A stretch of DNA of 53,332 nucleotides from Pseudorhodobacter sp. PARRP1 (GTDB lineage: Bacteria; Pseudomonadota; Alphaproteobacteria; Rhodobacterales; Rhodobacteraceae), in contig NKIU01000008.1 of assembly GCA_002256245.1 (NCBI GenBank), positions 1 to 53,332 on the forward strand. Reading direction: 5' to 3'. The notes beneath the pieces were generated by a model that had not been told where the DNA came from, made no database searches, and worked only from the letters and a program-made list of their open reading frames with translations. The position numbers and the translations under genes are program-made. Below are positions 1 to 53,332 of this stretch, piece after piece (the first letter of the stretch is position 1; each line of letters starts with the position of its first letter).

Positions 1-56
1 TCGGCCTGCCGCAGGATCGCGAGGATCTGCGCCTCAGTGTATCTGCTTGTCTTCAT
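1..56 (-). CDS. IS3-family transposase OrfA, first 18-19 codons only
   Basis: The minus strand reads MKTSRYTEAQILAILRQAE from an ATG at 56, preceded by a good ribosome site (GAGGAG, 63-69). This N-terminus is characteristic of the small OrfA helix-turn-helix protein of IS3-family elements (IS407/IS51-like), which binds the element ends and is joined by frameshifting to OrfB. The rest lies outside the window. It sits next to the end of the putative defence operon, as is common in islands of accessory genes. The family call is firm; the subgroup is less certain. Confidence 0.8.
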   Translation of the reverse strand, partial: MKTSRYTEAQILAILRQA

Positions 57-133
57 TCGAAATCTCCTCGTGCATCTTGCCGAGAAAATTCTACTTATGC
101 AGCCCCTTACTTTTAGGGGGGATTACCCCTGCA
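1..133 (-). mobile_element. End of an IS3-family insertion sequence (cut by window edge)
   Basis: The transposase start lies at position 56 on the minus strand, and about 75 bp of non-coding DNA separates it from a likely element end near 133. Reading the minus strand from 133, the sequence starts TGCAGGGG and contains runs of C and G that could form the terminal inverted repeat. Only one end is inside the window, so neither the inverted repeat nor a target duplication can be confirmed. The exact boundary is an estimate. Confidence 0.5.
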
Positions 134-283
134 CGGAAAAACCATGAAACCAAACCGCACATTATGCGATCGGGGTGAACGGAAAACACCGATCCACCCA
201 TAAAGATCAACGCAATGAACGGCTGTAGTGGCGGAGCGGACGCGACTGCCGTCGAACCTTCTCTGGCGGATTCGGCCCATCGG

Positions 284-2314
284 TCAATGTGGCCCAATAG
301 GCATAGATCCGATCGGGTCAATTCCCTCTACACGAGCAAGCCACTGGTGAAACAGGCGCCACGGCACTGAGCGCCTCTTCTCTTCACCAGACATGGTTTC
401 TGAAAGCTCCCCGACAAATCGGCTTGGACTCATGAATTTGGCCGCAGTACTTAGGGGTAGGTCGTTAGCGGCTTCGGTTCGGGATGCGAGTTCCCGGATT
501 GCGTCAACCGAGATATCGAAAGCGTTAATCTGTCCGAACACGGCCTCAGGCGACGCCGAGAAGCGATAGCCAGGGGCAGCTCTTGTAAGCAATGCTGCAA
601 GCAGCGTGTTTAGCGTCAACCCGCCCCATGTAACTAGTTCGCTCCCATCCAGTTGCCAAATCGTCGGCTCGAAACCTTTTTGCCTAGCAAGCGCCCAAAT
701 GATACTGCGGCTCATTGGAAGTGCGGGACCTGTAGCCTTGATCTTGGCCAGCGGCTGAGACCGCTGCGCTTCATCGCCAAGATAGGCCCCTCCCTCAGAA
801 CCCGCCATCAAACGCCGCATTGACCCGGCATGAAACACGGCACCGCCGATGCTGCCTTCGTCAGCGTCACGGATAGCAGTGTCGCCAGTCCTAATATCGA
901 CAACAGCATTGCCTGGACGTCCCGAGATGACCGTATGAATTCTGCCAGTGTCGCCTTCATCAATCAGGCGATCACACGGCACTATTGCTCCCCGGATGTT
1001 CATCAGGGATCCGGTTGACATCATGTCGTTCACGATTGGGGTGTGAGATGCCGAACCGGCCTCTTTTGATAGTGCCGCTATCGTCAAGGGACGATCTTGC
1101 CTTGTTGCTCTCCACGCAAGGCTAAGAATTTGCTGAAAGCGCACGGATGGTCGATCGTATTCGTGAACGTCATCTTGCTCTCCTCGTCGGCCGCAATCTA
1201 GCAACGCATGGAACAATATCTCGCTATCATCCGAATCGCGGAAACCAACCACCCTACAAGCACCACTGCGTCGGTTTCCGCGGCCAATCCGCTGGAGGAA
1301 GCCACTGACACTTCTTGGCATATCAAGCAATACAACTGTATCTACATCGCCGATATCTATGCCGATTTCGAGCGTTGAAGTCGCAACGCAGATACCATAA
1401 CGATCCGAGCGCATCTGCTCCTCAACACGTTCCCGCTCCGTCGCGGCTAACGCTCCGAAATGCAGATGCACCGGCCACCTGGTGCCAACAAGTTCGAGAT
1501 GCAAATGTGCCGCTATAGCATGGGCACCATTTCGTGAGTTTGCAAAAGCCAAAACCTTCTCCGCGCCCGATCCTGCGATCCAGCGCGCGAGACTTCGTGC
1601 GCGCGCCTGATCCGGATCGGCCGAACTCTCACTACCCAAGTCAATTAGTTGTAAGTTGATTTCGCGAGGGGAGCCGTGCGAGAGAACCGTTGCGTCGTCG
1701 CCGAGCCAAAGCCTTCCTACGCTGGCCATGTCGTCCAATGTTGCTGTCATCCCGACAACTTGAAATACGTCGCGCACTGATCGGGGTGCAACAGATGCGC
1801 ACTTGATGCGTTCAATAACATGGCGCAACTGTTGACCGCGAGCTTGGCCATGAAGGAGATGTATTTCGTCGACAATCACGGATCTAACTGAGGCAAGCAT
1901 CTCGGGGCGTCGCAGTTGCAGAGAATCGAGAGCCTCCGGAGTCACGATCACGCAGAAAACACCTCTCGATGTCGAAAACTCGTGACGATCTCCGGTATAC
2001 CGCGCGATAATTCCAGAATTCTTGATTCCGAGGTAAGTTACCAGTCTCTCATGGATGTCGTTTACGAGCGCCTTCGTGGGAGCAACATAGATAGTTGAAA
2101 GTTCGCTCCGCCTGAATGAAATGTGGCGCTGATAAATGGGGGCAACAGCGGCTTCAGTTTTCCCTGATGCAGTGGGCGCCGCAAATAACACGTTCTTTCC
2201 TCGCACTATCTCAGGCATCACTAATGCTTGGCCAGGATAGGGCCGACGTGCGTTGAAAAATATGGGAAATGCATCTGGCATCATCTGTGCCAATTCAGCG
2301 CGGGTACTAGTCAT
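284..2314 (-). CDS. Lhr/BrxHI-like superfamily 2 DEIH-box helicase
   Basis: A 676-aa ATP-dependent helicase, last gene of a five-gene operon. Visible motifs are motif I APTASGKT (residues 46-53), motif II DEIH (149-152), motif III GMTAT (about 188-192), motif V LEIGIDIGDVD (about 315-325) and motif VI QRIGRGNRR (341-349). DEIH plus this spacing is the pattern of Lhr-type helicases, and the length fits BrxHI, the helicase that accompanies the BrxD ATPase in type 2 BREX. No nuclease motif is seen. The ATG at 2314 overlaps the end of the upstream ATPase gene by 8 bases, implying translational coupling; a longer reading from 2359 would run deep into that gene and is less likely. Family knowledge suggests DNA unwinding or translocation in phage defence; the actual function here is inferred. 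Confidence 0.85.
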   Translation of the reverse strand: MTSTRAELAQMMPDAFPIFFNARRPYPGQALVMPEIVRGKNVLFAAPTASGKTEAAVAPIYQRHISFRRSELSTIYVAPTKALVNDIHERLVTYLGIKNSGIIARYTGDRHEFSTSRGVFCVIVTPEALDSLQLRRPEMLASVRSVIVDEIHLLHGQARGQQLRHVIERIKCASVAPRSVRDVFQVVGMTATLDDMASVGRLWLGDDATVLSHGSPREINLQLIDLGSESSADPDQARARSLARWIAGSGAEKVLAFANSRNGAHAIAAHLHLELVGTRWPVHLHFGALAATERERVEEQMRSDRYGICVATSTLEIGIDIGDVDTVVLLDMPRSVSGFLQRIGRGNRRSGACRVVGFRDSDDSEILFHALLDCGRRGEQDDVHEYDRPSVRFQQILSLAWRATRQDRPLTIAALSKEAGSASHTPIVNDMMSTGSLMNIRGAIVPCDRLIDEGDTGRIHTVISGRPGNAVVDIRTGDTAIRDADEGSIGGAVFHAGSMRRLMAGSEGGAYLGDEAQRSQPLAKIKATGPALPMSRSIIWALARQKGFEPTIWQLDGSELVTWGGLTLNTLLAALLTRAAPGYRFSASPEAVFGQINAFDISVDAIRELASRTEAANDLPLSTAAKFMSPSRFVGELSETMSGEEKRRSVPWRLFHQWLARVEGIDPIGSMPIGPH

Positions 2315-3767
2315 CCCAGGGAAGTACCTCTCCAGACATTTGTCGCGCCGCGTCTTCAATAATTGAAATCAGCTCATTTGCACCAACTGGAATAGTTTGA
2401 CTCATGAGCACGGCGGCAGGAAGCCCAGCCATTTTTGTCCAATTTCGCAGAAGCTTCTCGGAGTCGGGTGTCTTCTGAAAATGGTCTTTGAGCGTCGAAG
2501 CAATCTGCGTTCTCAATTTCGGATCCGCCAGAGCGACAACCTTTGGTCCGAGACGATTCGCGCTGTCAGCGAGAAAGGACTCAGCCCAAGTCGCATAACC
2601 GTCGGCACTTGGAGGTTCGAGGTGCACCACATCCTGCTCGGAGTGGATTAGAACACTCATCTCCCCAGCTTTCCTTTTGAGATCCTGCGTGTCTTCTCCC
2701 TCCGTGAGGCCAACAAACAGGCCAAAGTGAGGGCCTTCGCGCCAGAATGGGGGGACACCAGTCATATCATAGTCGCAACTTAGATCCTGCAAATCCTTTC
2801 TCGGGAGATGCGAACATCGCGACAGAACATCGAAGAAGGTATTTGCTCTTAGGTATCGACTAACTGAATAGGTTCTAACGTGCTCGGCTTCATCGATGAT
2901 GATAGCAAGGCCCTTGTAGCCAAGCGCCTTCAATACCTCGTTGAGCACGACCAGATGAAATGCGTAGACTAGACCAGTGTCTTTTGTCTGCGGCATTGCA
3001 GGGATCGATCTTCTGATTCCACTCCAAGCGATGCGGTTTATCGCATCTTTTTGCTTGATCTGACCGCCAAGCCAATGCACAGCCGAGACATAGTCTTGAT
3101 CATCTCGTCGATGCGATAGACGAAGCAAGGCCTCGATTGCGCTGCTAAACCATCGAGACGAACTAAAATATCGCAGAGACCTGACTTTGATCCAGTTGTC
3201 CCTTATTTCTTTTATAAGGTCGAAGAAATCCTCGCTTCGCCTTCCATCTTGGCGTGCGGGAAACTCGAGCCCCGCAATCAATCCTTGATACACAGACGAC
3301 GCCTTCGCTGGATCGGCAGCTTTGGGGTCCAGTTCGATAGACGCGGTTACCCACCCATCCCGAATCGCAATTGCCTTTACAAGCTGCAGGTGGTGGGATT
3401 TGCCTGAGCCGTAGTATCCCATGAAAACACGACACGCACCCGTTCGCGGCAAGTCGCCCAACAGTGCGCGAACCGATCTCGATATCTCGTCGCCACCGAT
3501 TGTCAACTTGATCAGCTGATCGGGATCCGAAGGAACCACACCGAGGTTAACCGCCTCAAATGACTGTCGGAATGCAACATCCGTAGTATTGCGAGGCGTT
3601 ACGGTTGCGACCGCCGCTCTATTCCCGTTTGTACGAACCAGAAGCTCTTTGACGTCCACATCCAACTGTTCGCCAAAGAACTCAACCGTAGCGATGTTGT
3701 CCAGTACCGCGATAACCTCACCGATCCCGAACTCTTCATGTTCTACTTGATTGCCAGTATCGATCAC
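2307..3767 (-). CDS. BrxD-like (DUF2791-type) P-loop ATPase with a small N-terminal beta-barrel-like domain
   Basis: A 486-aa protein. Residues 8-45 (QVEHEEFGIGEVIAV and following) look like the short SH3/tudor-type module seen in CarD and at UvrD C-termini. The rest resembles BREX BrxD-type ATPases: Walker A GYYGSGKS (117-124), Walker B IIIDEAEH (289-296), then a conserved region GLFVGLTEG near 350. Translation appears to start at a GTG whose GTGA overlaps the stop of the preceding ATPase gene, and its own end overlaps the helicase start by 8 bases. It differs clearly from the neighbouring 434-aa ATPase, so the pair is not a recent duplication and may form a mixed complex. No nuclease or methylase domain is visible. 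The family assignment comes from pattern recognition, not from a search. Confidence 0.75.
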   Translation of the reverse strand: MIDTGNQVEHEEFGIGEVIAVLDNIATVEFFGEQLDVDVKELLVRTNGNRAAVATVTPRNTTDVAFRQSFEAVNLGVVPSDPDQLIKLTIGGDEISRSVRALLGDLPRTGACRVFMGYYGSGKSHHLQLVKAIAIRDGWVTASIELDPKAADPAKASSVYQGLIAGLEFPARQDGRRSEDFFDLIKEIRDNWIKVRSLRYFSSSRWFSSAIEALLRLSHRRDDQDYVSAVHWLGGQIKQKDAINRIAWSGIRRSIPAMPQTKDTGLVYAFHLVVLNEVLKALGYKGLAIIIDEAEHVRTYSVSRYLRANTFFDVLSRCSHLPRKDLQDLSCDYDMTGVPPFWREGPHFGLFVGLTEGEDTQDLKRKAGEMSVLIHSEQDVVHLEPPSADGYATWAESFLADSANRLGPKVVALADPKLRTQIASTLKDHFQKTPDSEKLLRNWTKMAGLPAAVLMSQTIPVGANELISIIEDAARQMSGEVLPWDD

Positions 3768-5068
3768 GCGTCGTCACCCTCCATTGGAGGTTCGTTGTTA
3801 TTGACGAAATCGCTTGCCTGCTCAGCGCTTATGGCGTGCTGAACTTTGCGCTGGCCGTCAAGAAAGCGGCAGTACTGGTACACAAAGAAACGTGGTTTTG
3901 GGGTTTCAAACAGAAGGTCCTTCTGGGCCGCAATAATAGCCTTCATGTTCACACTTTGAACTGCGTGATCCCAGTCGATCCCGTGGGCCTTGCTGAATAC
4001 ACCAAGAAGCCGTTCACCAATCCGTTGAATGACTTCTTCTGAGTTAGCCTCCTCGATATTGATAAGTGGTACTTGTGGGCTGCCTTTGGAGAAAGCCTTT
4101 GTGCCGATACGATCTTGAAGCGCCCGGTAGGTGCTGATCACCTCCGAGCGGAAGTCGGGTGTAGCTGCATAGAGGAACATGACCCCACCAAATTCGCCTT
4201 CTGCGTTCTGATTGATCATTGTGAGCAAGTTCTCAATAGCTTGCTTCTGCTTGGCTGAGCCACGACGGAACGATGAAGTGCGTGTGCCTTCATCGAAAGC
4301 AATCAGGAATCCGCGATACGCGATGCGCGTCCGAAGAAACGCGATTGCTGTCTTCAGCCTTCGGAAGGCATTGTCATCGCGCGCCGGTTCGAAAAGCCCT
4401 AGAGCTTTCAGCGCATTAGACCTGACGCTGTCTCCCCGAATCCAAGAAATTAGTTCGCTGTCGGAGACCGCTTCCTTTGCACCGCAGTTTGTCTTCAGCA
4501 GGCGTTGGCTCAAGGCCGTAAGCGCTGCGGCCATCTGGGGGTCCGGAGCACCTTTCCAGATTCCGCCGATCTGATCCTCGATCTGGCGCTGGACGAGGTC
4601 TGGGACATCGTTCCCCGGCTCTGCACCCAGTTGGCCGATGCGCTTTCTTATCCAACTGTCGATGAGGACTTCGATGCCCTTTTCGTCAGACCCCTCCTCA
4701 TCCACTGGTGGCTGGAACGACTCCATGATCGCACGAAAGATGGCAGCTGGAGAATTGAATGGACACTCAGCACCAACCGTGACGAGGGCAGTTACAACTT
4801 GTTGCTCACTCGCACGACGGGCGAGACTATTGATAAACTGCGTCTTTCCGCTTCCGTAGTCTCCTTCGAGATACTTGAAACACCCTATTCCGTCGGCGAG
4901 CTCTCCACGAAAGTAATTTTGATCTAGAGCATCGAGGATGTGGTCCGTGCCCACATTAATAAAGTGAGAGTACTTTCCGGGAGCTATCGGAGAGTTCAGC
5001 AACGTGCTTACGAGCCGTCTGGCGTCGATCGGTGAAATTAGTACATCCAACTTGGTTCTCCCTATCAA
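3764..5068 (-). CDS. BrxD-like (DUF2791-type) P-loop ATPase
   Basis: A 434-aa ATPase with Walker A GDYGSGKT (69-76), Walker B LIAFDEG (255-261) and a sensor-like segment VMFLYAATPDFRSEV (about 290-305). The start region (ISPIDARRLVSTLLNSP) matches the general form of BrxD proteins of BREX systems. The first possible start is a TTG at 5068 that overlaps the previous stop as TTGA. A second TTG at 5050 follows a strong GGGAGA ribosome site by about 6 bases and may be the true start, giving 428 aa. The gene ends in a GTGA overlap with the next ATPase gene. In BREX, BrxD is a DNA-associated ATPase needed for phage exclusion; here no PglZ, BrxC or methylase accompanies it. Confidence 0.75.
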   Translation of the reverse strand: MIGRTKLDVLISPIDARRLVSTLLNSPIAPGKYSHFINVGTDHILDALDQNYFRGELADGIGCFKYLEGDYGSGKTQFINSLARRASEQQVVTALVTVGAECPFNSPAAIFRAIMESFQPPVDEEGSDEKGIEVLIDSWIRKRIGQLGAEPGNDVPDLVQRQIEDQIGGIWKGAPDPQMAAALTALSQRLLKTNCGAKEAVSDSELISWIRGDSVRSNALKALGLFEPARDDNAFRRLKTAIAFLRTRIAYRGFLIAFDEGTRTSSFRRGSAKQKQAIENLLTMINQNAEGEFGGVMFLYAATPDFRSEVISTYRALQDRIGTKAFSKGSPQVPLINIEEANSEEVIQRIGERLLGVFSKAHGIDWDHAVQSVNMKAIIAAQKDLLFETPKPRFFVYQYCRFLDGQRKVQHAISAEQASDFVNNNEPPMEGDDA

Positions 5069-5955
5069 GCCGACTGGCGGCGAATGTAAATCATCGGCCG
5101 TACAACCGTTCCCTCAGCGTTGCCAGGAACGAAAAAAGCTCGAGACCTTGCGCCGTGAGCTTGGTTGAGGGTAGCTGGAACAAGCTCAAAACTCTCGCGT
5201 GACTCGGCTGTGTCCCGATTTCGTCGCCAGTTAATAAGATTTATGATGAACACGGCCTCAGGAACATCTTCGAAGTTCCGCCTTGCAGGGCTGCTCCAAA
5301 AGCGCTCATCTTGCACAGCAATTTTGAAAACACGTGCGACATCAGCGATGAGCACGTTTTCACCATCGCCAAAATGTTTTGCGATGCCCCAGGCAAGAGA
5401 GAGTCGATCTAGGAAGCGGTCAACAGGCATCGTCCACTTGTCAACGATTTTCTCCGATGCGGCATATGCACTTACTACATATTCAATGTCTGCTGGTATC
5501 TTAGCGACGACCGGATAGTGGGGCGTCATGGACCACGACCAACTTTGTCCGTTCTTTTCAGGGACAAGGATTAGGCGGCCAGCGAAGTATTGATTGTCCT
5601 TGTTTCCGGTTGCGACCCCTTCGAGACGATGCAGGACCTGCATTGCGAAGCGCCTGCGGTTGTCAGGATGCCGCATCTGCTCTGCATGCTCATCGACGGC
5701 ACGACGAGCAACAGCAATCTCAACTTGAACCTCGCGATCACGCAATGCATCTTCTGGCAGCGTCAGTGCCAGAAGTTCTTGCTGTCTTTCAATTGTCGCG
5801 GGAGGCATATCTAGCCCATCGGCTCGAGTTTGACCTTGTCCAAGTATCCGGGGCAAGCGAGCAGCCAGAATCCCTTTCGCGTTGGAAAGGAGCCCCGTCC
5901 TCTCGACGAAGCGCTCGAGCGCGGGAAACAGTTGGGGGCTATGAATCTGGGGCAT
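5065..5955 (-). CDS. Unknown protein of the five-gene helicase/ATPase operon
   Basis: A 296-aa soluble protein that I do not recognise. It has no membrane segment, no Cys/His metal cluster and no obvious nuclease or P-loop motif. The first half is rich in charged helices (LTLPEDALRDREVQVEIAV), which may be a scaffold or partner-binding part. The C-terminal half has a mixed pattern ending MIYIRRQSA. The ATG at 5955 follows an AGAGA ribosome site and lies 20 bases after the HelD-like gene; its stop overlaps the next start. This tight position between the helicase and the ATPases suggests a structural subunit of the same complex. Confidence 0.7.
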   Translation of the reverse strand: MPQIHSPQLFPALERFVERTGLLSNAKGILAARLPRILGQGQTRADGLDMPPATIERQQELLALTLPEDALRDREVQVEIAVARRAVDEHAEQMRHPDNRRRFAMQVLHRLEGVATGNKDNQYFAGRLILVPEKNGQSWSWSMTPHYPVVAKIPADIEYVVSAYAASEKIVDKWTMPVDRFLDRLSLAWGIAKHFGDGENVLIADVARVFKIAVQDERFWSSPARRNFEDVPEAVFIINLINWRRNRDTAESRESFELVPATLNQAHGARSRAFFVPGNAEGTVVRPMIYIRRQSA

Positions 5956-5974
5956 GGCGTCTCTTTTCTTGATT

Positions 5975-8266
5975 TCACGACTGCATAACGTCGAAAAGGG
6001 ACTTGTCCACTTTGCGAAGCAATGGAGGGTATTCGTTACAAATGAGCGCTAAGCGGCGCGCGGGACGGGAAATCGCGACGTAAGCCCGGTTCAACGTGAA
6101 GTTCAAAGCTGCGTTTTCAACGTCCTCAAGCCCGATGACAATACAAGCGTCAAATTCGAGTCCTTTGATCCGCTCGACCGAGGTTGTGAGAAGGCCAACG
6201 CCGGTTGCAGCCCATATTTGAACCAATGGCACACCCAAATGTTGCAACTCATGACGCAAGGTCAGCAGGGCTTGCTCATCTTCGTTGATTTGAAGAAGCG
6301 CCAAGCTAGTGACGACATCGGAACGTTGAAGCACGGAGACAATCTGCTTTATCCGTCGCGCATGATCCTGCGGCGGCGCAATTATCAATTGCGGCTTCTT
6401 GTCTTCCAGCGAAGTATTCACATCGAAGGTTGGGCGCTCGCGGAATGCAGCCTCGTAGAAGCCTTGGAGAAACCGCCCAATCTGCTTGCTCTGCCGCATG
6501 TTGCGCGCAAATGGATAGATCTGCTCAGCACCCTTGCCGCGCAATGACCTGCCAACAGCTAGTGCTTCCGAAGTGCGCATGCCGTACACTGGGCTCACGA
6601 TTTGTCTGAAGTCAGCTGAGACTGTCAGCGCTCCATCTGGGTCGACGAGTGACCCTAGCAATGAAGCTTCCGCGACACAAAGATCCTGAGCCTCATCAAT
6701 AGCAATGTGCGTCCACCGTTCACCACCGTTCATGGCGGGAACAATAGACGACGGCATCTCTCGAAACCGATCTTGGGCATCCACTGAGGTCGGTAAGGCA
6801 AACCGCAGGAGCCAAGCCAGCCAAGGACGGTCTTCAGGACCAAAGACCCTGTCGTTCCATTCGGACCGAGCCAGTTCGAGAATTGCGGATTCGTTTACCC
6901 GGCCGCCAGTCCCTTTGCGCATTCGATGAGCAGCTTCAGATTCGCGGCCACCAAAATAGGAAGAAACAGCGCCGAGTGGATCATAAACCCAGTAAAGCCA
7001 GTGTTGGAATGCTTCGTCAAAGCGGTTTCTCTTAAGTGCCTGCATGCTTTCGCGCGCGTCAGCGTAGGCGCGTGATACTTTCTTGAACACTGCATCCATT
7101 GAAAGCCCCGATCTCAAGGGGTCTTGACCGAAGGCTTGGCCAGTTGATGCGCGTAGAAGTTGCGATGCAAGTATTCTGAGTTCCTCGGTCTTCACTCCAT
7201 CCAGATCCACCCATGTGGCAGTGTTCGATAACGCAAGACGCTCTGCTATCTGCCGCTCATAGACCTCCCAAATGCGGCCGAGGTCATGGTGATCCGAAAG
7301 CCCCAGCACCGCAGTTCTTGCAGCGATTTCAAGCTGCGTGTGCTTTTTCTGGCGCGGCCTAGCGGCGTGTTTGTACAACCAAACCTGTTCGAGATATGAA
7401 CCCACGAACGGACTGACCGCTTCAACCACAAACGCTGGGATTTCCAGTTGCCTTACCAGAAGATCCCTAGCTTGCTCCGCAAGGTTTTCGTTTGCAAGGA
7501 ATACCCTCGTTAGTTCCGGTGTGTAAGGCACTAGCCGACCTTCAGCCTCGCGTTGGCCCTGTTGATCGAAGAGAAAGCGGATGCGTTGAAAAGCAACGGT
7601 TGTCTTTCCCGAACCTGGCGCCCCGGTAACAATCATCAGTCCCGACATGCGCGACACGAATGCAAGAACTTGGTCTTGTGTCATGCCTAGCTTCACGGCC
7701 TTAAGGCCAGTCTTCTGAGGGGCAATCGCGCGAGGCCGGACTGCGCCGCCTGGCTGATAGACTCCAGATATTTGCGGAACTGCTATATCGAAACGGGCCT
7801 TTGCGAGTGGCTCGACGCTGCGTAGGCGAAAACCGCTGGCACGCACGTCTCTGAAATCGCCGATGTTAGTCGCGAGTGCCAACTGAATTCCAGGATGCGT
7901 CCAAGCGAGAACAGCAATCTTTTCGTCCGCATCTTGGAAGACCTCATTCACTGAGGACTGTGCGTTAGAGTACCAAAGTTGTTCTTTCTCAAGTAGGTCC
8001 CCTTTGTCACTTACAACTTCGGTGTAAACTTCAACCATCACTTGGAATGGATCCGCCAATATGGACTCCAGAGCTTCTGCACGCTGTTTTGCGTACTCCA
8101 CTCGGCTTCGGTCATGTGACGTAGGCCCATGAAGGGCACTTCCAGTCAGTGCGGGCGACCTGAATTGCGAAAGCTCGTGGTGAGCGATCCTAACCGCTGC
8201 TTCAGCGTTACGCTGATCGCGGGCCAACCGCTTCTCCAAGTCGATGTCTGCTGTGCGAGGTTTCAT
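5975..8266 (-). CDS. HelD/UvrD-like superfamily 1 helicase or translocase
   Basis: A 763-aa protein, first gene of the operon. Residues 1-200 are a helical N-terminal part (DIDLEKRLARDQRNAEAAVR) similar to HelD/helicase IV-type proteins. Walker A is GAPGSGKT (about 215-222), Walker B IAIDEAQD (about 521-528), with a C-terminal UvrD_C_2-like block containing ERIKGLEFDACIVIGLED and the motif VI region NRAYVAISRPARRL. This is the arrangement of SF1 ATPases that remove RNA polymerase or translocate on DNA. The ATG at 8266 is preferred over a TTG at 8278 because GGGA lies 7 bases upstream. No nuclease residues are seen. In this operon it is the second motor besides the Lhr-like helicase. Confidence 0.8.
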   Translation of the reverse strand: MKPRTADIDLEKRLARDQRNAEAAVRIAHHELSQFRSPALTGSALHGPTSHDRSRVEYAKQRAEALESILADPFQVMVEVYTEVVSDKGDLLEKEQLWYSNAQSSVNEVFQDADEKIAVLAWTHPGIQLALATNIGDFRDVRASGFRLRSVEPLAKARFDIAVPQISGVYQPGGAVRPRAIAPQKTGLKAVKLGMTQDQVLAFVSRMSGLMIVTGAPGSGKTTVAFQRIRFLFDQQGQREAEGRLVPYTPELTRVFLANENLAEQARDLLVRQLEIPAFVVEAVSPFVGSYLEQVWLYKHAARPRQKKHTQLEIAARTAVLGLSDHHDLGRIWEVYERQIAERLALSNTATWVDLDGVKTEELRILASQLLRASTGQAFGQDPLRSGLSMDAVFKKVSRAYADARESMQALKRNRFDEAFQHWLYWVYDPLGAVSSYFGGRESEAAHRMRKGTGGRVNESAILELARSEWNDRVFGPEDRPWLAWLLRFALPTSVDAQDRFREMPSSIVPAMNGGERWTHIAIDEAQDLCVAEASLLGSLVDPDGALTVSADFRQIVSPVYGMRTSEALAVGRSLRGKGAEQIYPFARNMRQSKQIGRFLQGFYEAAFRERPTFDVNTSLEDKKPQLIIAPPQDHARRIKQIVSVLQRSDVVTSLALLQINEDEQALLTLRHELQHLGVPLVQIWAATGVGLLTTSVERIKGLEFDACIVIGLEDVENAALNFTLNRAYVAISRPARRLALICNEYPPLLRKVDKSLFDVMQS

Positions 8267-8682
8267 ATCTGATCCCAATTCAATGCTGGTGACCCTACCT
8301 TAAGCTAGCGTCACTTGACAAGCTGCCCTGATAATCGTTATTCAGAGTTCTCGCGCGCGCGCGCTACGGTGATCTTTCACCTCAAGTTTGGACCGCGCGC
8401 TAAGCGAATGTGCTCTGTCACCCAGCGACCCTGAAACAATAGTCCGGCTGCGCGTAGATCACCGAGCCAAGTTGCACGAGAAAGCCGCCGCCGGTGAGCC
8501 TTGGTCATGTGGAGCCGGGCGACCGAAACTTGGTCGCGGCGGGCACAAATCAAGGGATCTTTGCAGCACAATTAGCCCGTTGGCTCGAACAGGCCAAAAT
8601 CCTGAGCCTTATGCGGGAGCAGCACGAACCAGCAACTGTCGGTAACCCTTCTTGCTTATCATAGAGCCCGAAAGCCGGATAT
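8267..8682. other. Non-coding stretch upstream of the defence-type operon
   Basis: About 415 bases with no ORF I can support. It contains an alternating CGCGCGCGCG tract near 8352-8363 and should hold the promoter of the five-gene operon, since no other gene feeds directly into 8266. I see no clear operator repeat. Small ORFs on both strands here have no recognisable protein character. Confidence 0.4.
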
Positions 8683-9096
8683 TCATGGCCGCCGCCACTT
8701 CTCCCAAGCTTCTGAACCCGCCCGACGAGCCTCGGCAACCTCCGCAAACTGCCCGGCCAAAGTGTGATCCCCGATTCGAACCGAATAGACTGCTTTGCGA
8801 GTTGCCGTATGAGTGGCGCGTTTGAAGATCGCCGCCACGGGTATCGTGGACTGTGCCTTATCGTAGGCGAAAAATTCCGCAACATCTGGATCATGTGGCT
8901 CCCACCAGAGTGGGCCGACTCTTGTCCGGTTTGAAACCTTGCGTCGTGCCAGTTCTTCTGTGAGAGCGTCTCGCAAGTGCGCAGCTTGTAGGTGCTTGGG
9001 ATCTTTGCTTAGAACCCTATTGGCGTTCACCAGCAGATCCTTGAGTTTCTTCGTTTCGGTATTTGGCAGATCACTGATAGTCTTTTCGATGTTCAT
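8683..9096 (-). CDS. Unknown 137-aa protein next to methyltransferase/helicase remnants
   Basis: The protein begins MNIEKTISDLPNTETKKL and has a helical N-terminal half (residues 1-50) followed by a compact C-terminal part with VGPLWWEPHDPDVAEFFAYD and EVAEARRAGSEAWEKW. I do not recognise the family. The ATG at 9096 lies 4 bases after the TGA of the truncated helicase gene, so it was once the next gene in that operon; an ATG at 9120 would overlap the helicase and is less likely. Its intact frame contrasts with the two truncated genes upstream. It may be an accessory protein of the original restriction or defence locus. Confidence 0.6.
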   Translation of the reverse strand: MNIEKTISDLPNTETKKLKDLLVNANRVLSKDPKHLQAAHLRDALTEELARRKVSNRTRVGPLWWEPHDPDVAEFFAYDKAQSTIPVAAIFKRATHTATRKAVYSVRIGDHTLAGQFAEVAEARRAGSEAWEKWRRP

Positions 9097-9100
9097 CTGG

Positions 9101-9781
9101 TCACCAATCTGACAGGCCACAAAGAGTATTCACCAGCCGCATTTGTGCGATAGTCTCGCATTTCGCCTCACGCAGGCGCGGTGCGCCGAACACCAGCGAA
9201 AGACCCTTGGCGCGCGAAACTGCCACGTTGATCCGGTTGAGCGAAAACAGAAACTCCATCCCTCGCGACGTTTCCTCGGCCGAGGACGCGGTCATCGAGA
9301 CGAGGCAGACCGGCGCCTCTTGCCCCTGGAACTTGTCTACTGTGCCGACGCGAATGCCATCGGGCAGCGCATCACGGAGGGCATTCACTTGAGCATTGTA
9401 TGGGGCGACGACGATGATGTCCGTCTGGCGCATCGGACGGCTTGAGCCATCCTTCTCGGTCCAGGTGCCCCGCAGCAGTTCAGACGTCGCGGCCTGAATG
9501 GCGGCCACCTCTTCGGAAGCAATCTGAGCATTGCCTTCGTGCGAAACTGGCACCCAGAATGCTCCGGCCTCGGGAAATGGTGCGCCAGTGACGCTTTGGC
9601 GAACGGTGTCGGGGTGGCTGGTGAGCCGCCCTTCATAGACTTGATCTGAAATGAAGCGGCAGACATCTGGGTGCATGCGCCGTGATATCGGCAGGAAGAT
9701 TCCGCGATCAGGTGGCACGGTCGCATGTTCACCCAGCATCCAGTCAAGGCAGGAAAGGTTCGCAGGCTCGGGATGCGCGCC
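9101..9781 (-). pseudogene. C-terminal remnant of a DNA2/NAM7-like SF1 helicase
   Basis: About 227 codons remain, containing the C-terminal helicase half: SRRMHPDVCRFISDQVYEGR, IIVVAPYNAQVNALRD (motif IV/V region), VGTVDKFQGQEAPVCLVSMT and LFSLNRINVAVSRAKG (motif VI). This is the pattern of TM0106-type RecB-nuclease/DNA2-like helicases. The frame is open upstream of the first ATG (9739) to a TAA at 9782-9784, reading GAHPEPANLSCLDW, still good helicase sequence, so the gene was cut there. The Walker A half and any nuclease domain are missing. The fragment cannot be an active helicase. Confidence 0.8.
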
Positions 9782-10271
9782 TTACAAATAAAGAGTTCCG
9801 CACATCTGCCGCGCCGCCAGCATTCCTATGCGACGAAAACCCTTGGCATGGTGCGCATCCGATAAGGACAAGCGGAGCATCGGGCGCCCTCCGCGACGCG
9901 TTCACCATCCGCACCAAGGCATCTTGGTTGTGTGAATGTGCATGAAGGTCGTCATTCAAGGGCTTAAGGCCCAAGTTCATCTCATATGTCTTCATCGCAA
10001 CTGCGTCGATATCAATTGCCATCGCAAGTCGATACGCAGGCAGAAGGGTGTTCGCGGCAAGAAAACCTGCAGACATTCCACCGCAGCCCGAAAACATATC
10101 GACAACGTCCACGGGACCAAGGGGAGACGAGCGAACTTCTTCCCATTTCGTATCCAGGGACAGTGCAAGCTCAATGCCGGCTTCGCGCACCGTGTTACGG
10201 CTGCGAGCAAAGCGCCCCAGTTCCGCCAGCATCGCCACGGGCTCTTTCGTCCCGCTTCTGCGATCTATCAT
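9744..10271 (-). pseudogene. N-terminal remnant of a C5 cytosine DNA methyltransferase
   Basis: The protein shows motif I DMFSGCGGMSAGF, the motif II/III region IDIDAVAMKTYEMN, and the catalytic motif IV GCAPCQGFSSHRN. It then breaks after RNSLFV, where a complete enzyme would continue to the ENV motif, the target recognition domain and motifs IX-X. The reading frame runs into helicase DNA and stops at 9744. The ATG at 10271 overlaps the stop of a 40-codon upstream frame; a GTG at 10328 is an alternative start. The catalytic Cys is present, but without the later motifs methylation is not expected. Confidence 0.85.
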
Positions 10272-10390
10272 CGCCTCAGTTCCTTCAGACTCGCGCACAA
10301 GATGCCCCACACTTCCAAACCGACCCACAGGCGCGGCAAAGTCGGCACACCTCGTGCTTCCATTGACCTGTCCAATATATGTTGTACCAT

Positions 10391-11116
10391 ATCATCCCTT
10401 CGTCCCCCGTCCATAGTAGTTCGCACCTGCCAACGCATACGCTGGTGATGTTCTATCGCTTCCTGCCTCGTTAGTGGCGAAGACGGTCAAGGCATAGGTC
10501 TCGCTCGAAGTGCAAGGTCGTTCACGTTAGTAGTCGGCTGAGTCTGGGTCGGTCGTCCCAAGTTGGAGGCGTTCGAGCCTCCGGCAAGCAAGGTTCCGGC
10601 CAATTCACCGAAAATGTGCCGCTCTCACTACACCCTCAGGAACAGGGCGGAACGCGCCGAACCCGTCGGAATTCGCGCTCAGGCTAATCGTAATTGTGTG
10701 GGTTGTTTCCGACCCTCTGAGGACCTTTTGGATCGCTAGTCTCGTGCTCAACTGCCAAGACTTGGGCAGGACGCAGCCAGGCAAGTTGACTGTATCACAC
10801 AGAGGCCAAGGGCGATTGCATGTGCAACCGGTGCGTCCCTAGATCGAATTTTTAGTTACGCATCAGTACCATCTGATGTGTGTCCCAGACGGTGAACTCA
10901 ACGATCAAAAAATACAGAATACGATTTAATATCAGTATCTTGAACGAATTTCACCAAAACGTTTCAGTCATTAGGTCCAGAGAATATCGGCCGTGAGAGA
11001 CGCTTTCCGGCCATTCTGGAGGCCGGGCCGGTGCTCAGCCCCTCCCGCATAACCCTTGAAAACAACGGAAAAATCCGGCCACGGTCGGATCGGGAGAAAA
11101 CTTTCGCGGGGGCAAG
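10391..11116. other. Gene-free spacer between island remnants and tRNA-Ser
   Basis: No supportable gene in about 720 bases. A perfect 6-bp stem hairpin (GGAGGC-loop-GCCTCC) lies at 10565-10582, and the stretch 10840-10965 is notably AT-rich. This is the zone where an integrated element would have its attachment site next to the tRNA 3' end. I saw no second copy of the tRNA tail on the left and no integrase. Confidence 0.4.
11069..11090 (-). terminator. Probable terminator of tRNA-Ser
   Basis: On the minus strand, downstream of the tRNA, ATCCG and CGGAT can pair around an 8-base loop and are followed by a T run. It sits about 27 bases after the CCA end. Confidence 0.55.
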
Positions 11117-11206
11117 TGGCGGAAGCGGTGGGATTCGAACCCACGGTAGGGTTCCCCCTACGCTCAGTTAGCAACCGAGTGCTTTCGGCCTCTCAGCCAC
11201 GCTTCC
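11117..11206 (-). tRNA. tRNA-Ser (anticodon GCU)
   Basis: A 90-nt gene including an encoded CCA (11117-11119). The acceptor stem GGAAGCG pairs with CGCTTCC, with G as discriminator. The anticodon loop is TTGCTAA, giving GCU. A long variable arm (GTAGGG...CCCTAC) marks it as a class II tRNA, and the T-arm GGGTTCGAATCCC is standard. The defence-type island begins on its 3' side, a classic integration point for integrase-borne islands. Confidence 0.97.
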
Positions 11207-11263
11207 GACGGGGTGTATTTAGCCGGGCAGGGGGGCGGGGGCAAGAGGGAAAGCGGGGGGTAG

Positions 11264-13432
11264 TTGCAACATCCGCAACGCAACCCTAACCTGTCGCCGA
11301 TTGTAAAAGGTGCGCGTAATGGCTATTCGAGAACCCAGCTTGGCAGTGTGGCAGAACTTGCCCGCCGAATGAAGCTCTCGCGCAACCCAAACGGTCTTGC
11401 CAAGATCACCTTTCTAATAGGTGCTGGCTGTTCGGTATCGGCCGGCATTCCCACCGTACCCACCATCGCCAAGGCCGAGGTTTGCAAGCTTTACGCCAAA
11501 CTCTTGGGTGAATCCACCGATGACCACATCAAAGCCCTGATCGCAGTGGGCAAGCAGAAATTTCTCGCGGGCCATCTCAGCATAGCACAGAATACGCCCG
11601 ATCAACTCGATTGGGGCCAGATTTACGACACCCTTTTTGCCGAGGTTCACACCTCGCCGCCCGAGGTCAGCCGCCTGTTCAAAGAGACGATCAAAGCGGC
11701 CGATGCCAAGATCAACTGGGCGCATCTGGCCTTAGGCGAACTGGCACGCGAAAACTGGATATCCACCACGATTACCACCAATTTCGATCTTCTGGCGCTG
11801 GAAGGTTATGCGCGCGCAGGCGTGATCCCGGTTGTGTCTGACGGTATCGAATCGCTGGATCGGATGGACCCAAATCCGGTTCATCCACAACTTTTGCAGA
11901 TCAACGGCTCGATCCACAGCTATCGCTTGCGCAATGGCACCGTAGACCTGGATAGGGTCAGTGCCAGCAGTGAGGCAATCACCTGCTTTCGCAATCTGTT
12001 TCAAGCCAGCGATCTGATGGTGATCGTGGGATATGATGGGCGCGAGCCGCAGATCATGACCCTGCTCACCGATGCGGCCCGCACCTATCAGGACAAACAT
12101 ATCTTCTGGTGCCTCTACAGCAACAACCCTGCGGACCTCAGCGATAATGCCACAGAGTTTCTGTCCCACAGCCGCAACGCCCGCCTGATTTTGGGGCAGG
12201 ATGCTGATGTGTTCTTCCACAGCCTTTGTAACGAACTTGATGTGGGCGCACCCGTCGCCCTGCGCGATCCACTGGCGTTCTGGCAGGCACGATTGGGCGG
12301 TATCTATGCCGCAGACCGCCCCGAGCACGCGGCAATTCAGGCCGAACTGGCGGCTGTGCGTGCGCGGGTCACTCAGTTGCAAAATGGCACACCGGCACCC
12401 TCGACAAAACCTGTGAAGCCCCGCCACAAACCCGGCGGGGCAAAGGGCATCCCTACAGTCATCGCACAACAGATTTTGACTGATCTGGCTGATCAATTTG
12501 GCGACGGAACCGAGGCCCAGTTCACCGCGCTGATGCAGATCCAAGATGAATTTTACGATCTTGGCTATGATCAAGGCAACAGTCACGATCTGGAGGTCAG
12601 CCTAGCCTTGGCAGAAGAGGCGCATGCTTTGGCGCAGACAGAGGATCAGCACGGTCTGGCCCTGCATCGTAAAGGGCTGGCGTTGAGAATCCTTGGCGAA
12701 AGGCAGCGCGATAGCTCAAGGCTGACCGCAGCCGTTGATGCTTACACCAAAGCGCTGCAGTATCGAGGCCGTACCCGGGTGCCGCTGGACTGGGCTGCGA
12801 GTCAAAATAGCCTTGGAGTCGCTTTAACGCAACTCTCAGAGGTCGAATCTGATCCAATCCGAATGCAGACCGCCTTAGATGTCTTGCGTCAATCATTGGA
12901 AGAACGCAGCCGCAACCGCGTACCACTGGATTGGGCGGGAACGCAAAACGCTATTGGCAATGTCCTCAACGCGCTTGGGCATCTTAACGATGATCCTGCC
13001 CTGTTTCACGCCGCGATTGACGCCTATTCTGAAGCGCAGAAAGAATACACCCGCGACCGCGCACCACTTAAATGGGCAATGACCCAGAACAACATAGGCG
13101 GTGTCCTCGACACGCTTGGCCGACGCGACGGTGACCTCGCACGATTGCAAGCCGCAATCGAGGCATTATCCGAAGCATTAAAGGAATTCACCCGCGACCG
13201 AGTGCCGCTTGATTGGGCGATTAGCTCTGGCAACCAAGGCATGACGATATGCAACTTGGCTGATCTGACAGATGACCTTGCTCTTGCCAGAACGGCGCTC
13301 AACCAACTGATCGCGGCAGAGGCTCAGACCCGTGTAGGTGGGCATATTTCCCATGCAGACTTCTGCGCCGCCCAAATCACCCGGGCCAATGCACTGATCG
13401 AACGGCTTTCCAAAGATCCCGAAGTGCAGTGA
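11264..13432 (+). CDS. SIR2-domain protein with C-terminal TPR-like repeats; probable NAD-targeting defence protein
   Basis: A protein of up to 722 aa. Residues 47-330 form a SIR2-like domain with the NAD-binding loop FLIGAGCSVSAGIPT (50-64), TTITTNFD (168-175) and a second Rossmann segment DLMVIVGYDGREP near 265. Where SIR2 proteins usually carry the catalytic His (HGS), this one has INGSIHS (213-219), that is Asn with a His four residues later. From about residue 420 there are helical repeats of roughly 50 aa with the recurring core PLDWAxTQN, about four units, as in tetratricopeptide sensor arrays. SIR2 fused to a repeat sensor is a common layout for abortive-infection NADases (ThsA, DSR families). 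The start is uncertain: ATG 11264, GTG 11348 or ATG 11369. It appears to be a stand-alone gene. Confidence 0.8.
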   Translation: MQHPQRNPNLSPIVKGARNGYSRTQLGSVAELARRMKLSRNPNGLAKITFLIGAGCSVSAGIPTVPTIAKAEVCKLYAKLLGESTDDHIKALIAVGKQKFLAGHLSIAQNTPDQLDWGQIYDTLFAEVHTSPPEVSRLFKETIKAADAKINWAHLALGELARENWISTTITTNFDLLALEGYARAGVIPVVSDGIESLDRMDPNPVHPQLLQINGSIHSYRLRNGTVDLDRVSASSEAITCFRNLFQASDLMVIVGYDGREPQIMTLLTDAARTYQDKHIFWCLYSNNPADLSDNATEFLSHSRNARLILGQDADVFFHSLCNELDVGAPVALRDPLAFWQARLGGIYAADRPEHAAIQAELAAVRARVTQLQNGTPAPSTKPVKPRHKPGGAKGIPTVIAQQILTDLADQFGDGTEAQFTALMQIQDEFYDLGYDQGNSHDLEVSLALAEEAHALAQTEDQHGLALHRKGLALRILGERQRDSSRLTAAVDAYTKALQYRGRTRVPLDWAASQNSLGVALTQLSEVESDPIRMQTALDVLRQSLEERSRNRVPLDWAGTQNAIGNVLNALGHLNDDPALFHAAIDAYSEAQKEYTRDRAPLKWAMTQNNIGGVLDTLGRRDGDLARLQAAIEALSEALKEFTRDRVPLDWAISSGNQGMTICNLADLTDDLALARTALNQLIAAEAQTRVGGHISHADFCAAQITRANALIERLSKDPEVQ

Positions 13433-13437
13433 TCTGT

Positions 13438-13492
13438 CCCGCACTGCAATCGCCCTGAAATTCAATCTCCTGAAATTCAATCTGTAGTGCGG
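13438..13492. repeat. Hairpin enclosing a 15-bp perfect tandem repeat
   Basis: CCTGAAATTCAATCT occurs twice back to back (13454-13468 and 13469-13483). The pair is flanked by CCGCACT and AGTGCGG, which form an inverted repeat. It sits just after the SIR2 gene stop and before the convergent ychF stop, so it may act as a bidirectional terminator, although no T run is present. Confidence 0.55.
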
Positions 13493-13606
13493 AGCTTCAC
13501 TCTAGCCTCCACAGCGTACCAAAGTTGAAAAAGTCATTAACAACCCACCCATAACACATTGTTATCTATAACTCGGCCCCTCTGTCCACGCGTGGACAAC
13601 CCCGCC

Positions 13607-14704
13607 TCACCCATTAAACAAGAAGTGCAGCACATCCCCGTCTTTGACTTCGTAAGTCTTGCCCTCAACCCGGAACTTGCCAGCCTCTTTCGCGCCAGCC
13701 TCACCCTTGCCTGCGATGTAATCATCATAGGCCACCGTCTCGGCGCGGATGAAGCCCTTCTCGAAATCGCCGTGGATCACGCCTGCCGCCTGCGGCGCCA
13801 GCATACCCTTATGGATCGTCCAGGCGCGGGCCTCTTTCGGGCCGACGGTGAAATAGGTCGAAAGCCCCAGCAGTTTGTAGCCCGCGCGGATCAGACGGTC
13901 CAACCCCGCCTCGTGCAAGCCCATTTCTTCCAAGAACATCGCGGCTTCGTCGTCGGCAAGTTGAGAAATCTCCTCCTCAATCTTGGCCGAGATTACCACA
14001 GACCCCGCCCCCTGCTTGGCCGCCATTTCGGCGACGCGGGCGGATTGGCTGTTGCCTTCGGCGGCAGCGGATTCCTCGACGTTGCAGACGTAAAGCACGG
14101 GCTTGGAGGTCAGCAGTTGCAACAGCCGCCACTGGCGCTGGTCTTCCTCGGCCACCTGCAGGTTGCGCGCCGGATGCCCAGCCTCCAGCAGTTTCAACGC
14201 CGCGCGCAGCAGGCGGTCTTGGTCCAAAGTGTCCTGATCGCCGCCGCGCAGCTTTTTCGCAAGGCCGGTCAGACGGCGCTCGATGCTTTCCATATCGGCG
14301 ATCATCAACTCGGTCTCGATGGTTTCGGCATCGGCCACCGGATCAATCTTGCCCTCGACATGGGTGATATCGCCGTCTTCAAAGCAGCGCAGCACGTGCG
14401 CCACGGCATCGCATTCGCGGATATTGGCAAGGAACTGGTTGCCCAAACCCTCGCCCTTGCTGGCGCCACGCACCAAACCTGCAATGTCCACAAAGGTCAT
14501 CCGCGTGGGGATGATCTGCTTGGAGCCCGCAATCGCCGCCAACTTGTCCAGCCGCGCATCGGGCACCGCCACTTCGCCGACGTTCGGCTCGATGGTGCAG
14601 AACGGGAAATTCGCCGCCTGCGCCGCCGCGGTGCGGGTCAAAGCATTAAACAGGGTGGATTTGCCGACATTCGGCAGACCAACGATACCCATTTTGAAAC
14701 CCAT
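13607..14704 (-). CDS. ychF: Redox-regulated ATPase YchF
   Basis: A 365-aa OBG-family P-loop protein that binds ribosomes and hydrolyses ATP. Visible are GLPNVGKSTLFNALT (residues 8-22), the G3-like motif FVDIAGLVRGASKGEGLGN, and the C-terminal TGS domain ending YEVKDGDVLHFLFN. The start MGFKMGIVGLPNVGKS at 14704 matches the usual YchF N-terminus; the ATG at 14713 adds three residues. The length is typical. It is an ordinary single-copy core gene, convergent with the SIR2 gene and divergent from trpA. Confidence 0.97.
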   Translation of the reverse strand: MGFKMGIVGLPNVGKSTLFNALTRTAAAQAANFPFCTIEPNVGEVAVPDARLDKLAAIAGSKQIIPTRMTFVDIAGLVRGASKGEGLGNQFLANIRECDAVAHVLRCFEDGDITHVEGKIDPVADAETIETELMIADMESIERRLTGLAKKLRGGDQDTLDQDRLLRAALKLLEAGHPARNLQVAEEDQRQWRLLQLLTSKPVLYVCNVEESAAAEGNSQSARVAEMAAKQGAGSVVISAKIEEEISQLADDEAAMFLEEMGLHEAGLDRLIRAGYKLLGLSTYFTVGPKEARAWTIHKGMLAPQAAGVIHGDFEKGFIRAETVAYDDYIAGKGEAGAKEAGKFRVEGKTYEVKDGDVLHFLFNG

Positions 14705-14805
14705 AGCGCGCACCCCTTTGGCATGACCGCCTGCGGCATAGGCAGGAGTGGCGGTGCGGTCAAGGCTTTCGCTTGGGAAACCTGCGCGGGCTTGAGGTGT
14801 GGAAC

Positions 14806-14836
14806 CCTCCGGGGGGAGTATTTATGCCAAGATGAA
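14806..14836 (+). repeat. Dispersed short repeat (CCTCCGG...GCCAAGATGAAG type), copy 1
   Basis: Reads CCTCCGGGGGGAGTATTTA and then GCCAAGATGAAG. Near-identical units occur at 24335-24365 and 50346-50377. The motif is recognisable as a common intergenic repeat of Rhodobacteraceae genomes. Here it lies between ychF and trpA. Confidence 0.75.
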
Positions 14837-14924
14837 GCCGCAGTCTCAGGCTTTTGAAGGGGCATTGATTTTCCGGGGCTTCCCGTGCAAACCGCTAGAC
14901 AGATTTGCAGGGATGGGCCGGGAT

Positions 14925-15716
14925 ATGAGCAGAATCGACGACACTTTCGCGCGGCTGAAATCGCAGCAGAAAAAGGCCTTCGTGGCCTATATCATGGCGG
15001 GTGATCCCGATGTGGCGCGGTCGTTGGCGGTGATGAAGGGCTTGCCGGGGGCAGGGGTCGATGTGATCGAACTGGGCCTGCCGTTCACCGATCCGATGGC
15101 CGACGGCCCGACCATCCAATTGGCAGGCCAGCGCGCGCTGGAAGGCGGCATGACACTGGACCGCACCCTGCAAATGGTGCGCGATTTCCGCAGCGCGGAC
15201 AAAACCACCCCGATCGTGCTGATGGGCTACTACAACCCGATCTATTCCCGCGGCGTTGATCTGTTCCTGACCCAAGCCACCGAAGCGGGCATCGACGGGC
15301 TGATCATCGTCGATCTGCCGCCCGAGGAAGACAGCGAGCTGTGCCTGCCCGCGCAAGCGGCTGGCCTCAACTTCATCCGCCTCGCCACCCCCACCACCGA
15401 TGCCAAACGCCTGCCGAAAGTGCTGCAAAACACGTCCGGTTTCGTCTATTACGTCTCGGTCACCGGCATCACCGGGGCGGCTGCTGCACAAGCGGGCGAT
15501 GTCGGGCCGGAAGTGGCGCGGATCAAACGCTCCACCGATCTGCCGGTGATCGTGGGCTTTGGCATCAACACGCCAGACGCTGCACAAGCGATTGCAGGCG
15601 TGGCCGATGGCTGTGTGGTCGGTTCCGCCATCGTCAAGGAAATCAGCACCGGCAAACCCGTGACCGAAGTGCTGGATTTTGTAGCCAAACTCGCCGCCGG
15701 GGCACATGCGGCGTAA
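14925..15716 (+). CDS. trpA: Tryptophan synthase alpha subunit
   Basis: A 263-aa TIM barrel that cleaves indole-3-glycerol phosphate to indole and glyceraldehyde 3-phosphate and passes indole to TrpB. The catalytic Glu is in [11 protein letters not shown] (near residue 50) and the Asp in [10 protein letters not shown] (near 61). Phosphate-binding loops [10 protein letters not shown] and GFGIN follow. The ATG at 14925 ([19 protein letters not shown]) gives the standard N-terminus; upstream in-frame starts run through the dispersed repeat and are rejected. trpB is not in the window, so the pathway is split. Confidence 0.97.
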
Positions 15717-15755
15717 GCGCCTAAAATTTTACTAAAATTGTCATCCTCTCTGCTC

Positions 15756-15792
15756 AAATATCCCACGGGGGTTTGGGGGTGTGAAACCCCCA
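15756..15792 (-). repeat. Possible divergent copy of the dispersed short repeat
   Basis: AAATATCCCACGGGGGTTTG followed by GGGTGTGAAACCCCC has the AAATA-TCCC-CGG order of the CCTCCGG repeat in reverse orientation. It also contains its own GGGGGTGTGAAACCCCC hairpin. It lies between trpA and the TMEM175-type gene. The relationship to the other copies is tentative. Confidence 0.4.
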
Positions 15793-15840
15793 AGACGCCG
15801 CCACAGTCACCACAGTAACGTGTAAGCCACAGGTTTTCCC

Positions 15841-16413
15841 ATGCACAAAGGTCGGATTGAAGCCTTCTCGGATGGCGTGCTGGCCATCATCATCACCATC
15901 ATGGTGCTGGAACTCAAAGTCCCGCATGGCCATGATCTGGCGGCTCTGACGCCGCTTCTGCCGATCTTCCTCAGCTATGTGCTGTCCTTTGCCAATGTCG
16001 GCATCTATTGGAACAACCACCACCACATGTTCCAAGCCGTCAAACATGTCGGCGGTTGGGTGCTGTGGGCCAATCTGCACCTGCTGTTCTGGCTGTCGCT
16101 GATGCCGTTCGCCACCGGCTTCATGGGTGAGAACGGCTTCACCGCCCCCACGGTGGCGCTTTATGCGTTTGATCTGCTGATGTGCTCGGTTGCCTATGCC
16201 ATGCTGGTGCGGGCGTTGATGGCGGAACACGGTGCGGAGTCCGATTTCGCCCATGCGCTGGGATCAGATCGCAAGGGCAATCTTTCGACGCTGATGTATG
16301 TGGTGGCCATTCCGCTGGCCTTTGTGCAGCCGCTGGTGGCTTTGGCCCTGATGGCCGTGGTTGCAGCGGTCTGGATCGTGCCCGACCGGCGTTTTGCACG
16401 GATGCCGCATTAG
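15841..16413 (+). CDS. TMEM175/DUF1211-family membrane protein (probable potassium channel)
   Basis: A 190-aa integral membrane protein. It begins MHKGRIEAFSDGVLAIIITI, carrying the RxxxFSDG signature of TMEM175-family channels in the first helix. About five to six hydrophobic segments follow (near residues 10-30, 42-60, 75-95, 105-125, 150-185). Bacterial members conduct K+ as tetramers. The gene stands alone between trpA and lldD. Confidence 0.85.
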   Translation: MHKGRIEAFSDGVLAIIITIMVLELKVPHGHDLAALTPLLPIFLSYVLSFANVGIYWNNHHHMFQAVKHVGGWVLWANLHLLFWLSLMPFATGFMGENGFTAPTVALYAFDLLMCSVAYAMLVRALMAEHGAESDFAHALGSDRKGNLSTLMYVVAIPLAFVQPLVALALMAVVAAVWIVPDRRFARMPH

Positions 16414-16770
16414 GGCTGGATCGACATGCAGACCTGTGCGCCCCGATATCTGCGGGCGGAAACAGGAAACGCACCGCGTTTCCCCGCCTGCGTGTGCGGT
16501 TTCACCCTGTCGTCGGTTCCACGATAAACCCGATGAGGCCAGCGCCCGACCCGGCGGGCGAGAAGCGCCCGCCATGGGCGGGTCGGGCGCTGGCCGGGCC
16601 TTTGGGGCCCGGCGGTTTCATCGGCACCTGCACCGCATAGCGAAGGCGATGGCCTTCGCCACGCACGCAACCCAACCGCCATCCCCCGCCGCATCGGCGC
16701 AGATTGGCATTGCGTGTAACCCCTGAAATTGGTAACCAACCATGACCAATTTCAACACAAAGGCCTTGCC
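16414..16770. other. Spacer holding a long repeat
   Basis: No gene. Most of it is copy 1 of the 212-bp repeat (16450-16661). The remaining 110 bases lead into lldD and contain GGTAACCAACCATGACC but no clear operator. Confidence 0.5.
16450..16661 (+). repeat. 212-bp interspersed repeat, copy 1
   Basis: It matches 20252-20463 over its whole length with the same total length; by eye about four bases in five are identical. It contains strong nested hairpins: GGCGGGCG...CGCCCGCC, GGGCGCTGGCC and GGGCCTTTGGGGCCC. The two copies lie in the same orientation, each in a gene-free spacer. Confidence 0.8.
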
Positions 16771-17937
16771 ATGGCGCCGGTAATCACCTGCATCGACGAT
16801 CTGAAGCAGCTTTACAAAAAGCGCACGCCAAAGATGTTTTATGACTACTGCGAAAGCGGTTCTTACACCGAGCAGACCTTTCGCGAAAACACCTCAGATT
16901 TCGCGAAGATCCGCCTGCGCCAACGCGTGGCGCGCGATCTGACCGGGCGCAGCACCGAAGTCAGCATGCTGGGCAATCCGGTGGCGATGCCGGTGGCGCT
17001 GTCGCCGGTGGGATCAACGGGGATGCAATGGCCGGATGGCGAAATTCTCGCCGCCCGCGCCGCCGCCGCCTTTGGCGTGCCGTTCACGCTGTCCACCATG
17101 TCGATCTGTTCCATCGAAGACGTGGCCGCCCACAGCCCCGCGCCGTTCTGGTTTCAGCTTTACGTGATGAAAGACGAAGATTTCGTCGATGCCGCAATCG
17201 AACGGGCACGCGCCGCGAAATGCTCGGCGCTTGTGCTGACGCTTGATCTGCAAATCCTCGGCCAGCGGCACAAGGATCTGAAAAACGGCCTCACCAGCCC
17301 GCCGCGCCTGACCTTGCCGAACATCATCAACATGGCCACCAAACCCGCTTGGACGACGGCGATGCTGAAAACCCCGCGCCGTCAGTTCCGCAATATCGTG
17401 GGCCATGTGAAGGGCGTCACCGATCTGGCCGACCTCACCCGCTGGGCGAATGAGCAGTTCGACCCGCAGCTTGATTGGGGCAAGGTCAAACGCATCCGCG
17501 ATCAATGGGGCGGCAAGCTGATCCTGAAAGGCATCCTTGATGCCGACGACGCCCGCATGGCCGCCGATGTGGGCGCCGATGCGATGATCGTCTCGAACCA
17601 CGGCGGGCGGCAGTTGGATGGCGCGCTGTCGTCCATCCGCGTGCTGCCGTCGATTGTGAAAGCCGTGGGCGACCAGACGGAAATCTACATGGACAGCGGC
17701 ATCCGCTCGGGCCAGGACGTGCTGAAGGCGCTGGCGCTGGGCGCGAAATCCACCTTCATCGGCCGCAGCTTCATCTACGGTCTGGGGGCGATGGGGCAGG
17801 CGGGTGTGACCAAGGCGCTTGAGGTGATCCACAAGGAACTCGACATCTCGATGGCCCTGTGCGGCGTGCAGAAAGCCAGCCAGATCAACCGCGAACACGT
17901 GTTGGTCCCACAGGATTTTGAGGGGAATTGGGCGTAG
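16771..17937 (+). CDS. lldD: FMN-dependent L-lactate dehydrogenase (alpha-hydroxy-acid oxidase family)
   Basis: A 388-aa flavoenzyme that oxidises L-lactate to pyruvate and feeds electrons to quinones at the membrane. Characteristic segments are KRTPKMFYDYCESGSYTE near residue 15, LSPVGSTGMQWPDGE near 85, the FMN-site Lys in KLILKGILDADDA, the catalytic-site signature SNHGGRQLDGA (near 270) and DSGIRSGQDVLKAL. The start at 16771 (MAPVITCIDDL) fits the family; an in-frame ATG at 16729 adds 14 unlikely residues. Other substrates (glycolate, mandelate) are possible within the family. Confidence 0.88.
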   Translation: MAPVITCIDDLKQLYKKRTPKMFYDYCESGSYTEQTFRENTSDFAKIRLRQRVARDLTGRSTEVSMLGNPVAMPVALSPVGSTGMQWPDGEILAARAAAAFGVPFTLSTMSICSIEDVAAHSPAPFWFQLYVMKDEDFVDAAIERARAAKCSALVLTLDLQILGQRHKDLKNGLTSPPRLTLPNIINMATKPAWTTAMLKTPRRQFRNIVGHVKGVTDLADLTRWANEQFDPQLDWGKVKRIRDQWGGKLILKGILDADDARMAADVGADAMIVSNHGGRQLDGALSSIRVLPSIVKAVGDQTEIYMDSGIRSGQDVLKALALGAKSTFIGRSFIYGLGAMGQAGVTKALEVIHKELDISMALCGVQKASQINREHVLVPQDFEGNWA

Positions 17938-17995
17938 GGTGCGTGCTTGCACGCACCGTCAAATCCGCCAAAAGCTGCGTGCTTGCACGCACCCT
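17937..17995. terminator. Pair of palindromes between convergent genes; probable bidirectional terminator
   Basis: GTGCGTGC-TT-GCACGCAC occurs at 17939-17956 and again at about 17976-17993, and the whole 59-bp unit is also an inverted repeat (AGGGTGCG...CGCACCCT). It fills the gap between the lldD and MFS stops exactly. There is no T run, so termination is inferred from position and structure. Confidence 0.6.
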
Positions 17996-19133
17996 ACCGC
18001 CGCAGCAACACCCGCGCCAATACCGGGATGCCCGCCAGCATCACCGCCGCACAGACAAACGCAAACCTTAGCCCGAAGTGCCCGGCCACAAAGCCAATCG
18101 CGGGCGGGCCAAAGAAATAGCCGAAATAGCCGATCAGCGTCGCCCGCGCCACCGCCCGTGCCCGCGCGGCGGGGTCGGCCAACTGCCCCACCAATGAGAA
18201 CACCGTGGGCGCGATCACCGATGATCCGATGCCCATCACGATGAACCCCGCATAGGCCATCGCGGGTGTGGCCGCCAAAGCCGCCCCCAGCGCCCCACTG
18301 GCCGAGATCACCGCCCCTCCCGTCAGCAGCCACACCGCTGGAATACGACTGGCCAAACCCTGCCCGAACAGCCGCGCCACCCCCATGGTGATCGCCATCA
18401 CCGCAGGCCCCAAGGCCCCATCGGAAGGCGAGCCGCCAAGGTTCTTCTCGATATGCAGCGCCGACCAGTTCTCGGCGGCGTTCTCGGTCAGAAACGCGAT
18501 CAGCACCATCGCGCCCCCGACCATGGGCACCAGCCCCAGATGCGCCGCCCCCTTGCCCTTGGGCCGCGAAAGCCCCTCAATCCGCCCGTCACGCTCGTAA
18601 GCCAAAAGCGCGAGCGCGCCCGCCGTCACGGCCATGCTGCACAACACCCACGCCGGAGACCACCCTGCGCTGCGCAGCGCCCCGGTGGCAATCGCGCCGC
18701 CCGCATAGCCAAAGCTGTAGGCCGCATGGCACAGGTTCATCAAAGGCCGCCCGCTTTGCGTCTCGATCGTCGCCACCCGTGCGTTCATCAGCACATCGGT
18801 CAGCCCGGTGCCCGCCCCGCAAGCCATCATCGCCAAGGGAAACAGCCACAGCGCGCTTGTCTGCCCCGGCAGGGTGAACGCCGCGCACATCAAAAGGCAC
18901 GAGATCAGCATCGCGCGCCGCCCAAACGCCACGCCCAAGCGCGGCGCCACCAGCATCGCACAGACCGCCGCAATCGGCGTCATGAACATCAACGCGCCCA
19001 AGTGCTGCTCGTCGATAGCCAGCATCACCTTGATATCGGGCAAATCGGCGGCAAAAGACCCCCACAGCACGCCCATCGCAGCAAAAGCCGCCACGGCGGG
19101 CCGGGCGATGCGAAGGGTGGTCAAGGCGGTCAT
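17994..19133 (-). CDS. Major facilitator superfamily transporter (YbjJ-like)
   Basis: A 379-aa protein with about 12 hydrophobic segments. It has the early segment FAAMGVLWGSFAADLPDIK and the loop GVAFGRRAMLISC, like the cytoplasmic loop 2-3 signature, and the C-terminal half starts after the charged linker YERDGRIEGLSRPKGKG (near residue 195). The MNARVATIETQSGRPLMNLCHAAYS region resembles the YbjJ/inner-membrane MFS subgroup. The ATG at 19133 has a strong ribosome site (AGGAGAATGCC); the longer reading to 19226 lacks one. Substrate unknown. Confidence 0.85.
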   Translation of the reverse strand: MTALTTLRIARPAVAAFAAMGVLWGSFAADLPDIKVMLAIDEQHLGALMFMTPIAAVCAMLVAPRLGVAFGRRAMLISCLLMCAAFTLPGQTSALWLFPLAMMACGAGTGLTDVLMNARVATIETQSGRPLMNLCHAAYSFGYAGGAIATGALRSAGWSPAWVLCSMAVTAGALALLAYERDGRIEGLSRPKGKGAAHLGLVPMVGGAMVLIAFLTENAAENWSALHIEKNLGGSPSDGALGPAVMAITMGVARLFGQGLASRIPAVWLLTGGAVISASGALGAALAATPAMAYAGFIVMGIGSSVIAPTVFSLVGQLADPAARARAVARATLIGYFGYFFGPPAIGFVAGHFGLRFAFVCAAVMLAGIPVLARVLLRR

Positions 19134-19356
19134 GGCATTCTCCTGCGGCGTGCCTCCACCTAGCCCACCCCACAGCCCCAGCGCCATCCCATGTCCGACA
19201 CCGCGACGGTTGTTTTGATCAAACACCCGCTTGCCGCCGTTACCCCCGCCGATGCAGCCGAAAAACCGGCTTCCCTTCCCGGTGATTCCCCGCTATAGGC
19301 CCGCAGTCGCGCCATGCACCCTTGAACGTTGGCGGATATATATATGGAGAAACACA

Positions 19357-19953
19357 ATGGCACGCGAGATCCTTGATCTTCACGCCGAAGTTCGCACGGG
19401 GACAGGCAAGGGGGCCGCTCGTCAATCACGTCGTGATGGCTTCGTTCCCGGTATCGTCTATGGCGATAACACTGCCCCTCTGGCCATCAAGATCCCTTAC
19501 AACGCCCTGCTGAAGCGCCTGAAAGCCGGCCGCTTCCTGTCGTCGCTGTTCAACCTCAAGGTTGAAGGCCAGCCGGACGTGCATGTGATCTGCCGCGCTG
19601 TGCAGCGTGATGTGGTCAAAGACCTGCCGACCCACGTTGACCTGATGCGCCTGCACGACGAAAACCGCATCAACCTGTTCATCCACGTGACCTTCATCAA
19701 CCACGAAGCAAGCCCCGGCCTGAAGCGTGGCGGCACCCTGACCGTGGTGCGCAACGATGTCGAGTTGAACGTGCTGGCAGGCGATATCCCCGATCACATC
19801 ACCGTCGATCTGACGGGCCGCAAGATCGGCGACGTCATCCACATCAATGACGTGGCTCTGCCGGAAGGCACCAAGGCCACCATCGACCGTAACTTCGTGA
19901 TCGCCAACGTGGCGGCTCCGGCAGGCTACGTCGAAGGCGCTGACGAAGAATAA
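19357..19953 (+). CDS. rplY: Large ribosomal subunit protein bL25 (CTC form)
   Basis: A 198-aa 5S rRNA-binding protein with an N-terminal L25 domain ([20 protein letters not shown], residues 1-90) and a C-terminal TL5/CTC beta domain (91-185). The ATG at 19357 follows TGGAGAAACACA, a good ribosome site. The length is typical of alphaproteobacterial bL25. In related genomes it is normally next to pth; here a glycosyltransferase gene and a repeat-filled spacer lie between them. Confidence 0.97.
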
Positions 19954-19976
19954 TCCGCAGCGGATTTGATTTCAGG

Positions 19977-20006
19977 GGCGCAGGGGGAAACCTCTGCGCC
20001 TTTTTT
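19977..20006 (+). terminator. Rho-independent terminator of rplY
   Basis: GGCGCAGG pairs with CCTCTGCGCC (one bulge) around a GGGAAA loop and is followed by six T. It starts 24 bases after the rplY stop. Confidence 0.85.
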
Positions 20007-20491
20007 ATTGTCGAAATATCTGTTTCTCTTGCCCGATTTGTTCCCAAACAAATCGGGCCGCGCCTGCCTGCCCCCGGCAGGCGCGTTTCCGCGCCCGCCC
20101 AGTCAGGCGCGCCCCGATTTCTCAAACGTCGCCTTGCTGCACAACACCCCTTGCGCAACGGCGTCCCGCCTTATGCGCAACGCCCCGGAAAACTCTGCCC
20201 CGCAGAGTTTTCTTTCGGGGCGGGTCTAAGCCCAATCGACCTCCGCGCCTGCTTCGGGCGGAGGCAGGAAACGCCCGGCGTTTCCCCGCCCGTGCGTGCG
20301 GTTGCACCCTGTAAACCGTGCCGCGACAAACCCCACAAGGCCAGCGTCCGACCCGGCGGGCGAGAAGCGCCCGCCATTGGCGGGTCGGGCGCTGGCCGGG
20401 CCTTTGAGGCCCGGCGGTTCTAATTGCCCCTGCACCGCATGGCGCAGGCGATGGCCTTCGCCATTTAGCCAAAGGCGAATGTCGATCCGTC
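20007..20491. other. Gene-free, hairpin-rich spacer with a long repeat
   Basis: No gene. It contains three near-perfect hairpins: CCGATTTGTT...AACAAATCGG (about 20033-20056), GCCTGCC...GGCAGGC (about 20064-20086) and GAAAACTCTGC...GCAGAGTTTTC (about 20189-20213). These are followed by copy 2 of the 212-bp repeat. Confidence 0.55.
20252..20463 (+). repeat. 212-bp interspersed repeat, copy 2
   Basis: Same length and orientation as 16450-16661. The core GACCCGGCGGGCGAGAAGCG is identical in both, as is GGGCGCTGGCCGGGCCTTTG. The ends differ more. No terminal inverted repeats typical of an IS are seen, so it is better described as a REP/BIME-like or structured repeat. Confidence 0.8.
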
Positions 20492-21676
20492 CTAATCCTG
20501 TGATGGCGTCTGCGCCTCAGGCGCTTCAGCGTCCGGTGCCAAACCCACCACCCCCGCAGCCTGCGCCAGAAACGCAGCGTAGCGCGGATCATCCTCGGCC
20601 CGCTTGCCCGCCTTTTCCGCAATCGCCTTGACATGATCGGCGCAGCACAACGCGTGCAGGCGCGCCACATCCGGCAGCGCCATCACCTGCGCGTGCAGCG
20701 CATCAAACCGCGCCGCATAGCGGAACGCCGACAGATCAACGCTGCGCCCGGCATCGGCATTGCGAAAATACTGCGCGCGATAGCGGTTGCCCAAAGCCAC
20801 CGGCGATTTCGTGCCACTTTTCAACCGGTAAGTCTCTACCGACCGCAGCATGTAATGGTTGATCTGCGCCACCTCATGGCTGACCAGCGCGCGCGGCATC
20901 CGCGTCAGATGGGTGTCCAGCGGTGCCCAATGCGGCAGCTTGACGCCCGCCGCGTTCACCCAGATCCCCCCCGGCTTGCCCCGCCTTTGCGCGGCCTTGT
21001 CAAAGTTGAACCCACGCGGGCTGTGCTCGCCCAGATGGCTGAAGTATTTCACCAGCCGGAAGATCGACTTCACAAACCCCGAGGATCGGTGCTCGGGGTC
21101 ATGGGCATAGGTGAACTGGCGGTGCACCGGGCGATCTTCAAACACCTTGCGCCCCGAGGTGCCAAACACCCGCCAGTTGATCGACATGCCCAGATAGTCC
21201 GGCTCGGCGGCCGTCAGATCAATCAGATCGCCGATCAGCCCTTCACCGCGATGGATCACCAGAAACTCATCGACATCGCAGATCATCAGCCAATGGCTGC
21301 GCCGCACCGCCTTGTGCGCCGCCGCCGCGTTCAGCTTGGCGCGGGTGATGCGCTGGCCCGGCTCAATGTCGTGGCGGATGTGATGCACCAGCCCTGCCGC
21401 TTGCAGCGCGTCCAGCAGTTCGGGAGAGCGGTCGGTGCAGTTGTTGGTCACAACCACCACATCGGTAAAGCCAAGCATCCGATACCAGCACAGCCACTCT
21501 ACAAGGAATGGCCCCTCGTTCCGCATCGAGGCTAAAGCTGTTATCCGCACGCCTGCTTGTGTCTTTCTGCTCTGGCCCAACCGCGCGGCCCCATCGCGCG
21601 GCCCGACCCCGCGACCCTCGGCTGCAAACTGGCGGGGCGTGGCGCGCAAGTCAAGCCGGGCTGGGGCGGCGCGCAA
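20492..21676 (-). CDS. Family 2-like glycosyltransferase (Glyco_tranf_2_4 type)
   Basis: Up to 394 aa. The GT-A core is visible as ITALASMRNEGPFLVEWLCW, VVVVTNNCTDRS, and the metal-binding region LMICDVDEFLVI (DVD motif, near residue 145), followed by WRVFGTSG and HYMLRSVETYRLKSG. These are typical of the family that transfers sugars to polysaccharides or surface glycans. The first 40 residues are arginine/alanine-rich and unlike the family, so the true start may be further in, for example a GTG near 21550. A perfect TTAA-N7-TTAA box at 21687-21701 directly precedes it and may control it. It interrupts the usual rplY-pth neighbourhood. Confidence 0.8.
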   Translation of the reverse strand: MRAAPARLDLRATPRQFAAEGRGVGPRDGAARLGQSRKTQAGVRITALASMRNEGPFLVEWLCWYRMLGFTDVVVVTNNCTDRSPELLDALQAAGLVHHIRHDIEPGQRITRAKLNAAAAHKAVRRSHWLMICDVDEFLVIHRGEGLIGDLIDLTAAEPDYLGMSINWRVFGTSGRKVFEDRPVHRQFTYAHDPEHRSSGFVKSIFRLVKYFSHLGEHSPRGFNFDKAAQRRGKPGGIWVNAAGVKLPHWAPLDTHLTRMPRALVSHEVAQINHYMLRSVETYRLKSGTKSPVALGNRYRAQYFRNADAGRSVDLSAFRYAARFDALHAQVMALPDVARLHALCCADHVKAIAEKAGKRAEDDPRYAAFLAQAAGVVGLAPDAEAPEAQTPSQD

Positions 21677-21686
21677 GCTCCAAAGG

Positions 21687-21758
21687 TTAAAAGTTCGTTA
21701 AATCGGCAAGGTCAAGGCATTGAAATGCAATAACCTTTTTTGGTCCCGAGTTGGGACC
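21687..21758 (-). promoter_or_regulatory. Palindrome plus CtrA-type box upstream of the glycosyltransferase (element copy 1)
   Basis: TTAAAAGTTCGTTAA (21687-21701) is a perfect TTAA-N7-TTAA box as bound by CtrA. A 17-bp inverted-repeat motif, GGTCCCGAGTTGGGACC on the plus strand, lies at 21742-21758, exactly 40 bases away. The same pair with the same spacing occurs at 49205-49276. In minus orientation the order is palindrome, box, glycosyltransferase gene. Confidence 0.65.
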
Positions 21759-21830
21759 ATCCGCCCCGCCTTGTATTGCCGCCCGCCGCAGGGCATTTAT
21801 AACCCGCAATCGGCACAGCGGTGGGGCGGC

Positions 21831-22511
21831 ATGAAACTGTTTGTAGGGCTTGGAAATCCGGGCGCGAAATATGCGGGCAATCGCCACAATATCGGCTTCA
21901 TGGCGCTGGATCGGATCGCCGCAGATCACGGCTTTGCCCCGTGGCGGCGCGGCTATCAGGGGCAGGTGTCCGAGGGTCGGTTGGGTGCGGAAAAGGTGCT
22001 GCTCCTCAAGCCCGAAACCTTCATGAACCTGTCGGGCCAATCGGTGCGTGCGGCGGTGGATTTCTTCAAGATCGGCCTCGCCGACATCACCGTCTTTCAC
22101 GACGAATTAGACCTCGCCCCCGGCAAGTGCCGCGTCAAACAGGGCGGCGGCCACGCCGGCCACAACGGCCTGCGCTCGATCCATGCCCACCTTGGTGAAG
22201 CTTACGGCCGCGTCCGCCTTGGCATCGGCCACCCCGGCCACAAAGACGCGGTGGCAGACTACGTGCTGCATGATTTCGCCAAGGCCGAACAGGATTGGCT
22301 GGACGACCTGCTGCGCGGCATCTCTGACGGCGCGCCAGCCCTCGCGATGGGCGATGGAAGCCGCTTCATGAACGCCGTCGCCCTGCGCACCGCCCCACCC
22401 CGATCCTCGACCAGCGCTGAAAAGCCCGCCAAAGCAGCGAAACCTGCCCCCCCCGCCGAACCGGCGGCAGAGATCAGCCCTTTGGCCAAGCTGAAAGACT
22501 TCTTCCGCTAA
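21831..22511 (+). CDS. pth: Peptidyl-tRNA hydrolase
   Basis: A 226-aa enzyme that releases peptides from prematurely dropped peptidyl-tRNA. It begins [20 protein letters not shown] with the conserved Asn and catalytic His (NRHNIGF, residues 16-22). [41 protein letters not shown] and the RLGIGHPG region are all intact. A proline/alanine-rich tail (about residues 188-215) is common in alphaproteobacterial forms. Its stop overlaps the stop of the convergent DUF1287 gene. Confidence 0.97.
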
Positions 22512-23110
22512 CGCCCCAGCGTGAGCAATCGCGCAACCGCGTCGGGGTTCAGCCGATAGTGACCGGTGATCGGAAAGTCGAACAAACGGTCTTCTTCCTG
22601 CGCGCCTGCTCCGATGTTGTGCAGCACCTGCGGTCGGGTGCCGTCCGCGCTGCGACTGTCCGAGATCAGGCCGATATGCGGCAGATTGCCCGGCAGCAGC
22701 CACGTTACCACATCGCCGGGCAGATAATCGGCGGGGTCGGTGGTGGCGGGCATATCGGCACCGATCCGGGTGAACAGGGTTTGCAGGTTGGGCACGCGGC
22801 GGTGGTCGATGTTGCGGTCGGTGGTATTCAGACCCCAATGCTGCGGATAGGCCGAGAAATGCGCCTTCATGTCGCGGTTGACGGCCAGTTGCAGATCAAC
22901 ACCCCAACCGCTGCGCAACGCACGGATGATCACGTCGGTGCAGACCCCTTGGCGGGGATCAACATCGCCGCCGGGGAAGCCAAGGCGCTGATAGCTGGGA
23001 TCGTAAAGCGTGGTCACGCCGACCTGAGCGCGCGCCGCAGCAACCAGCGCCGGAGCCTGTTGTGCGGCGGCGGGTTGGGCGAGAAGCAGACAGAGCAGCA
23101 GGCTACGCAT
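22508..23110 (-). CDS. DUF1287-family exported protein
   Basis: A 200-aa protein with a signal peptide ([18 protein letters not shown], cleavage after about residue 16). The mature part shows the DUF1287 pattern: [39 protein letters not shown], with [21 protein letters not shown] and HNIGAG further on. The Cys and His residues resemble an NlpC/transglutaminase-like fold. Function is unproven; members are periplasmic. The ATG at 23110 is chosen because it begins the signal peptide; upstream starts add an unlike stretch. Confidence 0.82.
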
Positions 23111-23202
23111 GTGGCAACTCTGCGCGCAGAAGCAGGCTTGCACCAGATCGGCCCAACGCTTCGGCATCTATCCGCCAGGATCAGGATCGGCTATCAGGGC
23201 GC

Positions 23203-24252
23203 ATGGCGATCACCCTGACCTCTCTCTCCGACCTCGCGGCGCATGGCTTTGATGACATCATCGACGCCCGCGCGCCCGCCGAGTTTGCCGAAGATCACCT
23301 GCCGGGGGCGATTTCCTTGCCGGTGCTGGATGATGCCGAGCGCGCGCAAGTCGGCACGATCTACAAACAGGTCAACCCGTTCACCGCCCGCAAGACCGGC
23401 GCTGCACTGGTGGCGCAGAACGTGGCGCGGCACTTGCAGGGGCCGCTCGCCGATAAGCCGGGGGGCTGGCGGCCGTTGGTCTATTGCTGGCGCGGCGGGC
23501 AACGTTCGGGCTCGTTTGCGCTGATCCTTTCCCAAGTGGGCTGGCGGGCCGAGACGATTGCCGGTGGTTACAAGGCGTGGCGGGCGCTGGTGGTGCGCGC
23601 GCTGTATGACACGCCGTTGCCTTGCCCGGTGGTGCTGCTGGACGGCAATACCGGATCGGCCAAGACCGAAGTGCTGAACCTGCTGCCTGCGCGGGGCGTG
23701 CAGGTGCTGGATCTGGAAGGCCTTGCGCATCATCGCGGATCGTTGTTCGGCGCACTTGGGCAGCAGCCGTCACAGAAGGCGTTTGAAAGTGCCTTGGCCA
23801 TGGCCATCGCGCGGCTGGACCCTGCGCGCCCGGTGGTGATCGAGGCCGAAAGCTCGAAGGTGGGCGGGCGGCGGTTGCCGCCCTGGCTGTGGAAGGCGAT
23901 GGCCGCCGCCCCCCGGGTGGCGATTGCGGCGGATGTGGCGGCGCGGGCGGACTACCTTGTGCGCGCCTACGCCGATCTGGTGGAAGACGGCGCGCGGTTG
24001 GCGGGGGTGGTGGCGCAGTTGCGGCCCTTCCACGCAAGCGCGCAGATTGCCGAATGGCAGGCGATGGCCGAGGCGGGGGCGTTTGTCGATCTGGCGGCGG
24101 GGCTGATGCAGCAGCATTACGATCCGCGCTATGACAAGCACCGCGCGCGGCTGGAGATGCGCTGTGTGGATCTGGCGGCGGCGGGACTTGCGCCCGATGA
24201 TCTGGCCGGTTTGGCCGATCAGGTGGCGCGCGCGGTTCACACGGTGATCTAG
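23203..24252 (+). CDS. mnmH: tRNA 2-selenouridine synthase
   Basis: A 349-aa enzyme that replaces sulfur with selenium (through a geranyl intermediate) at the wobble uridine of tRNA Lys, Glu and Gln. It has an N-terminal rhodanese domain with the active Cys95 in YCWRGGQRSG, and a C-terminal P-loop with GNTGSAKTEVL (148-158) followed by LDLEGLAHHRGSLFG. The start is the ATG at 23203 (MAITLTSL). Its selenium donor SelD is encoded next door, convergently. Confidence 0.95.
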   Translation: MAITLTSLSDLAAHGFDDIIDARAPAEFAEDHLPGAISLPVLDDAERAQVGTIYKQVNPFTARKTGAALVAQNVARHLQGPLADKPGGWRPLVYCWRGGQRSGSFALILSQVGWRAETIAGGYKAWRALVVRALYDTPLPCPVVLLDGNTGSAKTEVLNLLPARGVQVLDLEGLAHHRGSLFGALGQQPSQKAFESALAMAIARLDPARPVVIEAESSKVGGRRLPPWLWKAMAAAPRVAIAADVAARADYLVRAYADLVEDGARLAGVVAQLRPFHASAQIAEWQAMAEAGAFVDLAAGLMQQHYDPRYDKHRARLEMRCVDLAAAGLAPDDLAGLADQVARAVHTVI

Positions 24253-24334
24253 CGGAGCGGCGTGCCGCCGCACGGGTTTTTCTCGCCTGCGCCCTGCGGC
24301 TTGGCTCGGGCCCTGCCGCGCGGCTCAGGGCGGG

Positions 24335-24365
24335 CCTCCGGCGGGAGTACTTCGGCCAAGGTGAA
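24335..24365 (+). repeat. Dispersed short repeat, copy 2
   Basis: CCTCCGGCGGGAGTACTTCG followed by GCCAAGGTGAA. It lies between mnmH and selD and is related to 14806-14836 and 50346-50377. Confidence 0.7.
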
Positions 24366-24370
24366 AGCGC

Positions 24371-26530
24371 TTAGCGCAGGTCAATGCGGGCGGGGCCTGC
24401 GGTGATGTCGCCGATGATCGCGGCACCGGGGATGGCAGCCACCAGCCCGGCCGCTTGCGCTGCGGGCACGGCGGCAAGCAGGCCACCTGCGGTTTGCGGA
24501 TCAAACATCAGAGCTTTCAGCGGGCTGTCCGGGCCACTGACGCGGCCAATCGCAAGGGCGCGGTTGGCAGGGGCGAGGCTGGAGGCTTGACCGGCCGCCG
24601 CCAAGGCCAGCGCGCCGGGCAGCAGCGGGATGGCGTCGCTGTGCAGAACAGCTGCCACCTGCGACGCATCAAGGATTTCCAGCAGATGGCCCGCAAGGCC
24701 AAAGCCGGTGACATCGGTCATCGCATGGGCCTGTGGCGTCAGTCGCGCGGCAGCGTCACCGCTGGCCTGACACATCTGCGCCAGTGCGCCGGCCACAGCT
24801 TCGCCCAAGATCAGGCGGGGAATCCGCGCCATTCCCATCTCGGACGCCATGATCGTGCCGGTGCCGATGGCTTTGGTCAGGATCAGCCTGTCACCCGGCC
24901 TTGCGCCCGATTTGCGGATGGCTTGCGCGCAAAGGCCGGTGACGGTGAAGCCGATGCTGAGCTCGCCCCCGATGGCCGTATGGCCGCCCACCACATCTGC
25001 GCCTGCACCCCGGAGCACCGCCGTGGCTTCGGCCATGATTTCGGCCAGCATCTCGGCGGCCTTGGCGCCCGACAGCCGGGGCAGGGTGATCTGCGCAAGC
25101 GCCACCTGCGGGCCTGCCCCCATCGCCCAGATATCCCCCAGCGCGTGGATCGCCGCAATCCGCGCCATGATGCGCGGATCATGGGTGAAGGCGCGCAGAT
25201 GGTCGGTGGTGATCACCTGCACCCCGCCCGCAACGGTCAGGATCGCCGCATCATCGCCGGGGCCAGAGGCAACTTCGGGGCGCTGCGGTGCAGGCAAGGC
25301 GGCCAGAGCGGCGGCGAGATCGCTTGACCCCAGCTTGGCCCCGCAACCGCCGCACATCGGCTTGTCGCCCATCGCCTCATGCAGGCCCGGCACGGCGGGC
25401 GAGGGCAGGGCGCGCTCCATCGCGGGGTAATCTTTGAATTTCGCCATGAAAGCCCGGTCGATGCGGTCTTTCCATGCCCAAAGCCAAGCGCCATCCAGCG
25501 GCAGGCCCCATTTGTCGGCCACCGCCGACTTATGCCCGGTCGAGATCAGCTTGAGGTAATCGCTTTGTGGTTTGAACACGCGCATCTGGCCATCCAGCAG
25601 CCGCGCGCGCAGGTTGTGCAGCAGGATCGGGGCTGCGCGCACCGCATAAACCCCGGCCTTGGGGCGCGGCGCAAAGCCAAGGTGCACGCAGTCTCCGGCG
25701 GCAAAGATATCGGGATCAGAGGTTTGCAGCGTGTTGCTGACACTCAGAAACCCGTCATGCAGGGCAAGGCCGCTCTCGGCCAGCCACGGCTGCGGGCGGC
25801 TGCCTGCGACGGCAAGGGTGAAATCGGCGGGCAGGCTGGCCCCGCTTTGCAGCGCCATGCTGCCTGCGTGAAACGCGGCAGGGGCATCACCGATGCGCAG
25901 GGCAATTCCGGCGCGGGCAAGATGCGCCAACAGCGCGGCGCGCGCGCGGGCCCCCAGCGCGGGCAGGGCGGTCTTGCCTTGTTCCAGCAGCGTGACATTG
26001 GCCTGCGGCAGGCGGTTTTTGCAGGCAAGTGCCAGTTCCACCCCGCCCACCCCTGCGCCGACCACCACCACCTGCGGCGCGGGCAGCGCGCGGGCGGTAA
26101 AGCTTTCCCAAGCCTCGGCAAACGCGGCCATCGGTTTGGCGGCATGGGCGTGCTGGGTAAAACCGGGCAGGTTTGGCAGATCGGACGTGATGCCGATGTC
26201 GATGCTGCACAGATCATAGCCAAGCGGCGGGCGGCCTTGGAAATGCAAGGTGCGGTTGGCCGGATCAATGCCGGTGACGCGATCCAATATAAGCCGCGCC
26301 TGCGCGAACCGGGCCAGACGCACAAGGTCGATCATAATCTCATCGCGGGCATAATGTCCGGCGATCAGGCCCGGCAACATGCCGGTGTAGGGGGCTGCGG
26401 GATCAGGGTTGATCAGGGTCAGCCGCACACCGGGCAGCGGGTTCATCGCCCACATCCGCGCCACCAGCGCATGGGCATGGCCGCCGCCCACCAGCACCAG
26501 ATCTTTGACGATGGGAATGTCGGTTTGCAT
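24371..26530 (-). CDS. selD: Fused FAD/NAD(P)-dependent oxidoreductase and selenide,water dikinase
   Basis: A 719-aa two-domain protein. Residues 1-370 are a pyridine-nucleotide-disulfide-type oxidoreductase (VLVGGGHAHALVARMW at the N-terminus, VVVVGAGVGGVELALACKNR near 165, FAAGDCVHLGFAPRPKAG near 290). Residues from about 385 form SelD, which makes selenophosphate from selenide and ATP: MCGGCGAKLGSSDL (catalytic Cys region, near 393), GDDAAIL, TTDHLRAFTHDPR, and GHTAIGGELSIGF. The fusion is known in several bacteria and probably couples selenide production to use. The start ATG 26530 (MQTDIPIVKDLVLVGGG) is preferred over 26584. The active position is Cys, not Sec. Confidence 0.95.
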   Translation of the reverse strand: MQTDIPIVKDLVLVGGGHAHALVARMWAMNPLPGVRLTLINPDPAAPYTGMLPGLIAGHYARDEIMIDLVRLARFAQARLILDRVTGIDPANRTLHFQGRPPLGYDLCSIDIGITSDLPNLPGFTQHAHAAKPMAAFAEAWESFTARALPAPQVVVVGAGVGGVELALACKNRLPQANVTLLEQGKTALPALGARARAALLAHLARAGIALRIGDAPAAFHAGSMALQSGASLPADFTLAVAGSRPQPWLAESGLALHDGFLSVSNTLQTSDPDIFAAGDCVHLGFAPRPKAGVYAVRAAPILLHNLRARLLDGQMRVFKPQSDYLKLISTGHKSAVADKWGLPLDGAWLWAWKDRIDRAFMAKFKDYPAMERALPSPAVPGLHEAMGDKPMCGGCGAKLGSSDLAAALAALPAPQRPEVASGPGDDAAILTVAGGVQVITTDHLRAFTHDPRIMARIAAIHALGDIWAMGAGPQVALAQITLPRLSGAKAAEMLAEIMAEATAVLRGAGADVVGGHTAIGGELSIGFTVTGLCAQAIRKSGARPGDRLILTKAIGTGTIMASEMGMARIPRLILGEAVAGALAQMCQASGDAAARLTPQAHAMTDVTGFGLAGHLLEILDASQVAAVLHSDAIPLLPGALALAAAGQASSLAPANRALAIGRVSGPDSPLKALMFDPQTAGGLLAAVPAAQAAGLVAAIPGAAIIGDITAGPARIDLR

Positions 26531-26626
26531 GGCGCTCTCGGTTGCTTGGCGCCAGTGGTAGCGCCTTGGCGGCCGGATTGCCATGCTGCGGTTGCGCGGG
26601 CGCGCGGGCGCGGTTAGCGTTATGCC

Positions 26627-27958
26627 ATGAGATCACCCCAGCAGCGGATCGGCCTGACCCAGACCCAGCGGCTTGCGCTGAACACCAGCCTGCAAGCCTC
26701 GATTGCGATTTTGCGCACCGATGCGGCGGGGCTGACCCGGTATCTTGAGGAGCAGGCCGCAGAAAACCCGCATCTGCGGCTGGAACCGCCACCGCAACCC
26801 GCGTTGCAGGATTGGTTGCCGCGCTGGGCGAATGTGTTGGGTGGGGCGAGTGGCGGGCTGGGCTTGGCGGCCGAAACCGCCGACACCAGCCCCAGCCTGA
26901 TGGCGCATGTGATGGGCGAGATTGCGGCGCTGAAGCTTGGCCCGAAAGAGATGAAGATCGCCATCGCTCTGGCCGAGGTGCTGGAGCCTTCGGGCTGGCT
27001 GGGGGCCGAGGTGCGGCTGGTGGTGGCCGAGACGCGGGCTTCGCAGGCCGAGGTCGAGGCGGTGCTGCACCGCCTGCAACAGATCGAACCGACAGGGATT
27101 TTCGCGCGCGATCTGGCCGAATGTCTGCGCCTGCAAGCCATCGAGGCGGGGCTGTTTGACCGCGAAATGGCCGCTGTGCTCGCGCATCTTGATCTGCTGG
27201 CCACGGGCGATCTGGGCCGCTTGGCCAAGGCCTGTCACATCCCCGAAGCGGCGGTGTTGCAGCGATTTCGGGCGATCCGGTCGATGAACCCCAAGCCGGG
27301 CGCGCAGTTTGCCAGCATCAGTGCCGCGCAAATGCGCGAGCCTGATCTGGTGGTGAAAGCCACCGTAACCGGCTGGAGCATCGCACTGAACCGCTCGGCC
27401 CTGCCGACCTTGCGGGTGGAGAAATCCGAGGCGGGCTCGGCGGCGGGTCTGACGCAGGCCAAGGCGATTGAGCGGATGGTCGAGGCGCGCAACACCACCC
27501 TTTTGCTGGTGGGCCACGAAATTCTGGCCCGTCAGCAAGAGGCGATCCGGCTGGGGCCGATTGGCCTGGCCCCGATGACCATGGCCGATCTGGCCGAGGC
27601 GTTGGGCTTCCACGAAAGCACCATCAGCCGCGTGGTGGCCGGGGCCAGCCTTGACAGCCCGCGCGGCACCTGGTGGCTGCGGCAGATGTTCAGCCCGGCA
27701 CTTGGCGGCAACGGCCAGCCGCTGATTTCTGCCGCAGCGATGCGGGGCCGGATGGCGCGGCTGGTGGCTGCGGAAAACCCCGCACGGCCCCTGTCGGATG
27801 AGGCGCTCGCGATGGCGCTGACCATCGACACCGGTGTCACCATCGCCCGCCGCACCGTCGCCAAATACCGCGAGGCCGAGGGGATTCCCGTGGCCTCGCG
27901 GCGCAAACGCAAGCCAGTTCTGCCGCGAATGGGCCGAAAAGGTCGCTCAGAGGGCTGA
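26627..27958 (+). CDS. rpoN: RNA polymerase sigma-54 factor
   Basis: A 443-aa protein. Region I (residues 8-50) reads GLTQTQRLALNTSLQASIAIL, the activator-responsive part. The core-binding domain lies in the middle. The helix-turn-helix MTMADLAEALGFHESTISRVV is near 320-340. The RpoN box ARRTVAKYREAEGIP is near 408-420 and recognises the -24 element. It needs an AAA+ activator, none of which is in the window. Rhodobacter-type species often carry several rpoN copies, and which one this is cannot be told from the sequence alone. Confidence 0.93.
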   Translation: MRSPQQRIGLTQTQRLALNTSLQASIAILRTDAAGLTRYLEEQAAENPHLRLEPPPQPALQDWLPRWANVLGGASGGLGLAAETADTSPSLMAHVMGEIAALKLGPKEMKIAIALAEVLEPSGWLGAEVRLVVAETRASQAEVEAVLHRLQQIEPTGIFARDLAECLRLQAIEAGLFDREMAAVLAHLDLLATGDLGRLAKACHIPEAAVLQRFRAIRSMNPKPGAQFASISAAQMREPDLVVKATVTGWSIALNRSALPTLRVEKSEAGSAAGLTQAKAIERMVEARNTTLLLVGHEILARQQEAIRLGPIGLAPMTMADLAEALGFHESTISRVVAGASLDSPRGTWWLRQMFSPALGGNGQPLISAAAMRGRMARLVAAENPARPLSDEALAMALTIDTGVTIARRTVAKYREAEGIPVASRRKRKPVLPRMGRKGRSEG

Positions 27959-28009
27959 CTTCGCGCCGCCGCCCCGTTATCGCTGGGGCGAAATCAGGCG
28001 GGAAGACAG

Positions 28010-30034
28010 ATGGCGCATTTTCTGGGCGTGGATACGGGCGGCACTTACACCGATGCGGTGATCGTCGATGAGGCCGCCGATCTGGTGATCGGCAAGGCGA
28101 AATCGCTGACCACCCGGGCCGATCTGGCCCTTGGCATTGGCCGCGCAGTGGATGCCGCCTTGGCGCAATCGGGTGTCGCTGCGGCGGATGTCGCACTGGT
28201 GTCGCTGTCAACCACCTTGGCCACCAATGCCCTGGTTGAAGGCCAAGGTGGTCGCGTTGCCCTGATCTTCGTCGGCTTCGATGAAGGCGATCTGGAACGC
28301 GGCGGCCTGATCGAGGCGCTGAAGGGCGATCCGGTGGTGAAAATCGCAGGCGGCCACAGCCACGCGGGCGTCGAACTCGCCCCCCTCGACATGGCCGCAC
28401 TCGAAGCACATCTGCGCGAACTTGGCCCGCAGGTGATGGGCTTTGCCGTGGCCGCGCGCTTTGCCACCCGCAACCCCGCGCATGAGGTCGCCATCCGCGA
28501 TCTGATCCGCAGCGTCACAGGCCGCCCCGTCACCTGTTCGCACGAACTTTCCGCACAACTGAACGGCCCGAAGCGCGCCCTGACAGCCGTGCTGAACGCG
28601 CGGCTGATCGGCATGATCGACCGGCTGGTTTCGGCGTGTGAGCGGCACCTTGCCGAAATCGGCATCACAGCGCCGCTGATGGTCGTGCGCGGCGACGGCG
28701 CGCTGATATCCGCTGCCATGGTGCGCGAACGCCCGATTGAAACCATCCTGTCAGGCCCCGCTGCCAGCATCGTCGGCGCGCGCTGGCTGACCGGGGCCAA
28801 GGATGCGCTGGTGTCCGACATCGGCGGCACCACCACCGATGTCGCCCTGCTGCGCGACGGCCTGCCCGAGATTGATCCGCAAGGCGCCCGCGTCGGCGGT
28901 TTCCGCACCATGGTCGAGGCTGTGGCGATGCGCACCTCTGGCTTGGGCGGCGATTCCGAGGTGCATCTGATCACCGAAGGCCTGCTCGGCGGGATGCGCC
29001 TTGGTCCGCGCCGCCTGATCCCGGTCTCGTTGCTCGCGTCCGAACATGGCCCAATGGTCCATGCCGCACTCGACAGAGCACTTGCCTCTGACAAAGCGGG
29101 CGAGATGGACGGGCGCTTTGTCGTGCCGATGGCCGGGCAAACCGGCGGGCTTTCCCCGCGCGAATTGACCGTGCTGGAACGCATCACCGCCCCGATGCCG
29201 ATGGCGCAAGTGCTGACCACCCGGTTGGAAATCGCCGCCCTTGAACGCCTTGTCGCGCGCGGTCTGGTGATGATCGCCGGTGTGACGCCGTCTGACGCGA
29301 GCCACGTGCTGGGCGGTCTGACCGCCTGGGATGCGCAAGCGTCCGAAAAGGCGATGGAGCTTTTGGGCCGCCGCCGTAACGGAGCGGGCGAGCGGTTTTC
29401 CAATGATCCCAAAGCCTTGGCGCAAAGCATCGTCGATCAGTTGACGACGCAAACCGTCGAATGTCTGCTGGAAGCCGCCTTTGATGAGGACGCAGGCTTT
29501 GCCGGCGAAAGCCCCGAGGTGCTGGCGCGCCATACCCTGACCCGTGCCGCCCTGTCACGCCATCGCGGCGTGATCGAATTCTCCGCCCGGCTGGGCGTTC
29601 CGGTGATCGGACTGGGGGCGTCGGCGCCTTATTATTACGGCGCTGTCGGCACAAGGCTGGGGTGCGAGATGATCTTGCCCGACCATGCCGGGGTCGCCAA
29701 TGCCATCGGGGCCGTGGTGGGCCAGGTCAGCCAGCGCGCCACGGCGATGGTGACAAGCCCCGGCGTTGGCCGCTTTACCGCGCATCTGCCCGAAGGCCTG
29801 CAAAGCTTCACCGACCCCGAGGCTGCCATGGCGGCCGCCGAGGCCGCGCTGACGCTGGAAGCCAGCCGCCGCGCCAAACTTGCCGGGGCCGAAGATTTGC
29901 GCATCACCACCGCCCGCGATCTGCGGCAGGCGCTGGTGGAAGGTCAGCCGATGTTTGTCGAGGCGACAATCTCGGTCACAGCCTCGGGCCGCCCCCGCGT
30001 CGCCCATGCGGTGCCGGAAGAAGTGGCGCTATAA
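28010..30034 (+). CDS. Hydantoinase A/oxoprolinase family protein
   Basis: A 674-aa ATP-dependent amidohydrolase subunit of the HyuA type. It has FLGVDTGGTYTDAVIVDE (residues 4-21), LSTTLATNALVEGQGGRVAL, ILSGPAASIVGARW and VSDIGGTTTDVALLRDG (near 264-280), the actin-like ATP-binding elements of this family. HyuA normally works with HyuB on hydantoins or 5-oxoproline. No hyuB lies nearby, so it is an orphan and its substrate is unknown. The start at 28010 follows GGGAAGACAG. Confidence 0.85.
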   Translation: MAHFLGVDTGGTYTDAVIVDEAADLVIGKAKSLTTRADLALGIGRAVDAALAQSGVAAADVALVSLSTTLATNALVEGQGGRVALIFVGFDEGDLERGGLIEALKGDPVVKIAGGHSHAGVELAPLDMAALEAHLRELGPQVMGFAVAARFATRNPAHEVAIRDLIRSVTGRPVTCSHELSAQLNGPKRALTAVLNARLIGMIDRLVSACERHLAEIGITAPLMVVRGDGALISAAMVRERPIETILSGPAASIVGARWLTGAKDALVSDIGGTTTDVALLRDGLPEIDPQGARVGGFRTMVEAVAMRTSGLGGDSEVHLITEGLLGGMRLGPRRLIPVSLLASEHGPMVHAALDRALASDKAGEMDGRFVVPMAGQTGGLSPRELTVLERITAPMPMAQVLTTRLEIAALERLVARGLVMIAGVTPSDASHVLGGLTAWDAQASEKAMELLGRRRNGAGERFSNDPKALAQSIVDQLTTQTVECLLEAAFDEDAGFAGESPEVLARHTLTRAALSRHRGVIEFSARLGVPVIGLGASAPYYYGAVGTRLGCEMILPDHAGVANAIGAVVGQVSQRATAMVTSPGVGRFTAHLPEGLQSFTDPEAAMAAAEAALTLEASRRAKLAGAEDLRITTARDLRQALVEGQPMFVEATISVTASGRPRVAHAVPEEVAL

Positions 30035-30376
30035 TAGGCAAGATCAGCCGCCGCGCCTTGCCTTGGCGGCTGTCGCGGCTGAAAACCGTTCCAAACCGGG
30101 GTCTTGCGCCGTCGGGAAAGCAGGGCCATTTCGGTGGTGGCCTACCACATATGGTGGTCTAAAACTCCAAAATAGCAACCTACAGAGATTTGTCCCCACG
30201 GGGACAGAATCCAACCCGATCCACGCGCCGCAGATGATCCAAAAAGCCCAAACCCTTGGCCCTGCCGCGAAAGCCCAGAAAATCCAGAGTTTCCCGCTAA
30301 ATACCCCGCCAAGCCGCAGAATCTGCCACAATCCCCCTTGACGCCCCGCGCCCCCCCAACTACTCACCGCGCCAGT
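30035..30376. other. Gene-free spacer before tRNA-Met
   Basis: No gene supported in about 340 bases. A small perfect hairpin GTCCCC-AC-GGGGAC lies near 30194-30207. The tRNA-Met promoter must lie at the right end; no strong -35/-10 pair stands out to me. Confidence 0.4.
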
Positions 30377-30453
30377 GGCGAGGTAGCTCAGTTGGTTAGA
30401 GCACACGACTCATAATCGTGGGGTCGAGAGTTCAAGTCTCTCTCTCGCCACCA
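30377..30453 (+). tRNA. tRNA-Met (elongator, anticodon CAU)
   Basis: A 77-nt gene with encoded CCA. The acceptor stem GGCGAGG pairs with CTCTCGCC with slight irregularity. The anticodon stem CACGA/TCGTG encloses CTCATAA, giving CAU. The D-arm AGCTCAGTTGGTTAGAGC and the strong similarity to E. coli elongator tRNA-Met argue against initiator tRNA or lysidine tRNA-Ile2. Confidence 0.93.
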
Positions 30454-30508
30454 GCAAAATCCGAAAATCGACGTTCAGTTTGCTGGTGGCAGCCATTGCC
30501 GCGCCGGC

Positions 30509-31774
30509 TCAGGCGGCACCGTAGCAAGCGTCAAAATAGGGCACCAGCGCCCGCGTCACCGCAGCGCGCAGCAGGGCGGCGGCGGTCTTGCCGGTTTGGC
30601 CTGTCATCACTTCCGCATAGGCCGCGCCAAGGTGCTGCGAGATCAGGGGTTCCGGGATCTCGATGTCGCCAAACAGCGCCATCAGGGTGATGACGGCGGT
30701 TTGGGCAGCCGGATCGGTCCAGTAATAGCGGATGCGGTCGGAATAGCTGTAGTGGCGTTGCAGATGCTGGTGCAGCGCCGTGCCGTGGTAGTATTTCGCC
30801 CAGTGCTGCGGCTTTTGTAGCATCAGCGATTCCATCGCCGTGCGCAGGGGGGGATGGCCCGGAAAAAGCACATCAGCGATATGATCCAACCCATAAAGCG
30901 CCTCGCGCAGCGCAAAGGTCAGGCCGGGGCCAACCTTCAGGATGCCAAAGCCATCCTGCACCAGATCGGCCAGGGCCTGCGGGGTTTGGTAATCGGTGGA
31001 ATGGGCCTCAAACAGCATGGGCAGGTCCGACAGGCACCCCACCAACCCCCGCGCGGCCGGGCGGTCATAGGCGACGACGTTTTCGTTGCCAAACTCCACA
31101 CCCGGCTGCACCACCAGCCCCACCACACGCGCGAAGGCGGCTTCGATTGCCTGTGCCGCAAAGGCCGCGCGGTGCAGATCGGCGGTGGCAACTGCTGCCT
31201 CGGGCGCGGTTGGGGTCAGGGCCTCCACCTCCTCCCAAGCGCCACCGGGCACAGGGACTTCGGTGCCGATGATATAGACCGGCGGGGTCGGGCTGTGGGC
31301 TTCGGCGACGGCGGCAAGTTGCGCGTTGCGGGTGGCGATGGTGGCATCGGGCAGGGGCGAGGGATCATCGGCGCAAGACATGCTGGCATCCAGATGGATC
31401 TTGCCAAACCCCGCCTGCGCATAGGCCGCCACCATATCGCAGGCCTTTGCCATCGCATCCGCTGCGGGCAGCGCTGTCCAGGGGTTGGGGCCAAGATGGT
31501 CGCCGCCCAGAATTAACCCAGCCGGATCAAAGCCTTCCGCCGCCGCAATCTTGCGCACAAAGTCGCGAAAATCGGCCGGAGTCATCCCCGTATAGCCGCC
31601 CTCGTGGTTCACCTGATTGCACGTGGCCTCGATCAACACCGGCGTCCCCCGCGCCCGCCCCATCGCAAGGCTGGCCGCGATCACCACCGGATGCGCCGAG
31701 CAGATCGACGGTATCCCCAGCACACGCCCAGATTTGCGGGCGGGTGCGAGGGCCAGAAGGGCTTTGGTGGACAT
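30509..31774 (-). CDS. kbaZ: GatZ/KbaZ-family protein (tagatose-bisphosphate aldolase non-catalytic subunit or tagatose-6-phosphate epimerase)
   Basis: A 421-aa TIM-barrel protein: GIPSICSAHPVVIAASLAMG, VLIEATCNQVNHEGGYTGM, GLILGGDHLGPNPW and FGKIHLDASMSCADD are diagnostic for GatZ/KbaZ/AgaZ. In enteric bacteria it stabilises the class II aldolase KbaY/GatY. No such aldolase is encoded here, and orphan relatives in Agrobacterium act as D-tagatose 6-phosphate 4-epimerases (from memory), which fits this locus better. The start is ATG 31774 with an AAGGAA ribosome site. It is divergent from the DeoR regulator gene. Confidence 0.85.
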   Translation of the reverse strand: MSTKALLALAPARKSGRVLGIPSICSAHPVVIAASLAMGRARGTPVLIEATCNQVNHEGGYTGMTPADFRDFVRKIAAAEGFDPAGLILGGDHLGPNPWTALPAADAMAKACDMVAAYAQAGFGKIHLDASMSCADDPSPLPDATIATRNAQLAAVAEAHSPTPPVYIIGTEVPVPGGAWEEVEALTPTAPEAAVATADLHRAAFAAQAIEAAFARVVGLVVQPGVEFGNENVVAYDRPAARGLVGCLSDLPMLFEAHSTDYQTPQALADLVQDGFGILKVGPGLTFALREALYGLDHIADVLFPGHPPLRTAMESLMLQKPQHWAKYYHGTALHQHLQRHYSYSDRIRYYWTDPAAQTAVITLMALFGDIEIPEPLISQHLGAAYAEVMTGQTGKTAAALLRAAVTRALVPYFDACYGAA

Positions 31775-31790
31775 GGCGACTTGTTCCTTT

Positions 31791-31860
31791 TTTTGATCAA
31801 AACGGCGCGGACGCTTTGTTAAAAAATCATAAGTGATCAATATCGTGATTGACAGTGATT
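31791..31860. promoter_or_regulatory. Probable operators of the DeoR regulator between kbaZ and the sugar operon
   Basis: A perfect palindrome TTTTGATCAAAA lies at 31791-31802. Three direct TGAT units (31834, 31846, 31856) follow at 10-12 bp spacing, about one helical turn each, with an inverted ATCA at 31827. DeoR-family sugar regulators often bind such repeated short units. The divergent arrangement makes this the natural control region for both directions. Confidence 0.5.
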
Positions 31861-31901
31861 ATTTTCAGCCGCTCTATAGACTAACGCAAAACAGGACCGC
31901 C

Positions 31902-32672
31902 ATGAAGATTGATCGCGCCACAGCCATCCGGCAGCACCTTTTCGCCAAGGGCTACAGCTCGATTGCCGAAATTGCGGCGGCGGTGGGGGCTTCTGAGCCG
32001 ACGGTGCGGCGGGATCTGCTGACGCTGGAGGCCGAGGGCCAGATTTTGCGCACCCACGGCGGCGCGCAGATTGCGGAAACCTCGGGTGTCGAGGTGGCGT
32101 TCGAATCGCGTGAGCAGATCAACCTGCCCGCCAAGCGCGCGATTGGCGAGGCGGCGTATCAGATGTTGCGCCCGGAAACCTCGGTGTTTCTGGATGCGGG
32201 CACCACCGTGCTGCAACTGGCGCGGCGGTTGCGGCTGCATCCGATGCCGCTGCGGGTGTTCACCAATTGCCTGCCGGTGGCACAGGTGCTGATGCCGGTG
32301 GCCGAGATTGGCGTGACCCTGCTGGGCGGCAGTTTGCGGCGGCAAAACGCGTCGATGGTCGGGCCGCTGGCCGAGGCGGCGCTGGAGCGGTTGTGGTTTG
32401 ACCAGTTGTTTCTCGGCGTTGGGGCGGTGTCTGAAAGCGGTGAGATTTCCAGCCAGGACGAGCAGGAAGCGCGGCTGAACGCGCTGATGCTGAACCGCAG
32501 CAAGGCCCCGGTGATTGTGGCGGATGCGGACAAGTTTGGGTCGCAGCTGACCTATGGCGTGGCAAATCTGGCAGCGGGGATGCGGGTGCTGACGGATGCC
32601 CGGCTTGGCGCTGCTTGGCACGCCACGCTGCACGGCTTGGGATGTGCCGTCACCGTCGCCGAGGCCGGATGA
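31902..32672 (+). CDS. DeoR-family transcriptional regulator (AgaR-like)
   Basis: A 256-aa repressor. The N-terminal winged helix-turn-helix reads SSIAEIAAAVGASEPTVRRDLLTLEAEGQILRTHGGA (about residues 19-55). The C-terminal DeoRC sensor domain contains VFLDAGTTVLQLAR, VFTNCLPVAQVL, LLGGSLRR and FDQLFLGVGAVSESGEIS, which bind a phosphorylated sugar. The start is ATG 31902. It probably represses its own operon and kbaZ. The stop overlaps the kinase start (ATGA). Confidence 0.9.
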   Translation: MKIDRATAIRQHLFAKGYSSIAEIAAAVGASEPTVRRDLLTLEAEGQILRTHGGAQIAETSGVEVAFESREQINLPAKRAIGEAAYQMLRPETSVFLDAGTTVLQLARRLRLHPMPLRVFTNCLPVAQVLMPVAEIGVTLLGGSLRRQNASMVGPLAEAALERLWFDQLFLGVGAVSESGEISSQDEQEARLNALMLNRSKAPVIVADADKFGSQLTYGVANLAAGMRVLTDARLGAAWHATLHGLGCAVTVAEAG

Positions 32673-33577
32673 TGCAGCGGGTTCTGGGCCTTGACAGTGG
32701 TGGCAGCAAGACCGACGCGGTGGTGATCGACCCCAGCGGCAAGGTGCTGGCGCGTGCGCGCGCCGAAGGGCTTGACCCGGCTGCAAGCGCGGATTGGCCC
32801 GAACGGCTGGCCGATCTGGCCGCGCAGTTGGGGCCGGTCTCGGCGGCTGTGCTGGGGCTGCCCTGCCATGGCGAAATCGCGGCGACCTCGGCGCGGCAGG
32901 TGGCGGTGGCGGCCGATCTGTTCGGGCCGCAGGTGGTGGTGATGAACGATGTCGCGGTGGCGTTTCACGGCGCGCTGGCGGGTGGCGACGGGGTGTTGGT
33001 GCTGGCGGGCACAGGCTCGATGGCTTGGGCGCATGGGCCGCTGGGCACGCAGCGGGTGGGCGGCTGGGGGCATCTCTTTGGCGACGAAGGCTCGGCCTAT
33101 TGGATCGGTCGGGCGGCTTTGGCGCTGGCAAGTCAGCATCTGGACGGGCGCCAGCCGCCCTCGGGTTTTGCGCATGGCTTGCTGCGCGAGATGGGGGTGG
33201 CGGCACCCGAATTGCTGGCTTGGGTCTATGCGCAAGACAGCCGCGCGGGCATTGCGTCGGTGGCGGCAATGGTCTCGGGCCTTGCCGATGCGGGCGTGAC
33301 CGAGGCGGTCGCGTTGATGACCGAAGCCGCCGGGCATCTGGCGCTGGCGGGTCAGACCGCGGCGCGGCTGGCGGGGCTTGAAGCGCCGTTGCCGTGGAGT
33401 TTTGCGGGCGGTGTGTTGCGCGATGCCACGATACGAGCGGCGCTGACGGCAAAGCTGGGCGCACCGCAGCCACCCGCGCTTGCGCCGGTGGGCGGGGCGG
33501 CACTGGCGGCGGCAGAGCGGGCCGGTTGGGCCACGGGGCCGGAATTTATCGCAACGCTGAACAGAGAATTAGGCTGA
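32669..33577 (+). CDS. BadF/BcrAD-type sugar kinase (N-acetylglucosamine kinase-like)
   Basis: A 302-aa actin-fold ATPase: LGLDSGGSKTDAVVIDPSG (residues 6-24, phosphate-1 loop), VMNDVAVAFHGAL, GVLVLAGTGSMAWA (phosphate-2 loop) and GWGHLFGDEGSAYWIG, as in the eukaryotic-type GlcNAc kinase family. In this operon it would phosphorylate the imported amino sugar at C6. The ATG at 32669 overlaps the regulator stop by four bases. Exact sugar unknown; galactosamine, glucosamine or their N-acetyl forms are possible. Confidence 0.85.
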   Translation: MMQRVLGLDSGGSKTDAVVIDPSGKVLARARAEGLDPAASADWPERLADLAAQLGPVSAAVLGLPCHGEIAATSARQVAVAADLFGPQVVVMNDVAVAFHGALAGGDGVLVLAGTGSMAWAHGPLGTQRVGGWGHLFGDEGSAYWIGRAALALASQHLDGRQPPSGFAHGLLREMGVAAPELLAWVYAQDSRAGIASVAAMVSGLADAGVTEAVALMTEAAGHLALAGQTAARLAGLEAPLPWSFAGGVLRDATIRAALTAKLGAPQPPALAPVGGAALAAAERAGWATGPEFIATLNRELG

Positions 33578-33620
33578 ACCAACGCCCCGGAACAGGGGCC
33601 GACAACAACAGGGTGATACA

Positions 33621-34856
33621 ATGAACAGACGGCATTTTCTTCTTTCTGCCTCGGTCTTGGGCCTTGCGGCGCTGGCCCCGACCTTGGCGCTTTCGGCGGG
33701 CGCTTTGGCGGTGTTGCTGCCGCCTTGGGTAACATTGCCCAAAGAGATGACCGACACCTACAAAGGCGGCGGTCTGGATATTCAAACCCTTGGCTGGGAT
33801 GAGATTCGCACCAAGATTGTCACCTCGATGCTGGCCAATACCGCGCCCGCCAGTGTGACGGAAATGGATTGGAGCTGGGTTGGCCAGTTCGGCTCGGCCG
33901 GCTGGTATGATCCGCTGGATGCGCTGTTGTCGGATGAGTTGAAGGCCGATCTGCCGACCACCTCGATTTTCACCTATGACGGTAAGCTGATCGGCGTGCC
34001 CTATAACAACGACTTCCGCGTGCTGATCTACAACGCGGCGCATCTGACGCAGGCGGGCGTCGGCGTGCCGAAAACCCCGGCCGAATTGCTGGATGCCGCC
34101 CGTGCTGTGAAGGCCGCCAAGATCGCGGATTATCCGATTGCGCTGCCGCTGTCGGCGTCTGAGGGGGCGGCAACCGCGTGGTATCTGCTGACCAAAGCCT
34201 TTGGCGGCGATCTGTTTGATGCCGATTTCAAGCCGCTGTTCACCGATCCGGCCTCGGCTGGCTACCAAGCCATGGCGTTTGAGATTGCAGCGCTGAACGA
34301 AGGGCTGATTGATCCGGCGGCGACCAGCCTGAAGGATGTCGAGGTGCAGGAGTTGTTCAAGGCGGGCAAGGCGACCTTCGATGTCGCGGGCTGGGCGGGC
34401 AATCTCGCGGTCTATACCGACCCTGCGAAATCGCAGGTGGCGGCGGATGTGGCGGCGGCTTTGATGCCGAATGTGAACGGCAAATCGCGCACTTTTGGCT
34501 TGCCGGGGGCGTTGGGCATCCCCGCAAATGCCGAGAACAAGGAACAGGCGGCGGGCTTTATCCAGTGGATGCTGGAACCTGCGACGATGGAGGCAAACTA
34601 CCGTCTGCTGGGCAATCTGCCGACGCGGCTTTCGGTGCTGAAAACCCTGAACGAGGCCGGAAACCTTAAGCAAGGCGACGTGCTGATCGCGCAGGCCGAA
34701 GTGGTAGAGCCGTTGTTCGCCCAAGGCACGCCCGGCTGGTATCCCGAGTTTTCGGGGGCCGTGGCCACGGCGCTTAACGTGGCGGCGAAGGGGCAGTTGA
34801 CGGTGGATCAGGCTGTGGCGCAGATCGCGGATGCTGCCGCTGTGGCGCAGGAATAA
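33621..34856 (+). CDS. Sugar ABC transporter substrate-binding protein
   Basis: A 411-aa family 1 extracellular solute-binding protein. The signal MNRRHFLLSASVLGLAAL has an Arg-Arg pair before the hydrophobic stretch, which resembles a Tat signal. The mature part shows MLANTAPASVTEMDWSWVGQF, DGKLIGVPYNNDFRVLIYNA and FKAGKATFDVAGWAGNLAVY, typical of MalE/UgpB-type proteins. It delivers the sugar to the two permeases encoded downstream. Confidence 0.88.
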   Translation: MNRRHFLLSASVLGLAALAPTLALSAGALAVLLPPWVTLPKEMTDTYKGGGLDIQTLGWDEIRTKIVTSMLANTAPASVTEMDWSWVGQFGSAGWYDPLDALLSDELKADLPTTSIFTYDGKLIGVPYNNDFRVLIYNAAHLTQAGVGVPKTPAELLDAARAVKAAKIADYPIALPLSASEGAATAWYLLTKAFGGDLFDADFKPLFTDPASAGYQAMAFEIAALNEGLIDPAATSLKDVEVQELFKAGKATFDVAGWAGNLAVYTDPAKSQVAADVAAALMPNVNGKSRTFGLPGALGIPANAENKEQAAGFIQWMLEPATMEANYRLLGNLPTRLSVLKTLNEAGNLKQGDVLIAQAEVVEPLFAQGTPGWYPEFSGAVATALNVAAKGQLTVDQAVAQIADAAAVAQE

Positions 34857-34872
34857 CGGCAGGCGCGGGGGA

Positions 34873-35769
34873 ATGGCCTTGCAGATCAAACTCCCCCGCG
34901 TTGGAAAAGATGCGCGCCTCGGGTTGGCTTTGGCCCTGCCCGTGGCGTTGATCATGGGCGGGTTGGTGTTCCTCCCGCTGCTGTCCACGCTGTTCGACAG
35001 CCTGTTCCGCATCGAGCCGATGAAACCCGGCACGCCGTTTGTGGGCCTGCGCAACTACAGCAACCTGCTGAAAGACAGCACGGTCAATGCCGCATGGATC
35101 ACCACGGCGATTTATGTGGTGCTGGCGGTGGTTATCGAAACCGTGGGCGGATTGGCGGCGGCTTTGCTGCTGAACCGCTTGCGCGTTGGGCGGCGCTGGT
35201 TGCTGGCGATTGTGGTGCTGCCGTGGTGCCTGCCGCCGGTGGTCAATGCGATCATCTGGATGTGGATTTACAACCCCAGCTACGGCCTGCTGAACGGCCT
35301 GCTGCTGGGCGCGGGGATCATCGACACACCGCAGGTCTGGTTCAACAACCGCGAAACCGGGCTTTTGTTGATCTCGGTCGTCCACGCATGGCGGATGATG
35401 CCGCTGACGGTGATCATCCTGCTGGCGGCGCTGCAATCCATCCCCGCCGAGCTATACGAGGCCGCGCGTCTGGACGGAGCCACCGCGCTGCAACGTCTGC
35501 GCAAGATCACCTTGCCGCTGATTGCGCCGGGCCTTGCGATTGCACTGTCACAATCGACGGTGTTCGCGGTTAACCTGTTTGATGAAGCGTGGATTTTGAA
35601 CGGGGCGTCGCTGGATACCCGTTCGGTGATCATTCAGGTTTATGTGCTGGCGTTTCAGAACATGAAATTCTCGGGCGGGATGGCGCTGTCGGTGCTGACC
35701 ATGGTCGTCTCGCTTGCCGTGTCGCTGATCTATGTGCTGCGGGTTTACCGTGAAACGAGGTTCGAATGA
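34873..35769 (+). CDS. Sugar ABC transporter permease, MalF-like
   Basis: A 298-aa inner-membrane protein with about six hydrophobic segments. The EAA loop, which contacts the ATPase, is at ELYEAARLDGATALQRLRKITLPLIAP (near residues 196-222). The start ATG 34873 (MALQIKLPRVGKDARLG) lies 16 bases after the binding-protein stop. The stop overlaps the next permease start as ATGA. Confidence 0.9.
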   Translation: MALQIKLPRVGKDARLGLALALPVALIMGGLVFLPLLSTLFDSLFRIEPMKPGTPFVGLRNYSNLLKDSTVNAAWITTAIYVVLAVVIETVGGLAAALLLNRLRVGRRWLLAIVVLPWCLPPVVNAIIWMWIYNPSYGLLNGLLLGAGIIDTPQVWFNNRETGLLLISVVHAWRMMPLTVIILLAALQSIPAELYEAARLDGATALQRLRKITLPLIAPGLAIALSQSTVFAVNLFDEAWILNGASLDTRSVIIQVYVLAFQNMKFSGGMALSVLTMVVSLAVSLIYVLRVYRETRFE

Positions 35770-36641
35770 CGCGTCGTTTCAAACACTTACCGGGGCAGAT
35801 CGGGCTGTGGCTTGGCGTGGCGCTGCTGGTGCTGTGGTCGGTGGGGCCGGTGTATTGGTCTTTCGTGACCTCGATCACCCCGCCCAATGCGCTGGTCTCA
35901 AACAGCCTGCATCTGTGGCCGGAAGCGGCCACCTGGCAGCACTACGCCAAGCTGTTTGGTGCAAACTCAACCTCGCAGGGCAATGAGGTGGCCTCGGTCT
36001 GGCCGCAGTTTTCCCGCGCTTTTGCCAACAGCCTGATCACCTCGCTGGCGGCCACCGCGCTGGTGGTGATCATCGCGGCCTTTGGAGCGTGGGCCTTTGT
36101 GCGGTTGCAGTTTCCGGGGCGCGATGTGCTGTTCGTGCTGGTGGTCGCCACGCTGGCGATCCCGGCCTATACGGTGATGATCCCGCTGTATCGGCTGATG
36201 ATCTCGCTGGGGCTGATTGATACCTATACGGGCGTCACGCTGATCTATGTCTCGGCATTTCTGCCCTTGGCGTTGTGGTTGATGCGGTCGGTTTATCAGG
36301 CGATGCCCCTGTCGCTGGAGGAGGCCGCCTGGCTGGATGGCGCGTCGAAACTGCGCGCCTTTGTGCAGGTGGTACTGCCCTTGGCTGGGCCGGGACTGGT
36401 GGCTTGCGGTATCCTGACGTTTCTGTCGGCATGGGGGCAATTCATGGTGCCGTTGGTGTTTTCGCCGACGCTGGCGACCAAGCCGCTGACCGTGCTGATC
36501 CCCGAATTTGTCACCCGCAACTACGTCGATTACGGGCTGATGAACGCCGCCGGTATCGTCGCCATCGCACCGCCGCTGCTGCTTGTGATGTTTCTCAACC
36601 GATACCTCGTCTCGGGCCTGATGGCCGGGGCCGGAAAATAA
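35766..36641 (+). CDS. Sugar ABC transporter permease, MalG-like
   Basis: A 291-aa partner permease with about six membrane segments and an EAA loop SLEEAAWLDGASKLRAFVQVVLPLAGP (near residues 182-208). It overlaps the upstream permease gene by four bases and is followed 24 bases later by the SIS-domain gene. Confidence 0.9.
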   Translation: MTRRFKHLPGQIGLWLGVALLVLWSVGPVYWSFVTSITPPNALVSNSLHLWPEAATWQHYAKLFGANSTSQGNEVASVWPQFSRAFANSLITSLAATALVVIIAAFGAWAFVRLQFPGRDVLFVLVVATLAIPAYTVMIPLYRLMISLGLIDTYTGVTLIYVSAFLPLALWLMRSVYQAMPLSLEEAAWLDGASKLRAFVQVVLPLAGPGLVACGILTFLSAWGQFMVPLVFSPTLATKPLTVLIPEFVTRNYVDYGLMNAAGIVAIAPPLLLVMFLNRYLVSGLMAGAGK

Positions 36642-36665
36642 CCGACTGTAAGGAAAGCGAAAACC

Positions 36666-37637
36666 ATGTCCGCCGCTCATACGCCGACCATCACCGAAAC
36701 CGTCATCCGCCGCCAGTTCCCCTATTGGGAGGCGGCCTTGCGGCAAGACTTGCCCCCGGTGCGTGCGCAAACCGTTGTGATCACCGGCTGCGGCACGTCG
36801 TATTATCTGGCGCAGGTGATCGCCTGTGCGTTCAACGCGCGGGGCCAAGCGGCGCTGGCGGTGCCGGGCGCGGAATGGGCGCGCAGGCCGGAGTGTTATC
36901 TGGCGCAGCCGCAGGATGTTCTGGTGATCGGGCTGTCGCGGTCGGGCACCACATCGGAAACCGTGCAGGCGATCAAGGCCAGCCGGGCGCGGGGCTGGCG
37001 CACGCTGGCGGTGTCGTGCGAGGCGGATTCGACCATCCTGCGCGCGGCAGAGCAGGCGCTTTGTATCCCCACCGATCCTTCGGAAGGCATCGTGATGTCG
37101 GTGTCGGCCAGCCTGATGCTGCTGGCCGGGTTGCGCATGGCGGGGGTTGATCTGGCAGGGCCGATTGCCAGCGATGCCGCCGCCGCCATGGCACGGCTGG
37201 ATGCGGAACTTGCGCCTGTGCTGCAAGGGCGCAGCCATTTTGTCTATCTTGGCGCGGGGCCAAACTATGGCATGGCAACCGAGGGCGGTCTGAAGCTGCA
37301 AGAGATGAGCATTTCCTACAGCCAGTCGTTTCACCCGATGGAATACCGCCACGGTCCGGTGTCGCTGATCGACACCACGTCGTTGGTGGTGATGCTCTAT
37401 TCGCAAGCCACCACAGCAGAAGAGGCGCTTGTGGTTGCCGAATTGCAGGCCAAGGGCGCGTTGGTGATCGGCTTCAACGGCCCCGGCGATCTGCGGATTG
37501 ATCTGGGATATTCGGATGATGTCAACGCGCTGGTCTGCCTGCCCGCGTTGCAGATGCTGGGGGAACGCGTGGCGCTGTCAAAAGGCATCAACTCGGAAGC
37601 GCCCCGGCATCTGAGCAAAGTCGTCGTGTTGCAGTAA
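36666..37637 (+). CDS. SIS-domain sugar phosphate isomerase/deaminase (AgaS/GlmS-like)
   Basis: A 323-aa protein with two SIS domains. The first holds VVITGCGTSYYLAQVIACAF and VLVIGLSRSGTTSETVQAI (residues 36-105), the phosphosugar-binding Ser/Thr loops. The second has FVYLGAGPNYGMATEGGLKLQEMS and FHPMEYRHGPVSLID (near 195-235), as in the GlmS isomerase half. Without a glutaminase domain it probably works in the catabolic direction, converting an amino-sugar 6-phosphate to a ketose 6-phosphate and ammonia. A deglycase role (FrlB-like) is an alternative. Confidence 0.85.
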   Translation: MSAAHTPTITETVIRRQFPYWEAALRQDLPPVRAQTVVITGCGTSYYLAQVIACAFNARGQAALAVPGAEWARRPECYLAQPQDVLVIGLSRSGTTSETVQAIKASRARGWRTLAVSCEADSTILRAAEQALCIPTDPSEGIVMSVSASLMLLAGLRMAGVDLAGPIASDAAAAMARLDAELAPVLQGRSHFVYLGAGPNYGMATEGGLKLQEMSISYSQSFHPMEYRHGPVSLIDTTSLVVMLYSQATTAEEALVVAELQAKGALVIGFNGPGDLRIDLGYSDDVNALVCLPALQMLGERVALSKGINSEAPRHLSKVVVLQ

Positions 37638-37656
37638 TCGAATATCCGAGGACCAA

Positions 37657-38712
37657 ATGGCCGAAGTTTCCATCCGCGATGTGACAAAATCCTACGGCAG
37701 CACCAAGGTGATGCATGGCGTCAGCTTTGACGTGGCGGATGGCGAATTCGTGGCGCTGGTCGGCCCGTCGGGCTGCGGCAAATCCACCTTGCTGCGGATG
37801 ATCGCGGGGCTTGAGGAGATCACCGCAGGCACGGTTTCCATTGCGGGCCGGGTGGTGAACGAGGTGGAGCCGAAAGCCCGCGACATCGCCATGGTGTTTC
37901 AGAACTACGCGCTTTATCCGCATATGTCGGTGCGCGACAACATGGGGTTTTCGCTGCATCTGCGCGGCGCGAGCAAGGCCGAGATTGCGACGGCGGTGGC
38001 AAGGGCTGCCGAGATTTTGGGCCTGACGCCCTATCTGGATCGCACGCCCAAGCAGCTTTCGGGCGGGCAGCGGCAACGCGTGGCGATGGGCCGCGCCATT
38101 GTCCGCCAACCTGCGGTGTTTCTGTTTGACGAGCCGCTGTCGAACCTTGACGCCGCCCTGCGGGTGCAAATGCGTGCCGAAATCCGCGCGCTGCACGAAC
38201 GGCTGGGGTCAACTTCGATCTTCGTCACCCATGATCAGGTCGAGGCGATGACCATGGCCGACCGCATCGTGGTGATGCGCGCGGGGCGGCTGGAGCAAGC
38301 CGGGCCGCCGCTGGAATTGTATGACCGCCCCGCAAATGCCTTTGTCGCGGGCTTCATCGGGTCGCCTGCGATGAACTTGCTGGCGGCGCAGGCCGATAGC
38401 GGGCAGGTGCGACTTGCCTCGGGGCAGGTGTTGCAGATCGAAAGCCATGCCGCAGGCGCGGTGCTGTTTGGCATCCGCCCCGAGCATCTTGCGCTGTGCA
38501 GCCCAGACGCCGAGGGCGCCATAGCGGTGCGGGTTTCCACGGTGGAAAGCACGGGCACGGCGATGTTTGTGGCCGCGCAAAACGATGGGCTGACCCTGCA
38601 TGCGCTGTTCACCGACCGCCCCGCCGTAAAGCGTGGTGATCTGATCGGGCTGCGGCCTATGGCGGGGATGGTGCACCTGTTCGACAGCGCCTCGGGTCTG
38701 CGGTTGGGCTAG
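37657..38712 (+). CDS. Sugar ABC transporter ATP-binding protein (UgpC/MsmX type)
   Basis: A 351-aa ATPase: Walker A GPSGCGKST (near residues 37-45), the Q-loop in AMVFQNYALYPHMSV, signature LSGGQRQRVAMGRAI, Walker B VFLFDEPLSNLD and switch His in FVTHDQVEAMT. It has a C-terminal TOBE/MalK regulatory domain from about 240, with GIRPEHLAL. It completes the importer. The stop lies 6 bases from the convergent phnM stop. Confidence 0.95.
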   Translation: MAEVSIRDVTKSYGSTKVMHGVSFDVADGEFVALVGPSGCGKSTLLRMIAGLEEITAGTVSIAGRVVNEVEPKARDIAMVFQNYALYPHMSVRDNMGFSLHLRGASKAEIATAVARAAEILGLTPYLDRTPKQLSGGQRQRVAMGRAIVRQPAVFLFDEPLSNLDAALRVQMRAEIRALHERLGSTSIFVTHDQVEAMTMADRIVVMRAGRLEQAGPPLELYDRPANAFVAGFIGSPAMNLLAAQADSGQVRLASGQVLQIESHAAGAVLFGIRPEHLALCSPDAEGAIAVRVSTVESTGTAMFVAAQNDGLTLHALFTDRPAVKRGDLIGLRPMAGMVHLFDSASGLRLG

Positions 38713-38718
38713 CAGGCT

Positions 38719-39861
38719 TTACGCCACCCGCGCGCCTTGCACCCAAGTGCCGCGCAACACCGCCGCACCGGCAACGCGCGCCACCCGGATCATATCGCCG
38801 CGCGCGCCAAGCCCCAGCGTGCCGCGATCTGCCAGCCCTGCCGCCTGCGCTGGCGCTTGGGTGACGCACGCCACCCCGCGCGCCACATCGCCCCACAGAT
38901 CACCCAGCAACAGCGCCGCCGACAGCAGCGCCGAGGGCACGTAATCGGATGACACGATGTCCAAAAGATCAGCCTCGGCCAGCCTGGCTGCCGCGACGTT
39001 CCCGGAATGCGAGCCACCCCGGATCAGGTTTGGCGCGCCCATCATCACCTTGATGCCCTGCGCATGGCAGGCCTGTGCGGCCTCTATCGTGGTGGGAAAC
39101 TCGGCAAAATGCGCGCCGTGTCGGGCGGAAATCGCCACCTGCTCGGCGGTGGTGTCATCATGGCTGGCCAACACCGCGCCAAAGCGGCGCGCCTCGGCCA
39201 CGGCTGCGGCCTCGTGTGCGGCACCCAAGCGGGTGGAGATTGCCACCTGCTCGGCGACGTGGCTTTCAAACTCGGTTTCCGACAGACCATGCTTGCCGCA
39301 GACATAGGCGCGCAACTGCGTCAGATCGCGAAACTGCCGCTGCCCCGGCGTGTGATCCATCAGCGATACGATGCCGATGCGGTCAGCGGGGCCGAACTTT
39401 GCCAACTCGGCAATCAGCGTTTCCGAGCAAACCTCGGCGCGCAGATGCAGAAAATGGCTGATCTTCAGCGCGCGGTGTTCGCGCAGGGCCAGAATTTCAT
39501 CCGCCAGCAGCCGCGCATATTCGCCATAATTCATCTTTTTCGACGAGGTGATCGAGCCGACCCGAAGCGCATCAAACACCGTGGTGATGCCCACGCTGGC
39601 CAATTCGGCATCATGCGCGATGATCGCGCTGGCATGGGGCCAGTTGACCTTGGGGCGCGGCTCGATATGGCGCTCAAGGTTGTCGGTGTGCAACTCGATC
39701 AGGCCGGGCATCACCAGATCGCCCTGGCAATCGACCGCGCCCGCAGGCACGCCCGCACCGTGATCCACAGCGGTGATGGTGCCGCCTTCAACGCGGATAG
39801 CGCCATGGATCACCTCGGTCGGCAGAACCAGCATGGCATTGGCAAGGATCGTCTCGGTCAT
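38719..39861 (-). CDS. phnM: Alpha-D-ribose 1-methylphosphonate 5-triphosphate diphosphatase
   Basis: A 380-aa amidohydrolase-fold enzyme that removes pyrophosphate from the PhnGHI product so PhnJ can cut the C-P bond. Metal-ligand motifs are GLIELHTDNLERHIEPRP (near residues 52-69), HDAELASVGITTVFDAL, LASHDDTTAEQVAIS and MMGAPNLIRGGSHSGN. The start ATG 39861 (MTETILANAMLVLP) is family-typical. This is the canonical PhnM; a second one lies at 48023. It is divergent from the DUF1045 gene. Confidence 0.95.
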   Translation of the reverse strand: MTETILANAMLVLPTEVIHGAIRVEGGTITAVDHGAGVPAGAVDCQGDLVMPGLIELHTDNLERHIEPRPKVNWPHASAIIAHDAELASVGITTVFDALRVGSITSSKKMNYGEYARLLADEILALREHRALKISHFLHLRAEVCSETLIAELAKFGPADRIGIVSLMDHTPGQRQFRDLTQLRAYVCGKHGLSETEFESHVAEQVAISTRLGAAHEAAAVAEARRFGAVLASHDDTTAEQVAISARHGAHFAEFPTTIEAAQACHAQGIKVMMGAPNLIRGGSHSGNVAAARLAEADLLDIVSSDYVPSALLSAALLLGDLWGDVARGVACVTQAPAQAAGLADRGTLGLGARGDMIRVARVAGAAVLRGTWVQGARVA

Positions 39862-39902
39862 CTTCAGGCTTTCATTTTGGCTGTGTCGGACTTGGCAGAA
39901 AA

Positions 39903-39922
39903 CTGTCACAACGGTGTGACGA
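39903..39922. promoter_or_regulatory. Inverted repeat in the phnM/DUF1045 divergent promoter
   Basis: TGTCACA-ACGG-TGTGACG (39904-39921) is a 7-bp inverted repeat with one mismatch between two divergent phosphonate genes. The half-site resembles the CTGTCA of Pho boxes but the arrangement is inverted, so PhoB binding is only a possibility; PhnF or another regulator may use it. Confidence 0.45.
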
Positions 39923-39944
39923 AAGCGCAGTATGGGCGTGCGGC

Positions 39945-40628
39945 ATGGATGAGATGAAACGCTTTGCGATCTACTACGCGCCCGAACCGGGGCCATTCGC
40001 CGATGCCGCCGCCGCGTGGTTGGGCTGGGATCTGGCCTTGGGCCAACCTGCGGCCCAACCCGTGCTGCCACTGCCCCGCAATCTGGCCGATATCACCGCC
40101 GAGCCGCGCAAATACGGCTTTCACGCCACGCTGAAACCGCCGTTCCGCCTGGCCGAGGGCGCAAGCTTTGCCGATCTGGCGCAGGCCACCGCTGAGGTGG
40201 CCGATACCCTTGCGCCCGTGACCCTGCCGGGGCTGCAAATGGTCCAAATTGATGGCTTCCTTGCCCTGACACCATCCGGCGACGACACCGCGCTGCAAGC
40301 CTTTGCAGCACAGATCGTGCAGGATCTTGACGGTTTGCGCGCCAGCCTCACCCCCGCCGAAATCGCCCGCCGCCGCCCCGAACGCCTGACCCCGCGTCAG
40401 CGCGCGTTGCTGGACGCTTACGGCTATCCTTACGTTCTGGAACAATTCCGGTTTCACATGACCCTGACTGGCCCGCTGGCTCCGGGCGACGCCGCCATCC
40501 CCAAAGCCGCAGCTGATCACTTCGCAGGCCGGATCCCGCAGCCCTTTGTCATCGCAGACATTTGTCTGTGCGGCGAGGACAGTGCTGGCCAGTTTCATCT
40601 GCTGCACCGCTACGCCCTAAGCGCGTGA
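39945..40628 (+). CDS. DUF1045-family 2H phosphoesterase-like phosphonate protein
   Basis: A 227-aa protein of the family annotated as a phosphonate metabolism protein. Two H-x-T motifs, KYGFHATLKPPF (near residues 63-74) and FRFHMTLTGPL (near 169-179), are the catalytic signature of 2H phosphoesterases. In C-P lyase loci lacking phnP, this protein is the natural candidate for opening the cyclic ribose 1,2-phosphate left by PhnJ; that is inference. No phnP is seen in the window. It overlaps the convergent phnN end by 19 bases. Confidence 0.88.
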   Translation: MDEMKRFAIYYAPEPGPFADAAAAWLGWDLALGQPAAQPVLPLPRNLADITAEPRKYGFHATLKPPFRLAEGASFADLAQATAEVADTLAPVTLPGLQMVQIDGFLALTPSGDDTALQAFAAQIVQDLDGLRASLTPAEIARRRPERLTPRQRALLDAYGYPYVLEQFRFHMTLTGPLAPGDAAIPKAAADHFAGRIPQPFVIADICLCGEDSAGQFHLLHRYALSA

Positions 40629-41143
40629 AGCAGCTTGGCGATGCCCTGCGCAGGCGTGCCATCGTTGCTGATCTGGTCTGCCACAACGCCTTCGGGCAAG
40701 GCATGATTGGCGCGCTGCAACCGCGCCAGAATATCGCCGTGGCTTTCGCGGCCCCGTGCCGCCAAGCGATCCGCCAGCACACCAAGCGGCGCCGAAATCT
40801 CGATCACCCGCAGGCCCGGAAACGCGGCCACCGCTGCCGCAAGCGCCGCGCGTGAGCCATTGATCAACACATCGCGCCCCGTGGCCCGCGCGGCAAGTTC
40901 GCCGTGCGAGACGCCGTAGCAAAGCCCATGCGCCTGCCAGTGCAGCGCGAAGTCACCGCTTTGCAACCGCGCCTGAAACGCAGCCGCGCTGACACCTTCA
41001 AACGGCTCGCCGCCAGCGGTTTCGGGCCGCGTGATCACCCGCCGCGCCCAGTGCAGCGAGGGATCAGCCGCCACGGCCCCGGCGATCAGCGTATCCTTGC
41101 CCGCGCCTGACGGCCCCACCACCATGAACACCCGTCCGCTCAT
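40610..41143 (-). CDS. phnN: Ribose 1,5-bisphosphate phosphokinase
   Basis: A 177-aa guanylate-kinase-fold enzyme that makes PRPP from ribose 1,5-bisphosphate and ATP, the last step of C-P lyase salvage. Visible are FMVVGPSGAGKDTLIAGA (residues 6-23, Walker A), RRVITRPETAGGEPFEGVS, and LHWQAHGLCYGVSHGEL. The start overlaps the phnL stop as ATGA, so it is translated with the operon. Confidence 0.95.
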   Translation of the reverse strand: MSGRVFMVVGPSGAGKDTLIAGAVAADPSLHWARRVITRPETAGGEPFEGVSAAAFQARLQSGDFALHWQAHGLCYGVSHGELAARATGRDVLINGSRAALAAAVAAFPGLRVIEISAPLGVLADRLAARGRESHGDILARLQRANHALPEGVVADQISNDGTPAQGIAKLLHALRA

Positions 41144-41823
41144 GCCGCAGCCTTCGGCGTAAACGCCCGCACATCGACCACCCGGTCACACACCCGATCA
41201 CGTGCGGCCTCGTCATGGAAAATCCCCAGGATCGCCGCGCCGCGCGCCTTGGCTTCCTCGATCAACGCCAGCACGACCTCGCGGTTCACCGCATCAAGAC
41301 TGGCCGTAGGCTCGTCCAGCAGCAGGGCAGGGTAGGGATGCGCAAAGCCGCGCGCGATGTTCACCCGCTGTTGCTCACCGCCCGAAAACGTGGTGGGCGA
41401 CAGCGCCCACAGCCGCTGCGGGATGTTCAGCCGCGCCAGAAGTTCCGCCGCGCGCGCCCGCGCCTGATCCCCCGGCACGCCAAGGTTCAGCAGCGGCTCG
41501 GCCACCACATCCAACGTCGGCACCCGTGGCACCACCCGCAGGAACTGGCTGACATAGCCCAGCACCTGACGGCGCAGCGCCACGATCTGCCGCGGTTCTG
41601 CCTTTGCCACATCAAGCCCCCCCACCATGATGCTGCCGGTGGCCGCCAGATAATTGCCCCAGACCATCCGCATCAGCGTGGATTTCCCCGCCCCCGACGC
41701 GCCGATCAGCCCGACACATTCCCCCGCGCCCACATGCAGATGCGCCCCCACCATCACCGGGATCACCGCAGCGCCTTGATTGTGCAGGGTAAAACTTTTG
41801 CCAAGGTTGCGAATATCAATCAT
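41140..41823 (-). CDS. phnL: C-P lyase ABC-type protein PhnL
   Basis: A 227-aa ATPase without a membrane partner, part of the phn machinery. Walker A GASGAGKST (near residues 37-45), signature FSGGEQQRVNIARG, Walker B ALLLDEPTASLD and GIFHDEAARDRV are intact. The ATG at 41823 overlaps the corA stop by four bases; a start at 41838 adds five residues. Confidence 0.94.
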   Translation of the reverse strand: MIDIRNLGKSFTLHNQGAAVIPVMVGAHLHVGAGECVGLIGASGAGKSTLMRMVWGNYLAATGSIMVGGLDVAKAEPRQIVALRRQVLGYVSQFLRVVPRVPTLDVVAEPLLNLGVPGDQARARAAELLARLNIPQRLWALSPTTFSGGEQQRVNIARGFAHPYPALLLDEPTASLDAVNREVVLALIEEAKARGAAILGIFHDEAARDRVCDRVVDVRAFTPKAAA

Positions 41824-42782
41824 AGCCAGCGCTTCCATTTGAAGAAAAGATAGGTGCCGCTGGCCGAAGCCAGCATCAGGATCAGCGCCAGCGGATAGCC
41901 GAACCGCCAGCCAAGTTCGGGCATGTAGGCAAAGTTCATGCCGTAAAGGCTGGCGATCAGCGTCGGCGGCATGAACAGTGCCGCCACCACCGACACGATC
42001 CGCACCGTGACGTTTTGCGACAGGTTGATCATGCCAAGCGTGGCATCCGAGGTCAGCGCCAGACGCGAGCCCAGAAAATCGGCGTGCACCTCCAGCGCCT
42101 GCAAATCCCGCATCAAACCCTTGACCAGCGGGCGCAACACATCGCCCTCGATCCGGTCCGACAGGGTCTGGCCAAAGAAACTGACCGCGCGCTCTACCGT
42201 CAGCAGGCCCAAGCGCACGCGGCCCAGCAGATCGCCCTCGCGTCCAACCTTTTGCAGCGCCGCCTGCAACGCGTCTGCCTGCAAGCCATTGGCCCCGCCC
42301 GAGTAAATGCCCGAGGCCACGTCGTCCAGGCCGTGCCCGATGCCTTCCAGAATATCAGCCATCCGGCCAATGATTTCCTCGATCAGCCCCAGAAACAGCC
42401 GCTCGGGCCGATCACAGCCGGGGCCAACCTTGTCGGCGCGGGACGGGTAGGTTTCAAACGGGCGGGGCGCGTGATGGCGCACGGTGATCAACCGCTCGGG
42501 CGACAGGATAAAGCAGACCGGCCCGGAAATCGGCGCTTTGCTTTCCGAAAGCCCCGGCAGCACCACCGTCATATGATCTGCCCCACCTTCGCGGTAAAGC
42601 CGGTTGGAAATCTCGATCTCTTCCATATCCGCCAGCGTCGGCACCGGCAGACCCAAGCGCGCCACATCGGCGGCTTGGTTCGAAAGCGGGCGGTAAAGGT
42701 CGATCCACAGCGCCGCTGTCAGATCAACCGGCAGCGGCATCTGCACAAGGCCGCCAGCTTCAGGGCGATAGGCAAACAGCAT
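41820..42782 (-). CDS. corA: CorA-family divalent cation transporter embedded in the phn operon
   Basis: A 320-aa protein with an N-terminal cytoplasmic domain, a long helical stretch, and two C-terminal membrane segments. The first ends in the pore signature YGMNF (GMN near residue 289), followed by the periplasmic loop AYMPELGWRFG and the last segment to KWKRWL. CorA proteins carry Mg2+, Co2+ or Ni2+ (ZntB members Zn2+). The ATG at 42782 is one base after the phnK stop and the TGA overlaps phnL, so it is fully built into the operon between phnK and phnL. Mg2+ supply for the nucleotide-dependent steps is a guess. Confidence 0.88.
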   Translation of the reverse strand: MLFAYRPEAGGLVQMPLPVDLTAALWIDLYRPLSNQAADVARLGLPVPTLADMEEIEISNRLYREGGADHMTVVLPGLSESKAPISGPVCFILSPERLITVRHHAPRPFETYPSRADKVGPGCDRPERLFLGLIEEIIGRMADILEGIGHGLDDVASGIYSGGANGLQADALQAALQKVGREGDLLGRVRLGLLTVERAVSFFGQTLSDRIEGDVLRPLVKGLMRDLQALEVHADFLGSRLALTSDATLGMINLSQNVTVRIVSVVAALFMPPTLIASLYGMNFAYMPELGWRFGYPLALILMLASASGTYLFFKWKRWL

Positions 42783-42783
42783 G

Positions 42784-43593
42784 TCAGACCTGCAACACGG
42801 AGGAAACCAGCAACTGCGTATAGGCGTGCTGCGGATCATCCAGCACCTGATCGGTCAGGCCCTGTTCAATCACATGCCCGCCTTTCATCACCATCAGCCG
42901 GTCCGCCAGCAACCGCACCACCGCAAGGTCGTGCGTCACGATGATCGCCGATAGCCCCATTTCGCGCACCAAGCCGCGCAACAGGTCCAACAGCCGCGCC
43001 TGCACCGAGACATCAAGGCCCCCGGTCGGCTCGTCCATGAACACCAGTCGCGGCCCGGTCACCAGATTGCGCGCGATCTGCAAACGCTGCTGCATCCCGC
43101 CCGAAAACGCGCGCGGGCGATCATCAATGCGGTCGGCGGCAATTTCGACCCGGCCCAGCCAATCGACCGCTGCCGCACGAATGTCCCCGTAGTGGCGCGC
43201 GCCAATCGCCATCAGCCGCTCGCCGACATTGCCGCCCGCCGACACCCCCATGCGCAACCCGTCACGTGGGTTCTGATGCACAAAGGCCCAATCGCTGCGC
43301 GCCATCCGGCGCCGCTCGGCCTCGGCCATGGTCAGGGTATCGCGCAAACCAGCGGCGGTTTCAAACAACACAGCGCCCGTGTCGGGCTTCAGATGCCCCG
43401 CAAGACAAGACAACAGCGTGGACTTCCCCGAGCCACTTTCGCCGACAATCCCCAACACCTCGCCGGGGAACAGATCAAACGACACATCCGCACAGCCAAT
43501 CCGGCTGCCATAATTCTTGCTCAAGCCCCGCACAGCAAGCAGCGGCTTGGCCGCATTCACCTTGGCCCAAATACTCAAATCCACCGCCCCCAT
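42784..43593 (-). CDS. phnK: C-P lyase ABC-type protein PhnK
   Basis: A 269-aa ATPase that binds the PhnGHIJ core complex. It has Walker A GESGSGKST (near residue 50), signature FSGGMQQRLQIARNL, Walker B LVFMDEPTGGLDVSVQARLL and switch IVTHDLAVVR. The ATG at 43593 overlaps the phnJ TGA (TGATG). The N-terminus (MGAVDLSIWAKVNAAKP) has about 17 residues more than short PhnK forms. Confidence 0.95.
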   Translation of the reverse strand: MGAVDLSIWAKVNAAKPLLAVRGLSKNYGSRIGCADVSFDLFPGEVLGIVGESGSGKSTLLSCLAGHLKPDTGAVLFETAAGLRDTLTMAEAERRRMARSDWAFVHQNPRDGLRMGVSAGGNVGERLMAIGARHYGDIRAAAVDWLGRVEIAADRIDDRPRAFSGGMQQRLQIARNLVTGPRLVFMDEPTGGLDVSVQARLLDLLRGLVREMGLSAIIVTHDLAVVRLLADRLMVMKGGHVIEQGLTDQVLDDPQHAYTQLLVSSVLQV

Positions 43594-44492
43594 CACACCC
43601 CACCTTTCAAAACCGGAGCACCCAAGACCCCCAACTGACCCTCCGCCTGCCGCGTGCGGCAAAAATCGGTGTCCGAACAGACAAACATCCGGCTGCCCTG
43701 ATCATCGGTGATCACCTCATCGAGATAGCTGTCGTCTGCGCCACAGAGGTCGCAGTCATGCGGTGCTTTGGTGGCCTCAAACGGGTGATCGTCGAAATCG
43801 AGGCTGACCACATGGCTGAACGGCGGCAGCGCATAGATCCGCTGCTCGCGACCGGCCCCGAACAACTGCAGCGCCGGGCTGCCCGAGAGTTTCGGATTGT
43901 CGAACTTGGGGATCGGCGACGGGTCCATCACATAGCGCCCTTCCACCTTCACCGGATAGGCGTAAGAGGTGGCAATGGTGCCGTGGCGGGCGATGTCCTC
44001 ATAAAGTTTGACGTGGATCAGACCGTATTCTTCCAACTCGTGCATCTTGCGGGTTTCGGTCTCGCGCGGTTCCAGAAAGCGCAACGGCTCTGGGATCGGC
44101 ACCTGATAGACCAGAATTTGCCCGCTCGTCAGCGGCGTCTCGGGGATACGGTGACGGGTCTGGATCACCGTTGCCTCTGCCGTCGCCTCTGTGACGGCAA
44201 CACCCGCCGTGCGCTGGAAAAACTTGCGGATCGACACGGCATTGGTGGTGTCATCGGCACCTTGGTCGATGACTTTCAGGCGGTCATCCGGGGTAAGACA
44301 GGCGGCTGTGACCTGCACACCACCCGTGCCCCAGCCATAAGGCATCGGCATCTCGCGGCTGGCAAACGGCACCTGATAGCCGGGCACCGCCACAGCTTTC
44401 AGAATGGCGCGCCGGATCATCCGCTTGGTCTGCTCGTCAAGATAGGCGAAGTTATAGCTCTCCGCCGCGACAGGGTCAGCGTGCAGGGTCAT
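43593..44492 (-). CDS. phnJ: Carbon-phosphorus lyase catalytic subunit PhnJ
   Basis: A 299-aa radical-SAM-type enzyme that breaks the C-P bond of ribose 1-methylphosphonate 5-phosphate. The four conserved cysteines are in the family spacing C-x2-C-x21-C-x5-C (HDCDLCGAD near residue 245, MFVCSDTDFC near 270-276). A Gly in the GYQ..GWGTGG region is also present. The start ATG 44492 (MTLHADPVAAESYNFAYLDE) overlaps the stop of an inserted DUF559 gene; its ribosome site GAGGAG lies inside that gene. Confidence 0.96.
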   Translation of the reverse strand: MTLHADPVAAESYNFAYLDEQTKRMIRRAILKAVAVPGYQVPFASREMPMPYGWGTGGVQVTAACLTPDDRLKVIDQGADDTTNAVSIRKFFQRTAGVAVTEATAEATVIQTRHRIPETPLTSGQILVYQVPIPEPLRFLEPRETETRKMHELEEYGLIHVKLYEDIARHGTIATSYAYPVKVEGRYVMDPSPIPKFDNPKLSGSPALQLFGAGREQRIYALPPFSHVVSLDFDDHPFEATKAPHDCDLCGADDSYLDEVITDDQGSRMFVCSDTDFCRTRQAEGQLGVLGAPVLKGGV

Positions 44493-44812
44493 CGGGTAAT
44501 CTCCTCGGCCAGGTGTTGCAAGCACCCCGGCAAGTTGGACAGAATGTTGTCGGGGGGCAGATGCAGCGCGCGCAAGCCTTGTGCGGCAAACCAAGCAACA
44601 TCTTGGGGTTTCAGGCCGGAATCCACCTGCACCACGATGCGCCTTTCCAGACACAGAAAGTCCACAACGCGCGCGCCTACCGGTGCTTGGCGGCGAAACT
44701 TCAGCCCCAGAAAGCGGCGGCTGCGCAGGGCAGACCACAAGACGTGCTCTGCGGTGATCAAAGACTGGCGCAACAGGCGCGCCTCTGCTGTCTGTGTCGG
44801 GTCTTGGCGCAT
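44489..44812 (-). CDS. DUF559 (Vsr/MTES-type endonuclease-like) protein inserted in the phn operon
   Basis: A 107-aa protein: TAEARLLRQSLITAEHVLWSALRSRRFLGLKFRRQAPVGARVVDFLCLERRIVVQVDSG is the DUF559 core (residues 7-66), a restriction-endonuclease-like fold related to Vsr. The usual catalytic acidic pattern (VVDF...V.VD) is retained, although the family's frequent Glu-x-Asp reads Gln-Val-Asp here. The likely start is ATG 44812; its ribosome site GAGGGGAG is the end of the adjacent REP-like repeat. Longer readings translate the repeat itself (PHPNPLPTRERE). The stop overlaps phnJ by four bases. It is not part of known phosphonate chemistry. Confidence 0.82.
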   Translation of the reverse strand: MRQDPTQTAEARLLRQSLITAEHVLWSALRSRRFLGLKFRRQAPVGARVVDFLCLERRIVVQVDSGLKPQDVAWFAAQGLRALHLPPDNILSNLPGCLQHLAEEITR

Positions 44813-44816
44813 CGCT

Positions 44817-44984
44817 CCCCTCACCCTAACCCTCTCCCGCACCGGGAGAGGGGATTTCTGCCGCCGCAAAGCATGAGCGCAACATGGTAAGGATTGGGTT
44901 AACGCACCCCTCCCAGCGCCACCGCCACCGCCAAGGGCGCGGCGTTGTTCCCTCTCCCTTGTTGGGAGAGGGTTAGGGTGAGGG
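44817..44984. repeat. Pair of inverted REP-like repeats between phnI and the DUF559 gene
   Basis: The left unit (44817-44854) has CCCCTCACCCTAACCCTCTC and then a hairpin CTCTCCC...GGGAGAG. The right unit (44950-44984) is its inverse, CCCTCTCCC...GGGAGAGG followed by GTTAGGGTGAGGG. About 95 bp separate them, so the whole can fold as a long inverted repeat, in the manner of a BIME or small MITE. The motif family CCCTCACCCTAACCC is widespread in proteobacterial genomes. Confidence 0.85.
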
Positions 44985-45003
44985 TTGCGGCAGGCAATGG
45001 CCA

Positions 45004-46086
45004 TCACTCCGCCGCCTCTGCGCTGGCGCTGGCGTCAGCGCGCAACCGGCGCACCAGTTCCAATTCCGATTGGAAATCAACGTAGTGCGGCAGTTTTATA
45101 TGTTCCAGAAACCCGGTTGCCTGCACGTTGTCCGCATGCATCAGCACAAATTCGGCGTCTTGCGCAGGGGCACCGCTGTTGTCCTCGCCCAATTCTTCCC
45201 ACCGCAGCGCACGGTCCACCAAGCTCATCGCGATGGCCTTGCGCTCGGTCTGGCCAAACACCAGCCCATAGCCCCGGGTAAACTGCGCAGGCTCGGTCTT
45301 GCTGCCCTTGAACTGGTTGACCGTTTCGCACTCGGTCACTTCGATCTCGCCGATTTCAACCGCAAACCCCAACGCCGGGATGTCCATCTCGACCGCTACA
45401 GCCCCAATCCGCAATTCGCCCACGAAGGCATGGGTGCGCCCATATCCGCGCTGGGTCGAATAGGCCATCGACAGGATAAATCCCTCGTCCCCGCGGCTGA
45501 TCGCCTGCAAGCGCAGCGCGCGGCTCGCAGGCAATTCCATAGGGGTGCGGGTCAAATCATCGGGCACCGCATCGCCGGCAGGCTCGGGTGCGATCAAGCC
45601 GTCACGGTCCAGCATCGCCATCACATGCGGCACCGCCGCCACCAGCGCCGGCGCGGTTTCGGCCCGTGCCACCGCGCCCTCTGCCGCCAGTTTGAAATCC
45701 AGCAAGCGGTGGGTGTAATCAAACGTCGGCCCCAGCACCTGCCCACCCGGCAAATCCTTGAACGTCGCCGAAATCCGCCGGATCACCGCCATGGCTGCGG
45801 TGTCCACCGGGCGCGATGCCCCCAGACGCGGCAGCGTGGTGCGGTAGGCCCGGATCAAAAAGATCGCCTCGATCAGATCACCGCGCGCCTGTTTGATGGC
45901 AAGGGCCGCCAGATCCGGGTCAAACAGCGAGCCTTCGGCCATCACCCGGTTCACCGCCAGCGCCAGTTGTTCGCGGATCTGTGCGACCGAAAGTTCTGCC
46001 ACGCCCAGATCGCCCCGACGTTCCTCGGCAAGCCAAGCGTGGGCGTTGTCGATGGCGCGCTCGCCACCCTTCACTGCGACATACAT
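45004..46086 (-). CDS. phnI: C-P lyase core subunit PhnI (nucleosidase)
   Basis: A 360-aa subunit that with PhnG, H and L attaches methylphosphonate to ribose of ATP. It begins MYVAVKGGERAIDNAHAWLA and has the conserved VMAEGSLFDPDLAALAIKQARGD, HVMAMLDRDG, STQRGYGRTHAFVGELR and HADNVQATGFLEHIKLPHYVDFQSEL near the C-terminus. The ATG at 46086 overlaps the phnH TGA. The next gene downstream is DUF559, not phnJ. Confidence 0.96.
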   Translation of the reverse strand: MYVAVKGGERAIDNAHAWLAEERRGDLGVAELSVAQIREQLALAVNRVMAEGSLFDPDLAALAIKQARGDLIEAIFLIRAYRTTLPRLGASRPVDTAAMAVIRRISATFKDLPGGQVLGPTFDYTHRLLDFKLAAEGAVARAETAPALVAAVPHVMAMLDRDGLIAPEPAGDAVPDDLTRTPMELPASRALRLQAISRGDEGFILSMAYSTQRGYGRTHAFVGELRIGAVAVEMDIPALGFAVEIGEIEVTECETVNQFKGSKTEPAQFTRGYGLVFGQTERKAIAMSLVDRALRWEELGEDNSGAPAQDAEFVLMHADNVQATGFLEHIKLPHYVDFQSELELVRRLRADASASAEAAE

Positions 46087-46652
46087 CAGACAGCCTCCAC
46101 GCGGGTAGATCGGGGCAAGGCGGCGGCGCGGTTGCCGTGGGTGAAAAAGCAATCGAACCCCAGCGGAAACAGCGCCCGGTTTGCCTGAAACGCCGCCAGT
46201 TCTGGCAGCGATAGCTGTGCCTGATCTTCAATTCCGGGCCCGCGCAGCAAAGCGCCCTTGGCTGAAAGGTTCGCCATCTCGACAATCATCGTGGCAGAGC
46301 GATCGGGATAATCCGGCACCCCGATGGCAAAACGGCCCAACGGCTGCAACGTTGCCCAATCGCCCAACGCAAACATCGCATCCTGTGCCGCAACCAAGGG
46401 CGCGCCACAGTGAAACGTGATCCAATCGCGCAGAGCCGCGCAATCATACGCCCCGGCCAGATGCAGCGGCGTGGTGCCATCGCAGAGTGTCAGCACCAGC
46501 ACCCCGGCCGCAACCGACAGCGGTGCAGGCGGCAATGCCCCCTCCAGCAGATGAATGGTGCCGGGCTGCGACATCACCATCAGCGCCGCGCGAAACGCCT
46601 GTGCGCTTTGCACCGGGGCTTGGGCGAACCCTCCTGACAAGGCAGCACTCAT
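46086..46652 (-). CDS. phnH: C-P lyase core subunit PhnH
   Basis: A 188-aa structural subunit of the PhnGHIJ complex. It shows FRAALMVMSQPGTIHLLEGA (residues 22-41), LTLCDGTTPLHLAG, WITFHCGAPL and the C-terminal FPLGFDCFFTHGNRAAALPRSTRVE. The ATG overlaps the phnG stop by four bases. Length normal. Confidence 0.95.
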   Translation of the reverse strand: MSAALSGGFAQAPVQSAQAFRAALMVMSQPGTIHLLEGALPPAPLSVAAGVLVLTLCDGTTPLHLAGAYDCAALRDWITFHCGAPLVAAQDAMFALGDWATLQPLGRFAIGVPDYPDRSATMIVEMANLSAKGALLRGPGIEDQAQLSLPELAAFQANRALFPLGFDCFFTHGNRAAALPRSTRVEAV

Positions 46653-47119
46653 TGATCTTCCCCCCGCACCAGTGTGAAGAATTCAACCTTGGTCGCCGCC
46701 GCTTTGCTGGCCCGGGCGCTGCGCCGCGCGGCTTCCTCGGCCTGCAACGGCACCAGCACGCTGGCCCGCAACGCTGCCGCCTGTTCGGTCTGCATCAGCG
46801 CATCAATCACCGCCGCGCGCAGCGCGTGCGCCTTGTCACGGCCCTGCACATGGGCATGGCCCACCGCGCCTGCGTCCAGCTTCAAGGCACATCGCGTCAC
46901 GGTCATCTCGCCAAGATTGAACGGCAAGCCTGTGCCGCCCATCCGGCCCTGCACCATCACCGCCCCGGTTTCCGGCGCGCGCAGCACCTCATACGGCGGA
47001 AGGTCCGGCAGCAAGGCTTGCAGCCGTGCGGGCTTTGCGCGGGCCAAAAGCCCCATCCAGGCTTGGCGTGCGGCGGTCTGATCGGGGGGGAGGGCGGTTT
47101 CAGGCGGCATTTGCGGCAT
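46649..47119 (-). CDS. phnG: C-P lyase core subunit PhnG
   Basis: A 156-aa subunit: ARQAWMGLLARAKPARL, PETGAVMVQGRMGGTGLPFNLGEMTVTRCALKLD, VGHAHVQGRDKAHALRAAVIDALMQ. It is the first gene of the core operon. The ATG at 47119 (MPQMPPETAL) is chosen; a start at 47161 would run across the putative operator. Divergent from phnF. Confidence 0.94.
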   Translation of the reverse strand: MPQMPPETALPPDQTAARQAWMGLLARAKPARLQALLPDLPPYEVLRAPETGAVMVQGRMGGTGLPFNLGEMTVTRCALKLDAGAVGHAHVQGRDKAHALRAAVIDALMQTEQAAALRASVLVPLQAEEAARRSARASKAAATKVEFFTLVRGEDQ

Positions 47120-47154
47120 CTCGATTCTGACATCTTGCGAAGGGCGCAATGTTC

Positions 47155-47178
47155 TATACAACTAGACAAGTTATTATC
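47155..47178. promoter_or_regulatory. Candidate PhnF operator in the phnG-phnF intergenic region
   Basis: AACTAGACAAGTT (with flanking TATAC) is an inverted repeat AACT-N5-AGTT near 47160-47173. On the minus strand TTGTCTAGTT is one base from the HutC-subfamily consensus GT-N-TA-N-AC. Its place between the two divergent starts fits autoregulation by PhnF. Confidence 0.5.
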
Positions 47179-47210
47179 CGAGGACACCGCAAAATGCATG
47201 TGAAGTTTTG

Positions 47211-47957
47211 ATGACAAAGCCCGCGATCTGGCGATCCATCGCTGAAACGCTGACGCAGGAAATCTCGGCGGGGCACTATCGCCCCGGTGACAAGCTGCCG
47301 ACCGAGGCCGCACTTGCCGCCCGCTTTGGCGTCAACCGCCACACCATCCGGCACGCCCTGGCGCATCTGGCCGAGGGCGGTGCGGTGCATGCGCGGCGCG
47401 GTGCGGGGGTGTTCGTGACAGCGGTTCCAACCGATTATCCGCTTGGCCGCCGTGTGCGGTTCCACCAGAACGTGCTGGCGACGGGCCGCGCGCCTTCGCG
47501 GCAAATCCTGCGGTTGGAAACGCGGGCTGCCGACCCCGGCGAGGCCGCCGCCTTGCACCTTGGCGCGGGCGCTGCGGTGCATCTGGTCGAGGGCTTGTCT
47601 CTCGCCGATGGCACGGCGCTGGCGATGTTCCGCTCGATCTTTCCCGCCGCCCGATTTCCGCATCTGCTGGCAGCGTTGACCCGGCTTGGCTCTGTCACCG
47701 CAGCCTTGGCCGAAGCGGGGGTTTCCGACTACACCCGCGCCGAGACCCGCATCACCGCCCTTGCCGCCGATGCTTTGCTGGCGCTGCACCTGCGCCTCCC
47801 ACAGGGCGCGCCGCTGCTGCGGTCCGTGGCGGTCAATGTCGATGCCGCAGGCCAGCCCGTCGAGTTCGGCACCACATGGTTTGCCGGCGACAGGGTCACG
47901 CTGACCGTGGCGCCCGAAGGCGGCGATCCGGCGCGGGCTGTGGATAAACTGTCATAA
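47211..47957 (+). CDS. phnF: GntR-family (HutC type) phosphonate regulator PhnF
   Basis: A 248-aa repressor. The N-terminal winged helix is AIWRSIAETLTQEISAGHYRPGDKLPTEAALAARFGVNRHTIRHALAHLAEGG (residues 4-57). From about 80 the UTRA effector domain follows (FHQNVLATGRAPSRQILRLE, LVEGLSLADGTALAMFRSIFPA, and FGTTWFAGDRVTL at the end). It probably represses phnG-N and itself until a phosphonate-related ligand appears. The start is taken at MTKPAIW; a TTG just upstream adds one residue. Confidence 0.92.
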   Translation: MTKPAIWRSIAETLTQEISAGHYRPGDKLPTEAALAARFGVNRHTIRHALAHLAEGGAVHARRGAGVFVTAVPTDYPLGRRVRFHQNVLATGRAPSRQILRLETRAADPGEAAALHLGAGAAVHLVEGLSLADGTALAMFRSIFPAARFPHLLAALTRLGSVTAALAEAGVSDYTRAETRITALAADALLALHLRLPQGAPLLRSVAVNVDAAGQPVEFGTTWFAGDRVTLTVAPEGGDPARAVDKLS

Positions 47958-48022
47958 CGCCGTTGCGTGGCGCTGTTATTTCACCGGAAACCCCCCACGC
48001 CCTTCTTCCGTCGGAGCCTGCA

Positions 48023-49204
48023 ATGCCGCTGCCCCTGCCCCCCCTGCGACTGACCGGCGCGCATATCCTGCGCGACGGCGCGATGCAGCAACGCTCGATC
48101 GGGCTGGCAGAGGGGCGCATCACACGCGGGCCGCTGCCCGAGGTCGATCTGTCGGGCTTTCTGGTGCTGCCCGGCATCATCGACCTGCACGGCGATGGGT
48201 TTGAGCGTCACATGGCCCCGCGCCCCTCGGCACCGTTTCCGCTGGCCGCTGGGCTGGCCTCGTTTGACCGCGAGGCTGCGGCGCATGGCGTGACCACCGC
48301 TTATCTGGCACAGGGGTGGAGTTGGGAAGGCGGCCACCGCGGCCCTGACCACGCCGAGGCGATGATGCAGGCGCTTGACAGCTATCGCGGGCAGGCGCTG
48401 ACCGACCTGCGCCTGCAAATCCGCGCCGAGACGCATCTGGTCACCGAGGCCGCCCGCCTGATTGCCGCCGTCAAGCGGCACCGGATCGGCTATGTGGTGT
48501 TCAACGATCATCTGTCCGAAGGCCTGCACATGGCCCGCATCGCGCCCACCGATTTCGCCGTTTGGGCGCGCAAGGTTGGCAAGACCGCCGAGGAATTGGC
48601 CGAAGCGATCGAGGCCGCCGCCGCCCGCGCCAAGGAAGTGCCGCGCAGCCTGTGCAATCTGGCCGAGGCGTTTGATGGCCTGGGCGTGCTTTATGGCAGC
48701 CATGACGACCCGGATGGTGAGACGCGCGAGTTCTATTCGATGATCGGCGCGAAGATTGCCGAGTTTCCGCTGACCCGCCGCGCCGCTGTGGCTGCCCATG
48801 CGATGATGAGCCCGGTGATCATGGGCGCGCCCAACGTGGTGCGGGGGCGCAGCCAGGCCGGCAATGTCTCGGCGCTGGCCTTGGTGGCGGATGGGCTGTG
48901 TGATGTGCTGGTCTCGGACTATCACATCCCCGCGCTGCCGCTTGCGGTTTGGGGGCTGGTTGATCGGGGGGTGATGGGGCTGGCGCAGGCTTGGGCCTTG
49001 GTCTCGTCCCGCCCGGCCGAGGTGATGCGGCTGGTGGACCGGGGCCGGTTGGAGCCGGGATTGCGCGCCGATATGGTGATTATCAACGCCGAGACCCGCG
49101 GGATTGAGGCGACGATTTCGGCTGGCCGTTTAAGCTATCTGGCCGGAGAAGCCGCGCGCCGGTTTGTCAGCCAACCCGAGGCCTTGCGGTTGGCGGCCGA
49201 GTAA
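48023..49204 (+). CDS. phnM: Second PhnM-type diphosphatase (paralogue)
   Basis: A 393-aa amidohydrolase of the PhnM family but clearly diverged from the one at 38719. The metal site reads GIIDLHGDGFERHMAPRP instead of ELHTDNLERHIEPRP. It has GSHDDPDGETREFYSMIGAKIAEFP and MGAPNVVRGRSQAGNVSAL. An extra stretch YLAQGWSWEGGHRGPDHAEA follows the first histidines. The ATG 48023 start gives MPLPLPPLRLTGAHIL. It follows phnF closely and may use a different phosphonate ribosyl triphosphate. Confidence 0.88.
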   Translation: MPLPLPPLRLTGAHILRDGAMQQRSIGLAEGRITRGPLPEVDLSGFLVLPGIIDLHGDGFERHMAPRPSAPFPLAAGLASFDREAAAHGVTTAYLAQGWSWEGGHRGPDHAEAMMQALDSYRGQALTDLRLQIRAETHLVTEAARLIAAVKRHRIGYVVFNDHLSEGLHMARIAPTDFAVWARKVGKTAEELAEAIEAAAARAKEVPRSLCNLAEAFDGLGVLYGSHDDPDGETREFYSMIGAKIAEFPLTRRAAVAAHAMMSPVIMGAPNVVRGRSQAGNVSALALVADGLCDVLVSDYHIPALPLAVWGLVDRGVMGLAQAWALVSSRPAEVMRLVDRGRLEPGLRADMVIINAETRGIEATISAGRLSYLAGEAARRFVSQPEALRLAAE

Positions 49205-49276
49205 GGTCCCAACTCGGGACCTTTTTTATGCGTTATATTTCAGATGGTTAGGGTCGCAGATTTAACGAATTTTTAA
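49205..49276 (+). promoter_or_regulatory. Palindrome plus CtrA-type box (element copy 2); the palindrome also forms the phnM2 terminator
   Basis: GGTCCCAACTCGGGACC (49205-49221) is followed by six T, so it is a good terminator for the second phnM. Exactly 40 bases later TTAACGAATTTTTAA (49262-49276) is a perfect TTAA-N7-TTAA box. The same pair and spacing occur at 21687-21758, together with a shared ATTTCA in between. Confidence 0.65.
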
Positions 49277-49315
49277 CACTTTCGCCCAAGTGCTGCCGTA
49301 AAATTCCAAAGCCAG

Positions 49316-49450
49316 AGCCGTCCGCAGGGCCATCGAGGCCCTTTGAACGGCGCTGCCGCGGCCAGGTTTGCGGGCGTTTGTGGGCGTTTGCGGGCGTTTC
49401 CAGCGTGGCGTGGTAACGCCGCGCATGGGGGCTCGATGCCTCTGTGCGCG
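49316..49450 (+). repeat. Structured repeat R2, copy 1
   Basis: It starts GCCGTCCGCAGGGCCATCGA and contains the hairpin GGGCC-ATCGA-GGCCC, then GGCGCTGCCGCGG, and ends in a second hairpin region GGGGCTCGATGCCTC. A 10-bp unit (GCGGGCGTTT, with one GTGGGCGTTT) is repeated three times at 49370-49399. The related copy lies on the other side of the acetyltransferase gene, at 50190. Confidence 0.7.
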
Positions 49451-49465
49451 GCACGGGTTTGCGGC

Positions 49466-50083
49466 TCAGCCGTGGTATTTCTCGAGAAACGCTTCGACAC
49501 CCAATGTGCGAAAATCCGGCAGGGCGGTGCGCAGCGCCGCGTGGCTCCAATCCCACCACGCGAGGGCCTGCAAACGCGCGGCGATCTGCGGGCTGAACCG
49601 CGCGCGCAAAGGCGTGGCGGGCAGGCCTGCGACGATCATGTAGGGCGCGACATCTTTGGTCACGACCGCGCCACTGGCGACGATGGCGCCCGCGCCGATG
49701 GTGACATCGGGTTTGATGATCGCGCCGTGGCCGATCCAGGTGTCGGGGCCGATTGTGGTGCGGCGGGCGTGGCGGGCGGCGAAGAAAGCGTCGTCATCAG
49801 CGGCGTCTTCCCAATAGGCGCTGCTGCGGTAGAGGAAATGGTGCAGGCTGGCGGTCTGCATCGGGTGATCGGTGGGGCCGATGCGGGTCATCGCGGCGAT
49901 GTTGGCGAATTTGCCGACCGTGGTGTTGGTGATATCGGAAAACTGGTCGCAGTAGCTGTAGTCTTCGAAGCTGGAATTGAGGATGCGGCTGAAGCGGCCG
50001 ACCTCGCAATAGGCGCCGAAGTTGGCGTTTTTGATCTGACAGTCGGGGTGGATCAGCGGGGTGTCGGCGGAGAGTTTGGTCAT
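49466..50083 (-). CDS. Left-handed beta-helix acetyltransferase of phosphonate loci
   Basis: A 205-aa hexapeptide-repeat transferase, of the kind annotated as phosphonate metabolism transferase hexapeptide family. Repeats run through TPLIHPDCQIKNANFGAYCEVGRFSRILNSSFEDYSYCDQFSD and TTIGPDTWIGHGAIIKPDVTIGAGAIVASGAVVTKDVAPYMIVAG (about residues 100-155). A catalytic-type His is in GPTDHPMQTASLHHF. It may acetylate aminoalkylphosphonates before C-P lysis, as PhnO does in E. coli; that is inference. Two R2 repeats flank it. Confidence 0.88.
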   Translation of the reverse strand: MTKLSADTPLIHPDCQIKNANFGAYCEVGRFSRILNSSFEDYSYCDQFSDITNTTVGKFANIAAMTRIGPTDHPMQTASLHHFLYRSSAYWEDAADDDAFFAARHARRTTIGPDTWIGHGAIIKPDVTIGAGAIVASGAVVTKDVAPYMIVAGLPATPLRARFSPQIAARLQALAWWDWSHAALRTALPDFRTLGVEAFLEKYHG

Positions 50084-50189
50084 GGCGGACTTTCTGTGTC
50101 CACGCGTGGACAGGCGGTTGGAATGTTATATCTCGAAGGGTTAGACTGGTGCTGTTGCGATCTTGTTCACGATTTGACCGCAACGCCGG

Positions 50190-50302
50190 TGCCGTCCGCA
50201 GCGGCATCGAGCCGCTTTGGACGGCGCTGCCGCGGAGGTGGGGAAGCGACCGGATTGAGTTTGGTGCGGCAGCGGCCGCAGGAGGGGGCTCGATGCCCCC
50301 GA
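50190..50302 (+). repeat. Structured repeat R2, copy 2
   Basis: GCCGTCCGCAGCGGCATCGA begins the unit. The hairpin is GCGGC-ATCGA-GCCGC, that is, both sides of the stem changed together compared with copy 1 while the loop stayed the same. The second hairpin is GGGGGC-TCGAT-GCCCCC. Confidence 0.7.
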
Positions 50303-50345
50303 GGGCGGCTTTTGGGTTGCGGGTGGTTTGGGGGAGAGGTCGGAG

Positions 50346-50377
50346 CCTCCGGCGGGAGTATTTTTGCCAAGATGAAG
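50346..50377 (+). repeat. Dispersed short repeat, copy 3
   Basis: CCTCCGGCGGGAGTATTTTT followed by GCCAAGATGAAG, the cleanest of the three copies. It lies just after the phnE stop. Confidence 0.75.
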
Positions 50378-50390
50378 GGCTGGCGCAGGT

Positions 50391-51704
50391 TCAGCGTCCG
50401 ATCAGTTTGCGGCGCAGCCAGCCGGAAAAGCTGTCCATCGCCATCACCATCAGCACGATCAGGATCATGTAATAGGCGACATCCTCCCAATCTTTCTGGG
50501 TGATGATGGCTTGGGTGAGCAACAGGCCGATGCCGCCGCCGACGATGGCGCCGATGACGGTGGCGCTGCGGGTGTTGGATTCGAGATAGTAGAGGACTTG
50601 GCTGAGCAGGATCGGGGCGATTTGCGGCAGCACGCCGAAGCGGGCGCGTTGCAGGGGGCCTGCGCCGGTGGAGCGGATGCCTTCGACTTGTTTCTCGTCG
50701 ATATTCTCCAAAGCCTCGGAGAAGGTTTTGCCGAAGGTGCCGCTGTCGGTGATCAGGATGGCCAGCGCGCCCGTCATTGGGCCGGGGCCGAAGGCGCGGG
50801 CAAGGATGATCGTCCAGATCAGGCCATCGACGCCGCGCACGAAATCGAACAGGCGGCGGAAGGCGAAGCGCAGGGTGCGGATCGGGGTGAAATTGGAGGC
50901 TGCGAGGAAGGCGAGGGGGAGGGCTACGAGGGCTGCGCCCATGGTGCCGAGGAAGGCCATCAGCACGGTTTCAAACAACGCCCAGGCCACATCGCCGTGG
51001 TGCCATTGTTTGTTATGCCAGAACTCGGACGCCATGTAGCCCGCGTTGCTGCGGGCGGGATCGATGCGGGGGCCGGTCAGCATCGCGGTCAACTGGCCGT
51101 AGGATTTGCCGTAGAACGGGCTGTCGAGGGTGAAGAAGAACAAGGCCCAGCCGGGTTGGTATTTGAAGGTTTCCACTTTGGAGCGCGAATAGGCGAAGCG
51201 GCCTTGCGGGGTGGTGACCGAGATGCGGGTGTCGGTGGCGTTGATCCAATCGGGCAGCGGTTGCGGCGCGGTCAGTTTCAGCTTGCCGCCGTCGGGTTGA
51301 ATGTCGATCAGGCCGTAGCCGGGGACGCTGTAGCGGGCCCCTTTCGCGTCATAGGTGACGATATGGCCTTGGCCGAGGTCGATTGTGGTGGTGTCGGCTG
51401 TGACGTTCACCCAATCGGGATATTGCGCGGGGGTGTAGGTGGCTTTCGCCTCGCCCTCGATCGACACCGTGGTTTTGTCGCTGCGGTTGTCACGGGTGAC
51501 GTGGGTTTTGTAGGCGACGAAGTCGGACAGCAGGATGCGGGCGTTGTCCATCTTGGCGCGGGCGGCGAGGCCGGGGATGTCGAAGCTTACGAACAGGTAG
51601 CCGAGGTAGATCAGCAGCAGCACCAGGATCGCGAAGGCCGCCCGCCGTCGGGTTTTGAACTGGCGCTGCACCGTGGTGTAGCTGGGATGCGGGAGGGAGG
51701 TCAT
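50391..51704 (-). CDS. phnE: Phosphonate ABC transporter permease PhnE, long form
   Basis: A 437-aa inner-membrane protein. One N-terminal membrane segment (FAILVLLLIYLGYLFVSF, residues 25-42) is followed by a periplasmic domain of about 165 residues rich in beta strands. The permease part then follows, with its conserved loop GPLQRARFGVLPQIAPILLSQVLYYLE near 370-396. The second PhnE of many Rhodobacterales and rhizobial loci has this extra domain. The ATG directly follows the TAA of the other phnE. Confidence 0.92.
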   Translation of the reverse strand: MTSLPHPSYTTVQRQFKTRRRAAFAILVLLLIYLGYLFVSFDIPGLAARAKMDNARILLSDFVAYKTHVTRDNRSDKTTVSIEGEAKATYTPAQYPDWVNVTADTTTIDLGQGHIVTYDAKGARYSVPGYGLIDIQPDGGKLKLTAPQPLPDWINATDTRISVTTPQGRFAYSRSKVETFKYQPGWALFFFTLDSPFYGKSYGQLTAMLTGPRIDPARSNAGYMASEFWHNKQWHHGDVAWALFETVLMAFLGTMGAALVALPLAFLAASNFTPIRTLRFAFRRLFDFVRGVDGLIWTIILARAFGPGPMTGALAILITDSGTFGKTFSEALENIDEKQVEGIRSTGAGPLQRARFGVLPQIAPILLSQVLYYLESNTRSATVIGAIVGGGIGLLLTQAIITQKDWEDVAYYMILIVLMVMAMDSFSGWLRRKLIGR

Positions 51705-52583
51705 TTATTGCCCCTTTACCAAGCGGTTGCGGGCGTATCCCGACAGTTGATCGAAGACCACGATGGCGCAGAACAACAGGGCGAAGATCGCCACGACTTG
51801 ATCGTATTTGCCGCCGCCCCATTGCATCGCCAGTTTCAGATCATAGCCGATCCCGCCCGAGCCTACAAAGCCAAGGATGGCGCTGGCGCGGATGTTGATC
51901 TCGAACCGCAGCAAGGCGTAGGACAGCCAGTTTGGGGCGACTTGTGGGATGATGCCGAGCCAGATCTGTTGGCCCCAGGATGCGCCGGTGGAGGTCAGCC
52001 CCTCGACAGGTTTCAGATCGGCGTTTTCTGCCGATTCCGAGAACAGTTTGCCCAAAGCGCCAGCAGTGTGGAAGGCGATGGCGAGGACGGCCGGAACGGG
52101 GCCGCCGCCCAAGATGAAGATCAGGATCAGCGCGATGACGATCTCAGGTATCGCGCGCATGATGTCGGCGGTTCGGCGGAAGAGGGGGGTGAGGGCAGGG
52201 AAGCGGGCGAGGTGGCGGGTGGAGCCGAGGGCGAGGAACGCGCCGAACGCGCCGCCCAAAAGGGTGGCGGCTGCGGCGATGTTCAGGGTTTCGATCAGGG
52301 ACGGCAGGTGTTGCCACAGCAGGGCAGGCAGGTTGGCGCGGTTTTTCCATGCCTCGGACAGCACTTCGGACGGGAAAGCGCCCAGCTGGTGCAGGCCCGA
52401 CAGGAAATCACCCGCGTTGCGGTCTTGGGCGATCTTAAAGCCGGAAGCCATCAGCGCCACAAACAGGATCAGCAGGATAAACCCGTAAAGCCGCTTGCGG
52501 CGGGCAAGGTGGATATAGGCCTCGGTGGGGTTTGAGAGGTCAGGGCGTTTGCCCGGCTCTGGCCCGAAGGTGATGTCAACCAT
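51705..52583 (-). CDS. phnE: Phosphonate ABC transporter permease PhnE
   Basis: A 292-aa permease with about six membrane segments: LYGFILLILFVALMASGFKI near residue 35, ATLLGGAFGAFLALG, IPEIVIALILIFILGGGPVPAVLA, and the EAA-like loop LTSTGASWGQQIWLGIIPQVAPNWLSYALLRFEIN (about 190-225). A GGAGG ribosome site precedes the ATG at 52583. It forms the channel with the long PhnE and the PhnC ATPase, which is not in the window. Confidence 0.94.
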   Translation of the reverse strand: MVDITFGPEPGKRPDLSNPTEAYIHLARRKRLYGFILLILFVALMASGFKIAQDRNAGDFLSGLHQLGAFPSEVLSEAWKNRANLPALLWQHLPSLIETLNIAAAATLLGGAFGAFLALGSTRHLARFPALTPLFRRTADIMRAIPEIVIALILIFILGGGPVPAVLAIAFHTAGALGKLFSESAENADLKPVEGLTSTGASWGQQIWLGIIPQVAPNWLSYALLRFEINIRASAILGFVGSGGIGYDLKLAMQWGGGKYDQVVAIFALLFCAIVVFDQLSGYARNRLVKGQ

Positions 52584-52596
52584 GCGGCCTCCAATA

Positions 52597-52629
52597 GAAA
52601 AAACCGGGCCTGCTTGACGCAGACCCGGC
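52597..52629 (-). terminator. Attenuating terminator between phnD and phnE
   Basis: On the minus strand CCGGGTCTGC and GCAGGCCCGG pair (one mismatch) around GTCAA and are followed by six T. It lies inside the operon, 14 bases before the phnE start. Such a structure would let the binding protein be made in excess over the permease. Confidence 0.75.
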
Positions 52630-52643
52630 AGATGGTGCTGAAA

Positions 52644-53332
52644 TTATTCGCCGGAAAGTTTGCGGGCCTCGACAATGCCGAGGAACATGTCGTGGGTGGC
52701 GGGAACGAAGTCTTTCGCATCGCCGGAAGCCACGCCGTAGGCGCATTTCGGGTCGGTTTCCCACAGATCAGCGGTCAGCTTGGTGACTTTGGCTTTCACG
52801 TCATCCGGCAGCGCCGAGCGGACAACCATCGGGCCTTCCGGGATCAGTTTCGAGCGCCAGATTTCGGTCAGGTTGTTCATGTCAACCAGACCTGCATCGG
52901 CGGCTTTGCGGAAGGCACCCGAAGAATAGCCGTCTTCCCAGTTGCCGTCGCCATCGGCCCAAGACACGCCTGCGTCGAAGTCGCCATTGGCGACGCCGAC
53001 GATGGTTTGCTCGTGACCACCCGAGAATTTCACTTCCGAGAAGAACTTATCCAGCGGGCCGTATTGGGCGATCAACTCGGCGGCAGGCACCAGATAGCCC
53101 GAGGTCGAGTTCGGCTCGCCAAAGGCGAATTTCTTGCCCTTGGCGTCCTCGATGGATTTGATGCCCGAGTCGGTGCGCGCAAACGCGATGGAATAATAGC
53201 CGGTGGTGCCATTCAGGTTTTCTTTGGTCAACTCGACGGTCACAGCCTTGGGGTCGGTCAGGTAGATCTTGGCATAGGCCGACGCGCCCAGCCATGCCAT
53301 ATCCAGCGTGCCGCCCAGCAGGCCCTGGATCA
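52644..53332 (-). CDS. phnD: Phosphonate ABC transporter substrate-binding protein PhnD, C-terminal part
   Basis: The frame is open to the window edge, so the N-terminus with its signal peptide is missing; about 229 residues are seen. Family segments are GTLDMAWLGASAYAKIY, GYYSIAFARTDSGIKSIEDAKGKKFAFGEPNSTSGYLVPAAEL (phosphonate-binding Ser/Thr loop), GGHEQTIVGVANGDFDAGVSW and the tail DMFLGIVEARKLSGE. It captures phosphonates in the periplasm. The ATG at 53300 is internal, not the start. Confidence 0.95.
   Translation of the reverse strand, partial: IQGLLGGTLDMAWLGASAYAKIYLTDPKAVTVELTKENLNGTTGYYSIAFARTDSGIKSIEDAKGKKFAFGEPNSTSGYLVPAAELIAQYGPLDKFFSEVKFSGGHEQTIVGVANGDFDAGVSWADGDGNWEDGYSSGAFRKAADAGLVDMNNLTEIWRSKLIPEGPMVVRSALPDDVKAKVTKLTADLWETDPKCAYGVASGDAKDFVPATHDMFLGIVEARKLSGE

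Follow-up and report, generated by a model that had tools for sequence, protein, structure and literature searches.

A five-gene operon with two BrxD-type ATPases and two motor proteins in Pseudorhodobacter sp. PARRP1, a putative mobile defence module

Genes of the operon

Here we report a five-gene operon of Pseudorhodobacter sp. PARRP1, located in a stretch of 53,332 nucleotides (GenBank assembly GCA_002256245.1, contig NKIU01000008.1) that is referred to as the window. The open reading frame listing contains five co-directional frames on the minus strand at 284-8278, which encode a HelD-type motor, a protein of no recognisable family (UNK), two ATPases (ATPA and ATPB) and a second helicase (HelB). 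The features are as follows:

5975..8278, minus strand: gene 1, HelD-type SF1 motor (767 aa; 763 aa from ATG 8266)
5065..5955, minus strand: gene 2, UNK (296 aa, no recognisable domain)
3764..5068, minus strand: gene 3, ATPA, BrxC/BrxD-family (PF10923) ATPase (434 aa, GDYGSGKT)
2307..3767, minus strand: gene 4, ATPB, divergent PF10923 ATPase (486 aa, GYYGSGKS, probable N-terminal Tudor domain)
3633..3767, minus strand: probable PcrA/UvrD-type Tudor domain of ATPB (residues 1-45)
284..2314, minus strand: gene 5, HelB, Ski2/Lhr-like SF2 helicase (676 aa from the conserved start, DEIH)

Gene 1 probably starts at ATG 8266, where the alignment column holds a near-invariant methionine, and the conserved start of ATPA is probably TTG 5050. 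The HelB frame stays open to 2359 (284-2359, 691 aa), and the start common to most relatives is at 2314. The first-pass annotation had described genes joined by overlaps or a 20-base gap; its five-gene arrangement, motifs and gene order stand, the gap between HelD and UNK measures 19 bp, and the overlap between UNK and ATPA probably does not hold. That 4-bp overlap exists only with TTG 5068 as start, and TTG 5050, which leaves a 14-bp gap, is favoured because it fits the gap of 11-17 bp in 11 of 11 relatives from the genome_contigs collection. ATPA and ATPB overlap by 4 bp in the window and in all 11 of these relatives, and ATPB and HelB by 8 bp when counted from the start at 2314. As the window and its contig (G000:C5) begin at the same base, whatever lies beyond the downstream end of the operon is out of view. 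Positions 1-11400 of the window are free of direct or inverted repeats of at least 18 bases.

Gene 1 carries the motifs GAPGSGKTT and DEAQD, which are invariant in 12 of 12 aligned sequences including that of the window. Its best NCBIfam model is HelD, at 39.3 bits and far under the family cut-off of 419 (two relatives reach 41.3 and 43.4 bits), and HelD models score above those of UvrD, PcrA and Rep. Residues 186-756 align with HelD-type proteins at an hhalign probability of 99.1 (E 1.3e-18; comparison set of four proteins, one over the cut-off with 432.1 bits, another at 200.1 bits and two unscored); a DNA helicase IV-like protein, as a single sequence the weaker control, aligned over a short stretch at a probability of 3.7. 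Only two PDB sequences match at E <= 0.001, and both are HelD (6yxu, 6wvk). Judged by these alignments, gene 1 has a HelD-type SF1 motor core, which is newly recognised here and sharpens the earlier label of a HelD/UvrD-like protein. This SF1 motor domain is what gene 1 shares with the RNA polymerase recycling motors HelD and HelR, whereas its overall score is low and its N-terminal region gave no profile match to the corresponding part of HelD-type proteins (hhalign probability 1.2). RNA polymerase binding therefore does not follow from the HelD likeness, and a reading of the N terminus as HelD's polymerase-binding arm is not supported by this comparison. The AlphaFold model of the protein (mean pLDDT 45.9) is of too low a quality to assess this region. 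A HelD family search of the PARRP1 genome returned nothing at 1e-5, despite the score in the single-protein scan, which reads as weak similarity together with limited sensitivity of this first look.

Searches of Pfam, NCBIfam, PADLOC, PHROGs and PDB sequences yielded no credible relative of UNK, the best E value against the last being 0.18. Its AlphaFold model is poor (mean pLDDT 56.9), and a fold search from this model gave no match at E <= 0.001; the top names, ORC subunits, were disregarded. Assignment as GMC_oxred_C_1st was rejected (weak Pfam match in 6 of 13 members, best E 0.0089; window protein 13.4 bits against a cut-off of 27), as was a hidden TerB protein (hhalign probability 0.1 against a 7-row SngA alignment).

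ATPA and ATPB match PF10923 (BrxC_BrxD) in Pfam with 136.3 and 70.7 bits, respectively, against a cut-off of 22.2, and both also match the PADLOC profiles of BrxD and SngB; their likeness to each other is distant (hhalign probability 57). The Walker motifs of both are conserved, one of 13 ATPA rows reading GGYGSGKT. A weak match of ATPB to DUF6079 was seen in 6 of 13 members (best E 0.002).

The N terminus of ATPB matches PF21196 at E <= 1 in 8 of 13 members (best E 0.029; the window protein scores 12.2 bits, under the Pfam cut-off of 23.9) and, weakly, the CarD/TRCF RID domain in 2 of 13 (best E 0.062). In a PDB search with this region (best E 0.0032), five of the six matches at E <= 1 are UvrD/PcrA-type DNA helicases by name, and one is named just ATP-dependent DNA helicase; the PcrA domain 5dma matches at E 0.086. 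As controls, PF21196 matched 0 of 12 SngB/BrxD proteins, and the N terminus of ATPA gave no Tudor match. His10 of ATPB is invariant (13/13), and Phe13 is found in 12 of 13 members, with Tyr in L027. By our own reading of the alignment and the residue numbering, these two positions align with His681 and Trp684 of the PcrA Tudor domain, where mutating either residue lowered RNA polymerase binding (PMC5397179). Lys712 and Leu714 of PcrA are likewise required for binding (PMC5397179), and their counterparts were not found in ATPB. The evidence is sub-threshold but consistent, and ATPB probably starts with a PcrA/UvrD-type Tudor domain, a feature new here. It would form the N terminus of an AAA+ ATPase, whereas the domain of PcrA and UvrD forms the C terminus of an SF1 helicase.

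HelB contains the Pfam domains DEAD and Helicase_C, and its best PADLOC model is BrxHI (213.6 bits), followed by SngC (176.7 bits). The motifs TASGKT, DEIH, TAT and QRIGRG are present in 10 of 10 aligned sequences including the window, and a PDB profile search places the protein as Lhr/Ski2/Brr2-like, which agrees with the initial description as a DEIH helicase and narrows it to the Ski2/Lhr-like kind.

Recurrence, transfer and neighbours

The genome_contigs collection (84,980 species) was scanned with ATPB residues 255-380 as bait, a design that is blind to UNK or helicases occurring without ATPB, and 93 pattern matches led to 11 confirmed loci. Nine of these are alphaproteobacterial (Albimonas, Amaricoccus, Mesorhizobium, two named Rhodospirillales, Bradyrhizobium, Falsiroseomonas, Novosphingobium and a Methylobacteriaceae MAG), one stems from Acidobacteriota (a Bryobacterales MAG, L025) and one from a Gemmatimonadota MAG (L026). 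All five window proteins matched in conserved order (tblastn) in these 11 loci and in genome G093 (L004), which makes 13 loci including the window; IMG/VR locus L002 was taken as the 38,001-base contig of Albimonas (L017) on account of identical length and match scores and was counted once. The neighbourhood survey proposed at first pass thus found the set in order at 12 other loci in unrelated genomes, and the objection that homologues might not be co-located elsewhere failed.

The five genes are open and of full length in 9 of 13 loci (the window, L017-L022, L024 and L025). HelB is partial in three loci, being cut short in L004 and L026 and reaching the contig end in L027; the other four genes of L004 and L026 are open despite the shortened HelB. 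In L023, HelD is frameshifted near its end, or misassembled. The shortened HelB in 2 of 13 loci and the broken HelD of L023 suggest that loci are decaying or that some parts are dispensable at times. Identity to the window is 65-81% for UNK, 59-72% for ATPB and 74-85% for ATPA (12 relatives each), 61-74% for HelD (11 relatives aligned) and 60-73% for HelB (9 relatives aligned). Among the nine loci present in all five alignments, pairwise divergences agree among the five proteins (Spearman rho 0.77-0.95, equalled in no more than 4 of 2000 permutations). The five genes almost certainly form one genetic module.

The presence of this module is very patchy. With the PARRP1 genome counted in each case, UNK was found in 2 of 101 relatives, UNK and ATPB were found by separate surveys in the same 2 of 385 class genomes, ATPB was found in 1 of 292 order genomes, and the UNK profile matched 2 of 299 phylum genomes, one match being spurious. 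This spurious match, a weak one in genome G243 (E 0.0027), lies within a purH-like reading frame (named by eye) and was discarded. Neither the 72,556 plasmid records nor the 50,697 phage records searched contain a match to UNK, and scans of IMG/VR with UNK alone and with three-row alignments of UNK, ATPA and HelD returned the Albimonas contig and nothing else. HelD matches on plasmids were weak (2 records), with no BrxD-type ATPase annotated around them.

The copies from Acidobacteriota and Gemmatimonadota cluster with that of the alphaproteobacterial MAG L023 (support 100/99 in the ATPA tree and 94/99 in the ATPB tree), and this clustering of copies of different phyla points to transfer between distant bacteria. 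The operon core in the window has a G + C content of 0.535, compared with 0.643 for positions 13433-53332, and the core is lower than its surroundings by at least 0.03 in 9 of 11 genome_contigs loci and equal to them in L021 and L024. As judged from trees and composition, the five-gene set is mobile and travels between distantly related bacteria.

Defence genes neighbour the operon in 3 of 13 loci (the window, L020 and L024) and mobile-element genes in three others (L017, L018 and L025); these counts are a plain list without comparison to random loci. The window also encodes a SIR2_2 protein (11264-13432) and fragments of an m5C methyltransferase and of an AAA_12 protein. L020 is flanked by a DpdF-like helicase (625 bits, PADLOC), and L024 by BrxA, BrxB and BrxC and, on the opposite side, by an RNase_H_2/AAA_12 helicase whose C terminus is MkoA-like. 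Phage tail and lysis-type genes precede the unit in Albimonas (L017), a lysis-type gene precedes it in Amaricoccus (L018), and L025 is flanked by a phage integrase (Pfam). The flank scans covered 10 proteins at 5 of 13 loci with PADLOC and 10 proteins at 7 loci with Pfam. Of the remaining seven loci, L019, L021, L022 and L027 contributed one to three flank proteins each to these scans, and L004, L023 and L026 none. The scanned proteins comprise a DNA helicase IV-like protein in L019, whose GajB scores were taken as generic, three proteins without PADLOC match in L021 and L022, and two proteins with one Band_7 match (Pfam) in L027.

Possible functions of the module

We give slightly better than even chances to the reading that the operon is a mobile, self-contained five-gene defence module organised around an ATPase-plus-helicase engine. 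The more general proposition that the set serves in defence against mobile elements, lytic phage most likely, is putative and fairly likely in view of the architecture, the mobility and patchy distribution, and the neighbours in 6 of 13 loci. Mechanistically, the two BrxD-type (ORC/Cdc6-like) AAA+ ATPases would assemble, with UNK as a scaffold or recognition subunit, and the assembly would load the Ski2/Lhr-type HelB onto invading nucleic acid, as proposed for BrxD and BrxHI. The HelD-type motor would clear or remodel protein on that DNA, RNA polymerase most likely, and phage replication or expression would be blocked by motor action without a dedicated nuclease. Pfam, together with the PADLOC and NCBIfam matches listed (at most 25 families per protein), revealed no nuclease domain in the five proteins, in keeping with the possible block without an obvious nuclease suggested at first pass. 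Several points count against the defence reading: the shortened HelB and the broken HelD of some loci, the defence neighbours in no more than 3 of 13 loci, and the failure to recognise among the five proteins a nuclease, a methyltransferase or any other feature by which host DNA could be told from foreign DNA and spared.

A more specific version of this mechanism, which we regard as tentative and rather unlikely, takes the transcription complex as the target. ATPB would dock RNA polymerase via its Tudor domain, the HelD-type motor would strip polymerase from phage DNA, and the ATPases and UNK would load HelB on the exposed template or R-loop, turning phage expression off without cutting DNA. 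The target is inferred from two modules of families with polymerase-binding members. Of these two supports, the HelD N terminus failed its test and the Tudor domain lies under its family cut-off.

The same proteins could serve as an accessory module for DNA repair or transcription-replication conflicts, which would clear stalled RNA polymerase or R-loops and be carried on mobile elements for fitness. HelD, the PcrA/UvrD Tudor domain and the Lhr/Ski2 helicases belong to families with roles in repair and transcription housekeeping, so that the HelD-like motor, the probable Tudor domain and HelB all suit such a function, and in L021 and L022 the small number of flank proteins that were scanned gave no match to known defence families. 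We nevertheless consider it improbable, given the sparse occurrence (2 of 385 genomes in the class, 1 of 292 in the order), the clustering of copies of different phyla, and the BREX, SIR2, DpdF-like and prophage neighbours. The company of BrxD-family ATPases also argues against it: of 14 plasmid loci examined that have such an ATPase, 12 have a PglZ or TerB protein next to it (L034 does not, and none is listed in L037).

Anti-plasmid or inter-phage exclusion by DNA translocation, with prophages or islands carrying the set against competing elements and not against lytic phage specifically, is a distinctly doubtful alternative. It draws on L017 and L018, which bear different genus names, have the unit after a lysis-type gene and share five proteins that are 95-99% identical; however, these are the 2 of 13 loci known as prophage-linked in this way, no plasmid-specific feature was seen, and the UNK search of the plasmid records was empty.

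Relation to BREX, Shango and Gabija

The putative defence module has counterparts for its ATPase and helicase in known systems. In type 2 BREX, as in the operon, the gene immediately preceding a DEAD/DEAH helicase gene encodes a PF10923 ATPase (L029, for example). BrxHI has been described as Ski2-like with an Lhr-type C terminus, and in the BrxD-BrxHI dyad BrxD has been proposed to load or activate BrxHI (PMC12839542); by analogy, a helicase-loading logic is probably common to this dyad and the five-gene set. The five-gene set differs in its two ATPases outside the BrxD group, the probable Tudor domain, the HelD-type motor and UNK. Shango (SngA TerB protein, SngB ATPase, SngC helicase), for which anti-phage activity has been reported (PMC10250203), is similar in having an ATPase gene followed by a DEAD/DEAH helicase gene, with a further protein upstream, whereas the five-gene set has no TerB protein, falls into separate ATPase and helicase groups and adds the HelD-type motor. 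Gene 1 matches GajB of Gabija weakly (36.2 bits), and no GajA is among the PADLOC matches listed for the five proteins.

Annotated plasmids supplied the phylogenetic comparators, namely nine SngB, three BrxD, nine SngC and two BrxHI proteins. Their labels rest on the neighbouring genes, except that for L037, where no TerB gene is listed, the label follows similarity. The ATPase tree resolves separate groups for ATPA (100/99), ATPB (100/100), SngB (99/100) and BrxD (93/92), and in the helicase tree HelB (100/100) falls outside both SngC (100/99) and the pair of BrxHI rows. With three BrxD and two BrxHI rows, the BrxHI grouping is weak (73/18), BRXD_L030 and BRXH_L029 sit on long branches, some comparator rows carry long-branch or odd-composition warnings, and the roots are for drawing only. 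An ATPase-helicase operon of Deinococcus psychrotolerans was considered as a distant form of the set and rejected; its proteins group with BrxD and BrxHI, on long branches.

Family scans agree with the initial statement that the set holds no PglZ, PglX/BrxX, BrxC or TerB protein: BrxC/PglY, PglX, PglW and PglZ are absent from the five genes (Pfam; PADLOC and NCBIfam among the matches listed). Four of the 13 carrier genomes have a PglZ match (PF08665) and the other nine, PARRP1 among them, have none; G720 alone has it on the contig of the operon, about 15 kb away, toward the BREX genes of that locus. TerB_N occurs in 2 of 13 carrier genomes, near another PF10923 match and never on the operon's contig, which suggests a separate Shango. 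In the PARRP1 genome, ATPA and ATPB are the only proteins that match PF10923. Deletion of PglZ/BrxC/PglX from a type 2 BREX locus, or of TerB from a Shango locus, a case raised at first pass, would explain the profile matches of ATPA and ATPB (PF10923, BrxD, SngB) and of HelB (BrxHI, SngC) and the identical ATPase-helicase gene order, but it is very improbable in light of the PglZ and TerB_N surveys, the groups of their own formed by ATPA, ATPB and HelB, the same five genes in 13 loci, and the two carriers that hold TerB_N near another PF10923 match on another contig.

UNK matches no model of PADLOC-DB 2023, and the other four proteins match as distant relatives. No description of the five-gene set was found in the literature searched (open-licence PMC, titles and abstract openings). 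From sequence comparison, the engine of a PF10923 ATPase and a Ski2/Lhr helicase is of a known kind, and the set as such falls outside both BREX and Shango.

If defensive, the operon would represent a separate branch of BrxD/Shango-style immunity, present in at least three phyla, that combines two ATPases with two unrelated motors and an orphan subunit and has no obvious nuclease. Such a system bears on the role of BrxD-family ATPases and on whether motors alone suffice for BREX-like immunity, and its two modules of RNA polymerase-partnering kinds raise the question of whether transcription may be the target.

Other loci with the operon

In locus L004 (genome G093), which carries the same five-gene operon, the gene for the Ski2/Lhr-like helicase HelB is broken (10995-11603), and its reading frame continues into unrelated sequence that, judged by eye, may resemble the terminal part of an ATP-dependent DNA ligase. 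In the Bradyrhizobium locus (L021), one further protein is placed upstream of the operon:

L021 571-2967: protein of 798 aa whose AAA domain resembles that of DNA polymerase III delta (Pfam)

Plasmid loci

L038 1024-8958 and 9858-15346: partly duplicated gene row, Deinococcus psychrotolerans plasmid
L011 6471-14237: DEAD helicase, DUF1998 protein, UvrD-like ATPase and unknown protein, Photobacterium plasmid

The Deinococcus row runs from an LRV-repeat protein and an unknown protein to a BrxD-like ATPase, an Lhr-like helicase and an HNH protein; it is partially repeated in tandem and adjoins McrBC-like genes. The four Photobacterium genes, which possibly form one operon, lie close to a restriction endonuclease and to dcm and vsr.

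Genes upstream of the operon in the window

9101-9739 and 9744-10328, minus strand: AAA_12 helicase fragment and m5C methyltransferase fragment (Pfam, PADLOC)
11117-11206: tRNA-Ser gene, adjoining the next
11264-13432, plus strand: SIR2_2-domain protein, 722 aa (Pfam, PADLOC)

The SIR2_2 protein, with a weak TPR match in its C-terminal region, looks like a separate defence NADase. The AAA_12 helicase may be a recurrent companion of the operon, because the window fragment shares 43% identity with the C terminus of an RNase_H_2/AAA_12 protein that adjoins the same five genes in locus L024.
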